This document shows, piece by piece, positions 1-64,000 of a stretch of DNA of 64,000 nucleotides. A program made the position numbers and the translations under genes. The stretch comes from Dechloromonas sp. (GTDB lineage Bacteria > Pseudomonadota > Gammaproteobacteria > Burkholderiales > Rhodocyclaceae), in contig JAQTXC010000007.1 in NCBI GenBank assembly GCA_028689015.1, positions 1 through 64,000 on the forward strand, given 5' to 3'. The notes beneath the pieces were generated by a model. That model had not been told where the DNA came from and made no database searches. It saw nothing but the letters and a program-made list of their open reading frames with translations. The first letter of the stretch is position 1. The number at the start of each line of letters is the position of its first letter.

Positions 1-293
1 TCGCAGTTCAAGGCAATGTCGGTCGCCTTGGAGGACCACGGCGAAATGGTGCCGATGCGCGGCGCGACGAGGAACAGTTCGCCAGCATCGCTGCCCGCCG
101 CCTGCTCTTCCAGCAGGGTCGCCAGCTTGGCGCGCTCTTCTGCGGTCAACGGCCGTTTCAGGGCAGAAACGTGCCAGTAATCGGCCACCACCGATTCGAT
201 ATCCGACACGGCCGCATTGAGGCGGGCTTGCAGGCGTTGCAGACGGAAGGCGGAAAAGGCGGCGTCGCCCTTGAGGCAAAGAATGTCGGCCAT
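1..293 (-). CDS. purL: Phosphoribosylformylglycinamidine synthase, N-terminal part (partial)
   Basis: Runs off the left edge, so only about the first 97 residues are present. The translation begins MADILCLKGDAAFSAFRLQRL and contains APRIGTISPWSSKATDIALNC, which matches the conserved N-terminal segment of the large single-chain PurL of proteobacteria. This enzyme makes FGAM from FGAR, ATP and glutamine in purine synthesis in the cytoplasm. The ATG at 291-293 is the start; GGAG-like purines are not obvious upstream. It is absent from the ORF track because it has no stop in the window. The identification rests on the SPWSSKATDI motif, which is highly characteristic. Confidence 0.93.
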   Translation of the reverse strand, partial: MADILCLKGDAAFSAFRLQRLQARLNAAVSDIESVVADYWHVSALKRPLTAEERAKLATLLEEQAAGSDAGELFLVAPRIGTISPWSSKATDIALNC

Positions 294-554
294 GGGGAGT
301 GAGGTCTGGTTAGGCGGAGAGCCCGGCATTATACCTGAGGCAGCGAAACGACCTGCGCCCACAATGGCGAATCACACAATAAGGCGGGGCGATCCTGCAG
401 TCTCCGGGCCACTGAGGTCACTGGGAGGTGAAGATCAGGCTAGCCCTGGGAGGAAGGCAACCGAATCTTGTTCAACAGTCCGAGAAAAATGCGCGGATCG
501 CCCGCCTTGCTCGCTGGCCGGATACGCCGGCCGAAATTACGACGGCGCAACGTT
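294..554. other. Intergenic region upstream of purL
   Basis: This stretch lies between the purL start and the end of the DUF3149 gene, both on the minus strand. The ORFs listed here (217..624 and overlapping ones) have no recognisable protein signature and look like shadows. A short hairpin GGCCGG-ATAC-GCCGGCC near 520-536 could be a weak terminator of the upstream microprotein gene, but it lacks a T-tract. I see no RNA gene. Confidence 0.4.
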
Positions 555-716
555 TCAGTGCGCGGCACGCCGACTATCTGCAGCATCCTTGGCTGCTTCA
601 TCTTTCATATGTTTCTTGGCGTAGACCGCGAGGTACCACCCCATGCCGAGGATGAAAAAAATGGTGAATAGACTCAACAGCCCAATATCCGACGTTAGCA
701 ACAGTTCCCAAGCCAT
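555..716 (-). CDS. DUF3149 family small membrane protein
   Basis: A 53-residue protein too short for the ORF track, read as MAWELLLTSDIGLLSLFTIFF and ending in SRRAAH. It has one membrane span (about residues 10-32) with the LGMGWY turn, followed by a charged tail beginning AKKHMKDEAAKDAA. This layout and the MAW-L-DIGLLSL opening are typical of the DUF3149 family found in beta- and gammaproteobacteria; function is unknown. A very strong ribosome binding site, AAGGAGG, sits about 5 bases before the ATG at 714-716, which decides the start. It is followed on the same strand by purL about 260 bases on. Confidence 0.85.
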   Translation of the reverse strand: MAWELLLTSDIGLLSLFTIFFILGMGWYLAVYAKKHMKDEAAKDAADSRRAAH

Positions 717-1046
717 GACCCCTCCTTGTATTGACCCTGATTAGTGACTGCACGAGCGCAATCAACCAACACATTCGCATAAGCCATGCCAGCACCAGTA
801 ATCACCCGGAAAATCATGACAACCCATTGATTAATAATGAATCATCAAGAACAAAACGGACCATGGCGAATAAATCCGCCCCCCCCGAACAGCAGCCAAA
901 GCCAGATCAGAAGCCAATAATGACCGCCACAATTGACACTACGCCATAATTGACAAAACCTTTCTTGCGGTACGCCAACGAAGCACAGACCAGACAAGTC
1001 CCACGCTTTACAATCGCGTTTTTCACGCCCCCCGACCGTCGACCGC
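717..1046. other. Intergenic region between the DUF3149 gene and sbcD
   Basis: This AT-richer divergent intergenic region should hold promoters for the minus-strand microprotein and the plus-strand sbcDC operon. Small ORFs occur on both strands (731..949 +, 598..795 -, 845..1099 -). The 845..1099 one ends in a hydrophobic GGHYWLLIWLWLLFGGGGFI stretch, but none shows family resemblance with a good ribosome binding site. No RNA gene or repeat is evident. Confidence 0.35.
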
Positions 1047-2276
1047 ATGCGCCTTCTCCACACCTCCGATTGGCATCTTGGCCAGCACTTCATGGGCAAG
1101 AGCCGCCAGGCCGAACATCAGGCCCTGATCGACTGGCTGCTGCTGCAGGTCGATGCGCAGGCGGTCGATGCTGTCCTGATTGCCGGCGATCTGTTTGACA
1201 CCGGCACGCCGCCCTCCTACGCCCGCGAGTTGTACAACCAGCTGGTGCTGCGTTTGCACGAGGCGGGAGTCGGCCTGCTGTTGCTCGCCGGCAATCACGA
1301 TTCCGTGGCTGTCCTGGCAGAAAGCTGCGATCTGCTGGCCCGACTCGGCACCCGGGTGGTCGCCACCGCCGGAGAGCCGGCGGACGCCGTGCACGTCCTG
1401 TCACAACGCAATGGCCAGCCCGGCTGCCTCGCCTGTGCCATCCCCTTCATCCGGCCGCGTGACGTGCTGAGCAGCCAGCCCGGACAAAGTGCCGACGACA
1501 AGCAGCAAGCGCTGCAACAGGCCATTACCCGCCACTATGCCGCGGTCTACGCCGCAGCCAGGGCAAAAAAGGAAACCTTGGGGCTGGCCCTGCCCATCAT
1601 CGCCACCGGCCATCTGACCACTGTCGGTGCCAAAAGCAGCGAATCGGTTCGTGAAATTTATGTCGGCAGCCTCGACGCCTTGCCAAGTCACAGCTTTCCG
1701 CCCGCCGATTACATTGCGCTCGGCCATATTCACCGCCCGCAAACGGTGGGAGGGCAGGTGCATATCCGCTACAGCGGTTCACCGCTGGCGCTGAGTTTCG
1801 ACGAAGCCCGCCAAGAAAAGGAAATGCTGCTGGTCGACCTCGACGACAGCGGCCTGCGCACGGTCAACCGCCTGCCCGTGCCCTGCTTTCAGGCGCTGGT
1901 CGGCATCGACAGCAACCTGGCCGACTTGCCTGCCGCCATTGGCGCCGCCGCCGCCGCCGGCACGGTTGACCGCCCGGCCTGGCTGGAAATCACCATTGCT
2001 GAAGACGATTACCTCGCCGACCTGCCCGCCCGCGTCCAGGCGATGTGCGACGGTTGGCCGGTCGACGTGTTGCGCATCCGCAAGGCACGCGGTCAACGAG
2101 CGGCGCAACTGGCGAATGAGCGCCTGGAAACCCTGGCCGAACTGACGCCGGACGAGGTATTCGCCCGCCGCCTGGCACAAGAAAATCTGAGCGACGACAT
2201 GCAGCACGCCCTCATGGAACGCTACCAGCGCGTCGTCAGCCAACTCACAGCACCGACCAGCGGAGAAGCGCTATGA
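1047..2276 (+). CDS. sbcD: Exonuclease subunit SbcD
   Basis: A 409-residue calcineurin-type metallophosphoesterase, the nuclease subunit of the SbcCD (Mre11-Rad50-like) complex that opens hairpins and cuts protein-blocked or palindromic DNA ends. All metal-binding motifs are present: HTSDWHLGQ near residue 5, AGDLFDTG near 47, AGNHDS near 82, ATGHLT near 190 and LGHIHRPQ near 226. The remaining 130 residues form the C-terminal capping region. The length fits the family. The ATG at 1047 directly precedes the conserved first strand MRLLHTSDWH. Its TGA overlaps the ATG of sbcC by four bases (ATGA), showing translational coupling. Confidence 0.97.
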   Translation: MRLLHTSDWHLGQHFMGKSRQAEHQALIDWLLLQVDAQAVDAVLIAGDLFDTGTPPSYARELYNQLVLRLHEAGVGLLLLAGNHDSVAVLAESCDLLARLGTRVVATAGEPADAVHVLSQRNGQPGCLACAIPFIRPRDVLSSQPGQSADDKQQALQQAITRHYAAVYAAARAKKETLGLALPIIATGHLTTVGAKSSESVREIYVGSLDALPSHSFPPADYIALGHIHRPQTVGGQVHIRYSGSPLALSFDEARQEKEMLLVDLDDSGLRTVNRLPVPCFQALVGIDSNLADLPAAIGAAAAAGTVDRPAWLEITIAEDDYLADLPARVQAMCDGWPVDVLRIRKARGQRAAQLANERLETLAELTPDEVFARRLAQENLSDDMQHALMERYQRVVSQLTAPTSGEAL

Positions 2277-5200
2277 AAATCCTTCGCCTGCGCCTGAGAA
2301 ATCTCAATTCGCTCAAAGGCGAATGGTCCATCGATTTCACCCAGCCTCCCTTCGCCGATCCCGCTGAAGGCGGCCTGTTCGCCATCACCGGCCCAACCGG
2401 CGCCGGCAAATCGACCCTGCTCGATGCCATCTGCCTGGCGCTTTATCACCAGACGCCGCGCCTGGACAAAATTTCGACCAGCGATAACGACATCATGACG
2501 CGGCACACCGCCGATTGCCTGGCCGAGGTCGAGTTCGAAGTCAAAGGCCGCGCTTACCGTAGTTTCTGGAGCCAGCGCCGGGCACGCGACAAGGCCGATG
2601 GTGCGCTGCAACCAGCCCGGGTTGAACTAGCCACGGCCGACGGCGAAATCCTCAGTAGTCAGAGCAACGAGAAACTGAAACGCATCGAAGCCCTCACCGG
2701 CCTCGACTTTCCCCGCTTTACCAAATCGATGCTGCTCGCCCAGGGGGGCTTTGCTGCCTTTCTCAACGCCCATGCCAACGAACGAGCCGACCTGCTAGAA
2801 CAACTGACCGGTAGTGCACTCTATGGCGACATTTCGCAGCGGGTTTTTGAAACAGCCCGCGACGCCCGCCAGCAACTTGCGCAATTGCGCGCCCGTGCCG
2901 ACGGCGTGGCCTTGCTCAGCGCGGATGAACGGACAGCCAAAACCCAGGAGATGGCCCGCCTCGAACAATTACAGGCAACGCAACGAACACAGGCCAGCCA
3001 GTGGCAGCAACAACGCCAGTGGCGGCTTGAACTCGGCCAGGCCGAACAAGACATTGCCAGCGGCCAGCAACGCCTGGCCACTGCCCGCCTGGCATTGGCT
3101 GAAGCCGTCCCCGACCTGCAGCGCCTGGCCCGCAGCGAACCCGCCGCCGAATTGCAGCCCAGTTACCAGCAATGGCAGCAACACGCCAGCACCTGCCGCG
3201 ACAGTGCCGCCAGCCTGCAGCAAGGCCAGGCCGAGCAAATCGCGTTGCAGCAACAACAGCTTACTGCGGCCGAGTACGCCGCCGGGCTGGCCAGGCAACA
3301 GCACCAGCAGGCGCTGCAGCACTTTCAGCAAAGCCAGGCCGAGCAACAAAGCCTGGACAATTTTTTCAAACAGCAGGTCAAGCGCGGCCAATTGGGCGAA
3401 CAACTGGCCGTCTGGCGGGAGCAACTGAGCCAGCACGCCCGCTTGCAGCAAACGCTGGCCGACCTCGCGCAGACGCACCAGGCCCTGGCCCGCCAACAGC
3501 AGGCGAAACAACAAGCCTTGACCGAGCAGGCACGCACGGTCGACCACGCCGAACAAGGCAAAATGGCTGCCGAGCGTCAGTTGACCGCGTGCCTGAGCCA
3601 GCAGGAAGCGGCGCTGGCCGGCCAGCCACTCGCCGACTGGCGGCAACAAGGGCAGCGCGCGCAGCACACAGTGAACGGCTGGCAACAGACCCTCTTGCTC
3701 GCCAGACAAGGTCGCGAACTGGCGGCCAACAGCCAGCAGGGCAACGCCCGCATCGCCACGACCAGCCAGCAGATCGCCGAACAAGAAAAACTGCTGCTCG
3801 ATTTGCGTGCCCGCCACAAGACGCTCAAGGCGCAGTTGGCCGACAAGGAAAAACTGCTCGAGCAGGAAAAAAGGATCAAGGATCTGGAAGCGCATCGCCA
3901 GCAATTGCAGGCCGGACACGCCTGTCCGCTGTGCGGCTCGCTCGACCACCCAGCGCTGGCGACCTACGCCGCGCTCGACGTCACTGCCACCGAAGCGGCG
4001 GTGCAGGCCTGCCGGCGCGACCTAGATGCGCTGACCGAAGACGGCACCCGCCGCCGCGAAGGACAAGCCGCGCAGCAAGCCCAACGCGCCGAATGGCTAC
4101 GGCAGCAGGAACAGAACACGCAGGCGCAGGCCGACTGGCAGACCGCCTGGCGCTCACAATGTCAGGCCCTGCCCGAAGCTCAGCGCCCCGGCAGCGACGA
4201 CTGGCAAGACTCCGAACGCCTGAGCAGCGCCTTGGCCGAAGCGGAAAACCAGGCGCGCCAGTTGGTCGACCGCGTCAAAACGCTGGAAGCGGGCGAACAG
4301 GCCATCAGCCAGGCTCGTCAGCTAGCGCATGCTGCGGCCCAGACCAGACTACGTGCCGGCAACCAGTACGACCTGCTACGCCGCGACGCTCAGGCCCTGG
4401 CCGAACAAGGCACGGAACTGGACAAGAATCGCCAGGCCCGCCAGCAGGAAATCGACGCCCTGCTCAGCCAACGCCAGGCCAGCCTGCACCAGGCCGGCCA
4501 CCCGCTGCCGACCGAGCCCGCGACCTGGCTGGCCGAGCGGGAGGCGGAATGGCGGGACTGGCAAGCCAAGCAGCAGACCCGCCAGCAACTGGCGGCAACC
4601 CTCAGCCGCCAGCAACTCGCCAGCGAGCAGACGGCGCAGGCAGCAGCCCGCTGGTCAGATATCGCGCAGACCTTGCGGTCGACCGTTCGCCATCCACAAA
4701 ATCCAAGCCCCGCCCCGACGACGCTCAGCGCCGAAGCACTCATCGCCGCCGAAGCCACCTACGAAGCCCGCAGCCAGGCGCTGGCCGAACACGCTGGCCG
4801 CCTGCAGCAACTGGCCGCCACGCTGAACACGCAGCAGGCCAGCCTGCACCATGCCGAACAAACCTGGCAACAGGCGCTGGACCGTAGCCCCTTCCCCGAT
4901 CTGGCCGCTTTCCTGGCTGCGCTGCTACCGACAGCCGAACGACAGGCCCTGCAGCAAACCCAGAGCAACTTGCAACAAGCGCTGCACCAGGCCAGCACAC
5001 TGCTCGATAACGCCCAGGAAAAAAAGCAGCGCCTGCTCGCGGCCATCCCGCTCACCGAGGCGCACGCCACTCACCTGGCGCCAGAACAACAGGCCGAATA
5101 CGTCCCGGCTGTCGCCGAACTGGCGCGCCGGCTGGCCGAACTCGATACGCAGCGCCAGGGAACCGCCGAACAGTTGGGGACCCTGCGCAGCGAACTGGCC

Positions 5201-5779
5201 AATGATGCGGCACGGCGCGCGCAGCAAGCCGCACTGATGGCGGAGATCGATCACCACAGTCGCGACAGTGAACTTTGGCAACGGCTCGACGGCTTGGTCG
5301 GTTCGGCACGCGGCGACAAATTCCGAAAATTCGCCCAAGGCCTCACCTTGGAGCATCTGCTACAGCTCGCCAATCGCCATCTGGGCCGATTGCACGGGCG
5401 CTACAGCCTGCGCCGGAAGACCTCTGGCGAACTGGAACTGGATATTGTCGACAGCTGGCAGGGCGACACCTGCCGCGACACGCGCACCCTGTCTGGCGGC
5501 GAAAGTTTCCTGGTTAGCCTGGCGCTGGCCCTGGCCCTGTCCGATTTAGTCAGCCACCAGACCTCGATCGATTCGCTGTTTCTCGACGAAGGCTTCGGCA
5601 CCCTGGACGGCGATACGCTGGAAATCGCCCTCGCCGCCCTCGACACCTTGAACGCCAGCGGCAAGATGATCGGCATCATCAGCCACGTCGACCGCCTGAA
5701 AGAAAGAATTCCAGTGCAGATCCGGGTCGACAAAGGGGGCGGCGTCGGCCATGCCCGCCTGCGCGTGGTGGGCGCCTGA
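2273..5779 (+). CDS. sbcC: Exonuclease subunit SbcC (SMC-like ATPase)
   Basis: An 1168-residue Rad50/SMC-type ATPase that partners SbcD. The N-terminal P-loop is GPTGAGKST near residue 40. Two very long Gln/Ala-rich coiled-coil arms flank a zinc hook CPLCG near residue 551. The C-terminal half carries the ABC signature LSGGE near 1073 and the Walker B LFLDEGFG near 1101. The Gln- and Ala-rich coiled coil produces many long shadow ORFs in other frames and on the other strand. The stop lies 9 bases from the convergent gene at 5789, with no clear terminator between them. Confidence 0.97.
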   Translation: MKILRLRLRNLNSLKGEWSIDFTQPPFADPAEGGLFAITGPTGAGKSTLLDAICLALYHQTPRLDKISTSDNDIMTRHTADCLAEVEFEVKGRAYRSFWSQRRARDKADGALQPARVELATADGEILSSQSNEKLKRIEALTGLDFPRFTKSMLLAQGGFAAFLNAHANERADLLEQLTGSALYGDISQRVFETARDARQQLAQLRARADGVALLSADERTAKTQEMARLEQLQATQRTQASQWQQQRQWRLELGQAEQDIASGQQRLATARLALAEAVPDLQRLARSEPAAELQPSYQQWQQHASTCRDSAASLQQGQAEQIALQQQQLTAAEYAAGLARQQHQQALQHFQQSQAEQQSLDNFFKQQVKRGQLGEQLAVWREQLSQHARLQQTLADLAQTHQALARQQQAKQQALTEQARTVDHAEQGKMAAERQLTACLSQQEAALAGQPLADWRQQGQRAQHTVNGWQQTLLLARQGRELAANSQQGNARIATTSQQIAEQEKLLLDLRARHKTLKAQLADKEKLLEQEKRIKDLEAHRQQLQAGHACPLCGSLDHPALATYAALDVTATEAAVQACRRDLDALTEDGTRRREGQAAQQAQRAEWLRQQEQNTQAQADWQTAWRSQCQALPEAQRPGSDDWQDSERLSSALAEAENQARQLVDRVKTLEAGEQAISQARQLAHAAAQTRLRAGNQYDLLRRDAQALAEQGTELDKNRQARQQEIDALLSQRQASLHQAGHPLPTEPATWLAEREAEWRDWQAKQQTRQQLAATLSRQQLASEQTAQAAARWSDIAQTLRSTVRHPQNPSPAPTTLSAEALIAAEATYEARSQALAEHAGRLQQLAATLNTQQASLHHAEQTWQQALDRSPFPDLAAFLAALLPTAERQALQQTQSNLQQALHQASTLLDNAQEKKQRLLAAIPLTEAHATHLAPEQQAEYVPAVAELARRLAELDTQRQGTAEQLGTLRSELANDAARRAQQAALMAEIDHHSRDSELWQRLDGLVGSARGDKFRKFAQGLTLEHLLQLANRHLGRLHGRYSLRRKTSGELELDIVDSWQGDTCRDTRTLSGGESFLVSLALALALSDLVSHQTSIDSLFLDEGFGTLDGDTLEIALAALDTLNASGKMIGIISHVDRLKERIPVQIRVDKGGGVGHARLRVVGA

Positions 5780-5788
5780 GCGCCCGGT

Positions 5789-8431
5789 TCAGTGCCGTTG
5801 CGCGGCCACCGCTGGGCGCTGCAGCAAGTCGCTGAAAGCGTCGCGGTCGACCGCCCGGGAATACAAAAAACCCTGGCCGAAATCGCAACCAGCGGCGCGC
5901 AGCAAGGCGCTTTGCTGTTCCGTTTCAATGCCCTCGGCCACCACCCGGATACCCAGCTTGTGCGCCATGACGATCATCGCCTCACACAAAGCGAGCTGGC
6001 TGCTGCCTTCGTCCAGGTGCTGGACGAAGGAACGGTCGATCTTGATGAAATCAATCGGATAACGCTGCAGGTAGGACAATGACGAAAAACCGGTGCCGAA
6101 ATCGTCCAGTGATATCGAAAAGCCATGCTGACGCATGGCCTGCATCGCCGCCATGATCTTGGGCTGATCAGCCATCATGATGCCCTCGGTGATCTCCACG
6201 ACGACCATGTCACCGAGCCGCGGCAAACTATCGACAAAGGCAAACCAGCCATGCGGATCCTCCGGCAGAGGCGCGTCGTCGCTCTGAAATTGGCGTGGCG
6301 ACATGTTGATGCTGATCTGGAAACCGGGCACCTGCTCGCGCCACGAAGCCGCCTGGCTGACCGCCTCCCGGAAGACCCAGTCGCCAATATCAACAATGAC
6401 GCCGCACTCCTCGGCAATCGGGATGAATGTTGCCGGACTGACCGCGCCGAATTCCGGATGCTGCCAACGCAGCAAGGCTTCGGCCTTGACGATCGCCCCA
6501 CTGCACAGATCGATAATCGGCTGGTAGTGAACGACCAATTGCCCGGCCTGCAAGGCCTGACGCAACTCGTTGGCCAGCCGGGTCCGAATCTGCGCCCCCT
6601 GCTGCATGAAAGCCGCGTAATAGGCGTGACGGTTGCTACCCAGTTCCTTGGCCCGGTACATCGCCTGCTCGGCATGGCGAAACAGGCTTTCGGCATCACT
6701 GGCATCGGTAGGCGCAATCGTCACCCCCAGGCTAGCGCCCAGAAAGAAGGATTCATCCCCCATTTGAAATGGTGTTTCAAACTGCGCCAGAATGTCCAGG
6801 GCATGACGTTCCAGTTGCTCGAGGTCAGTCACCTCCGGCAGTACGATGACGAACTCGTCGCCGCCCAAGCGGCCCAGCGTAGCCGAGGCACCCAAGCTGG
6901 CCTGCAAGCGCCGAGCCAGTTGCTGAATGACTTCGTCGCCACGCGCCCGGCCATACACCGTATTGACATCGCGCAGACGATCCAGGTCAAGAATCAGCAG
7001 CGCCAACAGGCGCCCGGCATGCGCCGGCAGGGCCAACAGATGCTGGGTCAAGCGGTCAGCGATCATGAACCGATTGGGCAGACCGGTCAGTGCGTCAAAA
7101 TTGGTCTGCCGCCAGATCATTGCCTCGTGTGATTTTTGACTGGATAGATCACGCAGCAAGCCGATGTGGTAATTCGGCGAACCATCCGGGTTACTCACCG
7201 TACTCAACTCGAGAAAAATTGGCGTCCGCTGGCCATCGGCCCCGCTCAATTCCAATTCACCAGACCAGAAACCGGCTTCGTCAAAGCAAATTCTGTCATT
7301 CGCTGGCAAACCGCCATCGCCTAGCGAACACAACATGAAAAAATCGTGACCGACAACGGCAGCCGGCTCAAAGCCGGAAATAGCCCGAAAAGCCGGGTTG
7401 ACCGTAATCACGCGTTGGTCACGATCGAGCACCACCATGCCTTCGCTGGTGTTCTGAAAAAACATCACCGCCAGTTCGCGCTCGGTGATGTCGGAATGTG
7501 TGCCGATCATACGCAAGGGTTTGCCCTCGGCATCACGCACCATCACCCGGCCACGGGTCAATACCCAGGACCAGGTCCCGTTACCATGAATCACGCGATG
7601 CTCGTTGACGAAGCAGTCGCTATCGCCATCCAAATGCTGCTGCAAGGCCAAGCGCAAGCGGCCCAGATCGTCGGGATGGATCTTGCTGCAGCCGACCGTA
7701 TCACCACTCAACAGGGCGAGAATGGTCGGCCCTTCAGTCGAGCGATAGACTTCGCCACTAGCCATATTCCAATCCCAGACGCCATCGCCAGCACCGTCCA
7801 GGACAAAACGCCAACGCTCCTCGCTAGCCCGCAAAGCCTCCTCGGCGCGCCGCCGTTCGGTGCGTTCGCGCAGCAATTCGAGGGTGCGTGATGACAAACT
7901 GTCATACATGCCAAGCACGGTATCGATCAGCACCTTCATGGCACCACTCATTTCGTGTTCGGCATATTGCTTGGCCGCATCCATGGGTAAACCATTCTGC
8001 AAGGCCTGCACCACCTTGGCCATGCGACGGTCGCTATCGAGAATGTGATAGGCCAGCCAATGGGTCAGAAAGCCAAGCAGGTCGCTGATGATTTCATCGA
8101 GCGATTTATTGTTGTCTCCAGCGCGCTGCCAAGACGAGACTTGGTGAACAAAACCGTGGTGCATGTGCTGGTGCGCCGCAAACCACGGGTCACCGACAAA
8201 ATGGGCGGCCCAGATCTGCTCTTCGGTCTGGAAGTGATAATCAACGTAGGCTGCCAGTTCCTGAAAAACCCCTTGCAGGGTCACTTCGCAGGATTTATCG
8301 GCCAGATGGGCCGCCAGACGATTGAGCAAGATGACTAACTGACGATGCTGCTCATCAATGATCTCGATCCCGGTTTCGAGATTCTTGTTCCAGGGAAAAA
8401 CCTCGAACGTCTCCGCTGTTTCCGAATGCAC
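5789..8431 (-). CDS. Hemerythrin-PAS-PAS-GGDEF-EAL c-di-GMP signalling protein
   Basis: An 880-residue cytoplasmic protein with no membrane span. The first 130 residues are a bacteriohemerythrin domain: NLETGIEIIDEQHRQL, VDYHFQTEE, HQHMHHGFVH and LAYHILDSDR provide the His/Glu/Asp ligands of a di-iron O2-binding site. Two PAS domains follow (about 205-445). The GGDEF domain has an intact GGDEF motif near 522, and the EAL domain has an intact EAL motif near 650 plus DDFGTGFSSL. It may therefore make and degrade c-di-GMP in response to oxygen. The start is GTG at 8429-8431 with a GGGAGAAGAA ribosome binding site. The hemerythrin-to-turnover fusion suggests O2-dependent control; which catalytic activity dominates cannot be told from sequence. 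Confidence 0.93.
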   Translation of the reverse strand: MHSETAETFEVFPWNKNLETGIEIIDEQHRQLVILLNRLAAHLADKSCEVTLQGVFQELAAYVDYHFQTEEQIWAAHFVGDPWFAAHQHMHHGFVHQVSSWQRAGDNNKSLDEIISDLLGFLTHWLAYHILDSDRRMAKVVQALQNGLPMDAAKQYAEHEMSGAMKVLIDTVLGMYDSLSSRTLELLRERTERRRAEEALRASEERWRFVLDGAGDGVWDWNMASGEVYRSTEGPTILALLSGDTVGCSKIHPDDLGRLRLALQQHLDGDSDCFVNEHRVIHGNGTWSWVLTRGRVMVRDAEGKPLRMIGTHSDITERELAVMFFQNTSEGMVVLDRDQRVITVNPAFRAISGFEPAAVVGHDFFMLCSLGDGGLPANDRICFDEAGFWSGELELSGADGQRTPIFLELSTVSNPDGSPNYHIGLLRDLSSQKSHEAMIWRQTNFDALTGLPNRFMIADRLTQHLLALPAHAGRLLALLILDLDRLRDVNTVYGRARGDEVIQQLARRLQASLGASATLGRLGGDEFVIVLPEVTDLEQLERHALDILAQFETPFQMGDESFFLGASLGVTIAPTDASDAESLFRHAEQAMYRAKELGSNRHAYYAAFMQQGAQIRTRLANELRQALQAGQLVVHYQPIIDLCSGAIVKAEALLRWQHPEFGAVSPATFIPIAEECGVIVDIGDWVFREAVSQAASWREQVPGFQISINMSPRQFQSDDAPLPEDPHGWFAFVDSLPRLGDMVVVEITEGIMMADQPKIMAAMQAMRQHGFSISLDDFGTGFSSLSYLQRYPIDFIKIDRSFVQHLDEGSSQLALCEAMIVMAHKLGIRVVAEGIETEQQSALLRAAGCDFGQGFLYSRAVDRDAFSDLLQRPAVAAQRH

Positions 8432-8588
8432 TTCTTCTCCCGTTTAAGGCGACCAAACACAGCCGCCGGTTATACCAGAAGAATGTAACAAAAACAGCCA
8501 AAAAACAAAATTGAGGCGCCGCCAACCAAGAAATCAGTATTTTCCCGAATTCATCCGGCGGCCCCGGCCCGGTCATCAGATGCCGGGA

Positions 8589-8783
8589 TTAGCCAAGATT
8601 TTTTTCGATCTGTGTCAGCAATTCCAGGGCGCGCTGGCGATTTTTAGCAATGGCGGCCTGCCGCTCCTCGACCCGAGCCGCATCATCGCGCGACAGTTTG
8701 AGCAAACGTTCATGCGGCGTCAGGCCATCATTGGCCACTTCGTCCAGCAAGGCGGGGGGAAGTGCATTGTCATTATCCGGCAT
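8589..8783 (-). CDS. Small hypothetical protein
   Basis: A 64-residue charged, probably helical protein starting MPDNDNALPPALLDEVANDGLTPHERLLKLSRDD. It has no Cys, signal peptide or membrane span, and I do not recognise a family. The ORF track extends it to a TTG at 8873, but the ATG at 8781-8783 has a GGAG about 9 bases upstream. The 30-residue extension also overlaps a decayed response-regulator tail in another frame, so the shorter form is preferred. It lies 240 bases behind the MerR-type regulator on the same strand. Confidence 0.6.
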   Translation of the reverse strand: MPDNDNALPPALLDEVANDGLTPHERLLKLSRDDAARVEERQAAIAKNRQRALELLTQIEKNLG

Positions 8784-8853
8784 CAAATTCTCCAGGGGGA
8801 AGGCCGGGCTTTTTAACCTGTTCGGCTCGGGCCGTAAAGCCTTATTTTCAAAT

Positions 8854-8981
8854 TCACTCAGCGGCAGGGCCAAACTCGCCCACTTCCCGCGTTAACCAAT
8901 GCTGAAGCAGGCCATAGAGGTGATCAGGATCAACCGGCTTGGCGACGACAAATCCATCGAACAGGCGCGCAGGTGCTGCAC
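8854..8981 (-). pseudogene. Remnant of a response-regulator receiver domain (C-terminal end only)
   Basis: Directly downstream of the MerR-type gene, one frame of the minus strand reads ARLFDGFVVAKPVDPDHLYGLLQHWL and ends at TGA 8854-8856. The DGFVVAKPVDPDHLYGLL stretch is the beta5-alpha5 end of a CheY-like receiver domain, including the conserved Lys-Pro. Nothing upstream in any frame supplies the phospho-acceptor Asp or the start. The preceding residues VFANPFPIKKKPLPRAAP are not domain-like, so an internal deletion appears to have joined the MerR stop region to this tail. It is too short for the ORF track. Confidence 0.65.
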
Positions 8982-9024
8982 GCGGCAGGGGTTTCTTTTT
9001 TATGGGAAATGGATTCGCGAAAAC

Positions 9025-9906
9025 TCAGTGACGGTGATGGCTGAGGACGGCCCGGTAGGCCTCGACCAATTTCGGCATCTGGGTAATCAATTGGCTATCA
9101 GGCGGCACGGCCGGTAGTTGTGCCATGCCGGCGCCCCCTAGCCACAGGCTGACCTCGGCCGGCAACTGACGCCGCAAAGCCATCACCCCGGCCTTGAGCA
9201 GCCGAGGTGAATACACTGGACTGGCGGTGAGTCCAACCGCCGCAACGTTGAAAGCCTGGGCCGCAGCGACAATTTCGTTGGTTGGCAAATCGGCCGGCAA
9301 GCGGATGACGGTGGCCCCCAGTTCGCTCAACACCGCCGCTGCCATCGACAAGCCAGCGACATGCAATTCACCGGAGGGTGCCGTCAGCAGAATGCTGCAA
9401 GTTTGCAGCGCCGGTCGTGGCTGCGCGTAACGAATGACTAGACATTGTTCGAGCAGCGATGAAAAAAGGTGCTCGGCGAAAACAGGTAACTGGCCACGCC
9501 CCCACAGCACCCCGACTTGACGCGCAAACGGCGCGGCAATGGTTTCGACAAAATCAACCGCATCGCGCTGCGCAGCTTGTGCCTCCAGCCAGCAGCGCAA
9601 ACCGGTAACATCAAGATCCCGCAGGGAATCCACGCCCGGCATCAACACATCGGTCACGCGGGCCGATGTCATCGGTTCTGCGCTCGGCCGCTCGCCTACA
9701 AAGGCCTTGATCACCGCGCCCGGACGCGCCCCAGCCGCCAGCTGACGGGCAATTTCATGCAGTGCGGCCAGATCTGCTGGCGAATAGACGCGGTGTCCGG
9801 CGGGCGTGCGTTGCGGCACCGGAAAACCGTAACGCGATTCCCACTTGCGCAAAGTCGAGATATCGATGCCCGTTTGTTGGGCGATAGCGCCAATGGAAAA
9901 CATCAT
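9025..9906 (-). CDS. MerR-family regulator with cobalamin-binding-like domain
   Basis: A 293-residue protein. Residues 1-70 are a MerR winged helix (FSIGAIAQQTGIDISTLRKWESRYGFPVP, then GHRVYSPADL). Residues 80-170 resemble the helical cap and 175-290 the Rossmann-like B12-binding domain of the CarH/LitR group. The segment PSGELHVAGLSMAAAVLSELG contains the ExHxxG pattern in which His ligates cobalt, so light- or B12-responsive control is possible but unproven. The second domain also fits B12-like domains that have lost the cofactor. An inverted repeat GTCCA-N9-TGGAC lies 31 bases before the start and may be its own operator. Confidence 0.88.
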   Translation of the reverse strand: MMFSIGAIAQQTGIDISTLRKWESRYGFPVPQRTPAGHRVYSPADLAALHEIARQLAAGARPGAVIKAFVGERPSAEPMTSARVTDVLMPGVDSLRDLDVTGLRCWLEAQAAQRDAVDFVETIAAPFARQVGVLWGRGQLPVFAEHLFSSLLEQCLVIRYAQPRPALQTCSILLTAPSGELHVAGLSMAAAVLSELGATVIRLPADLPTNEIVAAAQAFNVAAVGLTASPVYSPRLLKAGVMALRRQLPAEVSLWLGGAGMAQLPAVPPDSQLITQMPKLVEAYRAVLSHHRH

Positions 9907-9936
9907 TGCTCCCCTTCCAGGAAAGCCGGCAGTTTA

Positions 9937-9955
9937 GTCCATGTTTACCCTGGAC
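9937..9955. promoter_or_regulatory. Inverted repeat upstream of the MerR-type gene (possible operator)
   Basis: GTCCATGTTTACCCTGGAC is a 5+9+5 inverted repeat 31-49 bases before the regulator start. MerR-family proteins bind such dyads in the promoter spacer, often autoregulating. The repeat is visible in the sequence; its use as an operator is inference. Confidence 0.4.
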
Positions 9956-9984
9956 AATTGATCCATCTCAAACAAGTTATTACG

Positions 9985-10411
9985 AAAGATATAGGGTGAC
10001 AAGCCTGCCCCCATGCGAGGAACCCCGGATGCGGGACTCCGCCTTGCGGCTTGGGTATTTCCACCCGGCGTACTGCTTGCGGCAATGTAGCCACTGAATT
10101 CACTGAAAACCTCGGGTTATTCGAGGGGCCCACATGCAGATCTCCCCAGGTATTACGCACTCACCTTCACACTTATGCCTTTCGGATTTACGTCGTAGCG
10201 TTCCGTACAAGTTTTGGGCTTTGATAATAAGGACATCTCACCCCGCTACGCTGCCTCATATCCGCTTCCTGTTCGTCAGGCCAGCGCGTTCCCTTCAGCT
10301 TCCTTCAAATTCGCAGTCGCCCGCGACACCCTTGCTGTTCCGTTAACTATTCCCCTTGTCAGGCGTGTACAGAACTTTCACCTCCAAGTAAGTGCGTCCT
10401 ACCGGGCGCAC
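9985..10411 (-). mobile_element. 5' fragment of a group II intron (class C-like), lacking the reverse transcriptase and domain V
   Basis: Read on the minus strand, this gene-free region starts GTGCGCCCGGTAGG, the canonical 5' end of group II introns. It continues with domain I-like elements familiar from bacterial class C introns, such as GCAAGGGTGTCGCGGGCGAC, GAATTTGAAGGAAGC and AACAGGAAGCGGATATGAGGC. The 5' boundary lies right after the hairpin and T-tract of the phaB terminator, which is the preferred insertion context of class C introns. No reverse transcriptase ORF and no domain V hairpin follow; the similarity fades by about 9985, near the MerR promoter. I therefore call it a 3'-truncated remnant. 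The exact 3' limit is uncertain. Confidence 0.72.
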
Positions 10412-10412
10412 C

Positions 10413-10440
10413 AAAAAAACAGGCGCCCGGAGGCGCCTGT
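10413..10440 (-). terminator. Rho-independent terminator of the pha operon
   Basis: On the minus strand ACAGGCGCC-TCCG-GGCGCCTGT forms a 9-base-pair GC-rich hairpin followed by a run of T (A7 at 10413-10419 on the plus strand). It lies about 20 bases after the stop of the last phaB gene. The group II intron fragment begins one to two bases past the T-tract. Confidence 0.9.
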
Positions 10441-10459
10441 CAGTGCTGCAGTGCAGAAA

Positions 10460-11203
10460 TTACTGGTAGTACAAGCCGCCGTTGATGTTCATCGTGGCAC
10501 CGGTCATGAAGCCAGCCAGCTCGGAAGCCAGGTAAGCGCAGGCGCCACCGATTTCTTCCGGCTTGGCCAGACGCTTCATCGGCACGGAGGCAACGATGGT
10601 TTCCAGCACTTCCGGCTTGATCGCCATAACCATCTTGGTGGCCACGTAGCCCGGGCAGATGGCGTTGACGGTGACGCCCTTGGCGGCCAGTTCGGCAGCC
10701 AATGCCTTGGAGAAGCCAATCACACCCGCCTTGGCAGCGGAGTAGTTGGTCTGGCCAGCCTGACCCTTGACGCCGTTAACGGAAGAGATGTTGATGATGC
10801 GACCCCAGCCGCGCTCGGCCATCTTGGCGGAGACTTGCTTGGTCATGTTGAACAGCGAAGTCAGGTTGGTGGCGATCACTGCGTCCCAACCGTCTTTTTC
10901 CATCTTGGCGAACATGCGGTCACGGGTGATGCCGGCATTGTTCACGAGGATGTCGACCTGACCGCAAGCGGCTTCGGCTTCGGCAACCATCTTCTGGCAA
11001 TCTTCCAGCGAAGAAACGTCACCAGCCACACAGACGAAATCATTGAAGCCGGCTTCAGCCATTTCAGCCAGCCAGGCATCCTTGTTATCGAATTGCGGGT
11101 GATAGGAAGCAACTACCTTGTGACCGGCCTTGGCCAATTCCTGGCAAATGGCGGTACCCAGACCACCCATGGCACCGGTAACGAGAGCAACACGTTGCGT
11201 CAT
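10460..11203 (-). CDS. phaB: Acetoacetyl-CoA reductase (second copy)
   Basis: A 247-residue short-chain dehydrogenase of the FabG/PhaB type that reduces acetoacetyl-CoA to (R)-3-hydroxybutyryl-CoA with NADPH for polyhydroxybutyrate synthesis. It has the Rossmann motif TGAMGGLG near residue 9, NNAGITRD near 88, the catalytic Ser in NISSVNG and YSAAK. It ends in the typical GATMNINGGLYYQ. It is the third gene of phaC-phaB-phaB on the minus strand, about 45 bases after the first phaB, and precedes a strong terminator. It closely resembles its neighbour, so a tandem duplication is likely. Confidence 0.93.
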   Translation of the reverse strand: MTQRVALVTGAMGGLGTAICQELAKAGHKVVASYHPQFDNKDAWLAEMAEAGFNDFVCVAGDVSSLEDCQKMVAEAEAACGQVDILVNNAGITRDRMFAKMEKDGWDAVIATNLTSLFNMTKQVSAKMAERGWGRIINISSVNGVKGQAGQTNYSAAKAGVIGFSKALAAELAAKGVTVNAICPGYVATKMVMAIKPEVLETIVASVPMKRLAKPEEIGGACAYLASELAGFMTGATMNINGGLYYQ

Positions 11204-11247
11204 AACTTTTCCTTCCTTGTTGATAAAGCGGGGTTGAAAAACGCCGG

Positions 11248-11988
11248 TCAGAACATGTGCTGACCGCCGTTGATGGAGATGTTGGCACCAGTCACGAATG
11301 CTGCCTCATCCGAGGCAAGATAAGCAACCAGACCAGCGATTTCTTCCGGTTTGCCCAGGCGATTGACTGGAATCTGCGGCAGAATTTTTGAATCGAGAAT
11401 TTCCTGCGGAATGGCAGTGACCATCTTGGTGCCGATATAGCCCGGCGAAATGGTGTTGACCGTAACGCCCTGCTTAGCCACTTCCAGCGCCAGCGCCTTG
11501 GTAAAGCCATGCATGCCGGCCTTGGCGGCCGAATAATTGGTTTGACCAAAAGCTCCCTTTTGGCCATTGACCGAGGAAACGTTGATGACACGACCCCACT
11601 TGCGTTCCAGCATGCCATCCATGACCTGCTTGGTCATGTTGAACACGGAGTCGAGATTGGTCCGCATCACCGCATCCCAGTCGCCCTTGGTCATCTTCTT
11701 GAAAGTCATGTCGCGGGTAATGCCGGCGTTGTTGACCAGCACGTCCACCGGACCGACATCGGCAGTCACGGCCGCCACGCAGGCCTTGGCCGACTCGAAA
11801 TCGGTGACATCACAGGGATAGGCCATGAAGCCATAGCCCATGTTATGCATGCTGGTCAGCCAGGCATCGACCTTGCTGTTGCCGGGTGAATGCGTCGTCA
11901 CCACTTTGTAGCCCAGCGCCGCCATCTTGATGCAAATGGCCTCACCCAGACCGCCCATACCACCGGTAATCAATGCAACTCTTGACAT
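11248..11988 (-). CDS. phaB: Acetoacetyl-CoA reductase (first copy)
   Basis: A 246-residue PhaB-type reductase: TGGMGGLG nucleotide motif, NNAGITRDMTFKKM, NVSSVNGQKGAFGQTNYSAAKAG and ending ANISINGGQHMF. The ORF track starts at 12141, but that adds 51 residues lying inside phaC. The ATG at 11986-11988 begins MSRVALITGG and has GAGGAGACAAGG just upstream, so I use it. The CDS follows phaC by about 20 bases. The motifs FKKMTKGDWDAV and TNYSAAKAG match PhaB rather than fatty-acid FabG. Confidence 0.94.
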   Translation of the reverse strand: MSRVALITGGMGGLGEAICIKMAALGYKVVTTHSPGNSKVDAWLTSMHNMGYGFMAYPCDVTDFESAKACVAAVTADVGPVDVLVNNAGITRDMTFKKMTKGDWDAVMRTNLDSVFNMTKQVMDGMLERKWGRVINVSSVNGQKGAFGQTNYSAAKAGMHGFTKALALEVAKQGVTVNTISPGYIGTKMVTAIPQEILDSKILPQIPVNRLGKPEEIAGLVAYLASDEAAFVTGANISINGGQHMF

Positions 11989-12008
11989 CCTTGTCTCCTC
12001 GGGAAGTA

Positions 12009-13739
12009 TCAGACCGCGCGTTCCTTGACATAACGACCGGGCGCCGGTTCGATCGGCTTGTATTGGGTATTCCCGGGTTTGCGCGGTGCCCGCTGTTCTC
12101 CTGACAACGGCTGCAGCCAGGCGGACCAATCGGCCCACCAACTGCCTTTTTTCTCCTCGGCTGCGGTCAACCAGGCTGCAGCGTCATTTTTCACATCCTC
12201 ATTGATCCAGTAACTGCGCTTGTTTTTGCTGACCGGGTTGATCACCCCGGCAATATGTCCGGAAGCGCCCAGAACAAAACGAATGGGACCGCCCAGAATG
12301 CGCGTACTTTCATAGGCCGACTGCCAGGGGACAATGTGATCCTCGCGCGTCGCCAGCAGATAGACCGGCATGTCGAGCTGACCCAGGTCGACCTGGACAC
12401 CGCACATGCCGAGTTCGCCCGGCACACGCAGCTTGTTTTCCAGATACATATGGCGCATGTACCAGCAGGCAAATTTGCCCGGCAGATTGGTCGAATCCGA
12501 ATTCCAGTACAGCAGATCGAAAGCCTGCGGCTTCTGCCCCTTCAGGTAATTGTTCTGGACATAATTCCAGACCAGATCGTTAGCCCGCAGGAAGGAAAAG
12601 GTATTCTGCAGATCACGTGCCGGCAGCAAGCCGCCCTGGCCAATTGTCGCTTCACGGGCAGCCACCCCCTGCTCGTCGATGAACAGACCAATTTCGCCCG
12701 TATCAGAGAAATCAAGCAGCGTGGTCAACAAGGTCAGCGAAGCCACCGGGTCTTCACCACGCGCCTTGAGCACGGCCAGTGCCGACGTCAGGATGGTGCC
12801 ACCCACGCAGAACCCCAGGGCGTTGACCTGTTTGACCTTGGTGATCTCACGGACAATACCCAAGGCAGCGATCGGTCCGTGTTCAAGGTAATCATCCCAG
12901 CCCAGCCCGCCTTGCGCTTCGCTCGGATTACGCCAGGAAACCAGAAAAACGGTGTTGCCCTGCTCGACCATGTAGCGGATCAGGGAGTTTTCCGGCTGCA
13001 AATCCATGATGTAGAACTTGTTGATGCACGGCGGCACCACCAGCAAGGGGCGCGTCGCCACTTTTGCGGTCAACGGCGCGTACTGGATCAATTGCATCAC
13101 ATCGTTTTCAAATACGACGGCGCCTTCGCTATTTGCAATATTCTTGCCAACCTCGAACACCGATTCGTCAGTCATCGAAATCCGGCCCTGCTCGAAATCC
13201 TTGAGCAGGTTGTTGATGCCGTCGGTAATGCTCTGACCTTGCGTATCAAGTGCCCGCTGGATGAACTCCGGATTAGTCGCTGCAAAATTGGTGGGGGCCA
13301 GGGCATCGCTCAACTGACGCGCCAGGAAACGCATTTTGTCGCGTGCCTTATCGTCCGATGCAGGCAGAACTTCGACCATATCCTTCAGATAGCGCACGTT
13401 GAGCAGGTAGGCCTGGTGCAGATAATCGTAAATCGGACTATCCCGCCATTCTGGCGCGGCAAAGCGACGATCACCCGGCTCCGGCGCTACGCTGAAGACT
13501 TGGGCCTCTCCCTTTTGCTTGGCCAGCATCGCCTGCCACAAAGACATTTGCTGATCAGAAAATCTTTTCTGCAGCGCCGTCAGCGCTTGCGGATCAGTCA
13601 CGGGTGGCAAGGACTGGCCACTGGCCGCCGCTGCCTGCCCCCACTGCGCCATAAACTGCTGCATCATGCCTTGCCCCGCCTGCATGAATTGCATCGCAGA
13701 ACCCAGGAAAGCGTCGTTATTGTTCGATCCTTGCGCCAT
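12009..13739 (-). CDS. phaC: Class I poly(3-hydroxyalkanoate) synthase
   Basis: A 576-residue PhaC that polymerises (R)-3-hydroxybutyryl-CoA at granule surfaces. The lipase-like box is GFCVGGT (catalytic Cys). The later catalytic Asp and His lie in ATREDHIVPWQSAY and GASGHIAGVINPV. The Met/Gln-rich N-terminus FMQAGQGMMQQFMAQWGQ is typical. The ORF track begins at 13826, but a sigma70-like promoter lies between that codon and the ATG at 13737-13739, so the internal start MAQGSNNNDAFLG is preferred. It is first in the pha operon and divergent from a small membrane protein gene. Confidence 0.95.
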   Translation of the reverse strand: MAQGSNNNDAFLGSAMQFMQAGQGMMQQFMAQWGQAAAASGQSLPPVTDPQALTALQKRFSDQQMSLWQAMLAKQKGEAQVFSVAPEPGDRRFAAPEWRDSPIYDYLHQAYLLNVRYLKDMVEVLPASDDKARDKMRFLARQLSDALAPTNFAATNPEFIQRALDTQGQSITDGINNLLKDFEQGRISMTDESVFEVGKNIANSEGAVVFENDVMQLIQYAPLTAKVATRPLLVVPPCINKFYIMDLQPENSLIRYMVEQGNTVFLVSWRNPSEAQGGLGWDDYLEHGPIAALGIVREITKVKQVNALGFCVGGTILTSALAVLKARGEDPVASLTLLTTLLDFSDTGEIGLFIDEQGVAAREATIGQGGLLPARDLQNTFSFLRANDLVWNYVQNNYLKGQKPQAFDLLYWNSDSTNLPGKFACWYMRHMYLENKLRVPGELGMCGVQVDLGQLDMPVYLLATREDHIVPWQSAYESTRILGGPIRFVLGASGHIAGVINPVSKNKRSYWINEDVKNDAAAWLTAAEEKKGSWWADWSAWLQPLSGEQRAPRKPGNTQYKPIEPAPGRYVKERAV

Positions 13740-13782
13740 GTGAGGTCTTGTCTCGCTATTTGTTGGGGGCTGGAGCTTTTGG

Positions 13783-13811
13783 ATTCTGCATACCGACTCC
13801 GGGGCTGTCAA
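13783..13811 (-). promoter_or_regulatory. Sigma70-like promoter of phaC
   Basis: Minus strand TTGACA (perfect -35), a 17-base spacer and CAGAAT (4 of 6 to -10), ending 44 bases before the preferred phaC start. Its position argues against the longer ORF start at 13826. Confidence 0.55.
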
Positions 13812-13857
13812 TGCATTTGCATGCATAATGACCCGCCCAAAACCTCAGTGTGCACGC

Positions 13858-14088
13858 ATGTACATCATCGCCATCGGCTGGCTTTACGTCACTTTACTGG
13901 TTGCTGCCACCGAGCCAAGCGTCGTGGCCGGCATCATTTCTTTTCTTTTTTACGGCTTGCTACCGTGCAGCTTGCTGCTCTGGATCAGCGGCAGCAAGCT
14001 GCGCCGCCAACGGCGGCGTCACCTGGAATCAATGGCCGACCAAGCTTCCCATCAGGGCGATGGTCAACACGCCAAAACCGATCAGTGA
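13858..14088 (+). CDS. Small conserved membrane protein
   Basis: A 76-residue protein starting MYIIAIGWLYVTLLVAATEPSVVAG, with two membrane segments (about 2-18 and 24-48) and a basic tail SKLRRQRRRH. Such short proteins are common in betaproteobacteria; the function is unknown. The track starts at 13828, but the ATG at 13858 begins directly at the first membrane span. The last 60 bases overlap, tail to tail, the end of the ZIP transporter on the other strand. Confidence 0.7.
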   Translation: MYIIAIGWLYVTLLVAATEPSVVAGIISFLFYGLLPCSLLLWISGSKLRRQRRRHLESMADQASHQGDGQHAKTDQ

Positions 14089-14796
14089 CACCTGCTGCAC
14101 GGTTTCCTTGAGCGCCGTGCGCTTGTGCAGACCAGGAATCAGATCAGCCACCGCAACGTAGATCATCGAAGCGGCCGCCAAGGCAAGCAAGGATGGAATC
14201 CAGGCGGTCAATTCCGACAAGGCAAAATAAGCCAGCATGGCCCCGGCCAGAGTCGCCAGGCTGGACAACAGGTTGAAGACCAGCGCCTTGAAGCGGCTAT
14301 AGCCCGAGTGCAGCAAAATCAGATAGTCGCCAAGCTCCTGCGGGATTTCGTGGGCGATGATGGCCAGGGCGGTGACTATGCCCAGATTGGTATCTTCAAT
14401 GAAGGCTGCTGCAATCAGGATGCCATCGACAAAGTTGTGGAAGGTGTCGCCCACCAGAATGAGCAGACCGGAGCGTCCGTGGTCGTGGGCCGGCGCATGT
14501 GCGTCGTGCGCTTCGCAGTGATCATGGTGGCAATGGCGCCACAGCACCAGCTTTTCCAGCACGAAGAAGGCCAGGATGCCACCCAGCACGGTCGCCGCCA
14601 TTTCATGCGGATCGGCTGTTTCAAAGGCATGCGGCAAGATTTCAAGAAAGGCTGCGCCCAGCAAGGCCCCGATGGCATAGGAAATCAGCATGCCGACCCG
14701 GTGTGCCCCCACAGAAACGCTGAGGGCAGCCGCCGCCAGCACGCTGAGCAAGCCGCCAGCCAGCGAAACGACGATGATCCAGTTCAGGGTGCTCAC
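14029..14796 (-). CDS. ZIP family divalent metal transporter
   Basis: A 255-residue inner-membrane protein with about eight spans. Signature segments are SVGAHRVGMLISYAIGALLGAAFLEILPHAFE and the metal-site helix AIIAHEIPQELGDYLILLHSGYSR, corresponding to the HEIPHELGD motif of ZupT/GufA-type zinc importers. The loop HCHHDHCEAHDAHAPAHDHG is a His-rich metal-binding segment between helices 3 and 4. The substrate is probably zinc or another divalent cation. Its 3' end overlaps the small membrane protein gene. Confidence 0.9.
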   Translation of the reverse strand: MSTLNWIIVVSLAGGLLSVLAAAALSVSVGAHRVGMLISYAIGALLGAAFLEILPHAFETADPHEMAATVLGGILAFFVLEKLVLWRHCHHDHCEAHDAHAPAHDHGRSGLLILVGDTFHNFVDGILIAAAFIEDTNLGIVTALAIIAHEIPQELGDYLILLHSGYSRFKALVFNLLSSLATLAGAMLAYFALSELTAWIPSLLALAAASMIYVAVADLIPGLHKRTALKETVQQVSLIGFGVLTIALMGSLVGH

Positions 14797-14826
14797 AACA
14801 GGTCGCCTACGGAGGAAAGCCGCGGA

Positions 14827-15567
14827 TTATACGCCGCTGGCCGGGGCCAGCCAGACCAGTGTCGCCATGCGTCCGGTCACCCCATCGCGCCGATAGGAAA
14901 AATAATGTTCCGGGGCGTTGACCGTGCACTGCTCGCCGCCATAAATCGCCAGAACCCCGTGCGCCTGCAGCCGTTGCCGCGCCAACTGGGGCAGATCCGC
15001 CAGCCACTTGTCAGCGCGGGTGGCGACAAAAGCGCGGACGGCCGTCGCGTCGTGGTCGACAAAAGCCGCCCGAACCTCGTCGCCGACCTCAAAAGCACTC
15101 GGACCAATCGCCGGCCCCAGCCAGGCCAGCAACTCACCGGGTGGGCAGGCCATGGCCGCAATGCAGGTCTCGACCACCCCGGCCAGCAAACCTCGCCAGC
15201 CGGCATGGACGGCTGCCACCACCTGACCGGCACGGTCACACAGAAGAATGGGCAGGCAATCGGCCGTCATGACCGCGCAGACCACCCCCGGCTGGCGGGT
15301 ATAAGCGGCATCAGCCACCGGCGTTTTTTCGCAATCCGCCGCGTCGACCGCGCGCGTGCCGTGCACCTGCTGCAGCCAGATAGGCGCGGCCGGCAGATGT
15401 GCCGCAAGCAGCGCCCGATTGGCCGCCACCCGCGCTGGCGCATCGCCCACATGATCACCCAGATTGAAACTTGCCCACGGCACCGGGCTGACCCCGCCCG
15501 TCCGCACGGTCTGCCAAGCCTGCACGCTGGCCGGCGCCGGCCAGTTCGGGGCAAACAGGTCAGCCAT
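14827..15567 (-). CDS. pgeF: Purine nucleoside phosphorylase / laccase-domain protein YfiH family
   Basis: A 246-residue protein of the YfiH/PgeF (formerly polyphenol oxidase) family. Conserved features are NLGDHVGD near residue 36, WLQQVHGTRAVDA, the Cys of MTADCLPILLCD, VHAGWRGLLAGVVE and LGPAIGP, together forming the zinc site. In E. coli the protein corrects peptidoglycan misincorporation and it has purine nucleoside phosphorylase activity in homologues. Its start overlaps the rluD end by eight bases, the usual rluD-pgeF arrangement of proteobacteria. Confidence 0.93.
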   Translation of the reverse strand: MADLFAPNWPAPASVQAWQTVRTGGVSPVPWASFNLGDHVGDAPARVAANRALLAAHLPAAPIWLQQVHGTRAVDAADCEKTPVADAAYTRQPGVVCAVMTADCLPILLCDRAGQVVAAVHAGWRGLLAGVVETCIAAMACPPGELLAWLGPAIGPSAFEVGDEVRAAFVDHDATAVRAFVATRADKWLADLPQLARQRLQAHGVLAIYGGEQCTVNAPEHYFSYRRDGVTGRMATLVWLAPASGV

Positions 15568-16516
15568 CGCGCAATTGATCGACTAGCTCGCGCATATCGT
15601 CCGGCATCGGCACCTCCCATTGCGCCAGTCGGCCGCTGAGCGGATGCATCAGGGCCAGGCGCGTCGCATGCAGGGCTTGGCGATGGAAGGAGGGAAGTCG
15701 CGGGTCGGTCTTGCCATACACCGGGTCACCCAGTAGCGGGTGACCAATCGATGCCATGTGCACCCGGATCTGATGCGTCCGTCCGGTTTCGAGCGAACAT
15801 TCGATTAGCGAACTATGGGCATATTGCTCAAGGATGCGATACCAGGTCAGTGCAGCTTTGCCGCCACGACTTTCCGGCACGACCGCCATCTTGGTGCGAT
15901 GCACCGGATGGCGACCGATCGGCGAGTCGACGCCGTTATCGCGCCGCACAATGCCGTTGGTCACCGCCAGATACTGCCGCTTCACTGAGCGCGCCTGTAA
16001 CTGACGGACCAGTTGGGTTTGCGCCTCAATTGTTTTTGCCACCACCAGCAGGCCGCTGGTGTCCTTGTCCAGCCGATGGACGATACCGGCCCGCGGCACT
16101 TCGCCAATCCCGGGCACATGGTGCAACAAGGCATTCATCAAGGTGCCATGCCAATTCCCGCTACCCGGATGAACCACCAGCCCGGCCGGTTTGTTGAGCA
16201 CGAGGAGTGCCTCATCCTCAAAAACGATGTCCAGAGGGATATCTTCCGCCTGCTCGGTCATTTGCTGCAGATCGGCCGGCGCATTGACCAGTAGCCGCTC
16301 GCCCCCCAGCACCTTGCGCTTGGGCTCGCTGATCACCACGTCATCAACGGTAATACAGCCGTCGCGTATCCAGGTTTGCAAACGGTTGCGCGAGTGCTGG
16401 GGTAAGAGGTCGGCCAATGCCTGGTCGAGTCGCCGACCGGCCGAGGTATCGGGAACCGTCAGGCGCAACGGTTCGCTTGGGCTATAATCGCCGCAGTTTT
16501 CCAAAGGATCATTCAT
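15560..16516 (-). CDS. rluD: 23S rRNA pseudouridine synthase RluD
   Basis: A 318-residue RluA-family enzyme that makes pseudouridines 1911/1915/1917 of 23S rRNA. It has an N-terminal S4 domain (AGRRLDQALADLLPQHSRNRLQTWI) and the catalytic motif HRLDKDTSGLLVVAKT near residue 150. The family ending ALHATRLALMHPLSGRL is also present. The ORF track starts at 16708 inside bamD. The ATG at 16514-16516 (MNDPLENCGDYSP) is preferred; it shares two bases with the divergent bamD start in CATG, so the two genes have back-to-back starts. Confidence 0.93.
   Translation of the reverse strand: MNDPLENCGDYSPSEPLRLTVPDTSAGRRLDQALADLLPQHSRNRLQTWIRDGCITVDDVVISEPKRKVLGGERLLVNAPADLQQMTEQAEDIPLDIVFEDEALLVLNKPAGLVVHPGSGNWHGTLMNALLHHVPGIGEVPRAGIVHRLDKDTSGLLVVAKTIEAQTQLVRQLQARSVKRQYLAVTNGIVRRDNGVDSPIGRHPVHRTKMAVVPESRGGKAALTWYRILEQYAHSSLIECSLETGRTHQIRVHMASIGHPLLGDPVYGKTDPRLPSFHRQALHATRLALMHPLSGRLAQWEVPMPDDMRELVDQLRDG
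16483..16488 (+). promoter_or_regulatory. -10 element of the bamD promoter
   Basis: A perfect TATAAT, 27 bases before the bamD ATG and inside the 5' coding part of rluD. No convincing -35 is seen at 16-18 bases. An AAGGA ribosome binding site follows at 16504-16508. Confidence 0.45.
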
Positions 16517-17339
16517 GATGCGAAGTTTAGCCGCATTCCGGCCTTTTACCTTCCTCCGCACGTTCTGTGCCCTCATTTTACTGGTCGCCGTCACCGGTTG
16601 CGGCCTGCTACCCGAAGAAAAGGACGAAACCGCCGGTTGGTCGGCCGGTCGCCTATACAGCGAAGCCAAGGATGCCCAAGCCGACGGCGGCTGGGACAAG
16701 GCCGCCAAAATGCTCGAAAAGCTTGAGTCGCGCTACCCCTACGGCCGCTATGCCCAACAAGCCCAGCTTGAACTCGGCTACGTCTACTGGAAAGCCAATG
16801 AATCCGGTTCAGCGCTTGCTGCCTGCGATCGCTTCATTAAACTGCACCCCAATCACCCGTCAGTCGATTACGTTTATTACCTGAAGGGACTGATCAATTT
16901 CAACGAAGATCTCGGCCTGATCGGCTACCTGAGCACGCAGGACCCGACCGAGCGCGACCCCAAGGCAGCACGCGATGCCTTTGATGCCTTCAAGGAGATG
17001 GTCACCCGCTTCCCGAAGAGCAAATACGCGGAAGACGCCAGCCTGCGCATGAATTATCTGGTCAACGCGCTGGCTTCGCTGGAAAATCACGTCGCCCGTT
17101 ACTACTTGAAGCGTGGCGCCTACATCGCCGCCGCCAACCGCGCTCAGGAAGCGATTCGCACCTATCCGCAAGCGCCCGCCATAGAAGAAGCCATGTTCAT
17201 CATGGTCGCTGCTTACGACAAGCTGGGTATGACTGACCTACGCGACGATGCCGCCCGTGTCGCCAAAAAGAATTTTCCGAACAGCCGCTACCTGAGCGAA
17301 GGCCTGGAGGAAAAGAAACCCTGGTGGAAGCTCTGGTAA
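16515..17339 (+). CDS. bamD: Outer membrane assembly lipoprotein BamD
   Basis: A 274-residue lipoprotein of the BAM complex that inserts beta-barrel proteins into the outer membrane. The signal peptide ends in the lipobox VTGC (Cys near residue 31). TPR-like repeats follow, with the hallmark segments LESRYPYGRYAQQAQLELGYVYW and PNHPSVDYVYYLKGLINFNED. Length and order fit ComL/BamD. Two in-frame ATGs (16515, 16518) compete. A terminator lies 20 bases past the stop. Confidence 0.96.
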   Translation: MMRSLAAFRPFTFLRTFCALILLVAVTGCGLLPEEKDETAGWSAGRLYSEAKDAQADGGWDKAAKMLEKLESRYPYGRYAQQAQLELGYVYWKANESGSALAACDRFIKLHPNHPSVDYVYYLKGLINFNEDLGLIGYLSTQDPTERDPKAARDAFDAFKEMVTRFPKSKYAEDASLRMNYLVNALASLENHVARYYLKRGAYIAAANRAQEAIRTYPQAPAIEEAMFIMVAAYDKLGMTDLRDDAARVAKKNFPNSRYLSEGLEEKKPWWKLW

Positions 17340-17358
17340 GCCCAGAGCAGCCCCGACC

Positions 17359-17384
17359 GCCCGTCCTGCGCGACGGGCTTTTTC
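17359..17384 (+). terminator. Rho-independent terminator of bamD
   Basis: GCCCGTC-CTGCGC-GACGGGC followed by TTTTTC. It also separates bamD from the convergent kinase gene. Confidence 0.85.
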
Positions 17385-17404
17385 TTGCCCAGCGTCACAG
17401 CGCC

Positions 17405-19768
17405 TTAACCGCCCTGCTTGATGGCCAACACTGCCTGATTGCGCAGCGTACGCAGTAAGGACAACTCTTTCTCGGGAATCGAAATACCACCCGGCTCATC
17501 CCGGTCGGCGTAAATCAGCGCCACCGGGTTGCCCTTGATATTGAGCGGAAACAGAACCAGTGAGTGCGCCGGCACCGCCTTGCGATACCAGTCAGGAATA
17601 CGCTGGGCGATGTTGGGATCGTTGATGTCGCTGATCAGGATATCGACCCCTTTCGAGGTCGCCGCATGAAAAATATCCGGGGTGAAACTCATTGGAAAAC
17701 GGAAGGATCGCGCCACCTCGTTGGCATCCGGGCCAAAACCGAAGCGTCCCTGCATCACGCCGGCCTTGGCGTCCCGAATACAGAGCACGACGCGCTTGAA
17801 GCCCATGGCGCGATACATGGTTTCCAGAATCATGCGCAGGATGTCATTGAGTTTAAAACTATCGACCAGCGTGTTGCTGATGTCCTGAATCCCTGCGGTC
17901 AACACCGCTTGCGGATCAATTTGCTGGCCGTCATCGGCCGCCAGAGAGGCGCCCAGCACCCCATCCTCAGCCATCTCGCTCCCGCCTGGCGCCACATGGG
18001 CAGCGCTATCGCTGCCGCCGCCATGCGCAAATTGCCGCATCTGCTTGCCAAAACTGGTTTGCTGAATATTCAGATGAATGATGCGGGCAAAGTCGGAGAT
18101 TTCCTCGACCGCTCGCTTGACGGTCTGCAGCACCTCCTTTTCACCCAGCGGCACGGCGTCGGAATAGCGCGCCATCACCTTGCGCAACTCGCGGTCACGA
18201 ACCTCGGGCGAGGCTTGGGCAATCAGATCGCACAATTCGTTGGCCAGACCAGACAGGGTCCGTTGCCGGTCTTCACTGCTGTTCGGCCGCTTCACATGAC
18301 CCGAGGGCAGGCGCCGCATCGAATTGACGATCAGCGGCGGAAATCCCCATTGGCGGGCGATAGCAATACCCAGATCTTCAAAGCTGATCCCGAGTACCTG
18401 GAGCGCTGCCTGGTCATCAGAACAAGACTTCTGGGCGACGATACGGCGGATTTCGTCGCTCTCCTCAGGAAAATAATATTGCGACAACAAACGACCCAGG
18501 CTGTGGAACAGCGAGCAAATGAAGGTCTGCTCCAGATCACGCATCTGAGCCGCCGCCCCCAGATCCTTGGCCAAAATACCGGCCAGATTGGAGCGCAGGA
18601 ACTCCTCTTTCAACTGTTGAGCATTGCCTTTGTTCTGCATGTGCTCGAAAAGCAGCACCGTAATGGCAATGTTACGGACAGCCTCAAAGCCGAGGACAAT
18701 CACTGCCCGCGATACCGTACTGATATTGCCGCCCCCGACGGGCCGGAAATACGCCGAGTTGACCAGACGCAGCAATTTATTGGTCAGCGCGAAATCCTTG
18801 AGGATGGAATTGGAGAGCTTATTGACGCTCTCGGTTTCGCTATTGGCAATCTTGTTGATGGTGCTGACCGACTCCGACAAAGCCGGAAAATCACTTTTGT
18901 GCCGCATCCGGCGCAACAGGAAATCGATGGTGGCCTGGCGGCCGCTGTGGTCAGCACTGTCCTCACCCTCGGGATCGAAATAATTATCCAGCGCCTCGGC
19001 AAACTGCAGGGCGCTCTGGTAGCGCAAGGCCGGGTCCCGGGCCAGCGCCTTGTACAAAATGGCACTCAAGCGGTCGTCGACCGTGACAGCTTGCGGCAAC
19101 TGGATATCCTCATTGGCGATCCGGTGCATGATGCGAAACAGGTTATCGCCCTCGACAGCCCGCCGCCCGGCCAGCATTTCGAACAGGATCAGCCCAGCCG
19201 CGAAAATATCGGTGCGTTCGCTCAGTTCACGTCGCTCGATGTACTCCGGTGCCATATAGGCCGGCGTGCCGGAATATTCCTCCGGATTATCGCTGGGCCC
19301 ATCGATGCGGGCGGCGATACCAAAATCCATAACGCGCGGCGTACCGTTCTCATCAAGCAGTATGTTGGATGGCTTCAGGTCGCGGTGAATGATGCCGCGG
19401 GCGTGGGCCTGGGCCACCGCATCGAGAATCGGCCGCAGCATCGACACCGCCTTGACCGCCGACAGGGTGCCGCTCTGCTGCAGGAATGCCGCCAGACTCT
19501 GGCCCGGTACATATTCGAAGACCAGATAGAGATCACCGCCCTCTTCCGCTGCCTCGAAAATTGGCACGATGTTGGGATGGCGCATTTTACTGACGGCGCG
19601 CGCCTCGTCGAGCAGCACCTGATTCTGCGCCGGATCGGGATGCGTGAAATGCAGCGTCTTGATCGCCACCTCGCGCTGCAACTGCGGGTCGAAACCGAGG
19701 TAAACCGTACTTTGCGCGCCGCGCCCCAATTCACCCCGAATATCGAAGCGTCCAATTTTTCTAATCAT
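17405..19768 (-). CDS. Ser/Thr protein kinase with HDOD and GAF domains
   Basis: A 787-residue cytoplasmic protein. Residues 8-270 are an eukaryotic-type kinase with an intact active site: GRGAQSTVYLG glycine loop, VAIKTL, HRDLKPSN and DFGIAAR, and a SGTPAYMAPE activation segment. Residues about 285-480 are an HDOD domain (LSESVSTINKIAN to VSRAVIVLGFEAVRNIAI). The end is a GAF domain ending LRTLRNQAVLAIKQ. Kinase-HDOD-GAF fusions occur in betaproteobacterial signalling but have no settled function. The ATG at 19766-19768 overlaps the stop of the upstream gene (TAATG); the track start at 19789 is an alternative with no clear ribosome binding site. Confidence 0.92.
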   Translation of the reverse strand: MIRKIGRFDIRGELGRGAQSTVYLGFDPQLQREVAIKTLHFTHPDPAQNQVLLDEARAVSKMRHPNIVPIFEAAEEGGDLYLVFEYVPGQSLAAFLQQSGTLSAVKAVSMLRPILDAVAQAHARGIIHRDLKPSNILLDENGTPRVMDFGIAARIDGPSDNPEEYSGTPAYMAPEYIERRELSERTDIFAAGLILFEMLAGRRAVEGDNLFRIMHRIANEDIQLPQAVTVDDRLSAILYKALARDPALRYQSALQFAEALDNYFDPEGEDSADHSGRQATIDFLLRRMRHKSDFPALSESVSTINKIANSETESVNKLSNSILKDFALTNKLLRLVNSAYFRPVGGGNISTVSRAVIVLGFEAVRNIAITVLLFEHMQNKGNAQQLKEEFLRSNLAGILAKDLGAAAQMRDLEQTFICSLFHSLGRLLSQYYFPEESDEIRRIVAQKSCSDDQAALQVLGISFEDLGIAIARQWGFPPLIVNSMRRLPSGHVKRPNSSEDRQRTLSGLANELCDLIAQASPEVRDRELRKVMARYSDAVPLGEKEVLQTVKRAVEEISDFARIIHLNIQQTSFGKQMRQFAHGGGSDSAAHVAPGGSEMAEDGVLGASLAADDGQQIDPQAVLTAGIQDISNTLVDSFKLNDILRMILETMYRAMGFKRVVLCIRDAKAGVMQGRFGFGPDANEVARSFRFPMSFTPDIFHAATSKGVDILISDINDPNIAQRIPDWYRKAVPAHSLVLFPLNIKGNPVALIYADRDEPGGISIPEKELSLLRTLRNQAVLAIKQGG

Positions 19769-20196
19769 TATTCTGTCGCCGGGATCCACATCAAGCGGCC
19801 CGTACCATCCCTTTCACCCCAGATTATCGCGTCCTGGCCGTAATCTTCCGCCAATGCCAGGGCATCCTCAAGGGCGATATCCGGTACAAAACAACTTTCC
19901 TCACGCGGTGCGGCCGGATCATCCGGCACATTTTCAGCGGCGTAGGTCTCGTAGTTGCCTTCCAGCAGATCGCATTCGAGGGCAGACTGACGTTCGGCAT
20001 TGATTGCCGCAGCGGGCCGCTCAGTGCCAGGATTCCAGGCCGTCAGGATGGCAAAACTGTGGCATTCATGCTCGGCCAGCCAAGCGGCCAGGACGGCATG
20101 AGCCACCTCAACACGCAACTCGCAAGGCGCCCCAGGCAGGAAGACACAATACGTCGTTGCGGCAAAGGCCGCTGCCCGCTCAGTCGTTTTCGCCAT
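19768..20196 (-). CDS. DUF3293 domain protein
   Basis: A 142-residue soluble protein. The arrangement FAILTAWNPGTERPAAAINAERQSALECDLLEGN matches the DUF3293 family, whose function is unknown. It overlaps the end of rmuC by 17 bases upstream and touches the kinase start downstream (TAATG), so the three genes are probably one transcript. Confidence 0.8.
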   Translation of the reverse strand: MAKTTERAAAFAATTYCVFLPGAPCELRVEVAHAVLAAWLAEHECHSFAILTAWNPGTERPAAAINAERQSALECDLLEGNYETYAAENVPDDPAAPREESCFVPDIALEDALALAEDYGQDAIIWGERDGTGRLMWIPATE

Positions 20197-21526
20197 CGAG
20201 ATCCATTGCTCCTATCAGTTTTTCCGCATCGGCGACCGGCAAGGCCTCGACCTCACGCAGCTTACGCGACAACTGCCGGGTACGTGTCTCTGCCTTGCCG
20301 ATACTGTGGCTGGCTTCCTCCAGTTTTTTGCGGGTATGGGCCAATGCCTCGCCAAATTGACCGAATTCCGCCTTGACGGCCCCCAGCACCGCCCAGACCT
20401 CGGCCGAACGTTGCTCGATGGCCAGGGTACGAAACCCCATCTGCAAGCTGTTGAGCAGTGCTGCCAGCGTCGTTGGTCCGCTCAAACTCACCCGGAAATC
20501 ACGCTGCAGCGTCTCGGCCAGCGCTGGGCGGCGCAAGGCTTCGGCGTACAAGCCCTCGATCGGCAGATAAAGCAGGGCAAAATCGGTGGTATGCGGCGGG
20601 GCAATATACTTGTCACGAATGCTGCGCGCCTCCAGTTTCAGGCGGGCCTCGATGGCCTTGCCGGCCGCTTCGCTCTGCGCCGCATCGCCACGCTCCTGAG
20701 CATCCAGCAAGCGCTGATAATCCTCAATCGGGAACTTGGCATCGATCGGCAGCCAGACCACGGCCCCCTCGCTACTACCCGGCAGGCGAATGGCAAAATC
20801 GACCCGCTCACGGCTGCCTGGCCGGGTCACGACGCTGGCTGCAAACTGCTCGGCGGTCAACAATTGCTCGAGCAAGGCCGCCAGTTGCACCTCACCCCAA
20901 GTGCCACGCGTCTTGACGTTGCTCAACACCCGTTTTAAATCACCGACGCCGTTAGCCAGCGTCTGCATTTCGCCCAGACCGCGATGCACCAGTTCCAGGC
21001 GCTCACTGACCAGACGAAAGGACTCACCCAGGCGCTGCTCCAGGGTAGCATGCAACTTTTCATCGACCGTACGCCGCATTTCTTCCAGTTTCTGCGCATT
21101 GTCGGCCTGAATCGCGGTCAACCGCCCGTCGACCGATATTTTCAGGCGCTCGAAGCGTTCGTCCAGCGTAGAAGAAAAGCGCGCCAACTCGCGGGAAAAG
21201 CTTTCCAGGCGCTCGCCCTGCAAACTCCCGAACTGGCTGACCTGGGTTGTCACCGCCTGGGCCAGCAGATTGGCTGACTGCGCCCTTTCCTCGCGATCAC
21301 GAAAAGACTCCTCGGCATCATCCCGCCGGCCTCGCGCCAGCTCTTCACGCAATTCGCGCTCAAGCCGCGCCATGCCCTTGTCGAGCATGTCCTGTAAGGC
21401 CAGCACCCGCGCCTCGACCGTCGCCGCATTCCCTTGCCGCTGACTGCGCCACAGCAAATAAAGCTGCAACAGCAAAATAATCAGCAGGGCAACCGGCAAC
21501 AGGCCCGTCCTTAAAACATCGATCAC
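20180..21526 (-). CDS. rmuC: DNA recombination protein RmuC
   Basis: A 448-residue protein with one N-terminal membrane span (GLLPVALLIILLLQLYLLW), a coiled coil to about residue 190, and the conserved RmuC nuclease-like core containing RGTWGEVQLAALLEQ, LPIDAKFPIEDYQRLL and IAPPHTTDFALLYLPIEGLYAE. RmuC limits inversions at short inverted repeats. Four bases separate its start from the DUF748 gene end. Confidence 0.95.
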   Translation of the reverse strand: MIDVLRTGLLPVALLIILLLQLYLLWRSQRQGNAATVEARVLALQDMLDKGMARLERELREELARGRRDDAEESFRDREERAQSANLLAQAVTTQVSQFGSLQGERLESFSRELARFSSTLDERFERLKISVDGRLTAIQADNAQKLEEMRRTVDEKLHATLEQRLGESFRLVSERLELVHRGLGEMQTLANGVGDLKRVLSNVKTRGTWGEVQLAALLEQLLTAEQFAASVVTRPGSRERVDFAIRLPGSSEGAVVWLPIDAKFPIEDYQRLLDAQERGDAAQSEAAGKAIEARLKLEARSIRDKYIAPPHTTDFALLYLPIEGLYAEALRRPALAETLQRDFRVSLSGPTTLAALLNSLQMGFRTLAIEQRSAEVWAVLGAVKAEFGQFGEALAHTRKKLEEASHSIGKAETRTRQLSRKLREVEALPVADAEKLIGAMDLDGEND

Positions 21527-21530
21527 GGCA

Positions 21531-24371
21531 TTACCTCAAGGAAAACTGGACGCAGCGAGCAACCGTCTCGGCAGCGGGTGAAGACGGCAAAACATGCAGA
21601 CGGCCGGCTTCGATCTGTCCTTGCGTCTGCAACCAGTGACGCACCGTTGCCGCGCGCCGCGCTGCCAGTTGCTGCAACTGCTCGGCAATCAAAGCCGGGG
21701 ATGGTTCAGGGGGCGGCGTTTTTTTCTCAGTGCCCGGCGCGCTGGATGCTTCCTTGGGCACCGCCACCGCGCGAACCGCCGGCAAGCCGGGCATATCGCC
21801 GGCCGGGTCAGCCTGGCCAAGCAGGTCGAGGTGCAAGGCTGGACGTTCCTTCAACGCCCGCGCCAGCCCCTGCAGCCGGACGAGTGCAGCCCCGTCCAGC
21901 GTCGCCTCGCCCGGTGCAAAAAACACCGCCGACAAATCTTCACCCCCACCAAACAAGGCGCCGAGCATGCTGAACGGCGAGGTCACTGCCTTCATCACAA
22001 CCTGGCCCAGCACCTTGAAAACCAGGCCACTGACTGAAAACTGTGGATCATCGAGCGAGCCGGCGATGGGCAGGTTGAGGTCGATTTCGCCCCGACTGTT
22101 CTTGAGCAAGGCAACGGCAAACTGCACTGGCAGGCTGGTCGCCTGATTGCTCGCCACCGGCTCACCAAAGGTCAGCTGGTCGACAAAAAGATGATTGTCG
22201 GCCTGCAACTGCCCTGCCGCCAGTTGGTAATGCACATCCATCGACAACACCCCCTGCGCAATGCCAAAACCGGCGTATTTGCCGGCATAGGCCGACAAGG
22301 CCGTCAGGTCGACCGCCTTGACCGACGCCGTCAAGTCAAGCTGCGGCAGGGATTGCCAGGGATTGAGGCGGGCCGTGATCTGCACCGGCGCATGCTCGCC
22401 ATAACGGCCGCGCACATCGAGATCGGCCAAGCTGCCGGGCGCTGACGACAGGCCGCGCACCGTGCCGGCCAGTTGGCCCACCGTCACCGAATAATTGGGC
22501 TGGATGAACTGATCAGTGAAATCGACCTGCCCCGCCGCCAGCCGGATTTCATCGATCCGGATAGCCGGCAACGGCCCACCGGCGGCTTCTGGCGCTTGGG
22601 CCGGCACGGGCCTTTCCTCGGCAGCGGGCGCTGCTGCCAGGGCGGTGGCGTTCAGCTGCCCCTGGGCATCCAGCAGCAAGCGCCCGGCAAAATCGCTGAG
22701 CGTTACCTGCTCAATAGCCACTTGGGGTGGCGCGCTAGCGGCGCGCAAGCCGCTCAGTGCCAGCGTCTGCCAGCGCAGCATTTCCTGAGACTTTCCGGCG
22801 TCGACCGTGTGCCCGGCAGGCCCGGCAGACACCTCATCCAGCCCGGCCACCAGGTCAGTCATGCGCCAGCGCCCGAGCCCGACAGACCAGCCGGCAGCCG
22901 CTGTCTTGTCCGATTCGGGCGCGGTCGACGCAGGCGAGATGGCTTTTTCTGTCAGCCGGGGCGGCGTCAGCCAGCGCGTCCCTCCCCGGGGCAGGCGCTG
23001 CCAGTTCAAGCGCACCCCCTGCTGCTCGAAATCAGCCAGATCGATGTGGCGCTCGGCCAGATCAATGCGTAGCCCCTGCAGACGAATACGGTCGACCGTC
23101 AATGGCCGACCAAAATCAAGCCGGGCTGCCACCTCGGCCACATTGAATGGTGCAGCCAGGCGGCTGTCAAAGGGCCCAATCTGCGCCTGCAACTGGGCCA
23201 GCTCGCCGGCCACCGGCCTGGCGCGCGAAGCATCCAGCCAGCGCACTCGGGCATCGGCCAGGGTAACGGCCGCCACCGACCACCGCCAGGGCGGCGCCGC
23301 CGGCGTCGCGAGCACTGGCGCCAAGGCGTCATCCCGCCACAACGACTGGATATTGAGCAGACCCGCCGGGTCGACCGCCAACATTGCCGTCAACCCCTGC
23401 ACCGCGACGCGGCCAATTGCCAGTTGCCGGGCGAAGGGCTGGCTGGGGGCCAGTTCGACGGTCAGCTGCTGCCAGCCAAGCAGTGGCTGGCCGTCAGTCG
23501 TCGCCACCTGCAGCCCCTGCACTTGCACACTGCCTTGCAGGCGGGGCGAGGCCAGGTCTGGCCCAAAGCGCAATTGCAGCTGCGTCGCCAGCGTACCCGC
23601 TTGCAATTTAAGCGCCAGTGGCGGTGGCAGATCACCCTGCCAGGGTGCCAGCGCCAGTTGATCGACGGTCAATTCGAGTTGGCCGGACGGCGTCTCGGCC
23701 AGCGGCTGCACCGTGCCATTCAGGGCCACTGCCGCGCCATCGAACCGCCCCTGCAGCACCACGTCAACAGGCTGCCCGCGCCGCTCAGGCACGCTACTGA
23801 CAAGCGAGGTACTGAAGTGCACAGCGGCCAGACGATGCTGGCGGTGCCGCACCTGATCATCCAGGTCGACCTGCCCATCGCGCAGTTGCAAACCAGCCAG
23901 TTCAAAACGTGGCATCGGCCCGGGCGGCTGGGGATCACGGGCTTGCCAGGCAGCCAACCGGTCGAGTAATTCAATCTGCCCGCCCGCTTGGCGCTGCAAA
24001 CGGACAAAGGGCGCCTCGAGTTCAATCGCGTCGACCACCCAGGCACCCCGGGTCAACGAGCGCCAACCGGCATCCACCGTCAGCCCAGCCCAGCCCAACT
24101 GATCCTGACCACTTGCGGTCGCCAGCGCCAGATCATCAATCTGCAACGTCAAGGCAAAAGGATCAACGGCGATGCGCTCGACACGCTGCACCTGCAAGCC
24201 GAGGGCGGTCGCCTGACTGCGCAGGACAGCCTCGATCCCCCATGGCAACACCACAAACCCCAGCAAGGCATAACCCCCAACGGCCGCCAGCAAACCCAGA
24301 CCCCAACGAGCAAAACGACGGGCCATAAACTGACGCAACACGGCAGGCAGATGAAGCAGAGCGCGGGACAT
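21531..24371 (-). CDS. DUF748 (AsmA-like) periplasmic protein
   Basis: A 946-residue protein with one N-terminal membrane anchor (WGLGLLAAVGGYALLGFVVLPWGIEAVL) and a long periplasmic body of AsmA-like beta repeats. DUF748 signatures include VERIAVDPFALTLQIDDL and DVHYQLAAGQLQADNHLFVDQLTFGEPV followed by LPVQFAVALLKNSRGEIDLNLPI. The tail has an OmpA-like segment (FFAPGEATLDGAALVRLQGLARAL to RRAATVRHWLQTQG). Related proteins are linked to lipid transport between membranes. The ORF track adds 47 residues upstream; the ATG at 24369-24371 (MSRALLHLPAVL) is preferred. Confidence 0.88.
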   Translation of the reverse strand: MSRALLHLPAVLRQFMARRFARWGLGLLAAVGGYALLGFVVLPWGIEAVLRSQATALGLQVQRVERIAVDPFALTLQIDDLALATASGQDQLGWAGLTVDAGWRSLTRGAWVVDAIELEAPFVRLQRQAGGQIELLDRLAAWQARDPQPPGPMPRFELAGLQLRDGQVDLDDQVRHRQHRLAAVHFSTSLVSSVPERRGQPVDVVLQGRFDGAAVALNGTVQPLAETPSGQLELTVDQLALAPWQGDLPPPLALKLQAGTLATQLQLRFGPDLASPRLQGSVQVQGLQVATTDGQPLLGWQQLTVELAPSQPFARQLAIGRVAVQGLTAMLAVDPAGLLNIQSLWRDDALAPVLATPAAPPWRWSVAAVTLADARVRWLDASRARPVAGELAQLQAQIGPFDSRLAAPFNVAEVAARLDFGRPLTVDRIRLQGLRIDLAERHIDLADFEQQGVRLNWQRLPRGGTRWLTPPRLTEKAISPASTAPESDKTAAAGWSVGLGRWRMTDLVAGLDEVSAGPAGHTVDAGKSQEMLRWQTLALSGLRAASAPPQVAIEQVTLSDFAGRLLLDAQGQLNATALAAAPAAEERPVPAQAPEAAGGPLPAIRIDEIRLAAGQVDFTDQFIQPNYSVTVGQLAGTVRGLSSAPGSLADLDVRGRYGEHAPVQITARLNPWQSLPQLDLTASVKAVDLTALSAYAGKYAGFGIAQGVLSMDVHYQLAAGQLQADNHLFVDQLTFGEPVASNQATSLPVQFAVALLKNSRGEIDLNLPIAGSLDDPQFSVSGLVFKVLGQVVMKAVTSPFSMLGALFGGGEDLSAVFFAPGEATLDGAALVRLQGLARALKERPALHLDLLGQADPAGDMPGLPAVRAVAVPKEASSAPGTEKKTPPPEPSPALIAEQLQQLAARRAATVRHWLQTQGQIEAGRLHVLPSSPAAETVARCVQFSLR

Positions 24372-24438
24372 GCTATCTTTTCGGGGGAAATATCCGCGCA
24401 ATCTAGCACAGCCCATAGCCTCACAAGGACTCAGCACC

Positions 24439-24861
24439 ATGAAAAGGATCATCGGCGGGATTGTCGACTGGCTCGTCGACGAAATCCGGCGCGCCTGGCA
24501 AGCCCTGCTCAATTGGCAAACCTGGGTCGTAATCCTCGTTTTGCTGGTTCTGGGGGTACTCGTTTACATGGTCAGTCGCCTGGCGCTGCGGACTGACTCG
24601 ATTCTGACTTTTTTACACCACACATCAGCCAATTGCCGCGAAATCAATAACGGTCACATCATTGCCCTGTTCAGCGGCATGATCTTTTTCATGCTCGGCA
24701 GCGTGTTGACCCTGGGCGAATTGCAGCGCCATTTTCAAGCCCGGAAGCGGCGGATGGTTCACGAAGCCCGCCAGGCCATGGCGGCAGTCATCGGCTGGGG
24801 GGGACTCACCGTCGCCCTGGCCTGCGCTGCCCTGGTTTTCTTCAAGAATTATTGCCGGTAA
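24439..24861 (+). CDS. Hypothetical two-span membrane protein
   Basis: A 140-residue protein with an amphipathic N-terminus MKRIIGGIVDWLVDEIRRAW, then hydrophobic segments near 30-52, 76-96 and 118-136. I do not recognise a family. The track starts at 24370, but the ATG at 24439 has AAGGA 10 bases upstream and begins the folded part. It is divergent from the DUF748 gene and followed, 31 bases later, by a CheY-like gene on the same strand. Confidence 0.7.
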   Translation: MKRIIGGIVDWLVDEIRRAWQALLNWQTWVVILVLLVLGVLVYMVSRLALRTDSILTFLHHTSANCREINNGHIIALFSGMIFFMLGSVLTLGELQRHFQARKRRMVHEARQAMAAVIGWGGLTVALACAALVFFKNYCR

Positions 24862-24892
24862 ACTCAGCCCCCCTGACGCACCCTTGACCCCC

Positions 24893-25282
24893 ATGCCCAA
24901 TCAAAAAATCACCGTCCTTCTGGTCGACGATAACGACATGATGCGGGCAGTCCTGCGCGCCATGCTGCGCGGCGAGCATTACGAAGTGATTGGCGAATCG
25001 CGCAATGGCACCCAGGCGGTCGAACACGCCGACCGTCTGAAGCCCGACATCGTTTGTCTCGATATCCAGATGCCGGAAAAAGACGGGCTGCAAGCCCTGT
25101 GCGAAATCAAGGCAACCCGCTCGGAAACCGAAGTGGTGATGATTACCGGCAGTTCGGACATGGAAACCGTCCAGGAAGCGATACAAAACGGCGCCTCCGG
25201 TTTCGTCATCAAACCCTTCAATGCCGCCAGCGTCCTCGATACCCTGGACAGGGTCAGCAACCGCCTGCGCCAGAAACGCTAG
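24893..25282 (+). CDS. CheY-like single-domain response regulator
   Basis: A 129-residue stand-alone receiver domain. It carries the acid pair in LLVDDNDMMR, the phospho-acceptor Asp in VCLDIQMPEKDG, Thr/Ser in MITGSS and Lys in VIKPFNAASVLDTL. No output domain is present, so it must act through a partner protein. The track start at 24884 is a TTG; the ATG at 24893 is preferred. It ends directly against the convergent gloB gene with no gap. Confidence 0.9.
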   Translation: MPNQKITVLLVDDNDMMRAVLRAMLRGEHYEVIGESRNGTQAVEHADRLKPDIVCLDIQMPEKDGLQALCEIKATRSETEVVMITGSSDMETVQEAIQNGASGFVIKPFNAASVLDTLDRVSNRLRQKR

Positions 25283-26038
25283 TCAGAAGTTGTTACGCCA
25301 GGTTCGCAAGGCTGCAAAAACCGAGACGGGATCCCCGTCGACCGCGCCCAGGCGATGCGCGACGGCCAGCACGGCCGGCACCTGGCAACGCAGGAAAGGA
25401 TTGGTCGCTTTTTCCTCGGCCAGCAATAGCGGCACGGTCGGCTGACCAGCCGAGCGCAGCGCCGCCACCCTCGCCTGGCGGGCCACAATGGCTGGATTTT
25501 CGGGTTCAACCGCCTGCGCAAAGGGCAGATTCATGGCCGTGTACTCGTGAGCGCAGTACACGCGGGTATCATCCGGCAAGTCCGCCAGACGGGCCAGCGA
25601 GGCAGCCATCTGACCAGGCGTGCCTTCGAACAATCGACCACAACCGGCGCCAAACAGGGTGTCGCCACAAAACAAGGCATTCCCCGCCCGGTAGGCTAGA
25701 TGACCCAGCGTATGGCCGGGCACGGCCATGACCTCGACCGGCACATCGAGCACTTTGATCGTTTCGCCACCGCGCAAAGGCCGTGTGCGGCCTGTGATAG
25801 ACTCATCGGCCGGCGCGAAGACCTCGGCCCCGGTCGCCGCTTGCAGGGCAGCGACACCGCCCTGATGGTCGGCATGGTGATGGGTAATGAGAATCCCGGC
25901 CAAGGCCAGGTCCGCCGCCTGCAGGTGGTCGAACACCGGTGCCGCATCCCCCGGGTCGACGACGAAGGCACGCCGACCGGCGCTTAACACGAAAATGTAA
26001 TTGTCCTTGAAGGCAGGAATGAGCGAGATTTCAAACAT
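25283..26038 (-). CDS. gloB: Hydroxyacylglutathione hydrolase (glyoxalase II)
   Basis: A 251-residue metallo-beta-lactamase-fold enzyme that hydrolyses S-lactoylglutathione in methylglyoxal detoxification. It has the binuclear site THHHADHQGG near residue 52, PGHTLGHLAY, FCGDTLFGAGCGR and CAHEYT. The C-terminal region ends EKATNPFLRCQ...VFAALRTWRNNF, as usual for the family. Its start codon shares two bases (CATG) with the divergent methyltransferase start. Confidence 0.95.
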   Translation of the reverse strand: MFEISLIPAFKDNYIFVLSAGRRAFVVDPGDAAPVFDHLQAADLALAGILITHHHADHQGGVAALQAATGAEVFAPADESITGRTRPLRGGETIKVLDVPVEVMAVPGHTLGHLAYRAGNALFCGDTLFGAGCGRLFEGTPGQMAASLARLADLPDDTRVYCAHEYTAMNLPFAQAVEPENPAIVARQARVAALRSAGQPTVPLLLAEEKATNPFLRCQVPAVLAVAHRLGAVDGDPVSVFAALRTWRNNF

Positions 26039-26783
26039 GCCAGAACTATCGAGCCAGGCGGCGCGGATGTCAATTCCCGGCCTGGACGCCTGGCTGGCCT
26101 CGCCGCAAGGTCGCTACGTACTGGCCTGGGAACAACAGCAACTTGATGCCGCCGTCGCTGATGTCTTTGGCTTCAATGCCCTGCAGCTCGGCCTGCCGCA
26201 GTGCGATTTCCTGCGCGCCAACCGCATGGCGCTACGTTGCCGGGTCTGCGACATCGGCCAGGTCGATCTCCGCTGTGACTTGTGCGCCCTGCCCTTTGCC
26301 AACCAGAGTGTCGACCTGGTCATCTTGCCGCATGTACTCGAATTTGCTGCCGATCCACACCAGATTTTGCGCGAGGTCGAACGCATCCTGATCCCCGAAG
26401 GCCAGATCATCATCGTCGGCTTCAATCCCTTGTCGCTGTGGGGCCTGCGTCGCCAGACCCGGCGCACCCCTGTCTTTCCGTGGAACGGCAGTTATCTGTC
26501 ACCCTCCCGCCTCAAGGACTGGCTGAAATTGCTCGGTTTCGAGGTCGACCGCGGTCAGTTTGGCTGCTATGCCCCGCCCTGCGAACAACAACAATGGCTG
26601 CAACGCTGGCGCTTTGCTGAAAGTGCTGGCCGGCGCTGGTGGACATTCTCCGGCGCCATTTACCTGCTGCGCGCCATCAAACGCGTGCACGGCATGCGGC
26701 TGCTCACCCCCAACTGGCGTAAAAAGCCGCTCCGCGCCAAGGCCTTGCGCCCTGTCGCACAAAAGGAAAAACATGGCGACTGA
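26037..26783 (+). CDS. Class I SAM-dependent methyltransferase
   Basis: A 248-residue protein of the Methyltransf_11 type. Residues 70-130 hold [54 protein letters not shown], the motif II-III region. The N-terminal glycine loop is degenerate ([11 protein letters not shown]), so activity may be altered. The order gloB / methyltransferase / rnhA / dnaQ is common in betaproteobacteria. The ATG at 26037 overlaps the gloB start; the ATG at 26067 ([10 protein letters not shown]) with AGGCGG upstream is an equally possible start. The end overlaps rnhA by 11 bases. Confidence 0.85.
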
Positions 26784-27219
26784 AGAACGCATCCAGATCT
26801 TTACCGACGGCGCCTGCAAGGGCAATCCCGGCCCCGGTGGCTGGGGTGCCATTTTGCGGGTGGGCCCGCATGAAAAGGAATTGTGGGGCGGCGAGCCGGC
26901 CAGCACCAACAATCGCATGGAAATGACCGCCGTCATTCGTAGCCTGGAAGCCCTGAAACGCCCGGTGGTCGGCACTGTCTTCACCGACTCGCAATACGTC
27001 CTCAAGGGCATCAGCGAATGGATCCACGGCTGGAAACGCAATGGCTGGAAAACATCAGACAAGAAACCGGTCAAAAATGCCGACCTGTGGCAAACGCTCG
27101 ACACCCTGGTACAACAGCACAAACTGGAATGGGTGTGGGTCAAGGGTCATGCCGGCCATCCGGAAAACGAACGGGCCGATGCCCTGGCCAATCGCGGCAT
27201 CGACGAATTGCACAAATAA
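26773..27219 (+). CDS. rnhA: Ribonuclease HI
   Basis: A 148-residue RNase HI that cleaves RNA in RNA-DNA hybrids. The catalytic residues are visible: Asp in [17 protein letters not shown] near residue 10, Glu in [10 protein letters not shown], Asp in [11 protein letters not shown] and Asp in NERADALAN, with the basic handle [18 protein letters not shown]. The real start is the ATG at 26773 after AAAAGGAAAA; the track start at 26560 lies inside the methyltransferase. Confidence 0.97.
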
Positions 27220-27230
27220 CAGGAAAACCC

Positions 27231-27965
27231 ATGCGTCAGATCGTCCTTGATACCGAAACCACCGGCCTTGACCCGCGCCACGGCCACCGCCTGATCGAAG
27301 TGGCCGGCATCGAGCTGGTCAATCGCCGGCTGACCGGTCGCCATCTGCACAAATACGTCAACCCGGAACGCGATATCGACGCCGGCGCCCAGGCCGTGCA
27401 TGGCATCACGCTCGAATTCCTGGCCGACAAGCCGAAATTCGCCGATGTCGCCGATGAATTCCTCGAATTCATCAATGGCGCCGAACTGATCATCCACAAC
27501 GCCCCCTTCGACCTCGGCTTTCTCAATGCCGAACTCGACCGCCTGGGTCGGGTGCCGGTCGGCACCGTGTGCAGTGGCGTGATCGACACCTTGAAGATGG
27601 CCAAGGAATTGCACCCCGGCAAACGCAACAGCCTGGATGCCTTGTGCGAACGCTACACGGTCGATAATTCAGGCCGCACGCTGCACGGCGCCCTGCTCGA
27701 TACCGAACTGCTGGCCGAGGTCTATCTGGCCATGACGCGCGGCCAGAACATGTTGATGATCGAGCCCGATGAAACACCGCCTGTTCTGCTCGGTGCCGAC
27801 GGCCTGGCCCGCCAGCGCAAAACGCTCATTGTTCGCCAGCCAAGCGCCGAAGAACTGGCCGAGCACAGCCGCCTGCTGAACGCCATTGACAAGGAATCGA
27901 AAGGTGCCTGCGTCTGGCTGAGCGCAGCCACCACCGACACGCCCCCCCCGGAGCAACGCCCATGA
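27231..27965 (+). CDS. dnaQ: DNA polymerase III epsilon subunit (proofreading exonuclease)
   Basis: A 244-residue DEDDh 3'-5' exonuclease. It has VLDTETTGLDPRHGHRLIEVAG (Exo I) near residue 5, HNAPFDLGFLNAEL (Exo II) and HGALLDTELLAEVYLAM (Exo III with His and Asp). The C-terminal tail would bind the alpha subunit. The ATG at 27231 follows AGGAAAA, 11 bases after the rnhA stop. The stop overlaps the aminopeptidase start by four bases (ATGA). Confidence 0.97.
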   Translation: MRQIVLDTETTGLDPRHGHRLIEVAGIELVNRRLTGRHLHKYVNPERDIDAGAQAVHGITLEFLADKPKFADVADEFLEFINGAELIIHNAPFDLGFLNAELDRLGRVPVGTVCSGVIDTLKMAKELHPGKRNSLDALCERYTVDNSGRTLHGALLDTELLAEVYLAMTRGQNMLMIEPDETPPVLLGADGLARQRKTLIVRQPSAEELAEHSRLLNAIDKESKGACVWLSAATTDTPPPEQRP

Positions 27966-29275
27966 GCCTCGACATCCCCGACGCCATTCGCCAGCAGGCG
28001 CAAGACCTGCTCGACTTCATCGACGCCAGCCCCAGCCCCTGGCATGCCGTGCAGACGGCCAGCCAGCGCCTGCAGGCCGCCGGTTTTTGCCCGCTGAATG
28101 AGGTCGACCGCTGGTCCTTGCGCGCCGGTGGACGGTATTACGTCACCCGGGGTGGTTCGTCGCTGATCGCCTTTGTCGTTGGCGAAGCACCCTTGGCCGA
28201 ACAAGGCCTCTGCCTGGTCGGCGCCCATACCGATTCGCCCGGCCTGCGCCTCAAACCACGCCCGGCCGACAGTGTTGGCGGCGTCGTCCGCCTTGGCGTC
28301 GAAGTCTATGGCGGGCCGATTCTCGCCACCTTTGCCGACCGCGACCTGTCGCTGGCTGGCCGTGTCGTGCTGCGCGATGCTCACGGTCAACGCACCGCAC
28401 TGGTCAATTTTGGCGACGCCCTGCTACGCCTGCCCAATCTGGCCATTCATATGAATCGCGAGGTCAATGACAAGGGGCTGAAATTCAACAAGCAGACCGA
28501 GTTGCCCTTGCTGCTCGGCGCCCTGCCGGCCGGCCTGACCGCGGCCGATGCCTTCCGTCAGCCGCTGGCAGCGCAACTCGATGTCGACCCGGCCAGCCTG
28601 CTGACCTGGGAACTGGCCGCCTTCGATACGCAAAAAGGGGCTTTCTGGGGCGTCGACCGCGAATACCTGGCCAATAGCCAGCTCGACAACCTGGCCTCCT
28701 GCCACGCTGCGCTCAGTGCGCTGATCGCCAGCCCTGACGACACCAGCTCGCGTCTGCTGGCCCTCTTCGACCACGAAGAAGTCGGCAGCGACAGCGCGGT
28801 CGGCGCAGGTGGCAGTTTTCTCGGCGATGTACTACAGCGCCTGAGCAGCGGGCAGGGACTGGACGACGAAGACCGGCAGCGCATGCTGGCGCGCAGCCTG
28901 TTCATCAGTGCCGACATGGCGCATGCCTGGCACCCGAATTTTCCAGCCGCCTACGAGCCCTGCCACACGCTCGCGGTCAACGCCGGCCCGGTGATCAAAA
29001 ACAACGCCAACCAGCGGTACAGCACCGATGCTGAAACTGCCGCCCGCTTCATGGCCTGTTGCGAACGGGCCGGCGTGCCCTGCCAGCAATACGCCCACCG
29101 CACCGATCTCGGTTGCGGCAGCACCATCGGCCCCATCCTGGCGGCCCGCCTGGGCGTGCCCAGTGTCGATGTCGGCTCACCGATGTGGGCCATGCACAGT
29201 GTCCGTGAAAGCGCCGGCGTACTCGACCACGGCTACCTGATCGCAGCCCTGGGTGCAGCCTTCGCCGGCCGCTGA
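27962..29275 (+). CDS. apeB: M18 family aminopeptidase
   Basis: A 437-residue zinc aminopeptidase of the aspartyl aminopeptidase family. Metal and catalytic motifs are VGAHTDSPGLRLKPRP near residue 82, FDHEEVGSDSAVGAGGSFL near 260, SADMAHAWHPNF near 320 and the C-terminal VDVGSPMWAMHSVRE (His). The length matches PepC/ApeB-type enzymes. It is the last gene of the methyltransferase-rnhA-dnaQ-apeB run and ends 7 bases before a convergent gene. Confidence 0.95.
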   Translation: MSLDIPDAIRQQAQDLLDFIDASPSPWHAVQTASQRLQAAGFCPLNEVDRWSLRAGGRYYVTRGGSSLIAFVVGEAPLAEQGLCLVGAHTDSPGLRLKPRPADSVGGVVRLGVEVYGGPILATFADRDLSLAGRVVLRDAHGQRTALVNFGDALLRLPNLAIHMNREVNDKGLKFNKQTELPLLLGALPAGLTAADAFRQPLAAQLDVDPASLLTWELAAFDTQKGAFWGVDREYLANSQLDNLASCHAALSALIASPDDTSSRLLALFDHEEVGSDSAVGAGGSFLGDVLQRLSSGQGLDDEDRQRMLARSLFISADMAHAWHPNFPAAYEPCHTLAVNAGPVIKNNANQRYSTDAETAARFMACCERAGVPCQQYAHRTDLGCGSTIGPILAARLGVPSVDVGSPMWAMHSVRESAGVLDHGYLIAALGAAFAGR

Positions 29276-29282
29276 ACGGCGC

Positions 29283-32200
29283 TCAGGCCCGGCGGGCGGC
29301 CTGCCAGGCGAACAGGTCGTCAGCCGGTAGCGGCCGACTAAAGAGGTAGCCCTGCATGAACTGGCAACCACGCGCCGCCAGGAAAGCGCGTTGCGCTTCG
29401 TTCTCCACCCCTTCAGCCACCACCTGCATGCCCAGATCGCGGGCCAGCGACAAGGTGGCCGAGGCAATCGCGGCATCTTCCACATCCTCTGGCAAATCTT
29501 TGACGAAGCCGCGATCAATCTTCAGCCGGTGAATCGGCAGGCGCTTCAGGTAGCTCAAGCTGGAATAACCCGTACCAAAATCATCAAGCGCCAGTCGAAT
29601 GCCGAGATCACATAATTGCTGCATGCGGTCCAGTACCTCAGCGGTCGGCTGCATGAGGGCGCTCTCGGTCAATTCCAGTTCCAGGCAGTTGGGATCTATC
29701 CCGGTCCGATCCAGCAGACGTTGCACCGTCTGGACGAAATCCGCCTGGCGGAACTGGATGGCGGAAATATTGACGGCCATCGACACTGGCAACCCGGCGG
29801 TGGCCCAGGCGACCTGCTGGCGGCAAGCCGCTTCCAGCACCCACTCGCCCACACTGAGGATGAGGCCACTTTCTTCAGCCAGGCCAATGAACTGCAGCGG
29901 CGGCAACAAGCCCAGATCGGGATGCTGCCAGCGCAACAAGGCCTCGACGCCTTGCAGGGTGGCATCGCCAGCCGTCACCTGCGGTTGGTAATGCAGCACC
30001 AGTTCGTTGCGTTCGATCGCCCGGCGCAAGGCGTTTTCCAGCATCAGGCGTTCGAGGGCATGGGTATCCATCTCGGGCTTGAAATAATGGAAGGCATTGC
30101 GCCCCTGGTTCTTGGCGCTGTACATAGCCACGTCGGCATGCTTGAGCAGATCGCTGGCATCGCTGCCGTCATCCGGATAAAGCGCAATGCCGATACTGAC
30201 CGAGATGCTCAATTCGTGGCCGTCGATCGGCATGGGTGACTGCAAGGCGGCAATCAGCTTGCGAGCGACCAAGGCCGCATCTTCCTGATGGCTGATGCGC
30301 GGCAGCAAGACGACGAATTCATCGCCCCCCAGACGGGCCAGAAAATCATTGTCGCGCAGGCAATCCGCCAGACGACGCGCCACACCGGACAGCAATTGAT
30401 CGCCAACCGGGTGGCCGAGTGAGTCATTGACCGCCTTGAAGTGATCAAGATCGAGGAAGAGGACCGCCAGAATGTCGCCGTGCCGCGCCGCATTGCGCAA
30501 CTCACTGTGGATGCGCTCGTTCCACAAAGTACGGTTCGGCAAACCGGTCAGCACATCGTAATGGGCCAGATAGGCAATATGCGCTTCTGCCTCGCGCGCC
30601 GCGGTGACATCCTGAGCAGTACCGCGGATCCGCAGGCCGTTGGCTGGATCGCCATCGCTCTCGATCCGGAAATGCAGAATGCGTGGATTGAGGTGATTCG
30701 CTGCCAGACGGCAATCGAGGGCAATTTCCCCCACTTCGAGCGCCATCTTGTTCAGGGCATTGCGCAACGCCGGCACGTCCTCTGTATTAACACATTCGAG
30801 CAAGCGACGACGATCCACCCGGGCGTTTTCCGGCAAACCCAGGTTAAGCAGCAATTCACTTGAACAGTTCCAGATCGGCCGGCCTGGCAAGGCCTCCCAA
30901 CTCCCCAAGCGCGCGATGCGTTGCGCCTGCAGCAGTTCTTCCTGTTGCAGGATCAATTGTTGCGATGCCTCAGCCAGTTGCTGTGTCCGCTCATGAACCA
31001 AGAGTTCGACCCGCCGGGCACGGCCGCTGGTCAAGAGCAGGAAAGCACCAAGAATGGCGGTACTGAGCAAGCCAAGAGCCAGGGTCAACCAGACCCCCCA
31101 ACTGCGCAGCGACTGCATGTAAGCCGGCGTCGCCACCACCGTCAGCTCCCACGGTCGACCGGCAAATTCCAGTTTTTTCTGCCAATTCAGGCGCACGCCT
31201 GACCAGGCCACTTCCTTGCAACCAACCGGGCCGTATAGATGCTCAGGAGCCTCGGGCTGTCCACGGTCGACCAGGCAGACATCGACATCACTTGTGCTTC
31301 GCTGGCCTAGCACGGCATCAATCGCATCTTCCATGCGAAACACTGCCGACACCATGCCCAATGGGGCACCCGATCGCGAATCCAGGGCCGCCTGATAAAC
31401 CACCACCCCCCGTTGTTCGCCTCGCTCCTGAACCAGGCGGATTGGTTCGGAGGCCACAGCCTGGCCACTTTCCAGCGTCTGCCGGGCAGCTCGCGCCGTG
31501 CGGGGCAAAACCAGCGGATCCAGACCAACCACGCTGCGGTTATTGGCCAGCGGTTCGACATAGAGAATCGGCAGATACTCGGCCGCTTGTTCGGCAATGA
31601 AAGTCCGCCCCGCGGGATCGCGCCCCAAAATGGCAAAATCAGCGATATCGCCCGCCCGCACCCCGGCTTCAAAAGCGAGTCGCTGCTCGGCATTGATCAA
31701 AGGGCTCCAGCCAAAATTCTGCGTTCCCGGGTAACGCGCCAATAAAGGGGTCGTGAATTGTCGCCAGGCATCGCGCGTCAAGGCCGGATGCACGACTGCC
31801 AGGCGCTGCAAGGCCAGCACCTGATCCAGTTGGGCCTCCAGACGCTTGCCGACCTGACTGCCGACAAATTCGGCATCGCGATTGAACTGGCCTTGCAGTC
31901 GATGGTTTTCCCAGTCGCGAACCTGCAAGAAGGCCATCGCCAACAGACTCAAACCGATACCCATCGGCAAGGCCACCGCCCAGCGGCGCGGCCGCCAGTC
32001 CTCGGCCGGCTGGCCGAAAAAGACCAGCAACAAGGGCACCATCACCAGCACACCCAGCGTGTCCCCTGCCCACCAATTGACCCAGTTGAAGAAAATCTCA
32101 TCGACCGCGAACAAACCGGTCGTCGTCAGCACGGTAATGGCAATCGTCGCGCTCACCAGACAGCCGAGCGGTGCGACAACTGCCACAAAACGCAAGATGC

Positions 32201-32561
32201 TGTCGTGGCTATCCAGCGGGTTAGGCAAACCAATAAAACGCCGGAACACGGTATAACTGAACCAGGCCTGCAAGGTCGCCCCCCCGGCAATGGCAAGCGT
32301 GGCTAACCAGGCCATACCGACCAGACCGCTCTGACTGGCGGCCAGCAACTGCACCCCCAGGGCTCCCAGGAAAATCACAGGCAAGCTGCGTGGTCCGAGC
32401 ACCAGCATCGCCGCCAGGGCAATGCCGGCCGGCGGAAAAAGCGGTGCGGCATAGCCGGGCGGCACGGCAATTTGCAAGGCAGCCCAACCACTCAGGGCGT
32501 AGCTAAAAGCAATCAGAGAATCGCGGCGCAGGGTTGAAAGCATGAAATGCCGAGAGAACAT
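29283..32561 (-). CDS. MASE1-CHASE-GGDEF-EAL membrane c-di-GMP signalling protein
   Basis: A 1092-residue protein. The N-terminus is a MASE1 sensor of about eight spans (residues 10-215, with PPGYAAPLFPPAGIALAAMLVLG). A periplasmic CHASE domain follows (about 230-460, PGTQNFGWSPLINAEQRLAFE), then another span, a PAS-like region, a GGDEF domain with intact LGGDEFVVLLP and an EAL domain with intact VEALLRWQHPD and DDFGTGYSSL. It may therefore both make and degrade c-di-GMP in response to an external small ligand. Start codons at 32561 and 32543 both lack a clear ribosome binding site. Confidence 0.93.
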   Translation of the reverse strand: MFSRHFMLSTLRRDSLIAFSYALSGWAALQIAVPPGYAAPLFPPAGIALAAMLVLGPRSLPVIFLGALGVQLLAASQSGLVGMAWLATLAIAGGATLQAWFSYTVFRRFIGLPNPLDSHDSILRFVAVVAPLGCLVSATIAITVLTTTGLFAVDEIFFNWVNWWAGDTLGVLVMVPLLLVFFGQPAEDWRPRRWAVALPMGIGLSLLAMAFLQVRDWENHRLQGQFNRDAEFVGSQVGKRLEAQLDQVLALQRLAVVHPALTRDAWRQFTTPLLARYPGTQNFGWSPLINAEQRLAFEAGVRAGDIADFAILGRDPAGRTFIAEQAAEYLPILYVEPLANNRSVVGLDPLVLPRTARAARQTLESGQAVASEPIRLVQERGEQRGVVVYQAALDSRSGAPLGMVSAVFRMEDAIDAVLGQRSTSDVDVCLVDRGQPEAPEHLYGPVGCKEVAWSGVRLNWQKKLEFAGRPWELTVVATPAYMQSLRSWGVWLTLALGLLSTAILGAFLLLTSGRARRVELLVHERTQQLAEASQQLILQQEELLQAQRIARLGSWEALPGRPIWNCSSELLLNLGLPENARVDRRRLLECVNTEDVPALRNALNKMALEVGEIALDCRLAANHLNPRILHFRIESDGDPANGLRIRGTAQDVTAAREAEAHIAYLAHYDVLTGLPNRTLWNERIHSELRNAARHGDILAVLFLDLDHFKAVNDSLGHPVGDQLLSGVARRLADCLRDNDFLARLGGDEFVVLLPRISHQEDAALVARKLIAALQSPMPIDGHELSISVSIGIALYPDDGSDASDLLKHADVAMYSAKNQGRNAFHYFKPEMDTHALERLMLENALRRAIERNELVLHYQPQVTAGDATLQGVEALLRWQHPDLGLLPPLQFIGLAEESGLILSVGEWVLEAACRQQVAWATAGLPVSMAVNISAIQFRQADFVQTVQRLLDRTGIDPNCLELELTESALMQPTAEVLDRMQQLCDLGIRLALDDFGTGYSSLSYLKRLPIHRLKIDRGFVKDLPEDVEDAAIASATLSLARDLGMQVVAEGVENEAQRAFLAARGCQFMQGYLFSRPLPADDLFAWQAARRA

Positions 32562-32703
32562 GAGACGGGTGGTGGATTATAGGTGCCCGCACCAAAATGA
32601 ATGCGACAAAATCCCGAAACCTGACAAATCACCCTACCCGCTGCGACAAGATGCCGCAGACACAGCGCCTCGCGGCCGCCAACAAATCACGGATAATCCG
32701 GCC

Positions 32704-33963
32704 ATGCCCTTCATTTTCCGCAGCATCGGTGATGCTGATCACCGGCTTCACCTGCGTCGTCTGATCGTCGCCCGCTGGCTCATGCTATTGAGCATGACGT
32801 TGCTCATCCTGTGGGCTCCCGTTGGCCTCGATCTGCCTTTGCCGCATCTTCCGATGCTGGGCATTCTGGCCATCGCCGCCATCCTCAATGCCATCGCCCA
32901 GCAGCGGCTGCACACCAGCCACCCCCAGGCCGGTGAGTTGAGCAGCCAGTTGCTGCTCGACATCGGCGCGCTCGGTGGCTTGGTTTTTTTCAGCGGCGGC
33001 GCCACCAATCCCCTGGTATCGCTGCTGTTGCCACCAGTCGCCATTGCCGCCATTGCGCTCCCCGCACGCCATGTCCTGCTGGTCGGCAGTGCCGCCATCC
33101 TCACTTACTCCTTGCTGATGTTGTTCTATGTGCCACTGTCCATTGCCGATGCAACGCGCGCCACCCGCCTGCACCTGATCGGCATGTGGCTGACCTTTGT
33201 CGTCTCGGCTGGGCTGATTGGCTGGATCATCCTGCGCATGACGCAGTTGATCCGCCAACGGGATGCCGAACTGGCCAGCACCCGGGAAACGGCCCTGCGC
33301 GACGAACGAGTGCTGGCCATGGGAACGCTGGCGGCGGGTGCAGCTCACGAGTTGGGCACCCCCCTGGCCACCATGCACCTGATCGTCGGCGAATTGGCCC
33401 GCGACCCGACCTTAGCGGCCGCCGTCCAGGACGATATGGCCGTCCTGCGCCAGCAACTAGGCATTTGCAAGGAGATCATCAGCGGCCTGGCCCGCCGTGC
33501 CGGGGCCGAACGTCTGGAAAAATCGAACAGTCAGGCGGTCGACCGCTGGCTCGAACAACTCCGCCAGCACTGGCACGCCGCCCGGCCGCAAGCGGCCAGC
33601 CTGCTGCACGTGCTCAGTACCGCACCGGCACCAGAGATCATCATCGATCCCCGCCTGGAACAAGCAGTGCTCAATCTACTCAACAATGCGGCCAACGCCA
33701 GCCCCTGTCCGGTAGACATCAGCCTAAGCTGGTCCGGGCAACAATTCAGTATCGCCATCGGCGATGCTGGCCCGGGCTTTCCGCCGAGCGTCCTCGACCT
33801 CGGCGGCCATACTGATTTTCCGGCCCATGCTGGCGGCAGCGGTGTCGGCTTGCTGCTCACCCGCAGCGCTATCGAACAACTGGGTGGTCGCCTGCTGCTC
33901 AGCAACCCGGAACATGGCGGCGCCTTGGCCTGCCTCGAAATCCCTCTGGAACAACAGCCATGA
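32704..33963 (+). CDS. regB: RegB/PrrB-type redox sensor histidine kinase
   Basis: A 419-residue membrane kinase. About six spans lie in residues 20-180, including the ubiquinone-site segment FFSGGATNPLVSLLLPP that characterises RegB/ActS/PrrB. The H-box is GAAHELGTPLATMHLI, also diagnostic. The HATPase region has NLLNNAANASP and GDAGPGFPPS. RegB senses the aerobic quinone pool. The redox Cys typical of RegB is not obvious after the H-box. The track start at 32542 is upstream; the ATG at 32704 (MPFIFRSIGD) fits family length. It is coupled to regA by ATGA. Confidence 0.93.
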   Translation: MPFIFRSIGDADHRLHLRRLIVARWLMLLSMTLLILWAPVGLDLPLPHLPMLGILAIAAILNAIAQQRLHTSHPQAGELSSQLLLDIGALGGLVFFSGGATNPLVSLLLPPVAIAAIALPARHVLLVGSAAILTYSLLMLFYVPLSIADATRATRLHLIGMWLTFVVSAGLIGWIILRMTQLIRQRDAELASTRETALRDERVLAMGTLAAGAAHELGTPLATMHLIVGELARDPTLAAAVQDDMAVLRQQLGICKEIISGLARRAGAERLEKSNSQAVDRWLEQLRQHWHAARPQAASLLHVLSTAPAPEIIIDPRLEQAVLNLLNNAANASPCPVDISLSWSGQQFSIAIGDAGPGFPPSVLDLGGHTDFPAHAGGSGVGLLLTRSAIEQLGGRLLLSNPEHGGALACLEIPLEQQP

Positions 33964-34493
33964 GCACGCCTATTTTGGTGGTCGACGACGACCCAGTTTT
34001 CAATAGCGTGCTGGTGCGCACCCTGAATCGACGCGGTCTGGCTGCGCATGGCGTGCTTGACGGCGAGACAGCCTTGCAGCACCTGCACCATCACCCCTGC
34101 CAGCGCCTGATCCTCGACCTCAATCTCAACGGCAGCTCCGGGCTGGCCCTGATTCCACAGATCCTGGCCCAGGCCCCCGACTGCCGCATCGTCGTGCTGA
34201 CCGGTTATGCCAGCATTGCCACCGCCGTCGAGGCAGTCAAACGTGGCGCCACCCAATATCTGGCCAAACCGGTAGACATCGAAAGCATCCTCGCCGCTTT
34301 TGACGACCAAAGCTCGGCCGACGAAGGCATCACCCCATCCGATGAGCCGCTTTCGGTCGACCGCCTGGCGTGGGAACATATCCAGCGCGTGCTTAGTGAA
34401 AACGATGGCAATATCTCGGCCACCGCCCGCGCCCTGAAAATGCATCGCCGCACCTTGCAGCGCAAGCTCACCAAACGACCGGTACGCGCCTGA
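33960..34493 (+). CDS. regA: RegA/PrrA/ActR-type response regulator
   Basis: A 177-residue regulator: receiver domain 1-115 with VVDDDPVFN, LILDLNLNGSSG (phospho-Asp) and LAKPVDIESIL. A Fis-like helix-turn-helix follows at the end, ENDGNISATARALKMHRRTLQRKLTKR, which is the near-invariant RegA DNA-binding helix. RegA controls redox-dependent genes including denitrification and terminal oxidases in proteobacteria. A palindrome resembling its site is present in the nosZ promoter of this window. The start overlaps the regB stop (ATGA). Confidence 0.95.
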   Translation: MSTPILVVDDDPVFNSVLVRTLNRRGLAAHGVLDGETALQHLHHHPCQRLILDLNLNGSSGLALIPQILAQAPDCRIVVLTGYASIATAVEAVKRGATQYLAKPVDIESILAAFDDQSSADEGITPSDEPLSVDRLAWEHIQRVLSENDGNISATARALKMHRRTLQRKLTKRPVRA

Positions 34494-34555
34494 ACAATCG
34501 GCGGACCACCCGCCGCAATCCGGGAATATCTACGCATCGTGCAAGCCAGGCGGCC

Positions 34556-34585
34556 TTGGCGAATCCAGAAGAGGCCCCTTATACT
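34556..34585 (+). promoter_or_regulatory. Sigma70-like promoter of the mrp operon
   Basis: TTGGCG, an 18-base spacer and TATACT, 80 bases before the mrpA start and 60 bases after regA. This suggests the antiporter operon is transcribed independently of regBA. Confidence 0.45.
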
Positions 34586-34665
34586 GCCCTTCCCACAGCC
34601 TGACCGTGGTCTCCTCACCCCCGCTGCCCTACCGTTGCAACCTCGAGCCCCCGGACCGTGAGCCC

Positions 34666-37518
34666 ATGAGCCTTGCCCTGATCGTTATGCTGCCCTTTCT
34701 CGGCGCCATCCTGCCGGCGCTGATGATCCGTGCCGGACGCAATGCCTGCGCCACCAGCACCTTCACCGTCACGCTGCTCGCCTTCCTGTTATTGATGACC
34801 CATGCGCCGACGGTATTGCGCGGCGAAATCGTCCACGCCCGCTGGGAATGGGTCCCGCAGCTCGGTCTCAACGTCAATTTTTTCCTCGACGGTCTCGGCT
34901 TCTTCTTCGCCGGCCTGATCCTCGGCATCGGCTTGTTGATCATCACCTACGCCCGTTTCTACCTGGCCAAGGAAGACCCAATGGGCAGCTTTTACAGCTA
35001 CCTGCTGCTCTTCCAGGGCGCCATGGTCGGCATCGTGCTGTCGGACAACATCCTGCTACTGCTGGTCTTCTGGGAACTGACCAGCCTGTCGTCCTTCCTG
35101 CTCATCGGCTACTGGAAGCACCTGCCGGAAGGTCGTCAGGGCGCGCGCATGGCGCTGACCATCACCGGCGCCGGCGGCCTATCGATGATCGCCGGCATGC
35201 TGATTCTGGGTGACATCGCCGGCTCCTACGACCTGTCGGTCATCCTGCAGCACAAAGAAGCGATCCAGGCCTCGCCGCTCTATCTGCCGGCGCTGATCCT
35301 GATCCTCGGCGGCTGCTTCACCAAGAGCGCGCAATTCCCTTTCCATTTCTGGCTGCCGCACGCCATGGCCGCACCGACGCCGGTGTCCGCCTACCTGCAC
35401 TCGGCAACCATGGTCAAGGCCGGGCTGTTCCTGATGGCGCGCCTGTGGCCGGTATTGGCCAGCACCGACGAATGGTTTTACCTGGTCGCCACGACCGGCC
35501 TGATCACCATGCTGATCGGCGCCTGGATCGCACTGTTCAAGGATGACCTGAAGGGCTTGCTCGCCTTCTCGACGGTCAGCCACCTCGGCCTGATCACCTT
35601 CCTGCTCGGCCTCGGTTCGCCGATGGCCGCCGTCGCCGCCGTCTTCCACATCCTCAACCACGCCACCTTCAAGGCCGCGCTGTTCATGAACGCCGGCATC
35701 GTCGACCATGAAACCGGCACCCGTGACATCAATAAACTCGGCGGCCTGATGGCGCTGATGCCGATTTCCGGCACGCTGGCGATGATCGCCGCCGCCTCGA
35801 TGGCTGGCGTGCCGCTGCTCAACGGCTTCCTGTCCAAGGAAATGATGCTGGAGGAAGCCGCTCACACCGCCTGGCTCGGCAACGACTGGATCGTGCCGGC
35901 GCTGGCGACGCTGGCGGCCTGCTTCTCGGTCGCCTATTCGTTCCGCTACATCGTCCATGTCTATTTCGGCAAACCGGCCGGCGAAACGCCGCGGCATCCG
36001 CATGACCCGCCGTTCGGGATGTGGGGGCCGCCAACGCTGCTGGTCGTGCTGGTCGTGCTAATCGGCCTCTTTCCGGCGACCATCGCCGGCCCGCTGCTCG
36101 CCACCGTTGCCAGCGCCGTCATCGGTGGCCCGCTGCCCGACTATCACCTGGCAATCTGGCACGGCCTGACGCCGGCGCTGGGAATGAGCGCTGTGGCCGT
36201 CGTCGTCGGTCTGTCGCTGCTGATGGCCTACACCCGCGTCCGTCGCGGCTGGGCGGCCGGCCCGCATCCGGAAGCCAAGGCGATATTCCAGGGAACGCTC
36301 GCTGCCGCCGTCCGATTGGCCCAGATCATCACGCACGGCCTGCATAACGGCTCACTACAACGCCACCTGGCCTTCACGGTCGGCGCCGCTGTCGTCCTCG
36401 GCTTCGTCGCCTTTGCCACCGCCACCCACGCCCCGGGCACACGCCCGCTGCTGCCGGCCACCCCGGTCGCGGTCATCGTCTGGCTGCTGCTGGTTGGTGC
36501 GACGCTGGCCGTGGTTTTACTGCATCGCCAGCGGTTGACCGCGCTAATCGCTGTGGGCGTCATTGGCATGGTCGTCTCGCTGAGCTTCGTCTATCTGTCT
36601 GCACCGGACCTGGCGCTGACGCAAATTTCGGTCGAAGTGGTCACGGTCATCCTGATTCTGCTGGCATTGAATTTTCTACCCAAAGCCACGCCGAACGAGA
36701 GCAGCACCAGTCGCCGGCTACGCGACGGCCTGATCGCAACGCTGGCTGGCCTCGGCGTCGGCGGCGCAACTTGGGCGATGACCACGCGCCCTGGCGAAAC
36801 GCTGTCCGGTTACTACCTGGAGCAATCGCTCCCAGGCGGCGGTGGCACCAACGTGGTCAACGTCATTCTGGTCGATTTCCGGGGTTTCGATACCTTTGGC
36901 GAAATCATCGTCCTCGGCATTGCTGCACTGATCATCTACGCCCTGCTCGACGGCGCCACCCGCGGTGCCGTCGGCCGCAAGCTGGCCGCCTGGCAACCGG
37001 ACCAGCAACGCGCCGCCGACCGTCATCCGTTGATGATGGTGGTCGCCACCCGCGTCATGCTGCCGCTGGCGCTCCTGGTCGGCGCCTTCATTTTTCTGCG
37101 CGGCCACAATGTGCCCGGCGGTGGCTTCATCGCCGGCCTGATCGTCGCCATTGCCCTGATCATGCAATATATGGCCAGCGGCTACAGTTGGGCGGCGCAA
37201 CGCATGAAGGTCGATTACCACGCCCTGATCGGCAGCGGCGTGCTGATCGCTGCCGCCACCGGTGCCGTTTCCTGGCTCACCGACCATCCCTTCCTGACCA
37301 GCGCTTTCGGCCATTTCCACCTGCCTTTGATCGGCGAGTTCGAACTGGCCTCGGCAATGGCCTTCGACACCGGCGTTTTCCTGACCGTCATCGGTGCCAC
37401 CATGCTGGCACTAGCCAATCTGTCGCGCATTGGCTGCCTGGCCGAGACACTGCCACTGCAGGAGGCGGCCATGGAACCTGACCTACGCCGTACCCACCCT
37501 GCGCCCGGGGAACACTGA
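34666..37518 (+). CDS. mrpA: Mrp-type Na+/H+ antiporter subunit A fused to subunit B
   Basis: A 950-residue inner-membrane protein with more than 20 spans. Residues 1-500 resemble NuoL-type proton channels (NILLLLVFWELTSLSSFLLIGYW, HSATMVKAGLFLMARL, FSTVSHLGLITFLLGLGSP). A DUF4040/MbhD-like part follows (YLSAPDLALTQISVEVVTVILILLALNFLP). The last 150 residues are an MnhB domain (LLVGAFIFLRGHNVPGGGFIAGLI), so A and B are one polypeptide as in several proteobacteria. The Mrp complex exchanges Na+ or K+ for H+. The start at 34666 fits the first membrane helix. Confidence 0.95.
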   Translation: MSLALIVMLPFLGAILPALMIRAGRNACATSTFTVTLLAFLLLMTHAPTVLRGEIVHARWEWVPQLGLNVNFFLDGLGFFFAGLILGIGLLIITYARFYLAKEDPMGSFYSYLLLFQGAMVGIVLSDNILLLLVFWELTSLSSFLLIGYWKHLPEGRQGARMALTITGAGGLSMIAGMLILGDIAGSYDLSVILQHKEAIQASPLYLPALILILGGCFTKSAQFPFHFWLPHAMAAPTPVSAYLHSATMVKAGLFLMARLWPVLASTDEWFYLVATTGLITMLIGAWIALFKDDLKGLLAFSTVSHLGLITFLLGLGSPMAAVAAVFHILNHATFKAALFMNAGIVDHETGTRDINKLGGLMALMPISGTLAMIAAASMAGVPLLNGFLSKEMMLEEAAHTAWLGNDWIVPALATLAACFSVAYSFRYIVHVYFGKPAGETPRHPHDPPFGMWGPPTLLVVLVVLIGLFPATIAGPLLATVASAVIGGPLPDYHLAIWHGLTPALGMSAVAVVVGLSLLMAYTRVRRGWAAGPHPEAKAIFQGTLAAAVRLAQIITHGLHNGSLQRHLAFTVGAAVVLGFVAFATATHAPGTRPLLPATPVAVIVWLLLVGATLAVVLLHRQRLTALIAVGVIGMVVSLSFVYLSAPDLALTQISVEVVTVILILLALNFLPKATPNESSTSRRLRDGLIATLAGLGVGGATWAMTTRPGETLSGYYLEQSLPGGGGTNVVNVILVDFRGFDTFGEIIVLGIAALIIYALLDGATRGAVGRKLAAWQPDQQRAADRHPLMMVVATRVMLPLALLVGAFIFLRGHNVPGGGFIAGLIVAIALIMQYMASGYSWAAQRMKVDYHALIGSGVLIAAATGAVSWLTDHPFLTSAFGHFHLPLIGEFELASAMAFDTGVFLTVIGATMLALANLSRIGCLAETLPLQEAAMEPDLRRTHPAPGEH

Positions 37519-37519
37519 C

Positions 37520-37861
37520 ATGGAATTCCTGCTTTCTTCCGCCATTGGCTTGTTGACCGCAGGCGGCGTCTATCTGATCTTGCGCGCCCGCACCTACCCG
37601 GTCGTCCTCGGACTGTCCCTGCTCAGTTACGCCACCAACCTCTTCCTGTTCGCCACCGGCCGCCTGGTGCTGGACCAGCCACCCGTCATCTCGACGCTGG
37701 CAACGGGCTATACCGACCCCCTGCCGCAAGCGCTGGTGCTGACTGCCATCGTCATTTCCTTCGGTATGACGGCGGTCATCGTCGTCATGGCGCTGCGCAG
37801 CTACCTCGAAAACGGCAGCGACCATGTCGATGCGCCCGCGCCGGACGAGGCTCTACCATGA
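37520..37861 (+). CDS. mrpC: Mrp antiporter subunit C (NuoK-like)
   Basis: A 113-residue, three-span protein homologous to NuoK: MEFLLSSAIGLLTAGGVYLILRARTYPVVLGLSLLSYATNLFLF, then DPLPQALVLTAIVISFGMTAVIV. The conserved PLPQALVLTAIVI loop is diagnostic of MnhC. The start lies one base after the mrpA stop; the end overlaps mrpD by four bases. Confidence 0.95.
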   Translation: MEFLLSSAIGLLTAGGVYLILRARTYPVVLGLSLLSYATNLFLFATGRLVLDQPPVISTLATGYTDPLPQALVLTAIVISFGMTAVIVVMALRSYLENGSDHVDAPAPDEALP

Positions 37862-39387
37862 ACCACTGGCTCATTGCCCCGATCGTCCTGCCGGCCATCA
37901 TGGCGCCGATCCTGCTCATGGCGGCGCGCCACGACATCGTGCTGGCGCGCATTTTCTCCATCGCCTCGGTCCTGGCTTTACTTGGCATCGCCCTGGCCCT
38001 GACGACCCTGGTCAGCAATGGCCTGATCGTCACCTATGCTCTCGGCAACTGGCTGCCCCCCTTCGGCATCGTCCTCGTCGCCGACCGCCTTTCCGTGCTG
38101 ATGCTGTTGTTGACCGCGGGACTGGCGCTGGCCGTGCTGCTCTTCGCCGTCGACGGCAGCGACCACCAGGGACGCCACTTTCATGCGCTGTTCCAGTTCC
38201 AGTTGATGGGCATCAACGGCGCTTTCCTGACCGGCGACTTCTTCAACCTGTTCGTTTTCTTCGAAGTCTTGCTGATCGCCTCCTACGGGCTGATGGTGCA
38301 TGGCGGTGGCGCCACCAGAACGCGCGCCGGCGTGCAGTACGTGGCGATCAACCTAGTCGGCTCGACGCTGTTTCTGATCGCCGTCGGCATGATCTACTCG
38401 GTGGCCGGCACCCTGAACATGGCTGACCTGGCGATTCGCGTCCCGCACATCGCGGCCGGCGACCAGGCGCTGCTACAAACCGGCGCCCTGCTGTTATTGC
38501 TGGTCTTCTGCATCAAGGCCGCGCTGGTGCCAGTGCATTTCTGGCTGCCCGGTACCTATGCCAATGCACCAGCCGCTGTCGCCGCGCTGTTCGCCATCAT
38601 GACCAAGGTCGGCGCCTACTGCGTGATCCGCCTCTACATCCTGGCCTTCGGCGCCGATGCCGGTGTCGCCAGCTGGCTGGCCGCACCGTGGCTGCTGCCA
38701 GCCGCCCTGGTGACGCTGACCCTGGGCATGCTGGGCGTTCTCGCCGCTCGCCGCTTGAGCCAGCTGGCCAGCTTCGCGGTGATCGGCTCGATGGGCATGC
38801 TGCTCATCGCCATTGCACTATTCACCCCGGCCGCCCTGTCGGCTGCACTCTACTACCTGCTGCACTCAACCCTGGCCGGCGCCGTCCTGTTCCTGATCGC
38901 CGACCTCATCAGCCGCCAGCGCCCCGGCCACGACGATAGGCTCACCGTCGCCCCGCGCTTTGCCCAACTGAGCCTGCTGGCGGGTGCCTTCTTCGTTGCC
39001 GCCATCGCTGCCACCGGGATGCCACCGCTATCCGGCTTCATCGGCAAGCTGCTGATTCTCAACGCCGCCCGCAGTAGCGTCGCCCCAGTCCTGATCTGGT
39101 CGTTGATCCTTGGTACCTCGCTGCTCGCCATCATCGGTTTTGGCCGGGCCGGCAGTACGCTGTTCTGGAAAAGCACCGGCGAAGCTGGCGAGTTTCCAGC
39201 CGCCGACCAGCGCCAGACCCTGTCGCTGGTCGCCATCGGCCTCTTGCTCGCCGGCATCATCGGGCTGACATTGTTCGCCGGACCACTGACCGCCTACCTC
39301 GACGCCACGGCCGAGCAAATTTTTGCCACGCACCACTACATCGCGGCAGTACTTGGCAATACTGCACTGCAAGGAGGCATCCGCTAA
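37858..39387 (+). CDS. mrpD: Mrp antiporter subunit D (NuoN-like)
   Basis: A 509-residue, about 14-span NuoM/N-type subunit. Key segments are NLFVFFEVLLIASYGLMVHGG (Glu in TM5), CIKAALVPVHFWLPGTYANAPAAVAALFAIMTKVGAY (the proton-path Lys residues) and GMPPLSGFIGKLLIL. It is central to cation/proton exchange with MrpA. The start overlaps mrpC (ATGA) and the stop overlaps mrpE (TAATG). Confidence 0.95.
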   Translation: MNHWLIAPIVLPAIMAPILLMAARHDIVLARIFSIASVLALLGIALALTTLVSNGLIVTYALGNWLPPFGIVLVADRLSVLMLLLTAGLALAVLLFAVDGSDHQGRHFHALFQFQLMGINGAFLTGDFFNLFVFFEVLLIASYGLMVHGGGATRTRAGVQYVAINLVGSTLFLIAVGMIYSVAGTLNMADLAIRVPHIAAGDQALLQTGALLLLLVFCIKAALVPVHFWLPGTYANAPAAVAALFAIMTKVGAYCVIRLYILAFGADAGVASWLAAPWLLPAALVTLTLGMLGVLAARRLSQLASFAVIGSMGMLLIAIALFTPAALSAALYYLLHSTLAGAVLFLIADLISRQRPGHDDRLTVAPRFAQLSLLAGAFFVAAIAATGMPPLSGFIGKLLILNAARSSVAPVLIWSLILGTSLLAIIGFGRAGSTLFWKSTGEAGEFPAADQRQTLSLVAIGLLLAGIIGLTLFAGPLTAYLDATAEQIFATHHYIAAVLGNTALQGGIR

Positions 39388-39911
39388 TGGCTGATCCGCA
39401 CATGCCAGAGCAGCCCGGCCTGCTGCGCCGCTGCTGCCCACACCCCCTGCTTAGCCTGGCGCTGACCTTGATCTGGCTGCTGCTGATCAATAGTTTCTCG
39501 GTCGGCGGCTTGCTCGTCGGCCTGACTCTGGGCCTGGCCATTCCGCGCCTGACGAGCAGTTTCTGGCCGGGCCGCCCCAGAGTCCGGCACTACGGCAAAG
39601 TCGTAGCCTATGTCCTGCTGGTCATCCGCGACATCATCGTGGCCAATCTGCAAGTCGCCTTTATCATCCTGTTCCGTCCCGTTGGCAGCCTGCACACCCG
39701 CTGGCTCTGCGTACCACTCGATCTGACCAGCCCGGAAGCGATCACCCTGTTTGCCGGCACCATCACGATGACACCGGGCACCGTCAGTTGCGACCTGTCG
39801 GCCGATGGCAAGGCCCTGCTGGTCCATTGCCTCGATGCCCCGGATGCCGAAGCCGCCATTCGCGAGATGAAGGAACGCTACGAATCCCGGTTGCAGGAGA
39901 TCTTCGCATGA
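39387..39911 (+). CDS. mrpE: Mrp antiporter subunit E
   Basis: A 174-residue MnhE protein with two or three N-terminal spans (PLLSLALTLIWLLLINSFSVGGLLVGLTLGLAIPR). It carries the conserved motif VLLVIRDIIVANLQVAFIILF and the tail LFAGTITMTPGTVSCDLSADGKALLVHCLD. It shares one base with the mrpD stop and overlaps mrpF by four bases. Confidence 0.94.
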   Translation: MADPHMPEQPGLLRRCCPHPLLSLALTLIWLLLINSFSVGGLLVGLTLGLAIPRLTSSFWPGRPRVRHYGKVVAYVLLVIRDIIVANLQVAFIILFRPVGSLHTRWLCVPLDLTSPEAITLFAGTITMTPGTVSCDLSADGKALLVHCLDAPDAEAAIREMKERYESRLQEIFA

Positions 39912-40177
39912 TCGACTACGCCATCCTCTACGCCTACGGTGCCATCAGCCTCGGCCTGCTGTTCAACCTGTGGCGGCTTTTTGCCGGCCCCAGCACGGTT
40001 GACCGCATCCTCGCCGTCGACACCATGGTCATCAACGTCATTGCCTTGATCATCGTCTACGGCATCCAGATGGGCAGCACCGTCTACTTTGAGGCCGCCC
40101 TGTTGCTGGCCATGTTCGGATTCGTGTCAACGGTGGCTTACTGCAAGTTCATCCTGCGCGGCAACATCATCGAATAG
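39908..40177 (+). CDS. mrpF: Mrp antiporter subunit F
   Basis: An 89-residue, three-span protein with the MnhF core LFAGPSTVDRILAVDTMVINVIALIIVYG, containing the conserved Asp of the membrane helix. It was not on the ORF track with its own start: the track line at 39788 begins inside mrpE. The ATG at 39908 overlaps the mrpE stop (ATGA). Confidence 0.94.
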   Translation: MIDYAILYAYGAISLGLLFNLWRLFAGPSTVDRILAVDTMVINVIALIIVYGIQMGSTVYFEAALLLAMFGFVSTVAYCKFILRGNIIE

Positions 40178-40187
40178 GGCAGCAACC

Positions 40188-40556
40188 ATGGAATTTCTCA
40201 ACGAACTACTGGTTTCCAGCCTCATCGTCATCGGCGCCACCTTCGCCCTGATCGGCTCCTACGGCATGCTCAAACTGCCCGACCTGATGAGTCGCCTACA
40301 CGCCCCGACCAAGGCGACGACGCTCGGCGTCGGCGGTGCGCTGGTCGCATCGATGGTGTATTTCCTGGCACTCAACGGCACGGTATCGATCCACGAACTG
40401 CTGATCTCGCTCTTCCTCTTTCTCACCGCACCGATTACCGCCCATTTCCTGGCCAAGGCCTGGCTGCACACCCAGCAGCCCAACACCCTGCCCCGTCCGG
40501 CACGGCATGACTGGTCCACCTTCGAAAAGGCCCCGGGCAGCGACGAAGCCGGCTGA
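40188..40556 (+). CDS. mrpG: Mrp antiporter subunit G
   Basis: A 122-residue, three-span MnhG/PhaG protein. The signature is GSYGMLKLPDLMSRLHAPTKATTLGVGGAL followed by FLFLTAPITAHFLAKAWL. The ATG at 40188 is 10 bases after the mrpF stop. It ends the mrp operon; a GCCGGCT-GAACCC-AGCCGGC hairpin covers the stop codon but lacks a T-tract. Confidence 0.94.
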   Translation: MEFLNELLVSSLIVIGATFALIGSYGMLKLPDLMSRLHAPTKATTLGVGGALVASMVYFLALNGTVSIHELLISLFLFLTAPITAHFLAKAWLHTQQPNTLPRPARHDWSTFEKAPGSDEAG

Positions 40557-40782
40557 ACCCAGCCGGCACGGGGAAAGTTTCAAAACGTTGAGCACTTGCT
40601 GTAATCTGCGGCGACCGTGATCGAACTCCCCGACGAATCGCCCTCATCGCCCGCATTTTGAGCACACTAGGGAAGCACTGCTTTATTCCCGCCCCATTCC
40701 CTGCTGACAATCGAGACCAGATATCCACGGTATAAAAACGACAAATCGCCAAAAAATGACCAACCAAAAAAATCAATAAAGG

Positions 40783-43383
40783 ATGCGTGACTTAAGAGAA
40801 ACATCAGCCAACTGGCCAGTCATCAGATCCGTTCTGCTGTTCATTGTCATCTGGACGATCCTCGTGCTCGCCTCCCTGCTTACTCAGCGCGAACAACTGA
40901 ACCGGACTGCGAATGCACTCGCCCGCATCGATGCGGTTGCCAACCTAAAGAAAGACATGTCGATCCGCAAGTGGGCATCGAGTGTCGGCGGTGTTTTCAT
41001 CCGCGAGGCACACTTGCCCCCCTTCAACTCCCTAGAGGAGGCCGAACGCGTTTTCGTCGCCCAGGCCAATGGCGAATCCCTGCGCCTGATTTCCGTGACG
41101 CCCATGCATCTGCTGCTCGCCATCCAGGAAACCAGCAACACCGCCTTTGGCGGGCGCGAACGCTTGACTTCGAAGCAGTTACGCAATGTCGAAAACGCCC
41201 CTGACGACTGGGAATCAAGTGCACTGGAGGCGCTCAGCAAAGGGGCCGAGCTAGTCACCGAATCGCTCCCGACCAAGGGCTCGCACGGCCTGATGCGCGC
41301 GATGATCCCGATGCGCATGGAAAAGGAATGCCTGGAATGTCACCGCGACACCCTCGTACCGGTTGGCGGCCTGCGTGGCGGCGCAACCATCTCGATCAAT
41401 CTGAACGCCTACCGCACCGCCCAGGAGCCCACCTGGCATGCCATCCAGCTCTGGCACTTTGGCATCTGGATCATCGGCCTGGCCGGATTTCTGAGTTTTG
41501 GCTACCTGGCCCGCCGGCGCAACATCGAAAGAACCCAGCTCGATGAGGAGCGCCACGAAAACGAGATGGCCTTCGGTGCCATGGCCGAAGGTGCCGTGAT
41601 TACCGACGCTAATGGCAGCATCCTTTGGGTCAATGATGCCTTTTGTCGGATAAGCGGCTACCCGCGTGACGAAGTGATTCATCGAAACCCGCGCCTGTTC
41701 AAGTCGGGCCGGCACGACGCTGCCTTTTACCAGCAGATGTGGACCCAATTGACTGAAAAAGGCCACTGGCGCGGTGAACTCTGGAATCAGCGAAAATCGG
41801 GCGAGATCTTTCCCGAGGAAATCTCGATCCAGGCTCTGAAGGGGCCGGATGGCCGGATACGCCGTTTCATCTCGATCTTTTCCGACATCACCGAGCGCAA
41901 GCGTATCGAGCAAGAGTTGCAAAACTACCGTAAAGACCTCGAGGAGCAGGTCCGCAAGCGTACCGAGGAACTAACCGAGGCGCGCAATGCGGCCGAGGCG
42001 GCGAATCGCTCGAAATCAACTTTCCTCGCCAACATGAGCCACGAGCTGCGTACTCCGCTCAATGCCGTGATCGGCTTTTCGCAACTGATGGAAAAAGACC
42101 CGGCCCTGGCCGACCTGCAGCGCCGCCACGTCGAAATCATCAACCACTCTGGCAATCACCTGCTGACCCTGATCAATGACGTACTAGAGCTCTCCAAGAT
42201 CGAGTCGGGCAAGATGGAGATGCATCAGGAAGAAATCGATCCGGCCAGCCTGCTCGAACAAGTCGTTGGCATGATGCGCCTGCGCGCCGAGCAGGCCGGG
42301 CTGGCGCTGCATCTCGACGCCGCCGACCTGCCGGCAACAGTTATCCTCGACCCGCTGATGCTGCGCCAAGTCTTGCTCAACCTGCTGTCGAACGCGATCA
42401 AGTTTACTCCGCACGGCAAGGTTACCTTGAGTGTACGCAGCACCAGACTGGACGATGATCGGGTGCGCTTGTCTTTCAGCGTGCTCGATACAGGCATCGG
42501 CATCCAACCCGAGGATCAGGAACGCATTTTCCGTCCCTTTGAACAGGCCGGTATCCCACAACAAGGCGGCACCGGCCTCGGTCTGAGCATCTGCCGACAA
42601 TACATAGCAATGATGGGCGGCGAACTGGCGCTTGAATCGACGCCGGACGTGGGGTCCTCTTTCAGTTTTGCGCTGCCGGTGAGCGCCGGCAAACAAGCCC
42701 TGAGCACCCCGCCGAAAGGGCGTGTCGTCGCACTCGAAGCGGCGCAACAGGGTCACCACGTTCTGGTGGTGGACAACACTCCCGAATCCAGCCTGCTCGT
42801 GCGCTCACTAATCGAACCGCTGGGCTTCAGGGTCAGCGAAGCCACCAGCGTTGGTGAGATCAAGAGCGCCATGCGTAGCGAGTTGCCTGACCTCATCTTC
42901 ATGGACTGGTTTCTGCCCGATGGGAACGGTCTGGATGCCATCCGGCACATTTGCAGCACGCACGGACCAGCCCGGCCGCGCATCGTCATGCTGACTGCCA
43001 ACGCCCTCGAAAAAAGCCGCGAGGCCGCACTTGCCGCCGGTGCCGATGACTTCCTGAGCAAGCCTTATGAGGAAGACGAACTCTATGCAACACTGGAAAA
43101 GCAGCTCGCCATTCATTTCACCCGTCGGCAAACGCAAACCGAGCCAGCTACATTCGGCAGCACCGGCGAGATTTCCGCCGCCGACCTGCTTGCCCTGCCG
43201 CCCGAAATTCGCGCCCGACTGGCCCAGGCAGCCATTTCACTGAACCCGGAACAGATCGCCACGGCCTTGCACGAACTCGCCGGCGACTATCCGGAACTGG
43301 CCAGGGGACTGGGCGAATTCTGCGACACCCGCCGCTACCAGCGCCTCTGGCAGGTGCTCGGTATACTCGACAACGAGGAATAA
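40783..43383 (+). CDS. Hybrid sensor kinase with DUF3365 (CxxCH) sensor, PAS, HisKA, HATPase and REC
   Basis: An 866-residue membrane kinase. A first span (about 16-36) and a second (about 222-244) enclose a periplasmic DUF3365/Tll0287-like domain. That domain contains KECLECHRDT near residue 183, a c-type heme-binding CxxCH. Cytoplasmic parts follow: PAS (about 265-375), HisKA with SHELRTPLNAVIGF (His near 420), HATPase with GTGLGLSICRQYI, and a receiver domain with VVDNTPES and FMDWFLPDGNG. The C-terminal 90 residues may be an Hpt-like helical tail, without an obvious phospho-His motif. It starts the three-gene signalling operon upstream of the Crp/Fnr gene and nos. A periplasmic heme suggests redox or NO/gas sensing, which is inferred. 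Confidence 0.92.
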   Translation: MRDLRETSANWPVIRSVLLFIVIWTILVLASLLTQREQLNRTANALARIDAVANLKKDMSIRKWASSVGGVFIREAHLPPFNSLEEAERVFVAQANGESLRLISVTPMHLLLAIQETSNTAFGGRERLTSKQLRNVENAPDDWESSALEALSKGAELVTESLPTKGSHGLMRAMIPMRMEKECLECHRDTLVPVGGLRGGATISINLNAYRTAQEPTWHAIQLWHFGIWIIGLAGFLSFGYLARRRNIERTQLDEERHENEMAFGAMAEGAVITDANGSILWVNDAFCRISGYPRDEVIHRNPRLFKSGRHDAAFYQQMWTQLTEKGHWRGELWNQRKSGEIFPEEISIQALKGPDGRIRRFISIFSDITERKRIEQELQNYRKDLEEQVRKRTEELTEARNAAEAANRSKSTFLANMSHELRTPLNAVIGFSQLMEKDPALADLQRRHVEIINHSGNHLLTLINDVLELSKIESGKMEMHQEEIDPASLLEQVVGMMRLRAEQAGLALHLDAADLPATVILDPLMLRQVLLNLLSNAIKFTPHGKVTLSVRSTRLDDDRVRLSFSVLDTGIGIQPEDQERIFRPFEQAGIPQQGGTGLGLSICRQYIAMMGGELALESTPDVGSSFSFALPVSAGKQALSTPPKGRVVALEAAQQGHHVLVVDNTPESSLLVRSLIEPLGFRVSEATSVGEIKSAMRSELPDLIFMDWFLPDGNGLDAIRHICSTHGPARPRIVMLTANALEKSREAALAAGADDFLSKPYEEDELYATLEKQLAIHFTRRQTQTEPATFGSTGEISAADLLALPPEIRARLAQAAISLNPEQIATALHELAGDYPELARGLGEFCDTRRYQRLWQVLGILDNEE

Positions 43384-43385
43384 GC

Positions 43386-44513
43386 ATGGAAAACACGTCG
43401 ACCGCCCGCACCGAGGTGATGATCGTCGAAGACACCTCGGCTTCGCTCGAACTGCTCTGCGAACTGCTGACCCAGGCCGGCTATGCCGTGCGCCCGGCCC
43501 CGGAGGGTGCGATGGCGCTGCGTTCGGCCCAGGCCAAGCCGCCGGAACTGATCCTGCTCGATATCCGCATGCCCGGCATCGATGGCTTTGAAGTCTGCCG
43601 CCGCCTGAAAGCCGATGCGCGCACGCGCGACATCCCAGTCATTTTCCTTTCCGCGCTGCGTGACGAGTCCGACACCCTGCGCGGCTTTGCGCTCGGGGCT
43701 GTCGATTTCATCGCAAAACCCTACCGGCCCGAGGAAGTGCTGGCTCGGGTGCGCACCCATGCCGAGTTGCGCCGCCTGCAGAGCGGCCTCGAAGAGCGCG
43801 TCAGGGAACGTACCGCCCAATTACTCGAAGCCCAGACCCGGCTGCTCGAATCGCAGGGTCGCCTGCAGGAACTGGCCAGCTTTCTGCAAAACGTACGCGA
43901 AGAAGAACGCACCCATATCGCCCGCGAACTGCACGATGAACTCGGCCAGACGCTGACCTCGCTGCGCATCGATCTCGGCTGGCTGCGCGACAAATGTATA
44001 AAACAGGGTGCAGCCGTGGTCGACCGAGCGAACGGCGCCTACGCGCTGGTCGAGCGCACCATCGATGCTCTGCGCCGGATTTCCGAAGGCCTGCGGCCCG
44101 GCATGCTCGACGTGCTCGGTCTGGCCGCCGCCGTCGAACACCATGTCACGCAATTCGAGGAACGCAACGGGATCAGTTGTACGCTAACCATGAACCAGGA
44201 AGAGTTCACCATCGACGGCGAGCTCGCAACCGCGATTTTCCGCCTGATCCAGGAGGCCTTAACCAATGTCCTCCGGCATGCGGCCGCCAGCCAGCTCAAT
44301 GTCAGCATCGACGAAGACGAAGACTGCATCCGGGTTAGCATCGAGGATGACGGCCAAGGCTTCCAGCCGGCCCAGGACAAGAAAACCTTCGGCCTGCTCG
44401 GTATGCAGGAGCGGGTCAAAATGCTCGGCGGCAGCATTGCGATCAGCAGCCAGCCCAATGCAGGTTGCCGGATCGAAGCGACATTTCCCAAGCAGGGAGC
44501 TCACAGAAAATGA
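43386..44513 (+). CDS. Receiver-histidine kinase (REC-HisKA_3-HATPase)
   Basis: A 375-residue soluble protein: receiver domain 1-120 (MIVEDTSAS, LILLDIRMPGIDG, FIAKPYRPEEVL), a coiled coil about 125-165, then a NarX-type dimerisation domain REEERTHIARELHDELGQTLTSLRIDLGWL with the phospho-His near residue 182. A HATPase follows (LIQEALTNVLRHAAAS, DDGQGF, GLLGMQERV). Kinases of this class normally phosphorylate NarL-type regulators, like the next gene, which it overlaps by four bases. The receiver could be loaded by the upstream hybrid kinase, making a relay. Confidence 0.93.
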   Translation: MENTSTARTEVMIVEDTSASLELLCELLTQAGYAVRPAPEGAMALRSAQAKPPELILLDIRMPGIDGFEVCRRLKADARTRDIPVIFLSALRDESDTLRGFALGAVDFIAKPYRPEEVLARVRTHAELRRLQSGLEERVRERTAQLLEAQTRLLESQGRLQELASFLQNVREEERTHIARELHDELGQTLTSLRIDLGWLRDKCIKQGAAVVDRANGAYALVERTIDALRRISEGLRPGMLDVLGLAAAVEHHVTQFEERNGISCTLTMNQEEFTIDGELATAIFRLIQEALTNVLRHAAASQLNVSIDEDEDCIRVSIEDDGQGFQPAQDKKTFGLLGMQERVKMLGGSIAISSQPNAGCRIEATFPKQGAHRK

Positions 44514-45166
44514 TCCGAATCCTGATTGCCGACGACCATGACATCTTGCGTGCCGGCCTAAAGCATATCCTGCACGACACCGGCGACATCATCGTCGCCG
44601 GCGAAGCCTGCGACGGGCACCAGGCGCTCAGCCTGGTGCGCACCGGACAATGGGATGCCCTGGTGCTCGATCTGTCGATGCCGGGGAAGAGCGGCATCGA
44701 ACTAATCAAGCAGATCAAGAGTGAGTTTCCCCGCCTGCCCATCCTGATCCTCAGCATGCACAAGGAAGATCTCTACGCAGTGCGCGCCCTCAAGGCCGGT
44801 GCTTCAGGCTACCTGTGCAAGGACAGCGCCGAATCTCTGCTCGCCCAGGCCATCCGCAAGGTGGTCGGCGGCGGTCTTTTCGTCAACCAGGCGGTGGCAG
44901 AAAAGCTCGCCATGGACATGTTGACCGGTGCCGGCAACGGCGCGCTGCACACCCGGCTGACCGACCGCGAATACCAGGTCTTCATTCTGCTGGCGCGCGG
45001 CCTGGGCGTCACCGACATCGGGCGCGAGCTCAATCTCAGCGTCAAAACGATCAGTACGCACAAGACCCGCATCCAGGAAAAGATGAATCTCGCCAACACA
45101 GCCGATCTCATCCACTACGCCATCCGCCACCAGTTGATCGGTGGCCCCGATGGGATCGATACCTGA
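44510..45166 (+). CDS. NarL/FixJ-family response regulator
   Basis: A 218-residue regulator: receiver domain with LIADDHDILRAGL, LVLDLSMPGKSG (phospho-Asp) and LCKDSAESLLAQAI. The C-terminal LuxR helix-turn-helix is LTDREYQVFILLARGLGVTDIGRELNLSVKTISTHKTRIQEKM. The real start is the ATG at 44510, overlapping the kinase stop (ATGA); the track start at 44465 is inside that gene. Downstream lie repeated ATTCCTA half-sites before the Crp/Fnr gene, candidates for its binding. Confidence 0.94.
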   Translation: MIRILIADDHDILRAGLKHILHDTGDIIVAGEACDGHQALSLVRTGQWDALVLDLSMPGKSGIELIKQIKSEFPRLPILILSMHKEDLYAVRALKAGASGYLCKDSAESLLAQAIRKVVGGGLFVNQAVAEKLAMDMLTGAGNGALHTRLTDREYQVFILLARGLGVTDIGRELNLSVKTISTHKTRIQEKMNLANTADLIHYAIRHQLIGGPDGIDT

Positions 45167-45176
45167 GCGCCGCCGC

Positions 45177-45216
45177 CCTAGGAATATTCCTACCCGCAAT
45201 CGATGCTATTCCTAGG
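45177..45216. promoter_or_regulatory. Repeated ATTCCTA/TAGGAAT half-sites (possible NarL-type operator)
   Basis: TAGGAATATTCCTA is a perfect 14-base palindrome at 45179-45192. A third half-site ATTCCTA begins at 45208, exactly 22 bases after the second, so CCTAGGAAT and ATTCCTAGG also form a wider inverted repeat. Half-sites of this type (TTTCCTA-like heptads at 22-base steps) are used by BvgA, a NarL-family regulator. It lies between the narL-type gene and the Crp/Fnr gene it would control. Confidence 0.5.
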
Positions 45217-45317
45217 CAACAATCAGGGGATGTCTGCTGCCGGCAGCGCCGGGTCAAACCTACACTGACTCCATAGCAGCGACCGTTAGGCTGCGATCAG
45301 GAATCAAGAGAATCAGC

Positions 45318-46142
45318 ATGGCCCCGTTCAATTCACGCTACACATACGCCCGCGTCGATCCGGTAATCTCGGACGGCATCATCACGCAACTGGCCGCCCT
45401 GCCCGTGTTCAGCCCACTGTCGGCACTCGAACTGGAGCGCATCGCTGCCTCTGCCCGCAACCTCCAGGCCGACAAGGGGGAAATCCTCTTTCAAAAGGGT
45501 GATTCCTGCCACGGCTTCTATCTGATCGTTTCCGGCAAGGTCAAGTTGCTATTCAACTCACTAAGCGGCAGTGAAAAGGTCATCGAAATCCTGATGCCGG
45601 GACAGAGTTTCGGCGAATCAGCGATGTTCATAGACCAGCCCTACCCGCTCAGTGCCCAAGCCCTGAGCGATGCGAGCTTCATCTACATCACCAAGACATC
45701 GGTGTTGCAGGCACTGGAAACCAATGCCCAACTCGCCCGGCAGTTGATCACCTGCCTGTCGAGCAGCCTGCATCAGTTTTTCCAGAACCAGGAATTCAAC
45801 AGCATGCGCTCGGGTAAACAGCGCATCGTCGATTACATCCTGCGCCAGATGAAGCCTGCCGCCGTCCTGAGTACAGTGCCGGTCATCATCCTGCCAGCGA
45901 GCAAGGGAACTATTGCTTCGCATCTGGGCGTCACGGCTGAACACTTTTCGCGCATCCTGCACGAACTGGTCGAGCACAAACTAATCACGGTCTACGGCAA
46001 GAAAATCGAGGTTCTCGATCTGGCGCAGTTACGTGCCGTGCTCGACAGCCAGGGTGAGAGTGAGGGCGAGCGCGAACATACACAAGCAGCGCCCTGCCGC
46101 CTAGTGAAAACCACGCCGGTCGTGCACGCCAGTCAGACCTGA
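45318..46142 (+). CDS. Crp/Fnr-family transcriptional regulator (DNR-like)
   Basis: A 274-residue regulator: cyclic-nucleotide-type beta barrel about 35-150 (GEILFQKGDSCHGFYLIVSGKVKLLF, MPGQSFGESAMFI), dimer helix, and winged helix with KGTIASHLGVTAEHFSRILHEL as recognition region. The four N-terminal Fe-S cysteines of FNR are missing, so it is more like DNR/NnrR NO-responsive regulators than an O2-sensing FNR. The recognition helix AEHFSRIL departs from the usual E-SR pattern only slightly. The tail after residue 240 is extra and polar. Its place between a phosphorelay operon and the nos genes suggests it controls nos. Confidence 0.88.
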   Translation: MAPFNSRYTYARVDPVISDGIITQLAALPVFSPLSALELERIAASARNLQADKGEILFQKGDSCHGFYLIVSGKVKLLFNSLSGSEKVIEILMPGQSFGESAMFIDQPYPLSAQALSDASFIYITKTSVLQALETNAQLARQLITCLSSSLHQFFQNQEFNSMRSGKQRIVDYILRQMKPAAVLSTVPVIILPASKGTIASHLGVTAEHFSRILHELVEHKLITVYGKKIEVLDLAQLRAVLDSQGESEGEREHTQAAPCRLVKTTPVVHASQT

Positions 46143-46144
46143 AA

Positions 46145-46888
46145 TCACCAACTAGTAGCCAGCGGCTTCTCGCCGAAATGCAGGCAGGCAATCCCGAATG
46201 ACAAGTTTTCCCAGCGCACATTGACCAAGCCGGCCGCACCGACCAAGGCGGCAAAAGCCGTCTGGTCAGGAAAGCGCCTAATCGATTCAACCAGATACTG
46301 GTAGGCGATCGGTTGGCCGGCCACAGCCGCCCCGAGGCGGGGAATCACCAGCCAGGAATAGAGATCGTAGAACGGCGCCAGCCAGCACAGCGGGGGCGAA
46401 AACTCTAGGCAGACGAAATGCCCGCCGGGTTTCAGCACGCGCTGGATTTCGGCCAGCGCCTGACTAAGCCGGGTCGCGTTACGCAGGCCGAAGGAAACGG
46501 TGAGCAGATCGATGCTGTTGGCGGCAAAAGGGAGCGCTTCGGCCTCACCGGCCAGCCAGTTGAGTGCGACACCGCCCTGCACCCGACCGGCCGCCATCAT
46601 CGCCAGGCTAGGGTCGCAGACGGTGACAATGCGTTCACCATCAGCGAGCAGGCGCGCCACGTCACCGGTACCGCCGGCGAGGTCGACGACCTGCCCGGTG
46701 ATGCCGGCGCAGCGGCGGCGCAGACAGCGCTTCCACAGGCGGTGGATGCCGAAGCTCATCAAGTCGTTCATCAGATCGTAGCGCGGCGCGACGACTTCGA
46801 AGACTTCGCGGATGCGTGCCCGGCGTTCGTCGGTGACGACCGGCTGACGGCCGAAGCTGTGTTCGAGCGGATCGATGCTATCCGGCAT
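46145..46888 (-). CDS. UbiE/MenG-family quinone methyltransferase-like protein
   Basis: A 247-residue class I methyltransferase with UbiE signatures: FEVVAPRYDLMNDLMSFGIHRLWKR near residue 30, VVDLAGGTGDVARLLADG (SAM loop), LTVSFGLRNATRLSQALAEIQRVLKPGGHFVCLEFS. It ends the nos operon, two bases after the tlpA-like gene. A housekeeping ubiE is expected elsewhere in the genome, so this may be a specialised copy acting on a quinone used for N2O respiration. That role is an inference; only the family is seen. Confidence 0.88.
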   Translation of the reverse strand: MPDSIDPLEHSFGRQPVVTDERRARIREVFEVVAPRYDLMNDLMSFGIHRLWKRCLRRRCAGITGQVVDLAGGTGDVARLLADGERIVTVCDPSLAMMAAGRVQGGVALNWLAGEAEALPFAANSIDLLTVSFGLRNATRLSQALAEIQRVLKPGGHFVCLEFSPPLCWLAPFYDLYSWLVIPRLGAAVAGQPIAYQYLVESIRRFPDQTAFAALVGAAGLVNVRWENLSFGIACLHFGEKPLATSW

Positions 46889-46890
46889 GG

Positions 46891-47382
46891 CTACTTGAGC
46901 AGCGCTTCGGCGAGGGCGCTCAGCTCGGTCGGACTGATCCGCCCAGCGCGGGCAAGAATGACCTTGCCGCTACGGTCGACCGCCACGGTGAAGGGCAAAC
47001 CCATCACCTTGTTGCCGAGCGCCTGCATCAGTTCCAGGCCCTGCGTCTTACCGATCAGGACGTGGTAGTCCATCTCGTAAGCCTTGGCGAACTCGCGCAC
47101 CGGGTCGGCCTGGTCTTCGATGCTGATGCCGAGCACGATCAGCCCCTTGCCCTTGTACAGGCGGTCGACCTTGGCAAAATCGGGAATTTCGGCGCGGCAG
47201 GGGCTGCACCAGCGCGCCCAGAAATTGACGATGAGCGGCTTGCCCTGCCACTGGCGCAAGGCCTGCGGCTGGCCGGCGAGATCATTGAAAGTGGTCGCGA
47301 AGAGCGGATTGTGCGGCGCCGGCTCGGCCAGCGCCAGGGCAGCCCAGCCAAGCAGGGCGAACAGCGCCAGGCGGTATTTCAC
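46891..47382 (-). CDS. TlpA-like thiol-disulfide protein of the nos operon
   Basis: A 163-residue exported thioredoxin-fold protein. The signal peptide is MKYRLALFALLGWAALALA; the active site is FWARWCSPCRAEIPD (CxxC near residue 67) and the cis-Pro region is MGLPFTVAVD. It could reduce apo-copper sites of NosZ or its chaperones in the periplasm. The start is GTG at 47380-47382, overlapping the nosY stop (GTGA), which the track misses by extending to 47910 through nosY. Confidence 0.87.
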   Translation of the reverse strand: MKYRLALFALLGWAALALAEPAPHNPLFATTFNDLAGQPQALRQWQGKPLIVNFWARWCSPCRAEIPDFAKVDRLYKGKGLIVLGISIEDQADPVREFAKAYEMDYHVLIGKTQGLELMQALGNKVMGLPFTVAVDRSGKVILARAGRISPTELSALAEALLK

Positions 47383-48206
47383 GGCAGGTCGCCGCGCTTG
47401 AACACGAAGTAGCCGGCGCAGGCGTTGAGCAGGCCGATCAGTGTCGGATAGACCAGCGCGAACAGGCGGAAGCCCTCTGCGCCGAACAGGTCGAGTACGA
47501 CATAGGCGGATGGCCCGAGCACGATCAGTTGCGGGTCGAACATGGCGAGCGCCGCGGTGCGGAAGACCTGCAGCGGATTCAACAGGGCGAGCATGACGGC
47601 GACTTCGGGTGCCACCTTGCCCTGGATCATGACACCGAGCAGGATCAGGTCGAGAAAAAGGAGCAGAGCGAGCCAGACCATGAAGGCTGCGCCCTGCGCC
47701 ATATCGGTGCTGCGCGCCAAGGCCGAGATCAGCATACCGATACCGAGGAAGCAGACCGACATCACGGCGAGCAAGGCGCTGTAATAGCCAAAAATCGCCC
47801 ACGGCACCTCGATGTCCTGGATGGTCGCCCAGCCAACCGCGGCGAGCATGGCTAGGAAGACTGGCGCGAAGACGACGATGTAGCGGCCGATGATCTTGCC
47901 CCAGAACCACGCAAACAGCGACACTGGCAGCGACAGCAGGTATTCGAAGACACCCGCCTCACGGTCGCCGGCAACCGAGCGCACCGTGGTGATCAGTACG
48001 AAGATGGGCAGGATCGCCATAGTCAGCTGGATATAGGTGACGAGAAGACGCGATAGGCCAATGAAACCGAGCACACGCGACTCGGTCAGGCCGAACAGGA
48101 AAAGCATCGCGACAATGCCGCCGAAGATCAGCGTGTAGATCTGAAACCAGCGCGCACGCAAGGATTCAACAATATCAAGCTTGGCGGTCAACCACAGTTG
48201 CTTCAT
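47379..48206 (-). CDS. nosY: Nitrous oxide reductase maturation ABC permease NosY
   Basis: A 275-residue, six-span ABC-2-type permease: RARWFQIYTLIFGGIVAMLFLFGLTESRVLGFIGLSRLL, AGDREAGVFEYLLSLPVSLFAWFWGK and the final LLNACAGYFVFKRGDLP. With NosF it forms the transporter that supports CuZ assembly with NosD. It directly follows nosL in the operon. Confidence 0.93.
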   Translation of the reverse strand: MKQLWLTAKLDIVESLRARWFQIYTLIFGGIVAMLFLFGLTESRVLGFIGLSRLLVTYIQLTMAILPIFVLITTVRSVAGDREAGVFEYLLSLPVSLFAWFWGKIIGRYIVVFAPVFLAMLAAVGWATIQDIEVPWAIFGYYSALLAVMSVCFLGIGMLISALARSTDMAQGAAFMVWLALLLFLDLILLGVMIQGKVAPEVAVMLALLNPLQVFRTAALAMFDPQLIVLGPSAYVVLDLFGAEGFRLFALVYPTLIGLLNACAGYFVFKRGDLP

Positions 48207-48695
48207 TTATTTGCCCTTGGCCAGCGTCAGCCGGCGCATTTCGTTGAAATCGACGCTGCCCGACTGTGCCCTGCTTACAGCGCCAAAGTTGTAAGCCATC
48301 GGCGAAGTTTTTCTGACGTAACTTGCCTGCCGGGGATCCAACCACTGCATCTCATCCCTACTTTTACTGTCGCTGTCAGCAACCCAGAAACGAGTAGCAG
48401 CATCGGTCATCCATGGATATTTGTCGATCTTGTCTCTCTGCCAGAAAAGCAGGCAACCAACGTCATCGAACATAAAAACAGTTTGGCTGGGGCCGCCACG
48501 TATTTCTGCGGCAAAGCGACGGTCTGAAATAACCATATTGCAGCGGATACAGGTATCACGATCCCATCTGATCTCGCCCATTCCCTCCGGCCAGTTATCT
48601 TTCTTGCAGCCCGAAAGAGCCACGGCCAGAGGCGTCAACAGCAAGCTCCCGAGTCCAAGGCGGCTCACAAATTGACGACGTCCAAAATCACACAT
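48207..48695 (-). CDS. nosL: NosL copper-binding lipoprotein
   Basis: A 162-residue lipoprotein with lipobox LSGC near residue 30. The conserved NosL segment is CIRCNMVISDRRFAAEIRGG, with Cys and Met as Cu(I) ligands, followed by FMFDDVGCLLFWQ and MAYNFGAV. NosL delivers copper to apo-NosZ. The ATG at 48693-48695 (MCDFGRRQFVSRLG) has GAGGAG upstream; the track start at 48875 lies inside nosF. The order nosF-nosL-nosY differs from the common DFYL order. Confidence 0.93.
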   Translation of the reverse strand: MCDFGRRQFVSRLGLGSLLLTPLAVALSGCKKDNWPEGMGEIRWDRDTCIRCNMVISDRRFAAEIRGGPSQTVFMFDDVGCLLFWQRDKIDKYPWMTDAATRFWVADSDSKSRDEMQWLDPRQASYVRKTSPMAYNFGAVSRAQSGSVDFNEMRRLTLAKGK

Positions 48696-48697
48696 GA

Positions 48698-49564
48698 TCA
48701 GCTCCTCGCCTCTGTTAATGACAAATCGCTGACCAGCGCCGTGTAGCGCGATACGATACCAAGAAAGCGTAGGCGATCCGGGCCGGCGATTGCACCTTCC
48801 CAGACCAGGTTGTCGGCGCTGGCTGTAAACTTCCAGCCGGCTAGCGCCTTGGCAAAGGCCGGTTCGAAGCGACACAGAGCAATACGGCAGTCGAGCACTG
48901 CGGTCAGGGTCACAGCGTCGGTAACCTTGTCGTCAAGGACAATCTTGCCCATGTCCATCTCGATCACCCGGTTGACCAGGGCCGAGACCTCGTCGAGGCG
49001 GTGGCTGGAGATGATCATCGTCGCATCGTCGAGGCGTTCGGCAAGCAGATCAAAGAAGATCTTGCGCGCTTCCGGGTCGAGATTGGCGGCCGGCTCATCC
49101 ATAACCAGCACCTTAGCGTCGCGGCCAAGCGCGATGGCAATCAGCAGCTTCTGTTTCATGCCGCCAGACAGGCGCACGAACTGGCGCGCCAAGATGCTTT
49201 CGAGACCGAGTCCGAGACGGCGCGCAATGGCGTGGATGCGCTGCGGATCTGTGCCACACAGCGCGGCCGAAAATTCGATCAGTTGGCCGACCGGCATCTT
49301 GAGCGGCGGCGGCAGTTGCGGCACGAAGCCGATGTTCCCGAGCACGGTCGTCCGGTGGCTGCGCGGGTCAAGGCCGGCGATGGCGACCGTGCCGTCGAAG
49401 GTGTATTCGCCGAGCAGGCAGCGGATCAGCGTCGTCTTGCCGGCGCCGTTCGAGCCGATCAGCGCGACACGCTCACCGATCCCGATATCGAGGCTGATGC
49501 CGTCTAGAACGCGGGCGCGGCGGAAAGTCTTGGCCAAGTTGTTGAATTGGATCATGGGAGTCAT
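48698..49564 (-). CDS. nosF: NosF ABC transporter ATPase
   Basis: A 288-residue ATPase: Walker A GSNGAGKTTLIRCLLGEYTFDG, Q-loop FVPQLPP, signature LSGGMKQKL and Walker B VLVMDEPAANLDPEARK with His in ISSHRLDEV. It powers NosY in CuZ maturation. A second start at MIQFNNLAKTF (three residues in) is possible. It lies 35 bases after nosH and two before nosL. Confidence 0.94.
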   Translation of the reverse strand: MTPMIQFNNLAKTFRRARVLDGISLDIGIGERVALIGSNGAGKTTLIRCLLGEYTFDGTVAIAGLDPRSHRTTVLGNIGFVPQLPPPLKMPVGQLIEFSAALCGTDPQRIHAIARRLGLGLESILARQFVRLSGGMKQKLLIAIALGRDAKVLVMDEPAANLDPEARKIFFDLLAERLDDATMIISSHRLDEVSALVNRVIEMDMGKIVLDDKVTDAVTLTAVLDCRIALCRFEPAFAKALAGWKFTASADNLVWEGAIAGPDRLRFLGIVSRYTALVSDLSLTEARS

Positions 49565-49599
49565 CGAGTGAAAATGCCTGTTTTTATCGGGTCGAGTGC

Positions 49600-50565
49600 T
49601 CAGAGCAGTTGCGACAGACCCTTGACTTCATAACGCAGGGCACCAGTCGGGCAGACATCAACACACAAGCCGCAACGCGTGCAATCCGGCCCGAGACTCA
49701 TGCTTTCTTCACTCGCCCGGCCCTTGACCGTGACATCGAGCACATGCGGCACGAGGCAGACTTTGCGGCAATCGCCCTCGTGGAAACAATGCTCGACGTG
49801 GAAGCTGACGCGAAGTGGCGACAGGGTGCCGACCGCACCGTAAGTCAGACCGATCGGGCAGACGTAGCGGCACCAGGCACGGCGCGAATAGACAATTTCG
49901 AACACCAGTAGCAAGCCAACCCAGCCCAGCGCCAGGCTAGGCCCATAGATCAGGGCGCGCGAGAGGATGCCAGTCGGCGACAGGGTTTCGAACACTGTGT
50001 AGCCGGTGACGATGGCGAGCAGCGCAAAGAGCAGCCAGAACACGGTGCGCGTGCCGCGGTGGAACTCATGGTCAGTAATCAGCTTCTTCCCGACCAGCTT
50101 GATATGCAGCGCTTCGGCCCATTCGGCAAGCAGGTGGTAAGGGCAGACCCAGGAACAGAAGGTCCGGCCGCCGAGCAGCACCCAGATCAGGAAGACCGTG
50201 AAGGTGCCGATGAACAGGTTCACGATGATGTGCTTGTGGGCCAGCATCACCTGCAGCGCCGAATTGAGATCAATCAGGTGGAAACCGACAAAGCGCGAGG
50301 CGGTCAGCGCCCCTTCGAGAATCTGGATGTCGAGCCAGAAACTGAAGACAAACAGCAAGTTTACCGCCAGCAGAACCGCCCAGCGGCGGTTGCGCCATTT
50401 GTGACTGACCAGGTGGTGGTCGCGGGCATGCATCTTTTCCTTGATGTAGCGATCCTTGTCCTCGTACTTGAGAAACATGATCTTCTGAACCTTTTCAGAA
50501 ACCACGGCGGGCTTTTTCGGTGCAGCACCGAGCATACCCATGAACAGGTCAGTGAAGCGGCTCAT
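49600..50565 (-). CDS. nosH: NosH, membrane ferredoxin-type quinol dehydrogenase component (NapH-like)
   Basis: A 321-residue inner-membrane iron-sulfur protein with four or five spans. The conserved motifs FCSWVCPYHLLAEW and WCRYVCPIGLTYG are the paired CxxxCP motifs of NapH. The end carries Cys clusters CFHEGDCRKVCLVPH and CTRCGLCVDVCPTGAL for 4Fe-4S centres. With NosG it probably passes electrons from quinol toward the periplasmic cytochromes, the role NosR fills in other organisms. It overlaps nosG by four bases. Confidence 0.93.
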   Translation of the reverse strand: MSRFTDLFMGMLGAAPKKPAVVSEKVQKIMFLKYEDKDRYIKEKMHARDHHLVSHKWRNRRWAVLLAVNLLFVFSFWLDIQILEGALTASRFVGFHLIDLNSALQVMLAHKHIIVNLFIGTFTVFLIWVLLGGRTFCSWVCPYHLLAEWAEALHIKLVGKKLITDHEFHRGTRTVFWLLFALLAIVTGYTVFETLSPTGILSRALIYGPSLALGWVGLLLVFEIVYSRRAWCRYVCPIGLTYGAVGTLSPLRVSFHVEHCFHEGDCRKVCLVPHVLDVTVKGRASEESMSLGPDCTRCGLCVDVCPTGALRYEVKGLSQLL

Positions 50566-51416
50566 GTTAGCTCCCCTTTCCAGGTCGCCTGGGCATCAAT
50601 CACAATGGCTGCCGGCTCAGACGGACAAACCATTTCGCAGACACCACAGCCGACACAAGGCTCAAGGACAACCGGCATCATGCGGGTCGAGCCGTCGGCC
50701 GACTTGAGTTGGCGCAATTCAATGGCGCCCTTGACCGGGCACTCACGCACGCACAGGTCGCACAGCGGCAGGTCGTAGGGATGCTCGGCGATCGGTATCG
50801 GTTTCCAACGGTCGACGTCCATGTAACGCATTTTTCCGTCAAAGCCGGCACCGCGCGCCTGCCCCTTGAAACCTTTACCCTGCACTGCAAGGCATGCGGA
50901 GGGCTGGGCCAGTCGTGCAATACCAATACGTTCCTTGAGATTGAGCGTCGGCTCGGGATCGTTTTCCTTGGCCTTGAGAATAGGCGCCTCAGCGAGCAAG
51001 GCACCCTCGCGGATATTCAGTGAAGGTGGCTTCTTGTAGGTCAGTGAGCCGGTTGGACAGGCCAGGATGCACTGCACGGCATCGCAGGAGAAATCACAAG
51101 CCTGCTCACGCGGGTCGATATAAGGCACGCCAAGACCAAAGCCATCATCAATATCGCCAAGCTTGATAGCCTGCACCGGGCAGACCTGGACACACTGTCC
51201 GCATTTGATGCACGAGGACAGGAAATCTGATTCGTTGAGCGCGCCGGGCGGGCGCAGACGGTGCGGTGAGGCGTTCAGCACCGGAATGTAGCCGAGCAGC
51301 GAAAGGCCAACGACACCGCCGACCAGGCCGACCGACTGAAGAAATTTGCGCCGCGCCTTGGCAGCTTTTTCCAGCGACATCGCCGGCTTTTTCGATTTCT
51401 CGACAGGAACATTCAT
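50562..51416 (-). CDS. nosG: NosG, periplasmic ferredoxin-type protein (NapG-like)
   Basis: A 284-residue protein with a twin-arginine-like signal (KARRKFLQSVGLVGGVVGLSLLGY) and four Cys clusters for 4Fe-4S centres: CIKCGQCVQVCPVQA, CDFSCDAVQCILACPTGS, CDLCVRECPVKGA and CVGCGVCEMVCPSEP. It matches NapG/NosG electron-transfer proteins and acts with NosH. It overlaps nosD and nosH by four bases at its two ends. Confidence 0.93.
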   Translation of the reverse strand: MNVPVEKSKKPAMSLEKAAKARRKFLQSVGLVGGVVGLSLLGYIPVLNASPHRLRPPGALNESDFLSSCIKCGQCVQVCPVQAIKLGDIDDGFGLGVPYIDPREQACDFSCDAVQCILACPTGSLTYKKPPSLNIREGALLAEAPILKAKENDPEPTLNLKERIGIARLAQPSACLAVQGKGFKGQARGAGFDGKMRYMDVDRWKPIPIAEHPYDLPLCDLCVRECPVKGAIELRQLKSADGSTRMMPVVLEPCVGCGVCEMVCPSEPAAIVIDAQATWKGELT

Positions 51417-52777
51417 GACAGGGCCGGCCGTGCGGGCTTGATGAAGCGGGGCTTTTCGTCGCGCAGGATCAGGTCGGGGGTTGAGAAGGGGGCTAGGCGC
51501 TCAAGAAAATCGAGCAGTTCCATGACCGGCGAACTACGGAAAAAACGGGCAATCGGCAGTTCCATCCATATTTGGTCAGCGTAGGCGTAGAGATCGTGTT
51601 TCTGGTCCCCGTAACCGTTGCCATCGCGGTCGAAACCCTGGTAGTCGTCCCAGTAATTGCCCTGCCAGAAATTACGCGCATTATTGTTGTTGTCGCCGCG
51701 GCCACCGTAACTGACCTGGGTCAGGTTACCCTCGAAGACGTTGTCGATGACATTGTTACCTCCCGTCTCACTGTTGAACTGAATGCCAATCCCGTTGTAG
51801 GCAAAACGGTTATGTCGGAACTCAATACTACTATCGGGCTGAAAAGGCGACAGATCTGAACCAACACCGACGCCGCAGTAGATGATTTCGTTGTTCTCGA
51901 CCAGCGTACCGGAGGCTTCTTTGAAGCCGAAGCCCATGCCGGTCGCGCCTGTGGCGTGCGAAATTACGTTGTTACGAGCAACGCCGCCCTCGGTGTACAT
52001 GAAGTAGACGCCGACCGCGTTGTCGTAGAAACGGTTGTTCTCTACCACGTTGTCGTTGGCGAACATGAAATGCAGCGAGTAGCGGCTGCGCCGACCGAGA
52101 TTGCCGCGAAAGATGTTGCGGTGCGAATACCAAGCGACCATGTCGCGCGAATCGATAACTTCATTGCCTTCGACCAGATTGTCGTTGCTGTACCACAGGC
52201 GCAGGCCGTCACCACGCACACCAAGTTCGCGGTCCTTGGATCGCACCTTGTTGTTGCGTACGACGCTGTTGCTCGACTGCTTAAGATCGATGCCAAACAA
52301 ACAGTTGTCGACAACATTGCCTTCAATGACATTACGGTTACCACGCACATCAAGGCAGGAATCATCTGTATCGTGCGAGTCACCAGAACCGGTCAGGCGT
52401 AGGCCGCGGATGACCGAGTCACCAGCATTGAGCACCATGACCGTACCGCGGTCGCCAGCGTCGATAGTGACCTGGCCGCCGCCCTCGATGGTCAGCGGCT
52501 TGTCGATGACGACCGGCCCAGCATAGACGCCGGGTGCTGGCTTGATCACCGCCCCCGGTGCTGCTTGGTCGACCAGCGTCTGGAAGGGCTTCAGGCCATG
52601 TACGCGCTTGTCGCGCTGCATCAGCATGTAGGTCGGCTTCGGGCGATCGATACCGACCCGAGGTGCGGTGCTCAGGTCTGCAGTAGCGCCCAGTTGCTGC
52701 TCGGTCTTGCCGATCGGAATGACCAGCAGCATAGCGGCGGCCAGTCCGACCCGGCCCAGTGTGCTCAGGTGCCGCAT
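51413..52777 (-). CDS. nosD: NosD periplasmic maturation protein (CASH beta-helix)
   Basis: A 454-residue exported protein with signal peptide MRHLSTLGRVGLAAAMLLVIPIG. Tandem right-handed beta-helix repeats span most of it (GNRNVIEGNVVDNCLFGIDLKQSSNSVVRNNKV, FANDNVVENNRFYDNAVGVYF, YWDDYQGFDRDGNGYGD). NosD works with NosFY to provide sulfur for the CuZ centre. It starts four bases after the nosB-like gene. Confidence 0.94.
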   Translation of the reverse strand: MRHLSTLGRVGLAAAMLLVIPIGKTEQQLGATADLSTAPRVGIDRPKPTYMLMQRDKRVHGLKPFQTLVDQAAPGAVIKPAPGVYAGPVVIDKPLTIEGGGQVTIDAGDRGTVMVLNAGDSVIRGLRLTGSGDSHDTDDSCLDVRGNRNVIEGNVVDNCLFGIDLKQSSNSVVRNNKVRSKDRELGVRGDGLRLWYSNDNLVEGNEVIDSRDMVAWYSHRNIFRGNLGRRSRYSLHFMFANDNVVENNRFYDNAVGVYFMYTEGGVARNNVISHATGATGMGFGFKEASGTLVENNEIIYCGVGVGSDLSPFQPDSSIEFRHNRFAYNGIGIQFNSETGGNNVIDNVFEGNLTQVSYGGRGDNNNNARNFWQGNYWDDYQGFDRDGNGYGDQKHDLYAYADQIWMELPIARFFRSSPVMELLDFLERLAPFSTPDLILRDEKPRFIKPARPALS

Positions 52778-52781
52778 GACA

Positions 52782-53759
52782 CTACTCAGCCAGGCCTTCG
52801 CGCAACTGCTTGCGCCGGATCAGCAAGGCCAGCATCAGGCTGGCGAAGATGATGACGAGTAGGCCATAGCCCCAGTACGGATAGGAGAAGGTTGAAAATT
52901 GTGCAACCTTGCCTTCACCGAACACAGTGGGCATGAAGGGCTTGACCGTGAAGGCACCCCACGGATGCATGTTGTGGCCGAAGAACCACAGCCAGCCAGC
53001 GTAGGTGATCACGAAGAAGACCGGTAGCAGCGCCGGGACCAGCGCCAGCAGCAACTGGAAGGGACGAATTTTCGCAGTGCCGGCAATCACGACACCCATC
53101 ACCGCAAGCAGCCCGAAGATGACGAGTTGCGATACCTGGCGCACGTTGTCACCCCATTGCTGGATGCGATCCATGTCCTTAAAGAACGTGCCGGATTCAC
53201 GCATGTAATCCTGGACATGGCTTTCAAGATGGCCAAGCACGAACTGGTCGACAATCATCCAGGCGGCGACGGCGGCGAAGCCGGCGGTCAACACGATCAG
53301 ACGCGGTTTTTTCCTGGGCAGAGCGAAGGCTGCCATCATCACCGCGAAGAAGCCGAAGAAAAACTTGGCGAGCGGCTTTTCGACCGGCGCCCCGGTGGCG
53401 ATCGGGAACATGCCGACATAGTGATTGATGGTGTTCATCTCATGCACACAGTCGAGGCCTTCGGCCCCCTTGTCGACATTCTTCGCGGCATCAGTGATCG
53501 GGTTGTAGCGTTCATCCTCGGCGGCGAGATCCTTCTGAATGATTTCGCCGGCCATGCGCGTACCCTTGCCGGCAGCCTTGCAGCCGTTATAGACACCGTC
53601 GAAATGGAAATGGATGCGGATGCCGTCCGGGAAAGCATCGGGCGGATAGTTCGGGGCGGTCAGCGAGACCCACCAGATCGGTGCGAAATAGGCGGCGACC
53701 AGCGCGACCAGCGCAATGAAGGTCAGCCCACCAACGATTTTGTTCTGTTTTTCCATCAT
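52782..53759 (-). CDS. nosB: NosB-like membrane protein of clade II nos clusters
   Basis: A 325-residue membrane protein with about six spans: LTFIALVALVAAYFAPIWWVSLTAPNYPPDAFPDGIRIHFHFDGVYNGC, then HEMNTINHYVGMFPIATGAP. Its position between the nos cytochromes and nosD is that of the transmembrane protein called NosB in clade II nos clusters; its role is not established. The extracytoplasmic loop after span 1 holds HFHFDG and HEMNTINHYVGM, which could bind metal or heme. Tandem ATGs (MM) at 53757 and 53754; the track start at 53813 is too long. Confidence 0.83.
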   Translation of the reverse strand: MMEKQNKIVGGLTFIALVALVAAYFAPIWWVSLTAPNYPPDAFPDGIRIHFHFDGVYNGCKAAGKGTRMAGEIIQKDLAAEDERYNPITDAAKNVDKGAEGLDCVHEMNTINHYVGMFPIATGAPVEKPLAKFFFGFFAVMMAAFALPRKKPRLIVLTAGFAAVAAWMIVDQFVLGHLESHVQDYMRESGTFFKDMDRIQQWGDNVRQVSQLVIFGLLAVMGVVIAGTAKIRPFQLLLALVPALLPVFFVITYAGWLWFFGHNMHPWGAFTVKPFMPTVFGEGKVAQFSTFSYPYWGYGLLVIIFASLMLALLIRRKQLREGLAE

Positions 53760-53803
53760 GCCACTCTCTGTTCCTTTGACTCCCGCATTTTGTGCGAGAG
53801 AAA

Positions 53804-53828
53804 CGCTGCCCACCTCAGGCGGGCAGCG
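53804..53828 (-). terminator. Hairpin between the diheme cytochrome and nosB-like genes
   Basis: CGCTGCCC-N9-GGGCAGCG followed on the minus strand only by TTTC. Probably a partial terminator or mRNA stabiliser that lowers expression of the assembly genes relative to the cytochromes. Confidence 0.45.
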
Positions 53829-53847
53829 GGCAAAACAATGACTGCTC

Positions 53848-54573
53848 TTATTTCTTTTTGCCGGCCTTCGGCTTGCACATATTACCCGGCATCACCAGGC
53901 TCGACTGGTAGGCGGAAATCGCCACCAGTTGCTCGTTCGTATAAGGCTTGATGACCTTGACCATGTCCGGGTTGGCGTTGCGGCGATGGCCGTCGCGAAT
54001 CTCGGTCATCTGGCGCAACAGATACTTATAGTGCTGGCCGGCGATTACCGGATAGAACTTGGTCTTGTCGCCCTCGCCGTTCTTGCCGTGGCACTCGAGG
54101 CACTGCTTTTCGTACAGTTCCTTACCCTTGGCAACCTGGATCGCGGCATCCGGACCTTCATACTTGCCATGGTCGCTAGGAATGCACAGCTTCTCGATAT
54201 AGGCCGAGACGTCGGCCAGTTCCTGCGGATCGGTCAGCGTTGCGGCGAAGGGGTACATCGTCGGGTTGTCGCGCAGGCCGGCGCGGATGTCGGCCATTTG
54301 CTTGATCAGCACGGTGGTGTGCTGTCCAGCGAGCTGAGGGAAGGTGCCGTCCGGACGTCCGGCGCCGGAGGGCAGGTGGCAGGCACCGCAAACCTCGTAA
54401 GCTTCCTCGCCGTTCTTGATGTCGCCCTTGAGCTTCAGCGCTTCGATTTTTTCGCCTTCCTGGGCATTCCACTGGTAGCTCTTACCCTCGATACCCTCCT
54501 TCTTCGGAGCCGGTGGACCGGCCAAGGCGACACCTGCACTGAGCAGGCCAATCAGTAACAGTGATGCTTTCAT
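53848..54573 (-). CDS. Diheme cytochrome c of the nos cluster
   Basis: A 241-residue periplasmic cytochrome with signal peptide MKASLLLIGLLSAGVALA and two class I heme motifs: CGACH near residue 62 and CLECH near 160. Each is followed by a Met-containing segment (TMYPFAATLTD and NPDMVKVIKPYT). The two halves are similar, c4-like. It is likely an electron carrier to NosZ. The ribosome binding site GAGGAG is 8-10 bases upstream; an FNR-type box lies 70 bases before the start. Confidence 0.92.
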   Translation of the reverse strand: MKASLLLIGLLSAGVALAGPPAPKKEGIEGKSYQWNAQEGEKIEALKLKGDIKNGEEAYEVCGACHLPSGAGRPDGTFPQLAGQHTTVLIKQMADIRAGLRDNPTMYPFAATLTDPQELADVSAYIEKLCIPSDHGKYEGPDAAIQVAKGKELYEKQCLECHGKNGEGDKTKFYPVIAGQHYKYLLRQMTEIRDGHRRNANPDMVKVIKPYTNEQLVAISAYQSSLVMPGNMCKPKAGKKK

Positions 54574-54642
54574 TTTCGATCTCCTCGATGGTGTATTGTT
54601 CGAAATGCCTGACCATTGTCGGCAGTCGAAAACCCGGATGCC

Positions 54643-54656
54643 TTGATACGTATCAG
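54643..54656. promoter_or_regulatory. FNR/DNR-type binding site
   Basis: TTGATACGTATCAG matches TTGAT-N4-ATCAA at nine of ten positions. It lies 70 bases before the diheme cytochrome start, so the cytochrome-nosB-nosD assembly genes appear to have their own anaerobic promoter separate from nosZ. Confidence 0.75.
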
Positions 54657-54677
54657 TTTCCGGGAACAGGGAACGAT

Positions 54678-54986
54678 CTATTTCAGTTTAGAGAGGAATA
54701 CTGAAATCGCCTTCATTTCCTCATCACTCACCAGATGCATGACACCCTTCATGGCGGCCGTCTGGCCGTTGTTACGTGCACCACTCTTGATATCTTTCAT
54801 CTGCTGTTCGGCATAGGCCGCATTCTGGCCGGCAAGCTTCGGGTAATTCGGCATCAGCGGCTTGTCACCCTTCGGCCCGTGGCAGGCATTGCAGGTTTTT
54901 TCGGCATACAACGCGGCGCCATCCGGGGCCGCAATCACTGGGCTGGCAACAAGGCCAGCAGCAAGCAGTGCAATAACAAGTTTCAT
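54678..54986 (-). CDS. Monoheme cytochrome c of the nos cluster
   Basis: A 102-residue exported class I cytochrome: signal peptide MKLVIALLAAGLVASPVIA, heme motif CNACH near residue 32, and axial Met candidate in TAAMKGVMHLVSDEEM. It is encoded directly behind nosZ and is a likely electron donor to its CuA site. The next gene is a related diheme cytochrome, so electrons may pass through either. Confidence 0.93.
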   Translation of the reverse strand: MKLVIALLAAGLVASPVIAAPDGAALYAEKTCNACHGPKGDKPLMPNYPKLAGQNAAYAEQQMKDIKSGARNNGQTAAMKGVMHLVSDEEMKAISVFLSKLK

Positions 54987-55007
54987 CTATTTCCCCTAAA
55001 TCCGGAA

Positions 55008-55035
55008 ACAGGGGGAAGTGCTCACCACCCCCTGT
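55008..55035 (-). terminator. Hairpin downstream of nosZ
   Basis: ACAGGGGG-N12-CCCCCTGT, followed by TTTCC on the minus strand, between the nosZ stop and the monoheme cytochrome. A weak terminator or 3' end stabiliser that would allow higher nosZ levels. Confidence 0.55.
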
Positions 55036-55068
55036 GGTCAGCCTCAATTAAGGATCGAGGCATCCAAT

Positions 55069-57360
55069 TTACTTGACCTTCTTGGCGCCATTCTGCTCAA
55101 GATAAGTCTTGGCGCGCAGACCGATGTCAGCGGCCTTGACCTGGTATTGCCAGACTTGTTCGGCCCACAGGTTGGCCTGGTCCCAATCCTTCTTGGCAGC
55201 AGCGGCTTCGTGCTTAGCCTTGGCATCCTTGGTCTTGTTGAGCTGGTCGGTTGCATCTTCGACCATGTTCACCACGTCCGGGAAGTCCTTATAGTTGGTG
55301 CTGAGGATGTAGCCAACCACAGAATCAATGATGGCTTGCGTATCGACCACCTTCTTCACCGTCGCCTTGTAGTCGGTTTCGGTATAGCTGGCCTTGACCT
55401 CGACCGTCTTGCCCGGCTTCCAGCCCTTCGGCTTGACCAGCAGGTAACCCTGCATTTCAAGGTGCAGCGCCGAACAGAATTCCGTGCAGTAGTACGGATA
55501 GACACCTTCCTTGTCGGCCTTGAACTTGACGGTGACAGTCTTGCCCGGCTCAATCGAGGCATGCACGTTATAGGTCGACACCGCAAACCCGTGCGTTTCA
55601 TCCTGGGCCCGTTCGAGGTTGGTCAGGTGGATGGTAATTTCGTCACCCACTTCAGCCTCAATGGTTTCCGGTGTGATGTGCGAACGGATCAACGTACCGA
55701 AGACTTCGATCTTGTTGCCCTTCTTGACGATTTTTTCCTCGCCGGCACGAACTGCACCCGGATTCGGCTTGTCGGTACGGGAATCCGTTCCCACCTTGTA
55801 ACGTACGCCCGGCTTCAGTTTGGAGGCTTCAATGGCAACCACGTAGTGCGGCTCGCCGAGCGGAATCGGCATGTCGTACAAGAGTTGCATCTTGTCGTTC
55901 GAGATGTCGATCAGCTGGTGATTTTGCGGATGCAGCGGGCCGACCGGGTTGAAACGGTCGATCGACAGCTTGTTGAGCGCAACCAGGTAACGACCCTTCG
56001 GATCGGCCGAATCACCTTCCATGGTCATCAGGTGACCGATGTTGTAGTGCACGGAGATCTTGTCGAGCACTTTGCCGTCACAGTGATTCCATTTGACGAC
56101 CTGCGAATCGACATACAGCGAGGTGTAGGCGATACAGGGCTTGGAATCGTACTGGGTGTGCAAGGGACCGAGGCCGAGCTGAACCTGGGTGTGCAGTGCA
56201 TCCTTCATGCCGATGACCGGAATGCCGTACGGGTCCTTGGATTCGAACTTGCCGGCCTTGATGGCGGCCTGGATCTTCTCGAAGGAATAGACGGATACGT
56301 GGGTATCGAGCTTGCCAGCGACGGTCAGGAACTTGCCATCCGGGGTGACATCGACGCCGTGCGGCGACTTCGGTTCCGGAACCAGGAAGAGGATGCCTTC
56401 CTTGATAGCCGTTTCCATCATCAGGACCTTGTGGCCATTGATGGTTTTTGCCTTACCGGCAGCAACCAGTTCGGCTGCTTTTTTCCAGTTGATCACGTGC
56501 AGGTAGTCGGTGTCCTTGGCGGAACAGCCGGCTTCATACGGTGGACGACCCTTTTCGATGCCGCCGACGTAACGCTCGGAACAGAAGGAGTTGGTAAACG
56601 ACCAGCCGTCGGATGGGCCCTTGCCGGCATCCGACAAATCCTGCGAGTACGGCGGCAGTTCGAGCGAAAAGGACTGCTTCGGATCGATGCGGCCTTCCTT
56701 GCGGTCGAACTTCCAGTAGGTGATGCCGCCGCGATACTTCTCGTTGAACTCTTCGAGCGGGTAGAACTTCTTGTTCTCGAGCGGCGAAGCGTACTGGGCG
56801 GCTTCGATGATGTAGTCGGTGTTCGGTGTGACGAAGGCGCCGCCGTGTTCCGACTTAAAGATCGGGTTGACCACGATCTGCTTGGTTTCGAAGTCGCGCA
56901 GATCGATCACGGCGAGGCGCGGATTGGCCTTATCGTTGATGAACAGGAACTGGCCGTCGTACTTGCCCTGGGTTTCTGAAATGGCCGGGTGGTGCGTGTC
57001 GCCCCAGTTAATTTCCTTGCCGTCGATGTTGCCCTGGCGCAGGACGCGCTTGGATTCTTCATCGAAACCGTAGCCCTGCCAGGGTTCCGGCGTGAACACA
57101 CCAATGTATTTAAGGATGCGCATCGACGGAATGCCGTAGACGATGACCTGGCCGGACTGGCCGCCCGAACTGAAGGCGACGAAGTCATCACGCTTGCCGG
57201 TCGGGACATAGGTCTTGGATGCAGCCAGCAGATCCTGCTGACTGAGGTTGCGACGTTTCATCACGTCCTGTAGCGACTCGGCGGCCCAGGCGCTTGCGGC
57301 GCTGAGCCCGATCCCGGCTGCAATGAGCAGCACGCTGGATTTGACTGCAATTTTTTGCAT
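55069..57360 (-). CDS. nosZ: Nitrous-oxide reductase, clade II (Sec-exported)
   Basis: A 763-residue periplasmic copper enzyme that reduces N2O to N2. The signal peptide MQKIAVKSSVLLIAAGIGLSAASAWA lacks the twin-arginine motif of clade I NosZ, marking a clade II, Sec-dependent enzyme. The N-terminal seven-bladed propeller carries CuZ His residues (DTHHPAISETQGKYDGQFL, HNIGHLMTMEGD). The C-terminal cupredoxin domain holds the CuA motif CTEFCSALHLEMQG near residue 623. The ATG at 57358-57360 is the start; the track's 57570 adds 70 residues across the promoter. No nosR is present, as usual for clade II. Confidence 0.97.
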   Translation of the reverse strand: MQKIAVKSSVLLIAAGIGLSAASAWAAESLQDVMKRRNLSQQDLLAASKTYVPTGKRDDFVAFSSGGQSGQVIVYGIPSMRILKYIGVFTPEPWQGYGFDEESKRVLRQGNIDGKEINWGDTHHPAISETQGKYDGQFLFINDKANPRLAVIDLRDFETKQIVVNPIFKSEHGGAFVTPNTDYIIEAAQYASPLENKKFYPLEEFNEKYRGGITYWKFDRKEGRIDPKQSFSLELPPYSQDLSDAGKGPSDGWSFTNSFCSERYVGGIEKGRPPYEAGCSAKDTDYLHVINWKKAAELVAAGKAKTINGHKVLMMETAIKEGILFLVPEPKSPHGVDVTPDGKFLTVAGKLDTHVSVYSFEKIQAAIKAGKFESKDPYGIPVIGMKDALHTQVQLGLGPLHTQYDSKPCIAYTSLYVDSQVVKWNHCDGKVLDKISVHYNIGHLMTMEGDSADPKGRYLVALNKLSIDRFNPVGPLHPQNHQLIDISNDKMQLLYDMPIPLGEPHYVVAIEASKLKPGVRYKVGTDSRTDKPNPGAVRAGEEKIVKKGNKIEVFGTLIRSHITPETIEAEVGDEITIHLTNLERAQDETHGFAVSTYNVHASIEPGKTVTVKFKADKEGVYPYYCTEFCSALHLEMQGYLLVKPKGWKPGKTVEVKASYTETDYKATVKKVVDTQAIIDSVVGYILSTNYKDFPDVVNMVEDATDQLNKTKDAKAKHEAAAAKKDWDQANLWAEQVWQYQVKAADIGLRAKTYLEQNGAKKVK

Positions 57361-57429
57361 TTGAATATCTCCCAACAAAACAGAAGTAATACGGCCTGCC
57401 CCCATCGTCGCCTGCGACCAGATGCCGCA

Positions 57430-57444
57430 GCGACAATTTGTCGC
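57430..57444. promoter_or_regulatory. RegA/ActR-like palindrome in the nosZ promoter
   Basis: GCGACAATTTGTCGC is a perfect 7+1+7 inverted repeat, 70-84 bases before the nosZ start. It fits the GCGNC-N-GNCGC pattern bound by RegA/PrrA/ActR regulators. A further GTCGC-CT-GCGAC dyad lies a few bases downstream, at about 57406-57417. RegBA is encoded at 32.7-34.5 kb. Confidence 0.55.
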
Positions 57445-57472
57445 ACTGTAAACCAGGCCGATTTTTAAAAAA

Positions 57473-57486
57473 TTGATCTCTGTTAA
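57473..57486. promoter_or_regulatory. FNR/DNR-like site between nosZ and the PCuAC gene
   Basis: TTGATCTCTGTTAA: the left half is perfect, and the right half GTTAA matches ATCAA at three of five. It lies about 113 bases before nosZ and 100 before the divergent copper-chaperone gene, so it could serve either. Weaker than the box at 54643. Confidence 0.5.
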
Positions 57487-57586
57487 TCCCAATCCGGTAA
57501 TTGTGAGGAAAATGTAGAGATGCCTTTTGGCGCCGCGATCCGGGTGCCCCGGAACAGCCAAAACTCTCATTCAGAAAGGATCTTCC

Positions 57587-58042
57587 ATGCGCCATCCCGT
57601 TTTTTTCGCCGCCAGCCTGCTTTTCTCGGGCGGCTTGTTTGCCGCTGCCGCCGACCAGGTCGAAATTCATCAACCTTACGTCCGGCTCGCCCCGCCCAAT
57701 GCACCGGCTGCCGGTGCCTTCATGGTGATCAGGAATACCGGCAGCAAAGACGTCAAAGTCGTCAAGGCCGACAATCCGGCAAGCCGGTTAACTGAACTGC
57801 ACACACATCTAAACGAGGCCGGTGTCATGAAAATGCGCCAGGTGCCAGCCATCGAGATCAAGGCCGGTGGCGAAACCCAGCTCCAGCCGGGCGGCCTGCA
57901 CATCATGCTGATCGAGCTCAAGGCACCAATGCAGGAAGGCGACAACATAGCAATCACCCTTGGCTTCGACGACGGCAGCAGCAAGCAGGTCGACGCCAAG
58001 GTCATTCGCCCTCTGCCGACCGGCATGCGGATGCAGCACTGA
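57587..58042 (+). CDS. Periplasmic copper chaperone PCuAC (first copy)
   Basis: A 151-residue exported cupredoxin-like protein: signal peptide to about residue 21 (LLFSGGLFAAAA), then QPYVRLAPPNAPAAGAFMVIRN. The Cu(I) ligand pattern is HTHLNEAGVMKMRQV followed by GGLHIMLIEL, the H-M-X10-M-X21-H-X-M arrangement of PCuAC. It delivers copper to CuA sites of oxidases and possibly NosZ. The ATG at 57587 has AAAGGA upstream. It is divergent from nosZ and very similar to the copy at 62778. Confidence 0.93.
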   Translation: MRHPVFFAASLLFSGGLFAAAADQVEIHQPYVRLAPPNAPAAGAFMVIRNTGSKDVKVVKADNPASRLTELHTHLNEAGVMKMRQVPAIEIKAGGETQLQPGGLHIMLIELKAPMQEGDNIAITLGFDDGSSKQVDAKVIRPLPTGMRMQH

Positions 58043-58055
58043 ACCCGAATTTTTG

Positions 58056-58095
58056 CGCGTTTCCAGGCGGTCGACCGCCTGGAAACGCGACTTTT
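58056..58095 (+). terminator. 34-base perfect palindrome and terminator after PCuAC
   Basis: CGCGTTTCCAGGCGGTC and its exact reverse complement lie adjacent with no loop bases (58056-58089), followed by ACTTTTCC. It should form a very stable hairpin that ends or attenuates transcription from the PCuAC gene into the next genes. The T-tract is short. Confidence 0.6.
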
Positions 58096-58113
58096 CCGCC
58101 GCCAAGCCTACAC

Positions 58114-58449
58114 ATGAAAACACTGCTCACAACCCTGCTTGCACTGCTCTGCATGGCCTCCGCCCAGGCCGAACACGCCCACGGCAAGATCGACGACAGC
58201 CTGCCCGATGCCGAGCGTATCCGTTTCTGCGAGCGGATGCGCGACCAGGCATTGCAGGCTTTCTACGACCGCGAGCATGGTCGACCGATGAAACTATTTG
58301 ACGAAGACGGCAGCCACGGCCCGCGCATCGCCAATCAGATTACCCGCCGCATTTACGCCGAACCACAGATCGCCGCCCGCCGCCATGCCGAGACCTTCGG
58401 TCGCGCCACCTGCAACGAAATGATGGGGGCTGCGCCAGACAGCGACTGA
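58114..58449 (+). CDS. Exported hypothetical protein
   Basis: A 111-residue protein with signal peptide MKTLLTTLLALLCMASAQA and mature start EHAHGKIDDSLPDAERIRFCERM. It has two Cys (in RFCERM and ATCNEMM) and several His, which could form a disulfide or metal site. No family is recognised. It lies between PCuAC and SCO1 genes on the same strand, pointing to periplasmic copper handling. Its stop is TGATG-coupled to an alternative start of the next gene. Confidence 0.75.
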   Translation: MKTLLTTLLALLCMASAQAEHAHGKIDDSLPDAERIRFCERMRDQALQAFYDREHGRPMKLFDEDGSHGPRIANQITRRIYAEPQIAARRHAETFGRATCNEMMGAAPDSD

Positions 58450-58541
58450 TGCAAGTCGCACGCCAAATTGATCAAGATCATTTTTGTCGACCGCCGGGCG
58501 CGAAAGAATGGCGACTCCTTGCTCCCGGACGCAAAATCATC

Positions 58542-59219
58542 ATGCCGTCGCTGCCCCGCCTATTTCTTCCGCTGCTGCTGATCGCTGCACTGCCCGGTAG
58601 CGTGCATGCCGAAAGCGGCGCCAGTCTGTATGCGCGCCTCGCCGGCCAGGCCAAAGCCGGCACCTGCTTCGAAGTCGACATTGACCTCGAAAAGGGGCCG
58701 GGACTGAACGGCGACAATGGCGAACTGACCTACCCGATGGCCTTCAACAACGTCACCGAGGGCTGGAGCTGGCAGCCGGGCAGCCAGCCCGGTCTGGAAG
58801 ACTATTACCGCTACAAATACCTGCCGCTCGGCTCGACCGAGGAGGCCCGCGGCGAATACCGGGCAGAAGACCAGATCGGCGAAATACAGACCATGCAGGT
58901 GCGCTGGCGCCACGATTATTTCCTCGCCTTCGACAACATCTATGATTTCTACCGGCGCGAAGTCAATGACGCCGCCGGTTTTGCCAGCCATCTGCCGGCC
59001 GGCCTGGCCGCTAACACGGCCATGCGCGCCCGGGCCTGCCTGGAGGAACCTCTGAGCAGTGAAAGCACAACCTTCTGGAAGGCAACACACGGCCAGCCGG
59101 TCGATTTCACCCTGAAAAAACGTTACCTGATCGGCAAGCTGCAGGCCATCGATTTTGTCGACCGCCGCAGCGCGACCATCATCAGCAGCGTCACTCCCCT
59201 GCCGCAGGCGGCGCCCTGA
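58542..59219 (+). CDS. Exported hypothetical protein
   Basis: A 225-residue protein with signal peptide MPSLPRLFLPLLLIAALPGSVHA. The mature part has two Cys (GTCFEVDIDLEKGPG and RACLEEPLS) and aromatic-rich stretches (GWSWQPGSQPGLEDYYRYKYLPLG). No family is recognised. The track start at 58449 would add 31 polar residues before the signal peptide; the ATG at 58542 is preferred although its ribosome binding site is poor. It is located in the exported-protein run between PCuAC and SCO1. Confidence 0.7.
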   Translation: MPSLPRLFLPLLLIAALPGSVHAESGASLYARLAGQAKAGTCFEVDIDLEKGPGLNGDNGELTYPMAFNNVTEGWSWQPGSQPGLEDYYRYKYLPLGSTEEARGEYRAEDQIGEIQTMQVRWRHDYFLAFDNIYDFYRREVNDAAGFASHLPAGLAANTAMRARACLEEPLSSESTTFWKATHGQPVDFTLKKRYLIGKLQAIDFVDRRSATIISSVTPLPQAAP

Positions 59220-59260
59220 TGCCCAGCCCGCGCTCCACTCCTGATCACGGATATACCATC

Positions 59261-59629
59261 ATGACCCACACCAAACCCACCCTGACCCACATGCTCGTTT
59301 TTGCCCTGGCCAGCGCATTGACCGCCGGCAACTGCCTCGCCGCCGACGAACTGCCGCCGGCCCTGCAGGCCAGCGTCCGCAGCCTCGGCCAGCTCAATGG
59401 CCTGGCCCTGGCCTGCAAGCAAATGGCGCTGAGTACCCGCCTGCGCGACATCCTGATCCATGACGCGCCAAAGGAACGGGTGGTCGGCGAAGCATTCGAA
59501 CAGGCCACCCAAGAAGCGTATCTGGCACAAGGCCAGGCCGGCAAGGCCTGCCCGGACAGCAAGTCGCTAGCCGGCCGGGTTGATGCTGCTGCCGTCGAAT
59601 TGCGCCGTGTCGTCGAGCAAGCACACTGA
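59261..59629 (+). CDS. Small exported hypothetical protein
   Basis: A 122-residue protein with signal peptide MTHTKPTLTHMLVFALASALTAGNCLA and a helical mature part containing Cys in ALACKQMALSTRL and GKACPDSKSL. No family is recognised. The ATG at 59219 overlaps the upstream stop (TGATG) and is an alternative start adding 14 residues. Two bases separate its stop from the SCO1 gene, so both are likely co-translated. Confidence 0.68.
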   Translation: MTHTKPTLTHMLVFALASALTAGNCLAADELPPALQASVRSLGQLNGLALACKQMALSTRLRDILIHDAPKERVVGEAFEQATQEAYLAQGQAGKACPDSKSLAGRVDAAAVELRRVVEQAH

Positions 59630-59631
59630 GC

Positions 59632-60237
59632 ATGGCCATGCTGCGACGCTGCCTGCTCCTGCTTTACCTCGGCTCCCTGCTGATTGCCCTGCCGGCGCTC
59701 GCCGAGCCGGCCCACAAGCTGCTCGCCGGCGAAGCCAGTGCAGTCAATCCGCGCTATCTGCTGATCGGTCCGGACGGCCAGGCGGTCAGCGACCAAGACT
59801 GGCGCGGCCGTTTCCAGCTGATTGCTTTCGGCTACACCTATTGCCCGGACATCTGTCCGACCACGCTGGTCGACATGGCCGAACTGCTCAAACAGCTCGG
59901 CCCCGACGCCAACCGCGTCCAGAGCATTTTCATTTCGGTCGATCCGGAGCGCGACACGCCGCGCGTGCTGCAAACCTACACGCGCTTCTTCGATGAACGC
60001 ATCCTCGGTCTGAGCGGCACGTCCGAACTGGTCCAGCGTGCGGCGCGCAACTACCGGGTGCGCTATGCCAAGGTCGCCGGCAAGGATGCCCAAAACTATG
60101 CGGTCGACCATTCGGCAGGACTCTATTTGCTCGATCCCGCCGGCCAGTTCGTCAAGAAATTCGCCTACGGCCGGCCGGTTGATGAAATCCTCGCCGAACT
60201 CCGCGTTTTCCTGAGCACGTTCGAAACGCAGCGCTGA
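59632..60237 (+). CDS. SCO1/SenC/PrrC-family copper protein (first copy)
   Basis: A 201-residue protein with an N-terminal signal or anchor (MLRRCLLLLYLGSLLIALPALA). It has the thioredoxin-fold copper site FGYTYCPDICPTTLVDM (CxxxC) and the third ligand His in YAVDHSAGLYLLD, as well as SVDPERDTP. Sco proteins metallate CuA of cytochrome oxidase and, in some bacteria, NosZ. A second Sco gene is at 63264 on the other strand. Confidence 0.93.
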   Translation: MAMLRRCLLLLYLGSLLIALPALAEPAHKLLAGEASAVNPRYLLIGPDGQAVSDQDWRGRFQLIAFGYTYCPDICPTTLVDMAELLKQLGPDANRVQSIFISVDPERDTPRVLQTYTRFFDERILGLSGTSELVQRAARNYRVRYAKVAGKDAQNYAVDHSAGLYLLDPAGQFVKKFAYGRPVDEILAELRVFLSTFETQR

Positions 60238-60281
60238 ATCCCGGCATTTAACCGAAGCCGCCCGGCTTCCCAGGAAAGATC

Positions 60282-60920
60282 ATGGCTAAACATCCGCTCC
60301 ACCATTTCATAGCCCTTTGCTGCGCCACCCTGCCGCTGTTCGCCAGTGCGGCCGACGCCGCGAGCGCCCCGGCCAGCGAGAGAATCGCCCGCGGCCTGTT
60401 GCTGCAACACGCCGGCCGGATGATTTTCACGCCCTGCCGCGAGCGCACCTACGTCCAGCTCGAAGACACCTCGCCCGACCAGCAGCTCAGCGCCGCCCTG
60501 GTCAAGCTCGGCCTGGCCGAGAACAAGCCGCTTTACGTCGAATTCACGGGGCTGGCCGAAGCCGATCGCCTCAAGGTGTCGTGGATCAATTTTGCCCACA
60601 CCGATGCGCGCTGCCAGGCCAGTGCCAATCCGGATGAGAAATGGCGCGCCCTCGGCGCTGCGACGGACTGGACGATGCACCTGAGCGAGCAGCAAGTCCG
60701 GCTGAATGAAGCCGGCCAGCCCGAATTCCGCCACAACGAGGTCGTCATTGCGGCAGGTAGCGAAACTGTAGCCATCACAGTCGGCAAGGAACAGTCCGAA
60801 CAATGGCTGCTGACCCGACAGTTGTGCAGTAGCCAGGACAAGAACAGCCTGTTCGGCTGGCAGGCCGAACTGCGACGACCAGGCAAGGTCCTGCGCGGCT
60901 GTGCTTGGCAGGGCTATTGA
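60282..60920 (+). CDS. Exported hypothetical protein (NlpE/COG3650-like)
   Basis: A 212-residue protein with signal peptide ending FASAADA. The segment GRMIFTPCRERTYVQLEDTSP recalls the N-terminal domain of NlpE/COG3650 envelope proteins, and three further Cys occur (DARCQASA, RQLCSSQ, LRGCAWQGY). The similarity is weak and offered tentatively. It closes the run of plus-strand exported genes that starts with PCuAC; the menA ruin follows. Confidence 0.6.
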   Translation: MAKHPLHHFIALCCATLPLFASAADAASAPASERIARGLLLQHAGRMIFTPCRERTYVQLEDTSPDQQLSAALVKLGLAENKPLYVEFTGLAEADRLKVSWINFAHTDARCQASANPDEKWRALGAATDWTMHLSEQQVRLNEAGQPEFRHNEVVIAAGSETVAITVGKEQSEQWLLTRQLCSSQDKNSLFGWQAELRRPGKVLRGCAWQGY

Positions 60921-61045
60921 AAATTTTCTACAGAACGAAACCACGCTTAGCCATTGTCGGCAGAGTGGGCTCCCTAAGCGGGAGACCATTCCGTTGACCA
61001 AACAGCTGCCGCCCCTTGCCTACCCCGGTAACTCGCCGCAAGGCC

Positions 61046-61734
61046 TGCCGTATTGCCAAGCGGGCAGTCCGTCCGCGCACGCAGAGCGTATCGGAGCGCC
61101 GATAGTGATCGGATCCAGTTTGGCCTGGATCGAGGGCAGCAGCGTGCATTGGCTGGCCTTGTTCATCGCGCTGTGCCGCGCGACGCTGACCCAGATCGCG
61201 ACCAACCGGCACAACGATGCGGTCGACTGCGAAAAAGGCAACGATTTGCCCGACCGCCCCAGCCTGCTGCGCGTCACCGCGGACGGCGGCTGTTCCTACT
61301 CAAGCGGGCGACGGCCAATTCCCAACGCCCCCTTCGGCGAGTTGTTCGTGCTCTTCTTTTTCGGCAGGCAAGCCGTCTGCGGCAGCGTCTGGCTGCAAGG
61401 GGACGCGCCCGATATCAACCACCCTGCTCGCCGGTCTCATCTGCGGCCTGCCGGCCGCCACACGCTGGCCGCGCTGCTCAGCCGGGCCGGCGGGACGCGC
61501 GCCTACACGGCGATGCTGTTGACGCCTTTTCTGCGCTTTTCCCTACTCGCCCGGTTCGGTCACAGAGGTGTCCTGCTCGGCCTTTTCGCCCTGCTCAACG
61601 GACTCGCCAAGGTACGCACCTTGACCGCCCCAAGCAACAACCCAGCGCTCAATCTCTTGCTGCCGGCTACCGCACGCTGCAGCTTGATCCTCGCCGTGCT
61701 ACTCACCGCCGGTCTCCTGGTCGAACTCGCCTGA
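61046..61734 (+). pseudogene. menA: Decayed menA-like prenyltransferase (1,4-dihydroxy-2-naphthoate polyprenyltransferase)
   Basis: Pieces of a UbiA-family MenA protein occur in order but in different frames. They read AVRPRTQSVSE (one frame), then RIGAPIVIGSSLAWIEG and TQIATNRHNDAVDCEKGNDLPDRPSLLRVTADGG with the NDxxDxxxGxD motif, then FGELFVLFFFGRQAVCGSVWLQGD (second frame). TTLLAGLICGLPAAT follows in a third frame, then LLSRAGGTRAYTAMLLTPFL. The region between RVTADGG and FGELF and the second Asp motif (NNYRDxxxD) are missing. The track shows an uninterrupted 277-residue ORF here, but it is a hybrid of the ruin. It ends TGATG on the BASS gene. Confidence 0.78.
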
Positions 61735-62633
61735 TGGACATCCTGCTGCCGCTAAGCCTCGCCTTCATCATGTTTTCACTCGGTATCAGCCTGCAGCCGG
61801 CCGATTTCCGGCGCGTCTTCGCCAGCCCGCGCGCTATCGGCATCGGGCTCGGCATCCAGATCCTCGGCCTACCCCTGCTCGCCTTCATGTTGCTCAACTT
61901 ATTCGGCATCGGTGGCGAAATGGCGGTCGGCGTCATAATTCTGGCCAGCACGCCGGGTGGCGTCAGCGCCGGCCTGCTCACCCTGCTCGCCGGCGGTGAA
62001 ACAGCGCTTTCAGTCTCGTTGACCGCAATCACCAGCCTCGGCGTGCTATTCACGCTGCCTCTCACGGTCGGCCTGGCGCTAGCGCATTTCGCCGGCGGCG
62101 AAGCGAACCTGCAGATGCCGGCCATGCGCACCGGCGTCGGCGTATTCCTGATCACCGTGCTACCGGTCTGCCTCGGCATGTTCTTCAGGCAGCGCCTGCA
62201 GGAACTAGCTGGCCGTCTGGAAAAGCCGCTCGCCAAGGTGTCGACCGTACTCTTCATCCTCATCGTGCTTTCCACTTTCGTCGCTCAGCGCAAAGTCGTG
62301 CTCGGCCACCTACCGAGCCTCGGACCGCTGCTTGTCGTCCTCAACCTGCTGAGCATGAGCCTCGGCGTCATCGCAGGCAGCCTCGGCGGCCTGCGACGAC
62401 GGCAGCAACTGGCGCTGGCCATGGAATGCGGCCTGCACAACGCGGCGCTCGGCATCTTCGTCGCCAACCTGCTGCTGCAGGTGCCGGCGCTGGCCGCGCC
62501 GAGCGTGGTATATGCTTTTCTGATGAATTTCTCGGCTTTCGGGCTCATTCTTCTACGTCCGCAACTTGCTAAAATTCTGACTGAGACCCGTAAGCGATCA
62601 ACAACGCACTTACCGGCTGAGCGACAGTGGTGA
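61734..62633 (+). CDS. Bile acid:sodium symporter (BASS) family transporter
   Basis: A 299-residue membrane protein with about nine or ten spans. The family motifs are FSLGISLQPADFRRVFASPRAIGIGLGIQ, VIILASTPGGVSAGLLTLLAGGETALSVSLTAITSL (Na+ site region) and ALAMECGLHNAALGIFVANLLL. The substrate is unknown; BASS members move organic anions such as pyruvate or pantoate with Na+. Its ATG overlaps the stop of the menA ruin (TGATG), so it may once have been translationally coupled to an intact menA. Confidence 0.9.
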   Translation: MDILLPLSLAFIMFSLGISLQPADFRRVFASPRAIGIGLGIQILGLPLLAFMLLNLFGIGGEMAVGVIILASTPGGVSAGLLTLLAGGETALSVSLTAITSLGVLFTLPLTVGLALAHFAGGEANLQMPAMRTGVGVFLITVLPVCLGMFFRQRLQELAGRLEKPLAKVSTVLFILIVLSTFVAQRKVVLGHLPSLGPLLVVLNLLSMSLGVIAGSLGGLRRRQQLALAMECGLHNAALGIFVANLLLQVPALAAPSVVYAFLMNFSAFGLILLRPQLAKILTETRKRSTTHLPAERQW

Positions 62634-62733
62634 AAGATGTGTCCACGTAAAACAAGGCGGACACCTATAACAGAACAGATTTCAGAGTTTAAGCATCGAC
62701 TAATCGTGAGCTGAAAAACGCGCCGAATGAGGC

Positions 62734-62759
62734 GTTGACCGCAAGCGCTTGCGGTCAAC
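62734..62759. repeat. 26-base perfect palindrome
   Basis: GTTGACCGCAAGC followed directly by its reverse complement GCTTGCGGTCAAC. It lies between the convergent BASS and second PCuAC genes and probably acts as a bidirectional transcription terminator, although T-tracts are lacking. Confidence 0.6.
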
Positions 62760-62777
62760 ACGCCGGCCAAGCGGTGA

Positions 62778-63242
62778 TTAGTGGCCGTGCTGCATCTTCG
62801 GCATGCCGCCGGCCATGCTGCGCATTACTGGCGCATCAACAGTTTTTTCACTGCCATCATCAAAACTGAGCGTCACCGGCACGATATCGCCTTCCTTGAG
62901 CGGCGTTTTGAGGTCGATCAACATGACATGCAGGCCACCTGGCTGCAACACCGCCTCGCCCTTGGCCTTGATCTCGATATTAGCCACCGGGCGCATTTTC
63001 ATGACGCCGTTATCATTGAGGTGGGTATGCAGTTCGGTCACCCGCGACGCTGGGTTGCTAGCCTTAAGCAACTTAACATCCTGCTCGCTGCTGTTGCGTA
63101 AGCGCATGAAGGCGCCGGTGGCCGGTGCATTGGGCGGCGCCAGGCGGACGTAAGGCTGGTCCACGGAGACTTGATCGGCTGCACCCGCCAAAGCGGCGGC
63201 GGACAAACTCAGGGTCAGGACAAAGAAGGCAAGTTTTTTCAT
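62778..63242 (-). CDS. Periplasmic copper chaperone PCuAC (second copy)
   Basis: A 154-residue exported protein with signal peptide MKKLAFFVLTLSLSAAALA. It has the same PCuAC ligand pattern as the first copy: HTHLNDNGVMKMRPV and GGLHVMLIDL, plus a Met/His tail GGMPKMQHGH. It is nearly colinear with the protein at 57587 but on the other strand. It follows the second SCO gene by about 20 bases, a common Sco-PCuAC pair. Confidence 0.93.
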   Translation of the reverse strand: MKKLAFFVLTLSLSAAALAGAADQVSVDQPYVRLAPPNAPATGAFMRLRNSSEQDVKLLKASNPASRVTELHTHLNDNGVMKMRPVANIEIKAKGEAVLQPGGLHVMLIDLKTPLKEGDIVPVTLSFDDGSEKTVDAPVMRSMAGGMPKMQHGH

Positions 63243-63263
63243 GTCGTTCCTTTCATGAACGGA

Positions 63264-63857
63264 TTAGAAAGCGTGACGCAAGCGGTCGACGATCGCCGCC
63301 GGGCTGGTGCCATGCGGCCAGCGCTCAAGTACGCGACCATCTCGACCGAGCAAAAAAGTTTCCGCGCTGTGATCCACCACATAACCGTCACCCGCCGTCG
63401 CGACATCCTGGCGAGCATAGAAAACGCCGTAGCGGCTGGCAATTTCAGCAATGGTCGCCGGGCTGGCGGTCGCCCCAACCATTTGCGGGTGGAAAAAGCG
63501 GACATACTCGGCCAGGCGCGCAGGCGTATCGCGTTGCGGATCAACCGACACAAATAAGACGCCCAGTTGCGCCAATTCAGCCGGCGTCAATTGCTGCATA
63601 GCCTCGGCCGTCGCATTTAACGAGGTCGGACAGATATCGGGGCAATAGGTGTAGCCAAAATAGAGGACCGTCAATTTGCCCGCGTAATCGTGCAGCGAAA
63701 CCGGGCCTTGGGCACTGTCGACCGTGAAATCCCCGCCGGGCAAGGCGCGTTCGGTATGGCCGAGTGGTGCCGGCACCGGCTGCCAGAAAAAGGCCAGCCC
63801 CAGCAACAAAAGCAGCAACGCCAAGACAACCGCGATCAGTGATCCCTGCTTATTCAT
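63264..63857 (-). CDS. SCO1/SenC/PrrC-family copper protein (second copy)
   Basis: A 197-residue protein anchored by an N-terminal span (GSLIAVVLALLLLLLGLAFFWQP). It has the copper site FGYTYCPDICPTSLN and His in YVVDHSAETFLLG, plus SVDPQRDTP. Its start overlaps the stop of the upstream partial gene (ATGAATAA). It probably works with the adjacent PCuAC. Confidence 0.93.
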   Translation of the reverse strand: MNKQGSLIAVVLALLLLLLGLAFFWQPVPAPLGHTERALPGGDFTVDSAQGPVSLHDYAGKLTVLYFGYTYCPDICPTSLNATAEAMQQLTPAELAQLGVLFVSVDPQRDTPARLAEYVRFFHPQMVGATASPATIAEIASRYGVFYARQDVATAGDGYVVDHSAETFLLGRDGRVLERWPHGTSPAAIVDRLRHAF

Positions 63858-64000
63858 GCCCTGGTCCTCCTGTCACAAAGCGAAACGGTACAGCCAGCCG
63901 CTCCCGGTCAGAGTGGATCACGACCTGTAATTGCCACAACATCTGGCCAGAGACACACACCGGCAGGCTAGCCGAGCCTTCAAACAGCCCTGCTCCGGCC
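63850..64000 (-). CDS. Partial exported protein upstream of SCO (FixH/YtkA-like C-terminus)
   Basis: The minus strand has an open frame from the right edge to a TAA at 63850-63852, reading AGLFEGSASLPVCVSGQMLWQLQVVIHSDRE and ending GGPGHE. The pattern of short beta strands (SLPVCVSGQMLWQLQVVI) resembles the C-terminal end of FixH/YtkA-like periplasmic beta-sandwich proteins often next to sco genes. Only about 49 residues are visible, so the family is tentative. Its last codons overlap the sco start by eight bases. Confidence 0.6.
   Translation of the reverse strand, partial: AGAGLFEGSASLPVCVSGQMLWQLQVVIHSDRERLAVPFRFVTGGPGHE

Follow-up and report, generated by a model that had tools for sequence, protein, structure and literature searches.

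Our results suggest that the promoter of the clade II nosZ gene in this Dechloromonas genome contains a conserved operator of the RegB/RegA redox system, placed where RegA would restrain nosZ. The model we favour, with somewhat better than even confidence, is one in which a palindrome upstream of nosZ is a RegA operator, nosZ depends for its transcription on an FNR/DNR-type activator, RegA acts as a restraint at the start site, and genes for copper supply are activated by the same regulator. The evidence comes from a stretch of 64,000 nt (the window) and from comparison with related genomes.

The nosZ gene (55069–57360, minus strand) matches the family of Sec-type clade II nitrous oxide reductases, TIGR04246, at 935 bits against a cut-off of 625, in agreement with the clade assigned to it in an earlier, sequence-only reading of the same DNA. 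Its best named NosZ match is that of D. hortensis (93% identical), the host being a Dechloromonas/Azonexus relative. The intergenic region that holds the palindrome is flanked by the start of nosZ at 57360 and by a divergent gene for a PCuAC-like copper chaperone (57587–58042, plus strand), recognized by its similarity to a paralogue at 62778–63242 that has a Pfam PCuAC match. The perfect inverted repeat reported upstream of nosZ is real: a sequence scan shows GCGACAATTTGTCGC to be an exact 7+1+7 palindrome of 15 bp at 57430–57444, the only such site at 0–1 mismatches in the 64,000 nt scanned. It lies within the primary RegA-type box, the 17-mer TGCGACAAATTGTCGCT on the nosZ strand (57429–57445, minus strand), which is conserved in relatives and fits published boxes. 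A second tandem box, TGCGACCAGATGCCGCA (57413–57429, minus strand), has one mismatch to the 17-mer consensus and lies 16 bp downstream of the primary box on the nosZ strand; a second box at the same 16-bp step is frequent in the nosZ promoters of relatives. The GTCGC-CT-GCGAC dyad noted beside the palindrome is present at 57407–57418, but the 12-bp dyad is rejected as a separate element and is better read as half-sites of the two tandem boxes. Chance is ruled out as the origin of the palindrome by its conservation and by shuffled promoters, of which 0.16% contain a site within one mismatch of the 17-mer and 1.9% a site within two.

Both partners of the RegB/RegA system are encoded in the window, as had been proposed. 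regB (32704–33963, likely start, plus strand) encodes a RegB/PrrB-type sensor kinase whose best NCBIfam match is ActS/PrrB/RegB, with a score of 222 that is below the cut-off of 350; the H-box HELGTPLAT is present and the quinone motif GGXXNPF reads GGATNPL. The best NCBIfam match of the RegA/PrrA-type response regulator encoded by regA (33960–34493, plus strand) is the ActR/PrrA/RegA equivalog NF033791, at 166.8 bits and below the cut-off of 250, so that we describe the protein as RegA-type and do not file it as a strict equivalog. Its Fis-type helix-turn-helix (HTH) has a recognition helix, MHRRTLQR, identical to that of the PrrA effector domain 1umq. In group 1 RegA proteins a cysteine just before the HTH is reported, in the published passages available, to form a copper-promoted disulfide dimer. 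Neither the cysteine before the HTH nor the cotranscribed senC of group 1 is found here: the residue at that position is N, and the window has no SCO gene beside regBA, its SCO genes lying at 59632 and 63264.

A perfect match to the 17-mer is located just upstream of regB (32642–32658, plus strand), where boxes are also found in relatives; no other site in the 2.87 Mb of this genome that were scanned matches TGCGNCA-N3-TGNCGCA perfectly. The nosZ site has no mismatches to either form of the RegA/PrrA box, GCGNC-N5-GNCGC or SSGNVRDNHYSNCSS, and one to the RegR box. The reading of the palindrome as a RegA/PrrA-type site is supported by this fit to RegA and PrrA boxes, by its occurrence before regB and by the way its presence tracks RegA among genomes; RegA is very probably the protein that binds it. 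A gene for a MASE1-CHASE-GGDEF-EAL protein (29283–32561) is divergent from regB and shares the box-bearing upstream region. Many Rhodocyclaceae have regA no more than a few kb away from clade I nosZ, and in one of them (L150) it is immediately upstream.

The sequence comparison shows directly that the palindrome is conserved and occurs together with RegA, which genes it precedes and how the promoter elements are spaced. Upstream DNA of about 60 orthologous nosZ genes of the family was gathered irrespective of any motif, and the consensus TGCGRCAWATTGYCGCA recurs in this set, mostly 65–130 bp ahead of the nosZ start codon; as TGCGRCA-N3-TGYCGCA it precedes both clade II and clade I nosZ. In a second set, made of named records whose species overlap much with the first, the consensus is found with at most one mismatch in 66/80 nosZ loci, its carriers including Dechloromonas, Azonexus, Azospira oryzae, Sulfurisoma and Accumulibacter. 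The same genomes were screened for RegA, and doubtful cases were re-scored with a profile that sets RegA (E ≤ about 1e-46) clearly apart from other receivers (E ≥ about 1e-25). A site with at most two mismatches is present in 45/52 clade II promoters with RegA versus 4/9 without; of these four RegA-less cases, two come from incomplete genomes (85% and 92%), a third has a degenerate site and the fourth is chance-like. For clade I the corresponding counts are 36/40 versus 1/23 when six loci found by the motif itself are included, and 31/34 versus 1/23 (p=1e-11) when they are removed, and the association holds at the genus level for both clades together (p=3e-6). Outside the family, in other families of the order, a site with at most one mismatch precedes nosZ in 10/10 genomes with a close RegA and in 0/13 without RegA, four genomes with a more distant RegA-like protein being without the site; this split between close and distant RegA was drawn after the result was seen, and with all RegA-like proteins counted the comparison becomes 10/14 versus 0/13 (p=1.5e-4). 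Since the genomes are related by descent, the p-values are guides and not exact. A few RegA-bearing genomes without the box and a few apparently RegA-less genomes with it are exceptions that we count against the RegA reading. Lack of conservation upstream of orthologous nosZ genes had been named as an observation that would overturn that reading; the palindrome is instead conserved across the family and beyond, and tracks RegA.

Nine clade II nosZ promoters have no clear RegA box (L015, L019, L025, L034, L037, L041, L052, L055 and L056). Most of them carry a TAGGA-N4-TCCTA-like palindrome together with a conserved ATCAGGNTTCNTCACCTG stretch, and 6/9 of the genomes are without RegA. The TAGGA box is found together with a RegA-type box at six further loci (L030, L032, L044, L047, L050 and L054), and at some of the loci with both boxes a gene for a LuxR-type regulator ends just upstream. 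Three second copies of nosZ in RegA-bearing genomes (L039, L040 and L059) are without a RegA-type box or a clear FNR site, so that control may differ between the copies of a duplicated nosZ.

The geometry of the promoter is the point that the sequence-only reading overlooked. It had proposed an FNR/DNR-like site further upstream, and this is found at 57473–57486 (minus strand) and kept in relatives: TTGATCTCTGTTAA, reading TTAAC-N4-ATCAA on the nosZ strand. The Crp/Fnr-family regulator that it placed in the window is encoded at 45318–46142 (plus strand; protein family match) and is a candidate user of the site. A putative nosZ -10 element, TACAGT (57445–57450, minus strand), abuts the palindrome; it is predicted from the sequence and from the enrichment of TANNNT in relatives, where 19/47 clade II promoters (1.3 expected) have this motif ending 1–2 nt before the palindrome and 16/25 clade I promoters (0.8 expected) have it ending 4–5 nt before. 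Measured centre to centre, the FNR/DNR-type site lies 42.5 bp upstream of the palindrome in this genome, 44.5 bp upstream in 26 clade II promoters and mostly 47–49 bp upstream in clade I; an FNR site at the matching distance is present in 32/47 clade II promoters, with 0.04 expected. TTGAY-N4-RTCAA in register with the predicted -10 element, the arrangement of an FNR/DNR class II promoter, is thus found, here with one mismatch, and relative to the predicted start the site would occupy the class II activator position.

The position of the -10-like element, together with an activator at -41.5, would place the palindrome over the nosZ start site, a position typical of repressors. This suggests repression or attenuation, which fits a site covering the predicted start better than simple activation does, and we consider such negative control of nosZ likely, if by no means certain. 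In addition, the nosZ promoters of RegA-less genomes keep an FNR site and are without the box, so that basic activation of nosZ does not require RegA.

A different geometry is seen at the copper genes, where a -10-like element lies 21–23 nt downstream of the palindrome (16 TANNNT among the 51 sites examined, the offset range having first been noticed on part of the same 51 sites). This would put the palindrome near -43, the position of an activator. In this genome, intergenic one-mismatch sites are located before nosZ (two), a FixH-like/SCO/PCuAC operon (at contig position 64428, just past the end of the window), a gene for a NosA-like TonB receptor and a cydA/sigma-54-regulator pair. Only about six intergenic sites stand out, because the other one-mismatch 17-mers lie nearly all inside coding ORFs, and a broad RegA regulon in this genome is rejected on the same grounds. 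Intergenic sites in relatives precede regB and genes for PCuAC, SCO, FixH-like, nosL-like and OprC/NosA-like receptor proteins, and further sites precede genes for a Csp-like protein and a conserved 60-aa protein, coxB and clade I nosZ. These target names come from reading the sequences, except for SCO and PCuAC of this genome, which were identified with Pfam; Pfam gave no match for the FixH-like, Csp-like and 60-aa proteins (the last queried as a partial sequence), and a partial nosL-like sequence gave a weak TAT signal only. The protein of about 60 aa (SLLLGAGFALASLIILPA...) is encoded behind a box at four loci (L129, L130, L139 and L156), and at L130 its gene adjoins regA. The FixH-like operon, a neighbour of nosZ in relatives, is here displaced to about contig position 64400, where it has a RegA-type box of its own. 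On either side of a short stretch, two PCuAC and two SCO genes (57587–60237 and 62778–63857) are arranged in opposite orientation and look like a duplicated copper cassette.

It is possible, though we think it unlikely, that RegA binds at nosZ as an activator, for example jointly with FNR or through a second, more downstream promoter. RegA and FNR both activate nosZ in Burkholderia pseudomallei, and RegR activates nos in Bradyrhizobium; however, the -10-like element and the FNR spacing place the start inside the palindrome, and at nosZ, unlike at the copper genes, no enriched -10-like element lies 21–23 nt downstream of it. The box could also serve mainly the divergent gene, the FixH-like or PCuAC copper operon, and stand in the nosZ promoter by happenstance, as might be expected from the many relatives in which a divergent FixH-like copper operon has the box upstream of its -10-like elements. 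At clade I nosZ, however, the box persists although the adjacent genes are different, regA itself or convergent genes being among them, and in this genome the FixH-like operon has moved away with a box of its own, yet nosZ retains two. Both observations disfavour service to the divergent gene alone, which we regard as improbable; the box may serve nosZ and the divergent gene at once.

There is a slight chance that the palindrome is bound by a different regulator that tends to co-occur with RegA. RegA boxes are described as degenerate in the published passages available, whereas the palindrome here is strict, and another redox system, AccSR, is present in Rhodocyclales. Against this stand the box before regB, the match to the PrrA/RegA consensus, the identical recognition helix and the co-occurrence with RegA in separate families. 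An RNA hairpin is very improbable: the palindrome would indeed lie at the 5' end of the predicted nosZ mRNA, but A/C mismatches are common at the variable position (19/72), pairable combinations are fewer than expected (43 versus 47.9) and the same motif lies upstream of the predicted -10 element at copper genes. RNA pairing is not conserved, and the base-pair counts lead us to reject this explanation.

Of these readings we favour RegA as a probable direct regulator with a restraining role at nosZ. In the assembled model, the palindrome would be the operator of the RegB/RegA redox system, and an FNR/DNR-type activator at the class II position would drive nosZ transcription. RegA would occupy both tandem boxes, and at the first of them, whose centre near +3 would cover the start site, it would most likely hold back or tune nosZ; from a box near -43 it would activate copper-supply and cuproenzyme genes, and it would probably activate its own operon. 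In this way RegA could make expression of N2O reductase follow both copper delivery and the redox state of the respiratory chain. From these sequence patterns we infer that RegA binds and in which state, where transcription starts and whether control is positive or negative. Restraining nosZ while activating copper supply has no obvious physiological logic, which counts against the model. So do the disagreement among published reports, in which RegA activates nos in some species and represses it in another, and the scores of RegB and RegA below the curated NCBIfam cut-offs, although these families are their best matches. More tentatively, and with less than even confidence, RegBA may act throughout the Rhodocyclaceae and neighbouring betaproteobacterial families as a dual-sign copper/N2O switch that activates copper uptake and delivery where its box is near -43 and restrains both nosZ clades where the box lies on the start site; NosZ synthesis would then be matched to copper delivery and redox state.

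Clade II nosZ encodes the enzyme of many N2O-consuming soil and wastewater bacteria, and its transcriptional control is little known. A conserved, readily recognizable operator beside a site of the FNR type allows nosZ control to be predicted directly in dozens of species, including cultured Dechloromonas, Azonexus, Azospira and Sulfurisoma. It would tie N2O reduction to the supply of copper, which is known to limit N2O removal, and would provide the RegA family with an unusually well-defined box in betaproteobacteria.

Direct RegA control of a clade II nosZ had been called notable. RegA control of nos operons has already been published for other bacteria, so any claim to novelty concerns the clade II gene, the directness of control and the copper regulon; what appears new is a conserved, probably direct operator in both nosZ clades within a copper regulon. 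Titles, abstracts and some passages of the open-access papers searched hold no account of this operator or of a RegA copper regulon in Rhodocyclales. The nos operon of Rhodobacter capsulatus is of the clade I type and lies on a plasmid, and so differs from the clade II gene here. As proposed here, RegA acts on nos genes in that species: nosZDFYLX is affected, repression is reported, and the source table gives no box at nosZ (PMC5359404). In Bradyrhizobium RegSR, according to the passages available, a RegA-family regulator binds at nosR and activates nosRZDYFLX alongside FixK2/FNR-type control, an arrangement like that proposed here; unlike here, the system is clade I, the target is nosR, the boxes are degenerate and activation is reported (PMC4064962). 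Burkholderia pseudomallei is, like our host, a betaproteobacterium in which RegA and FNR both control nosZ, but this control is positive, and the accessible part of that report gives no nosZ operator or copper link (PMC8191878). A further comparison is the FNR regulon of Candidatus Accumulibacter, a member of the same family with a nosZ close to that of Dechloromonas and an FNR motif before nos, for which the authors state, in the part available, that RegAB binding sites are unidentified (PMC6446978). The palindrome described here, which is also found in Accumulibacter records, supplies a candidate for such a site.
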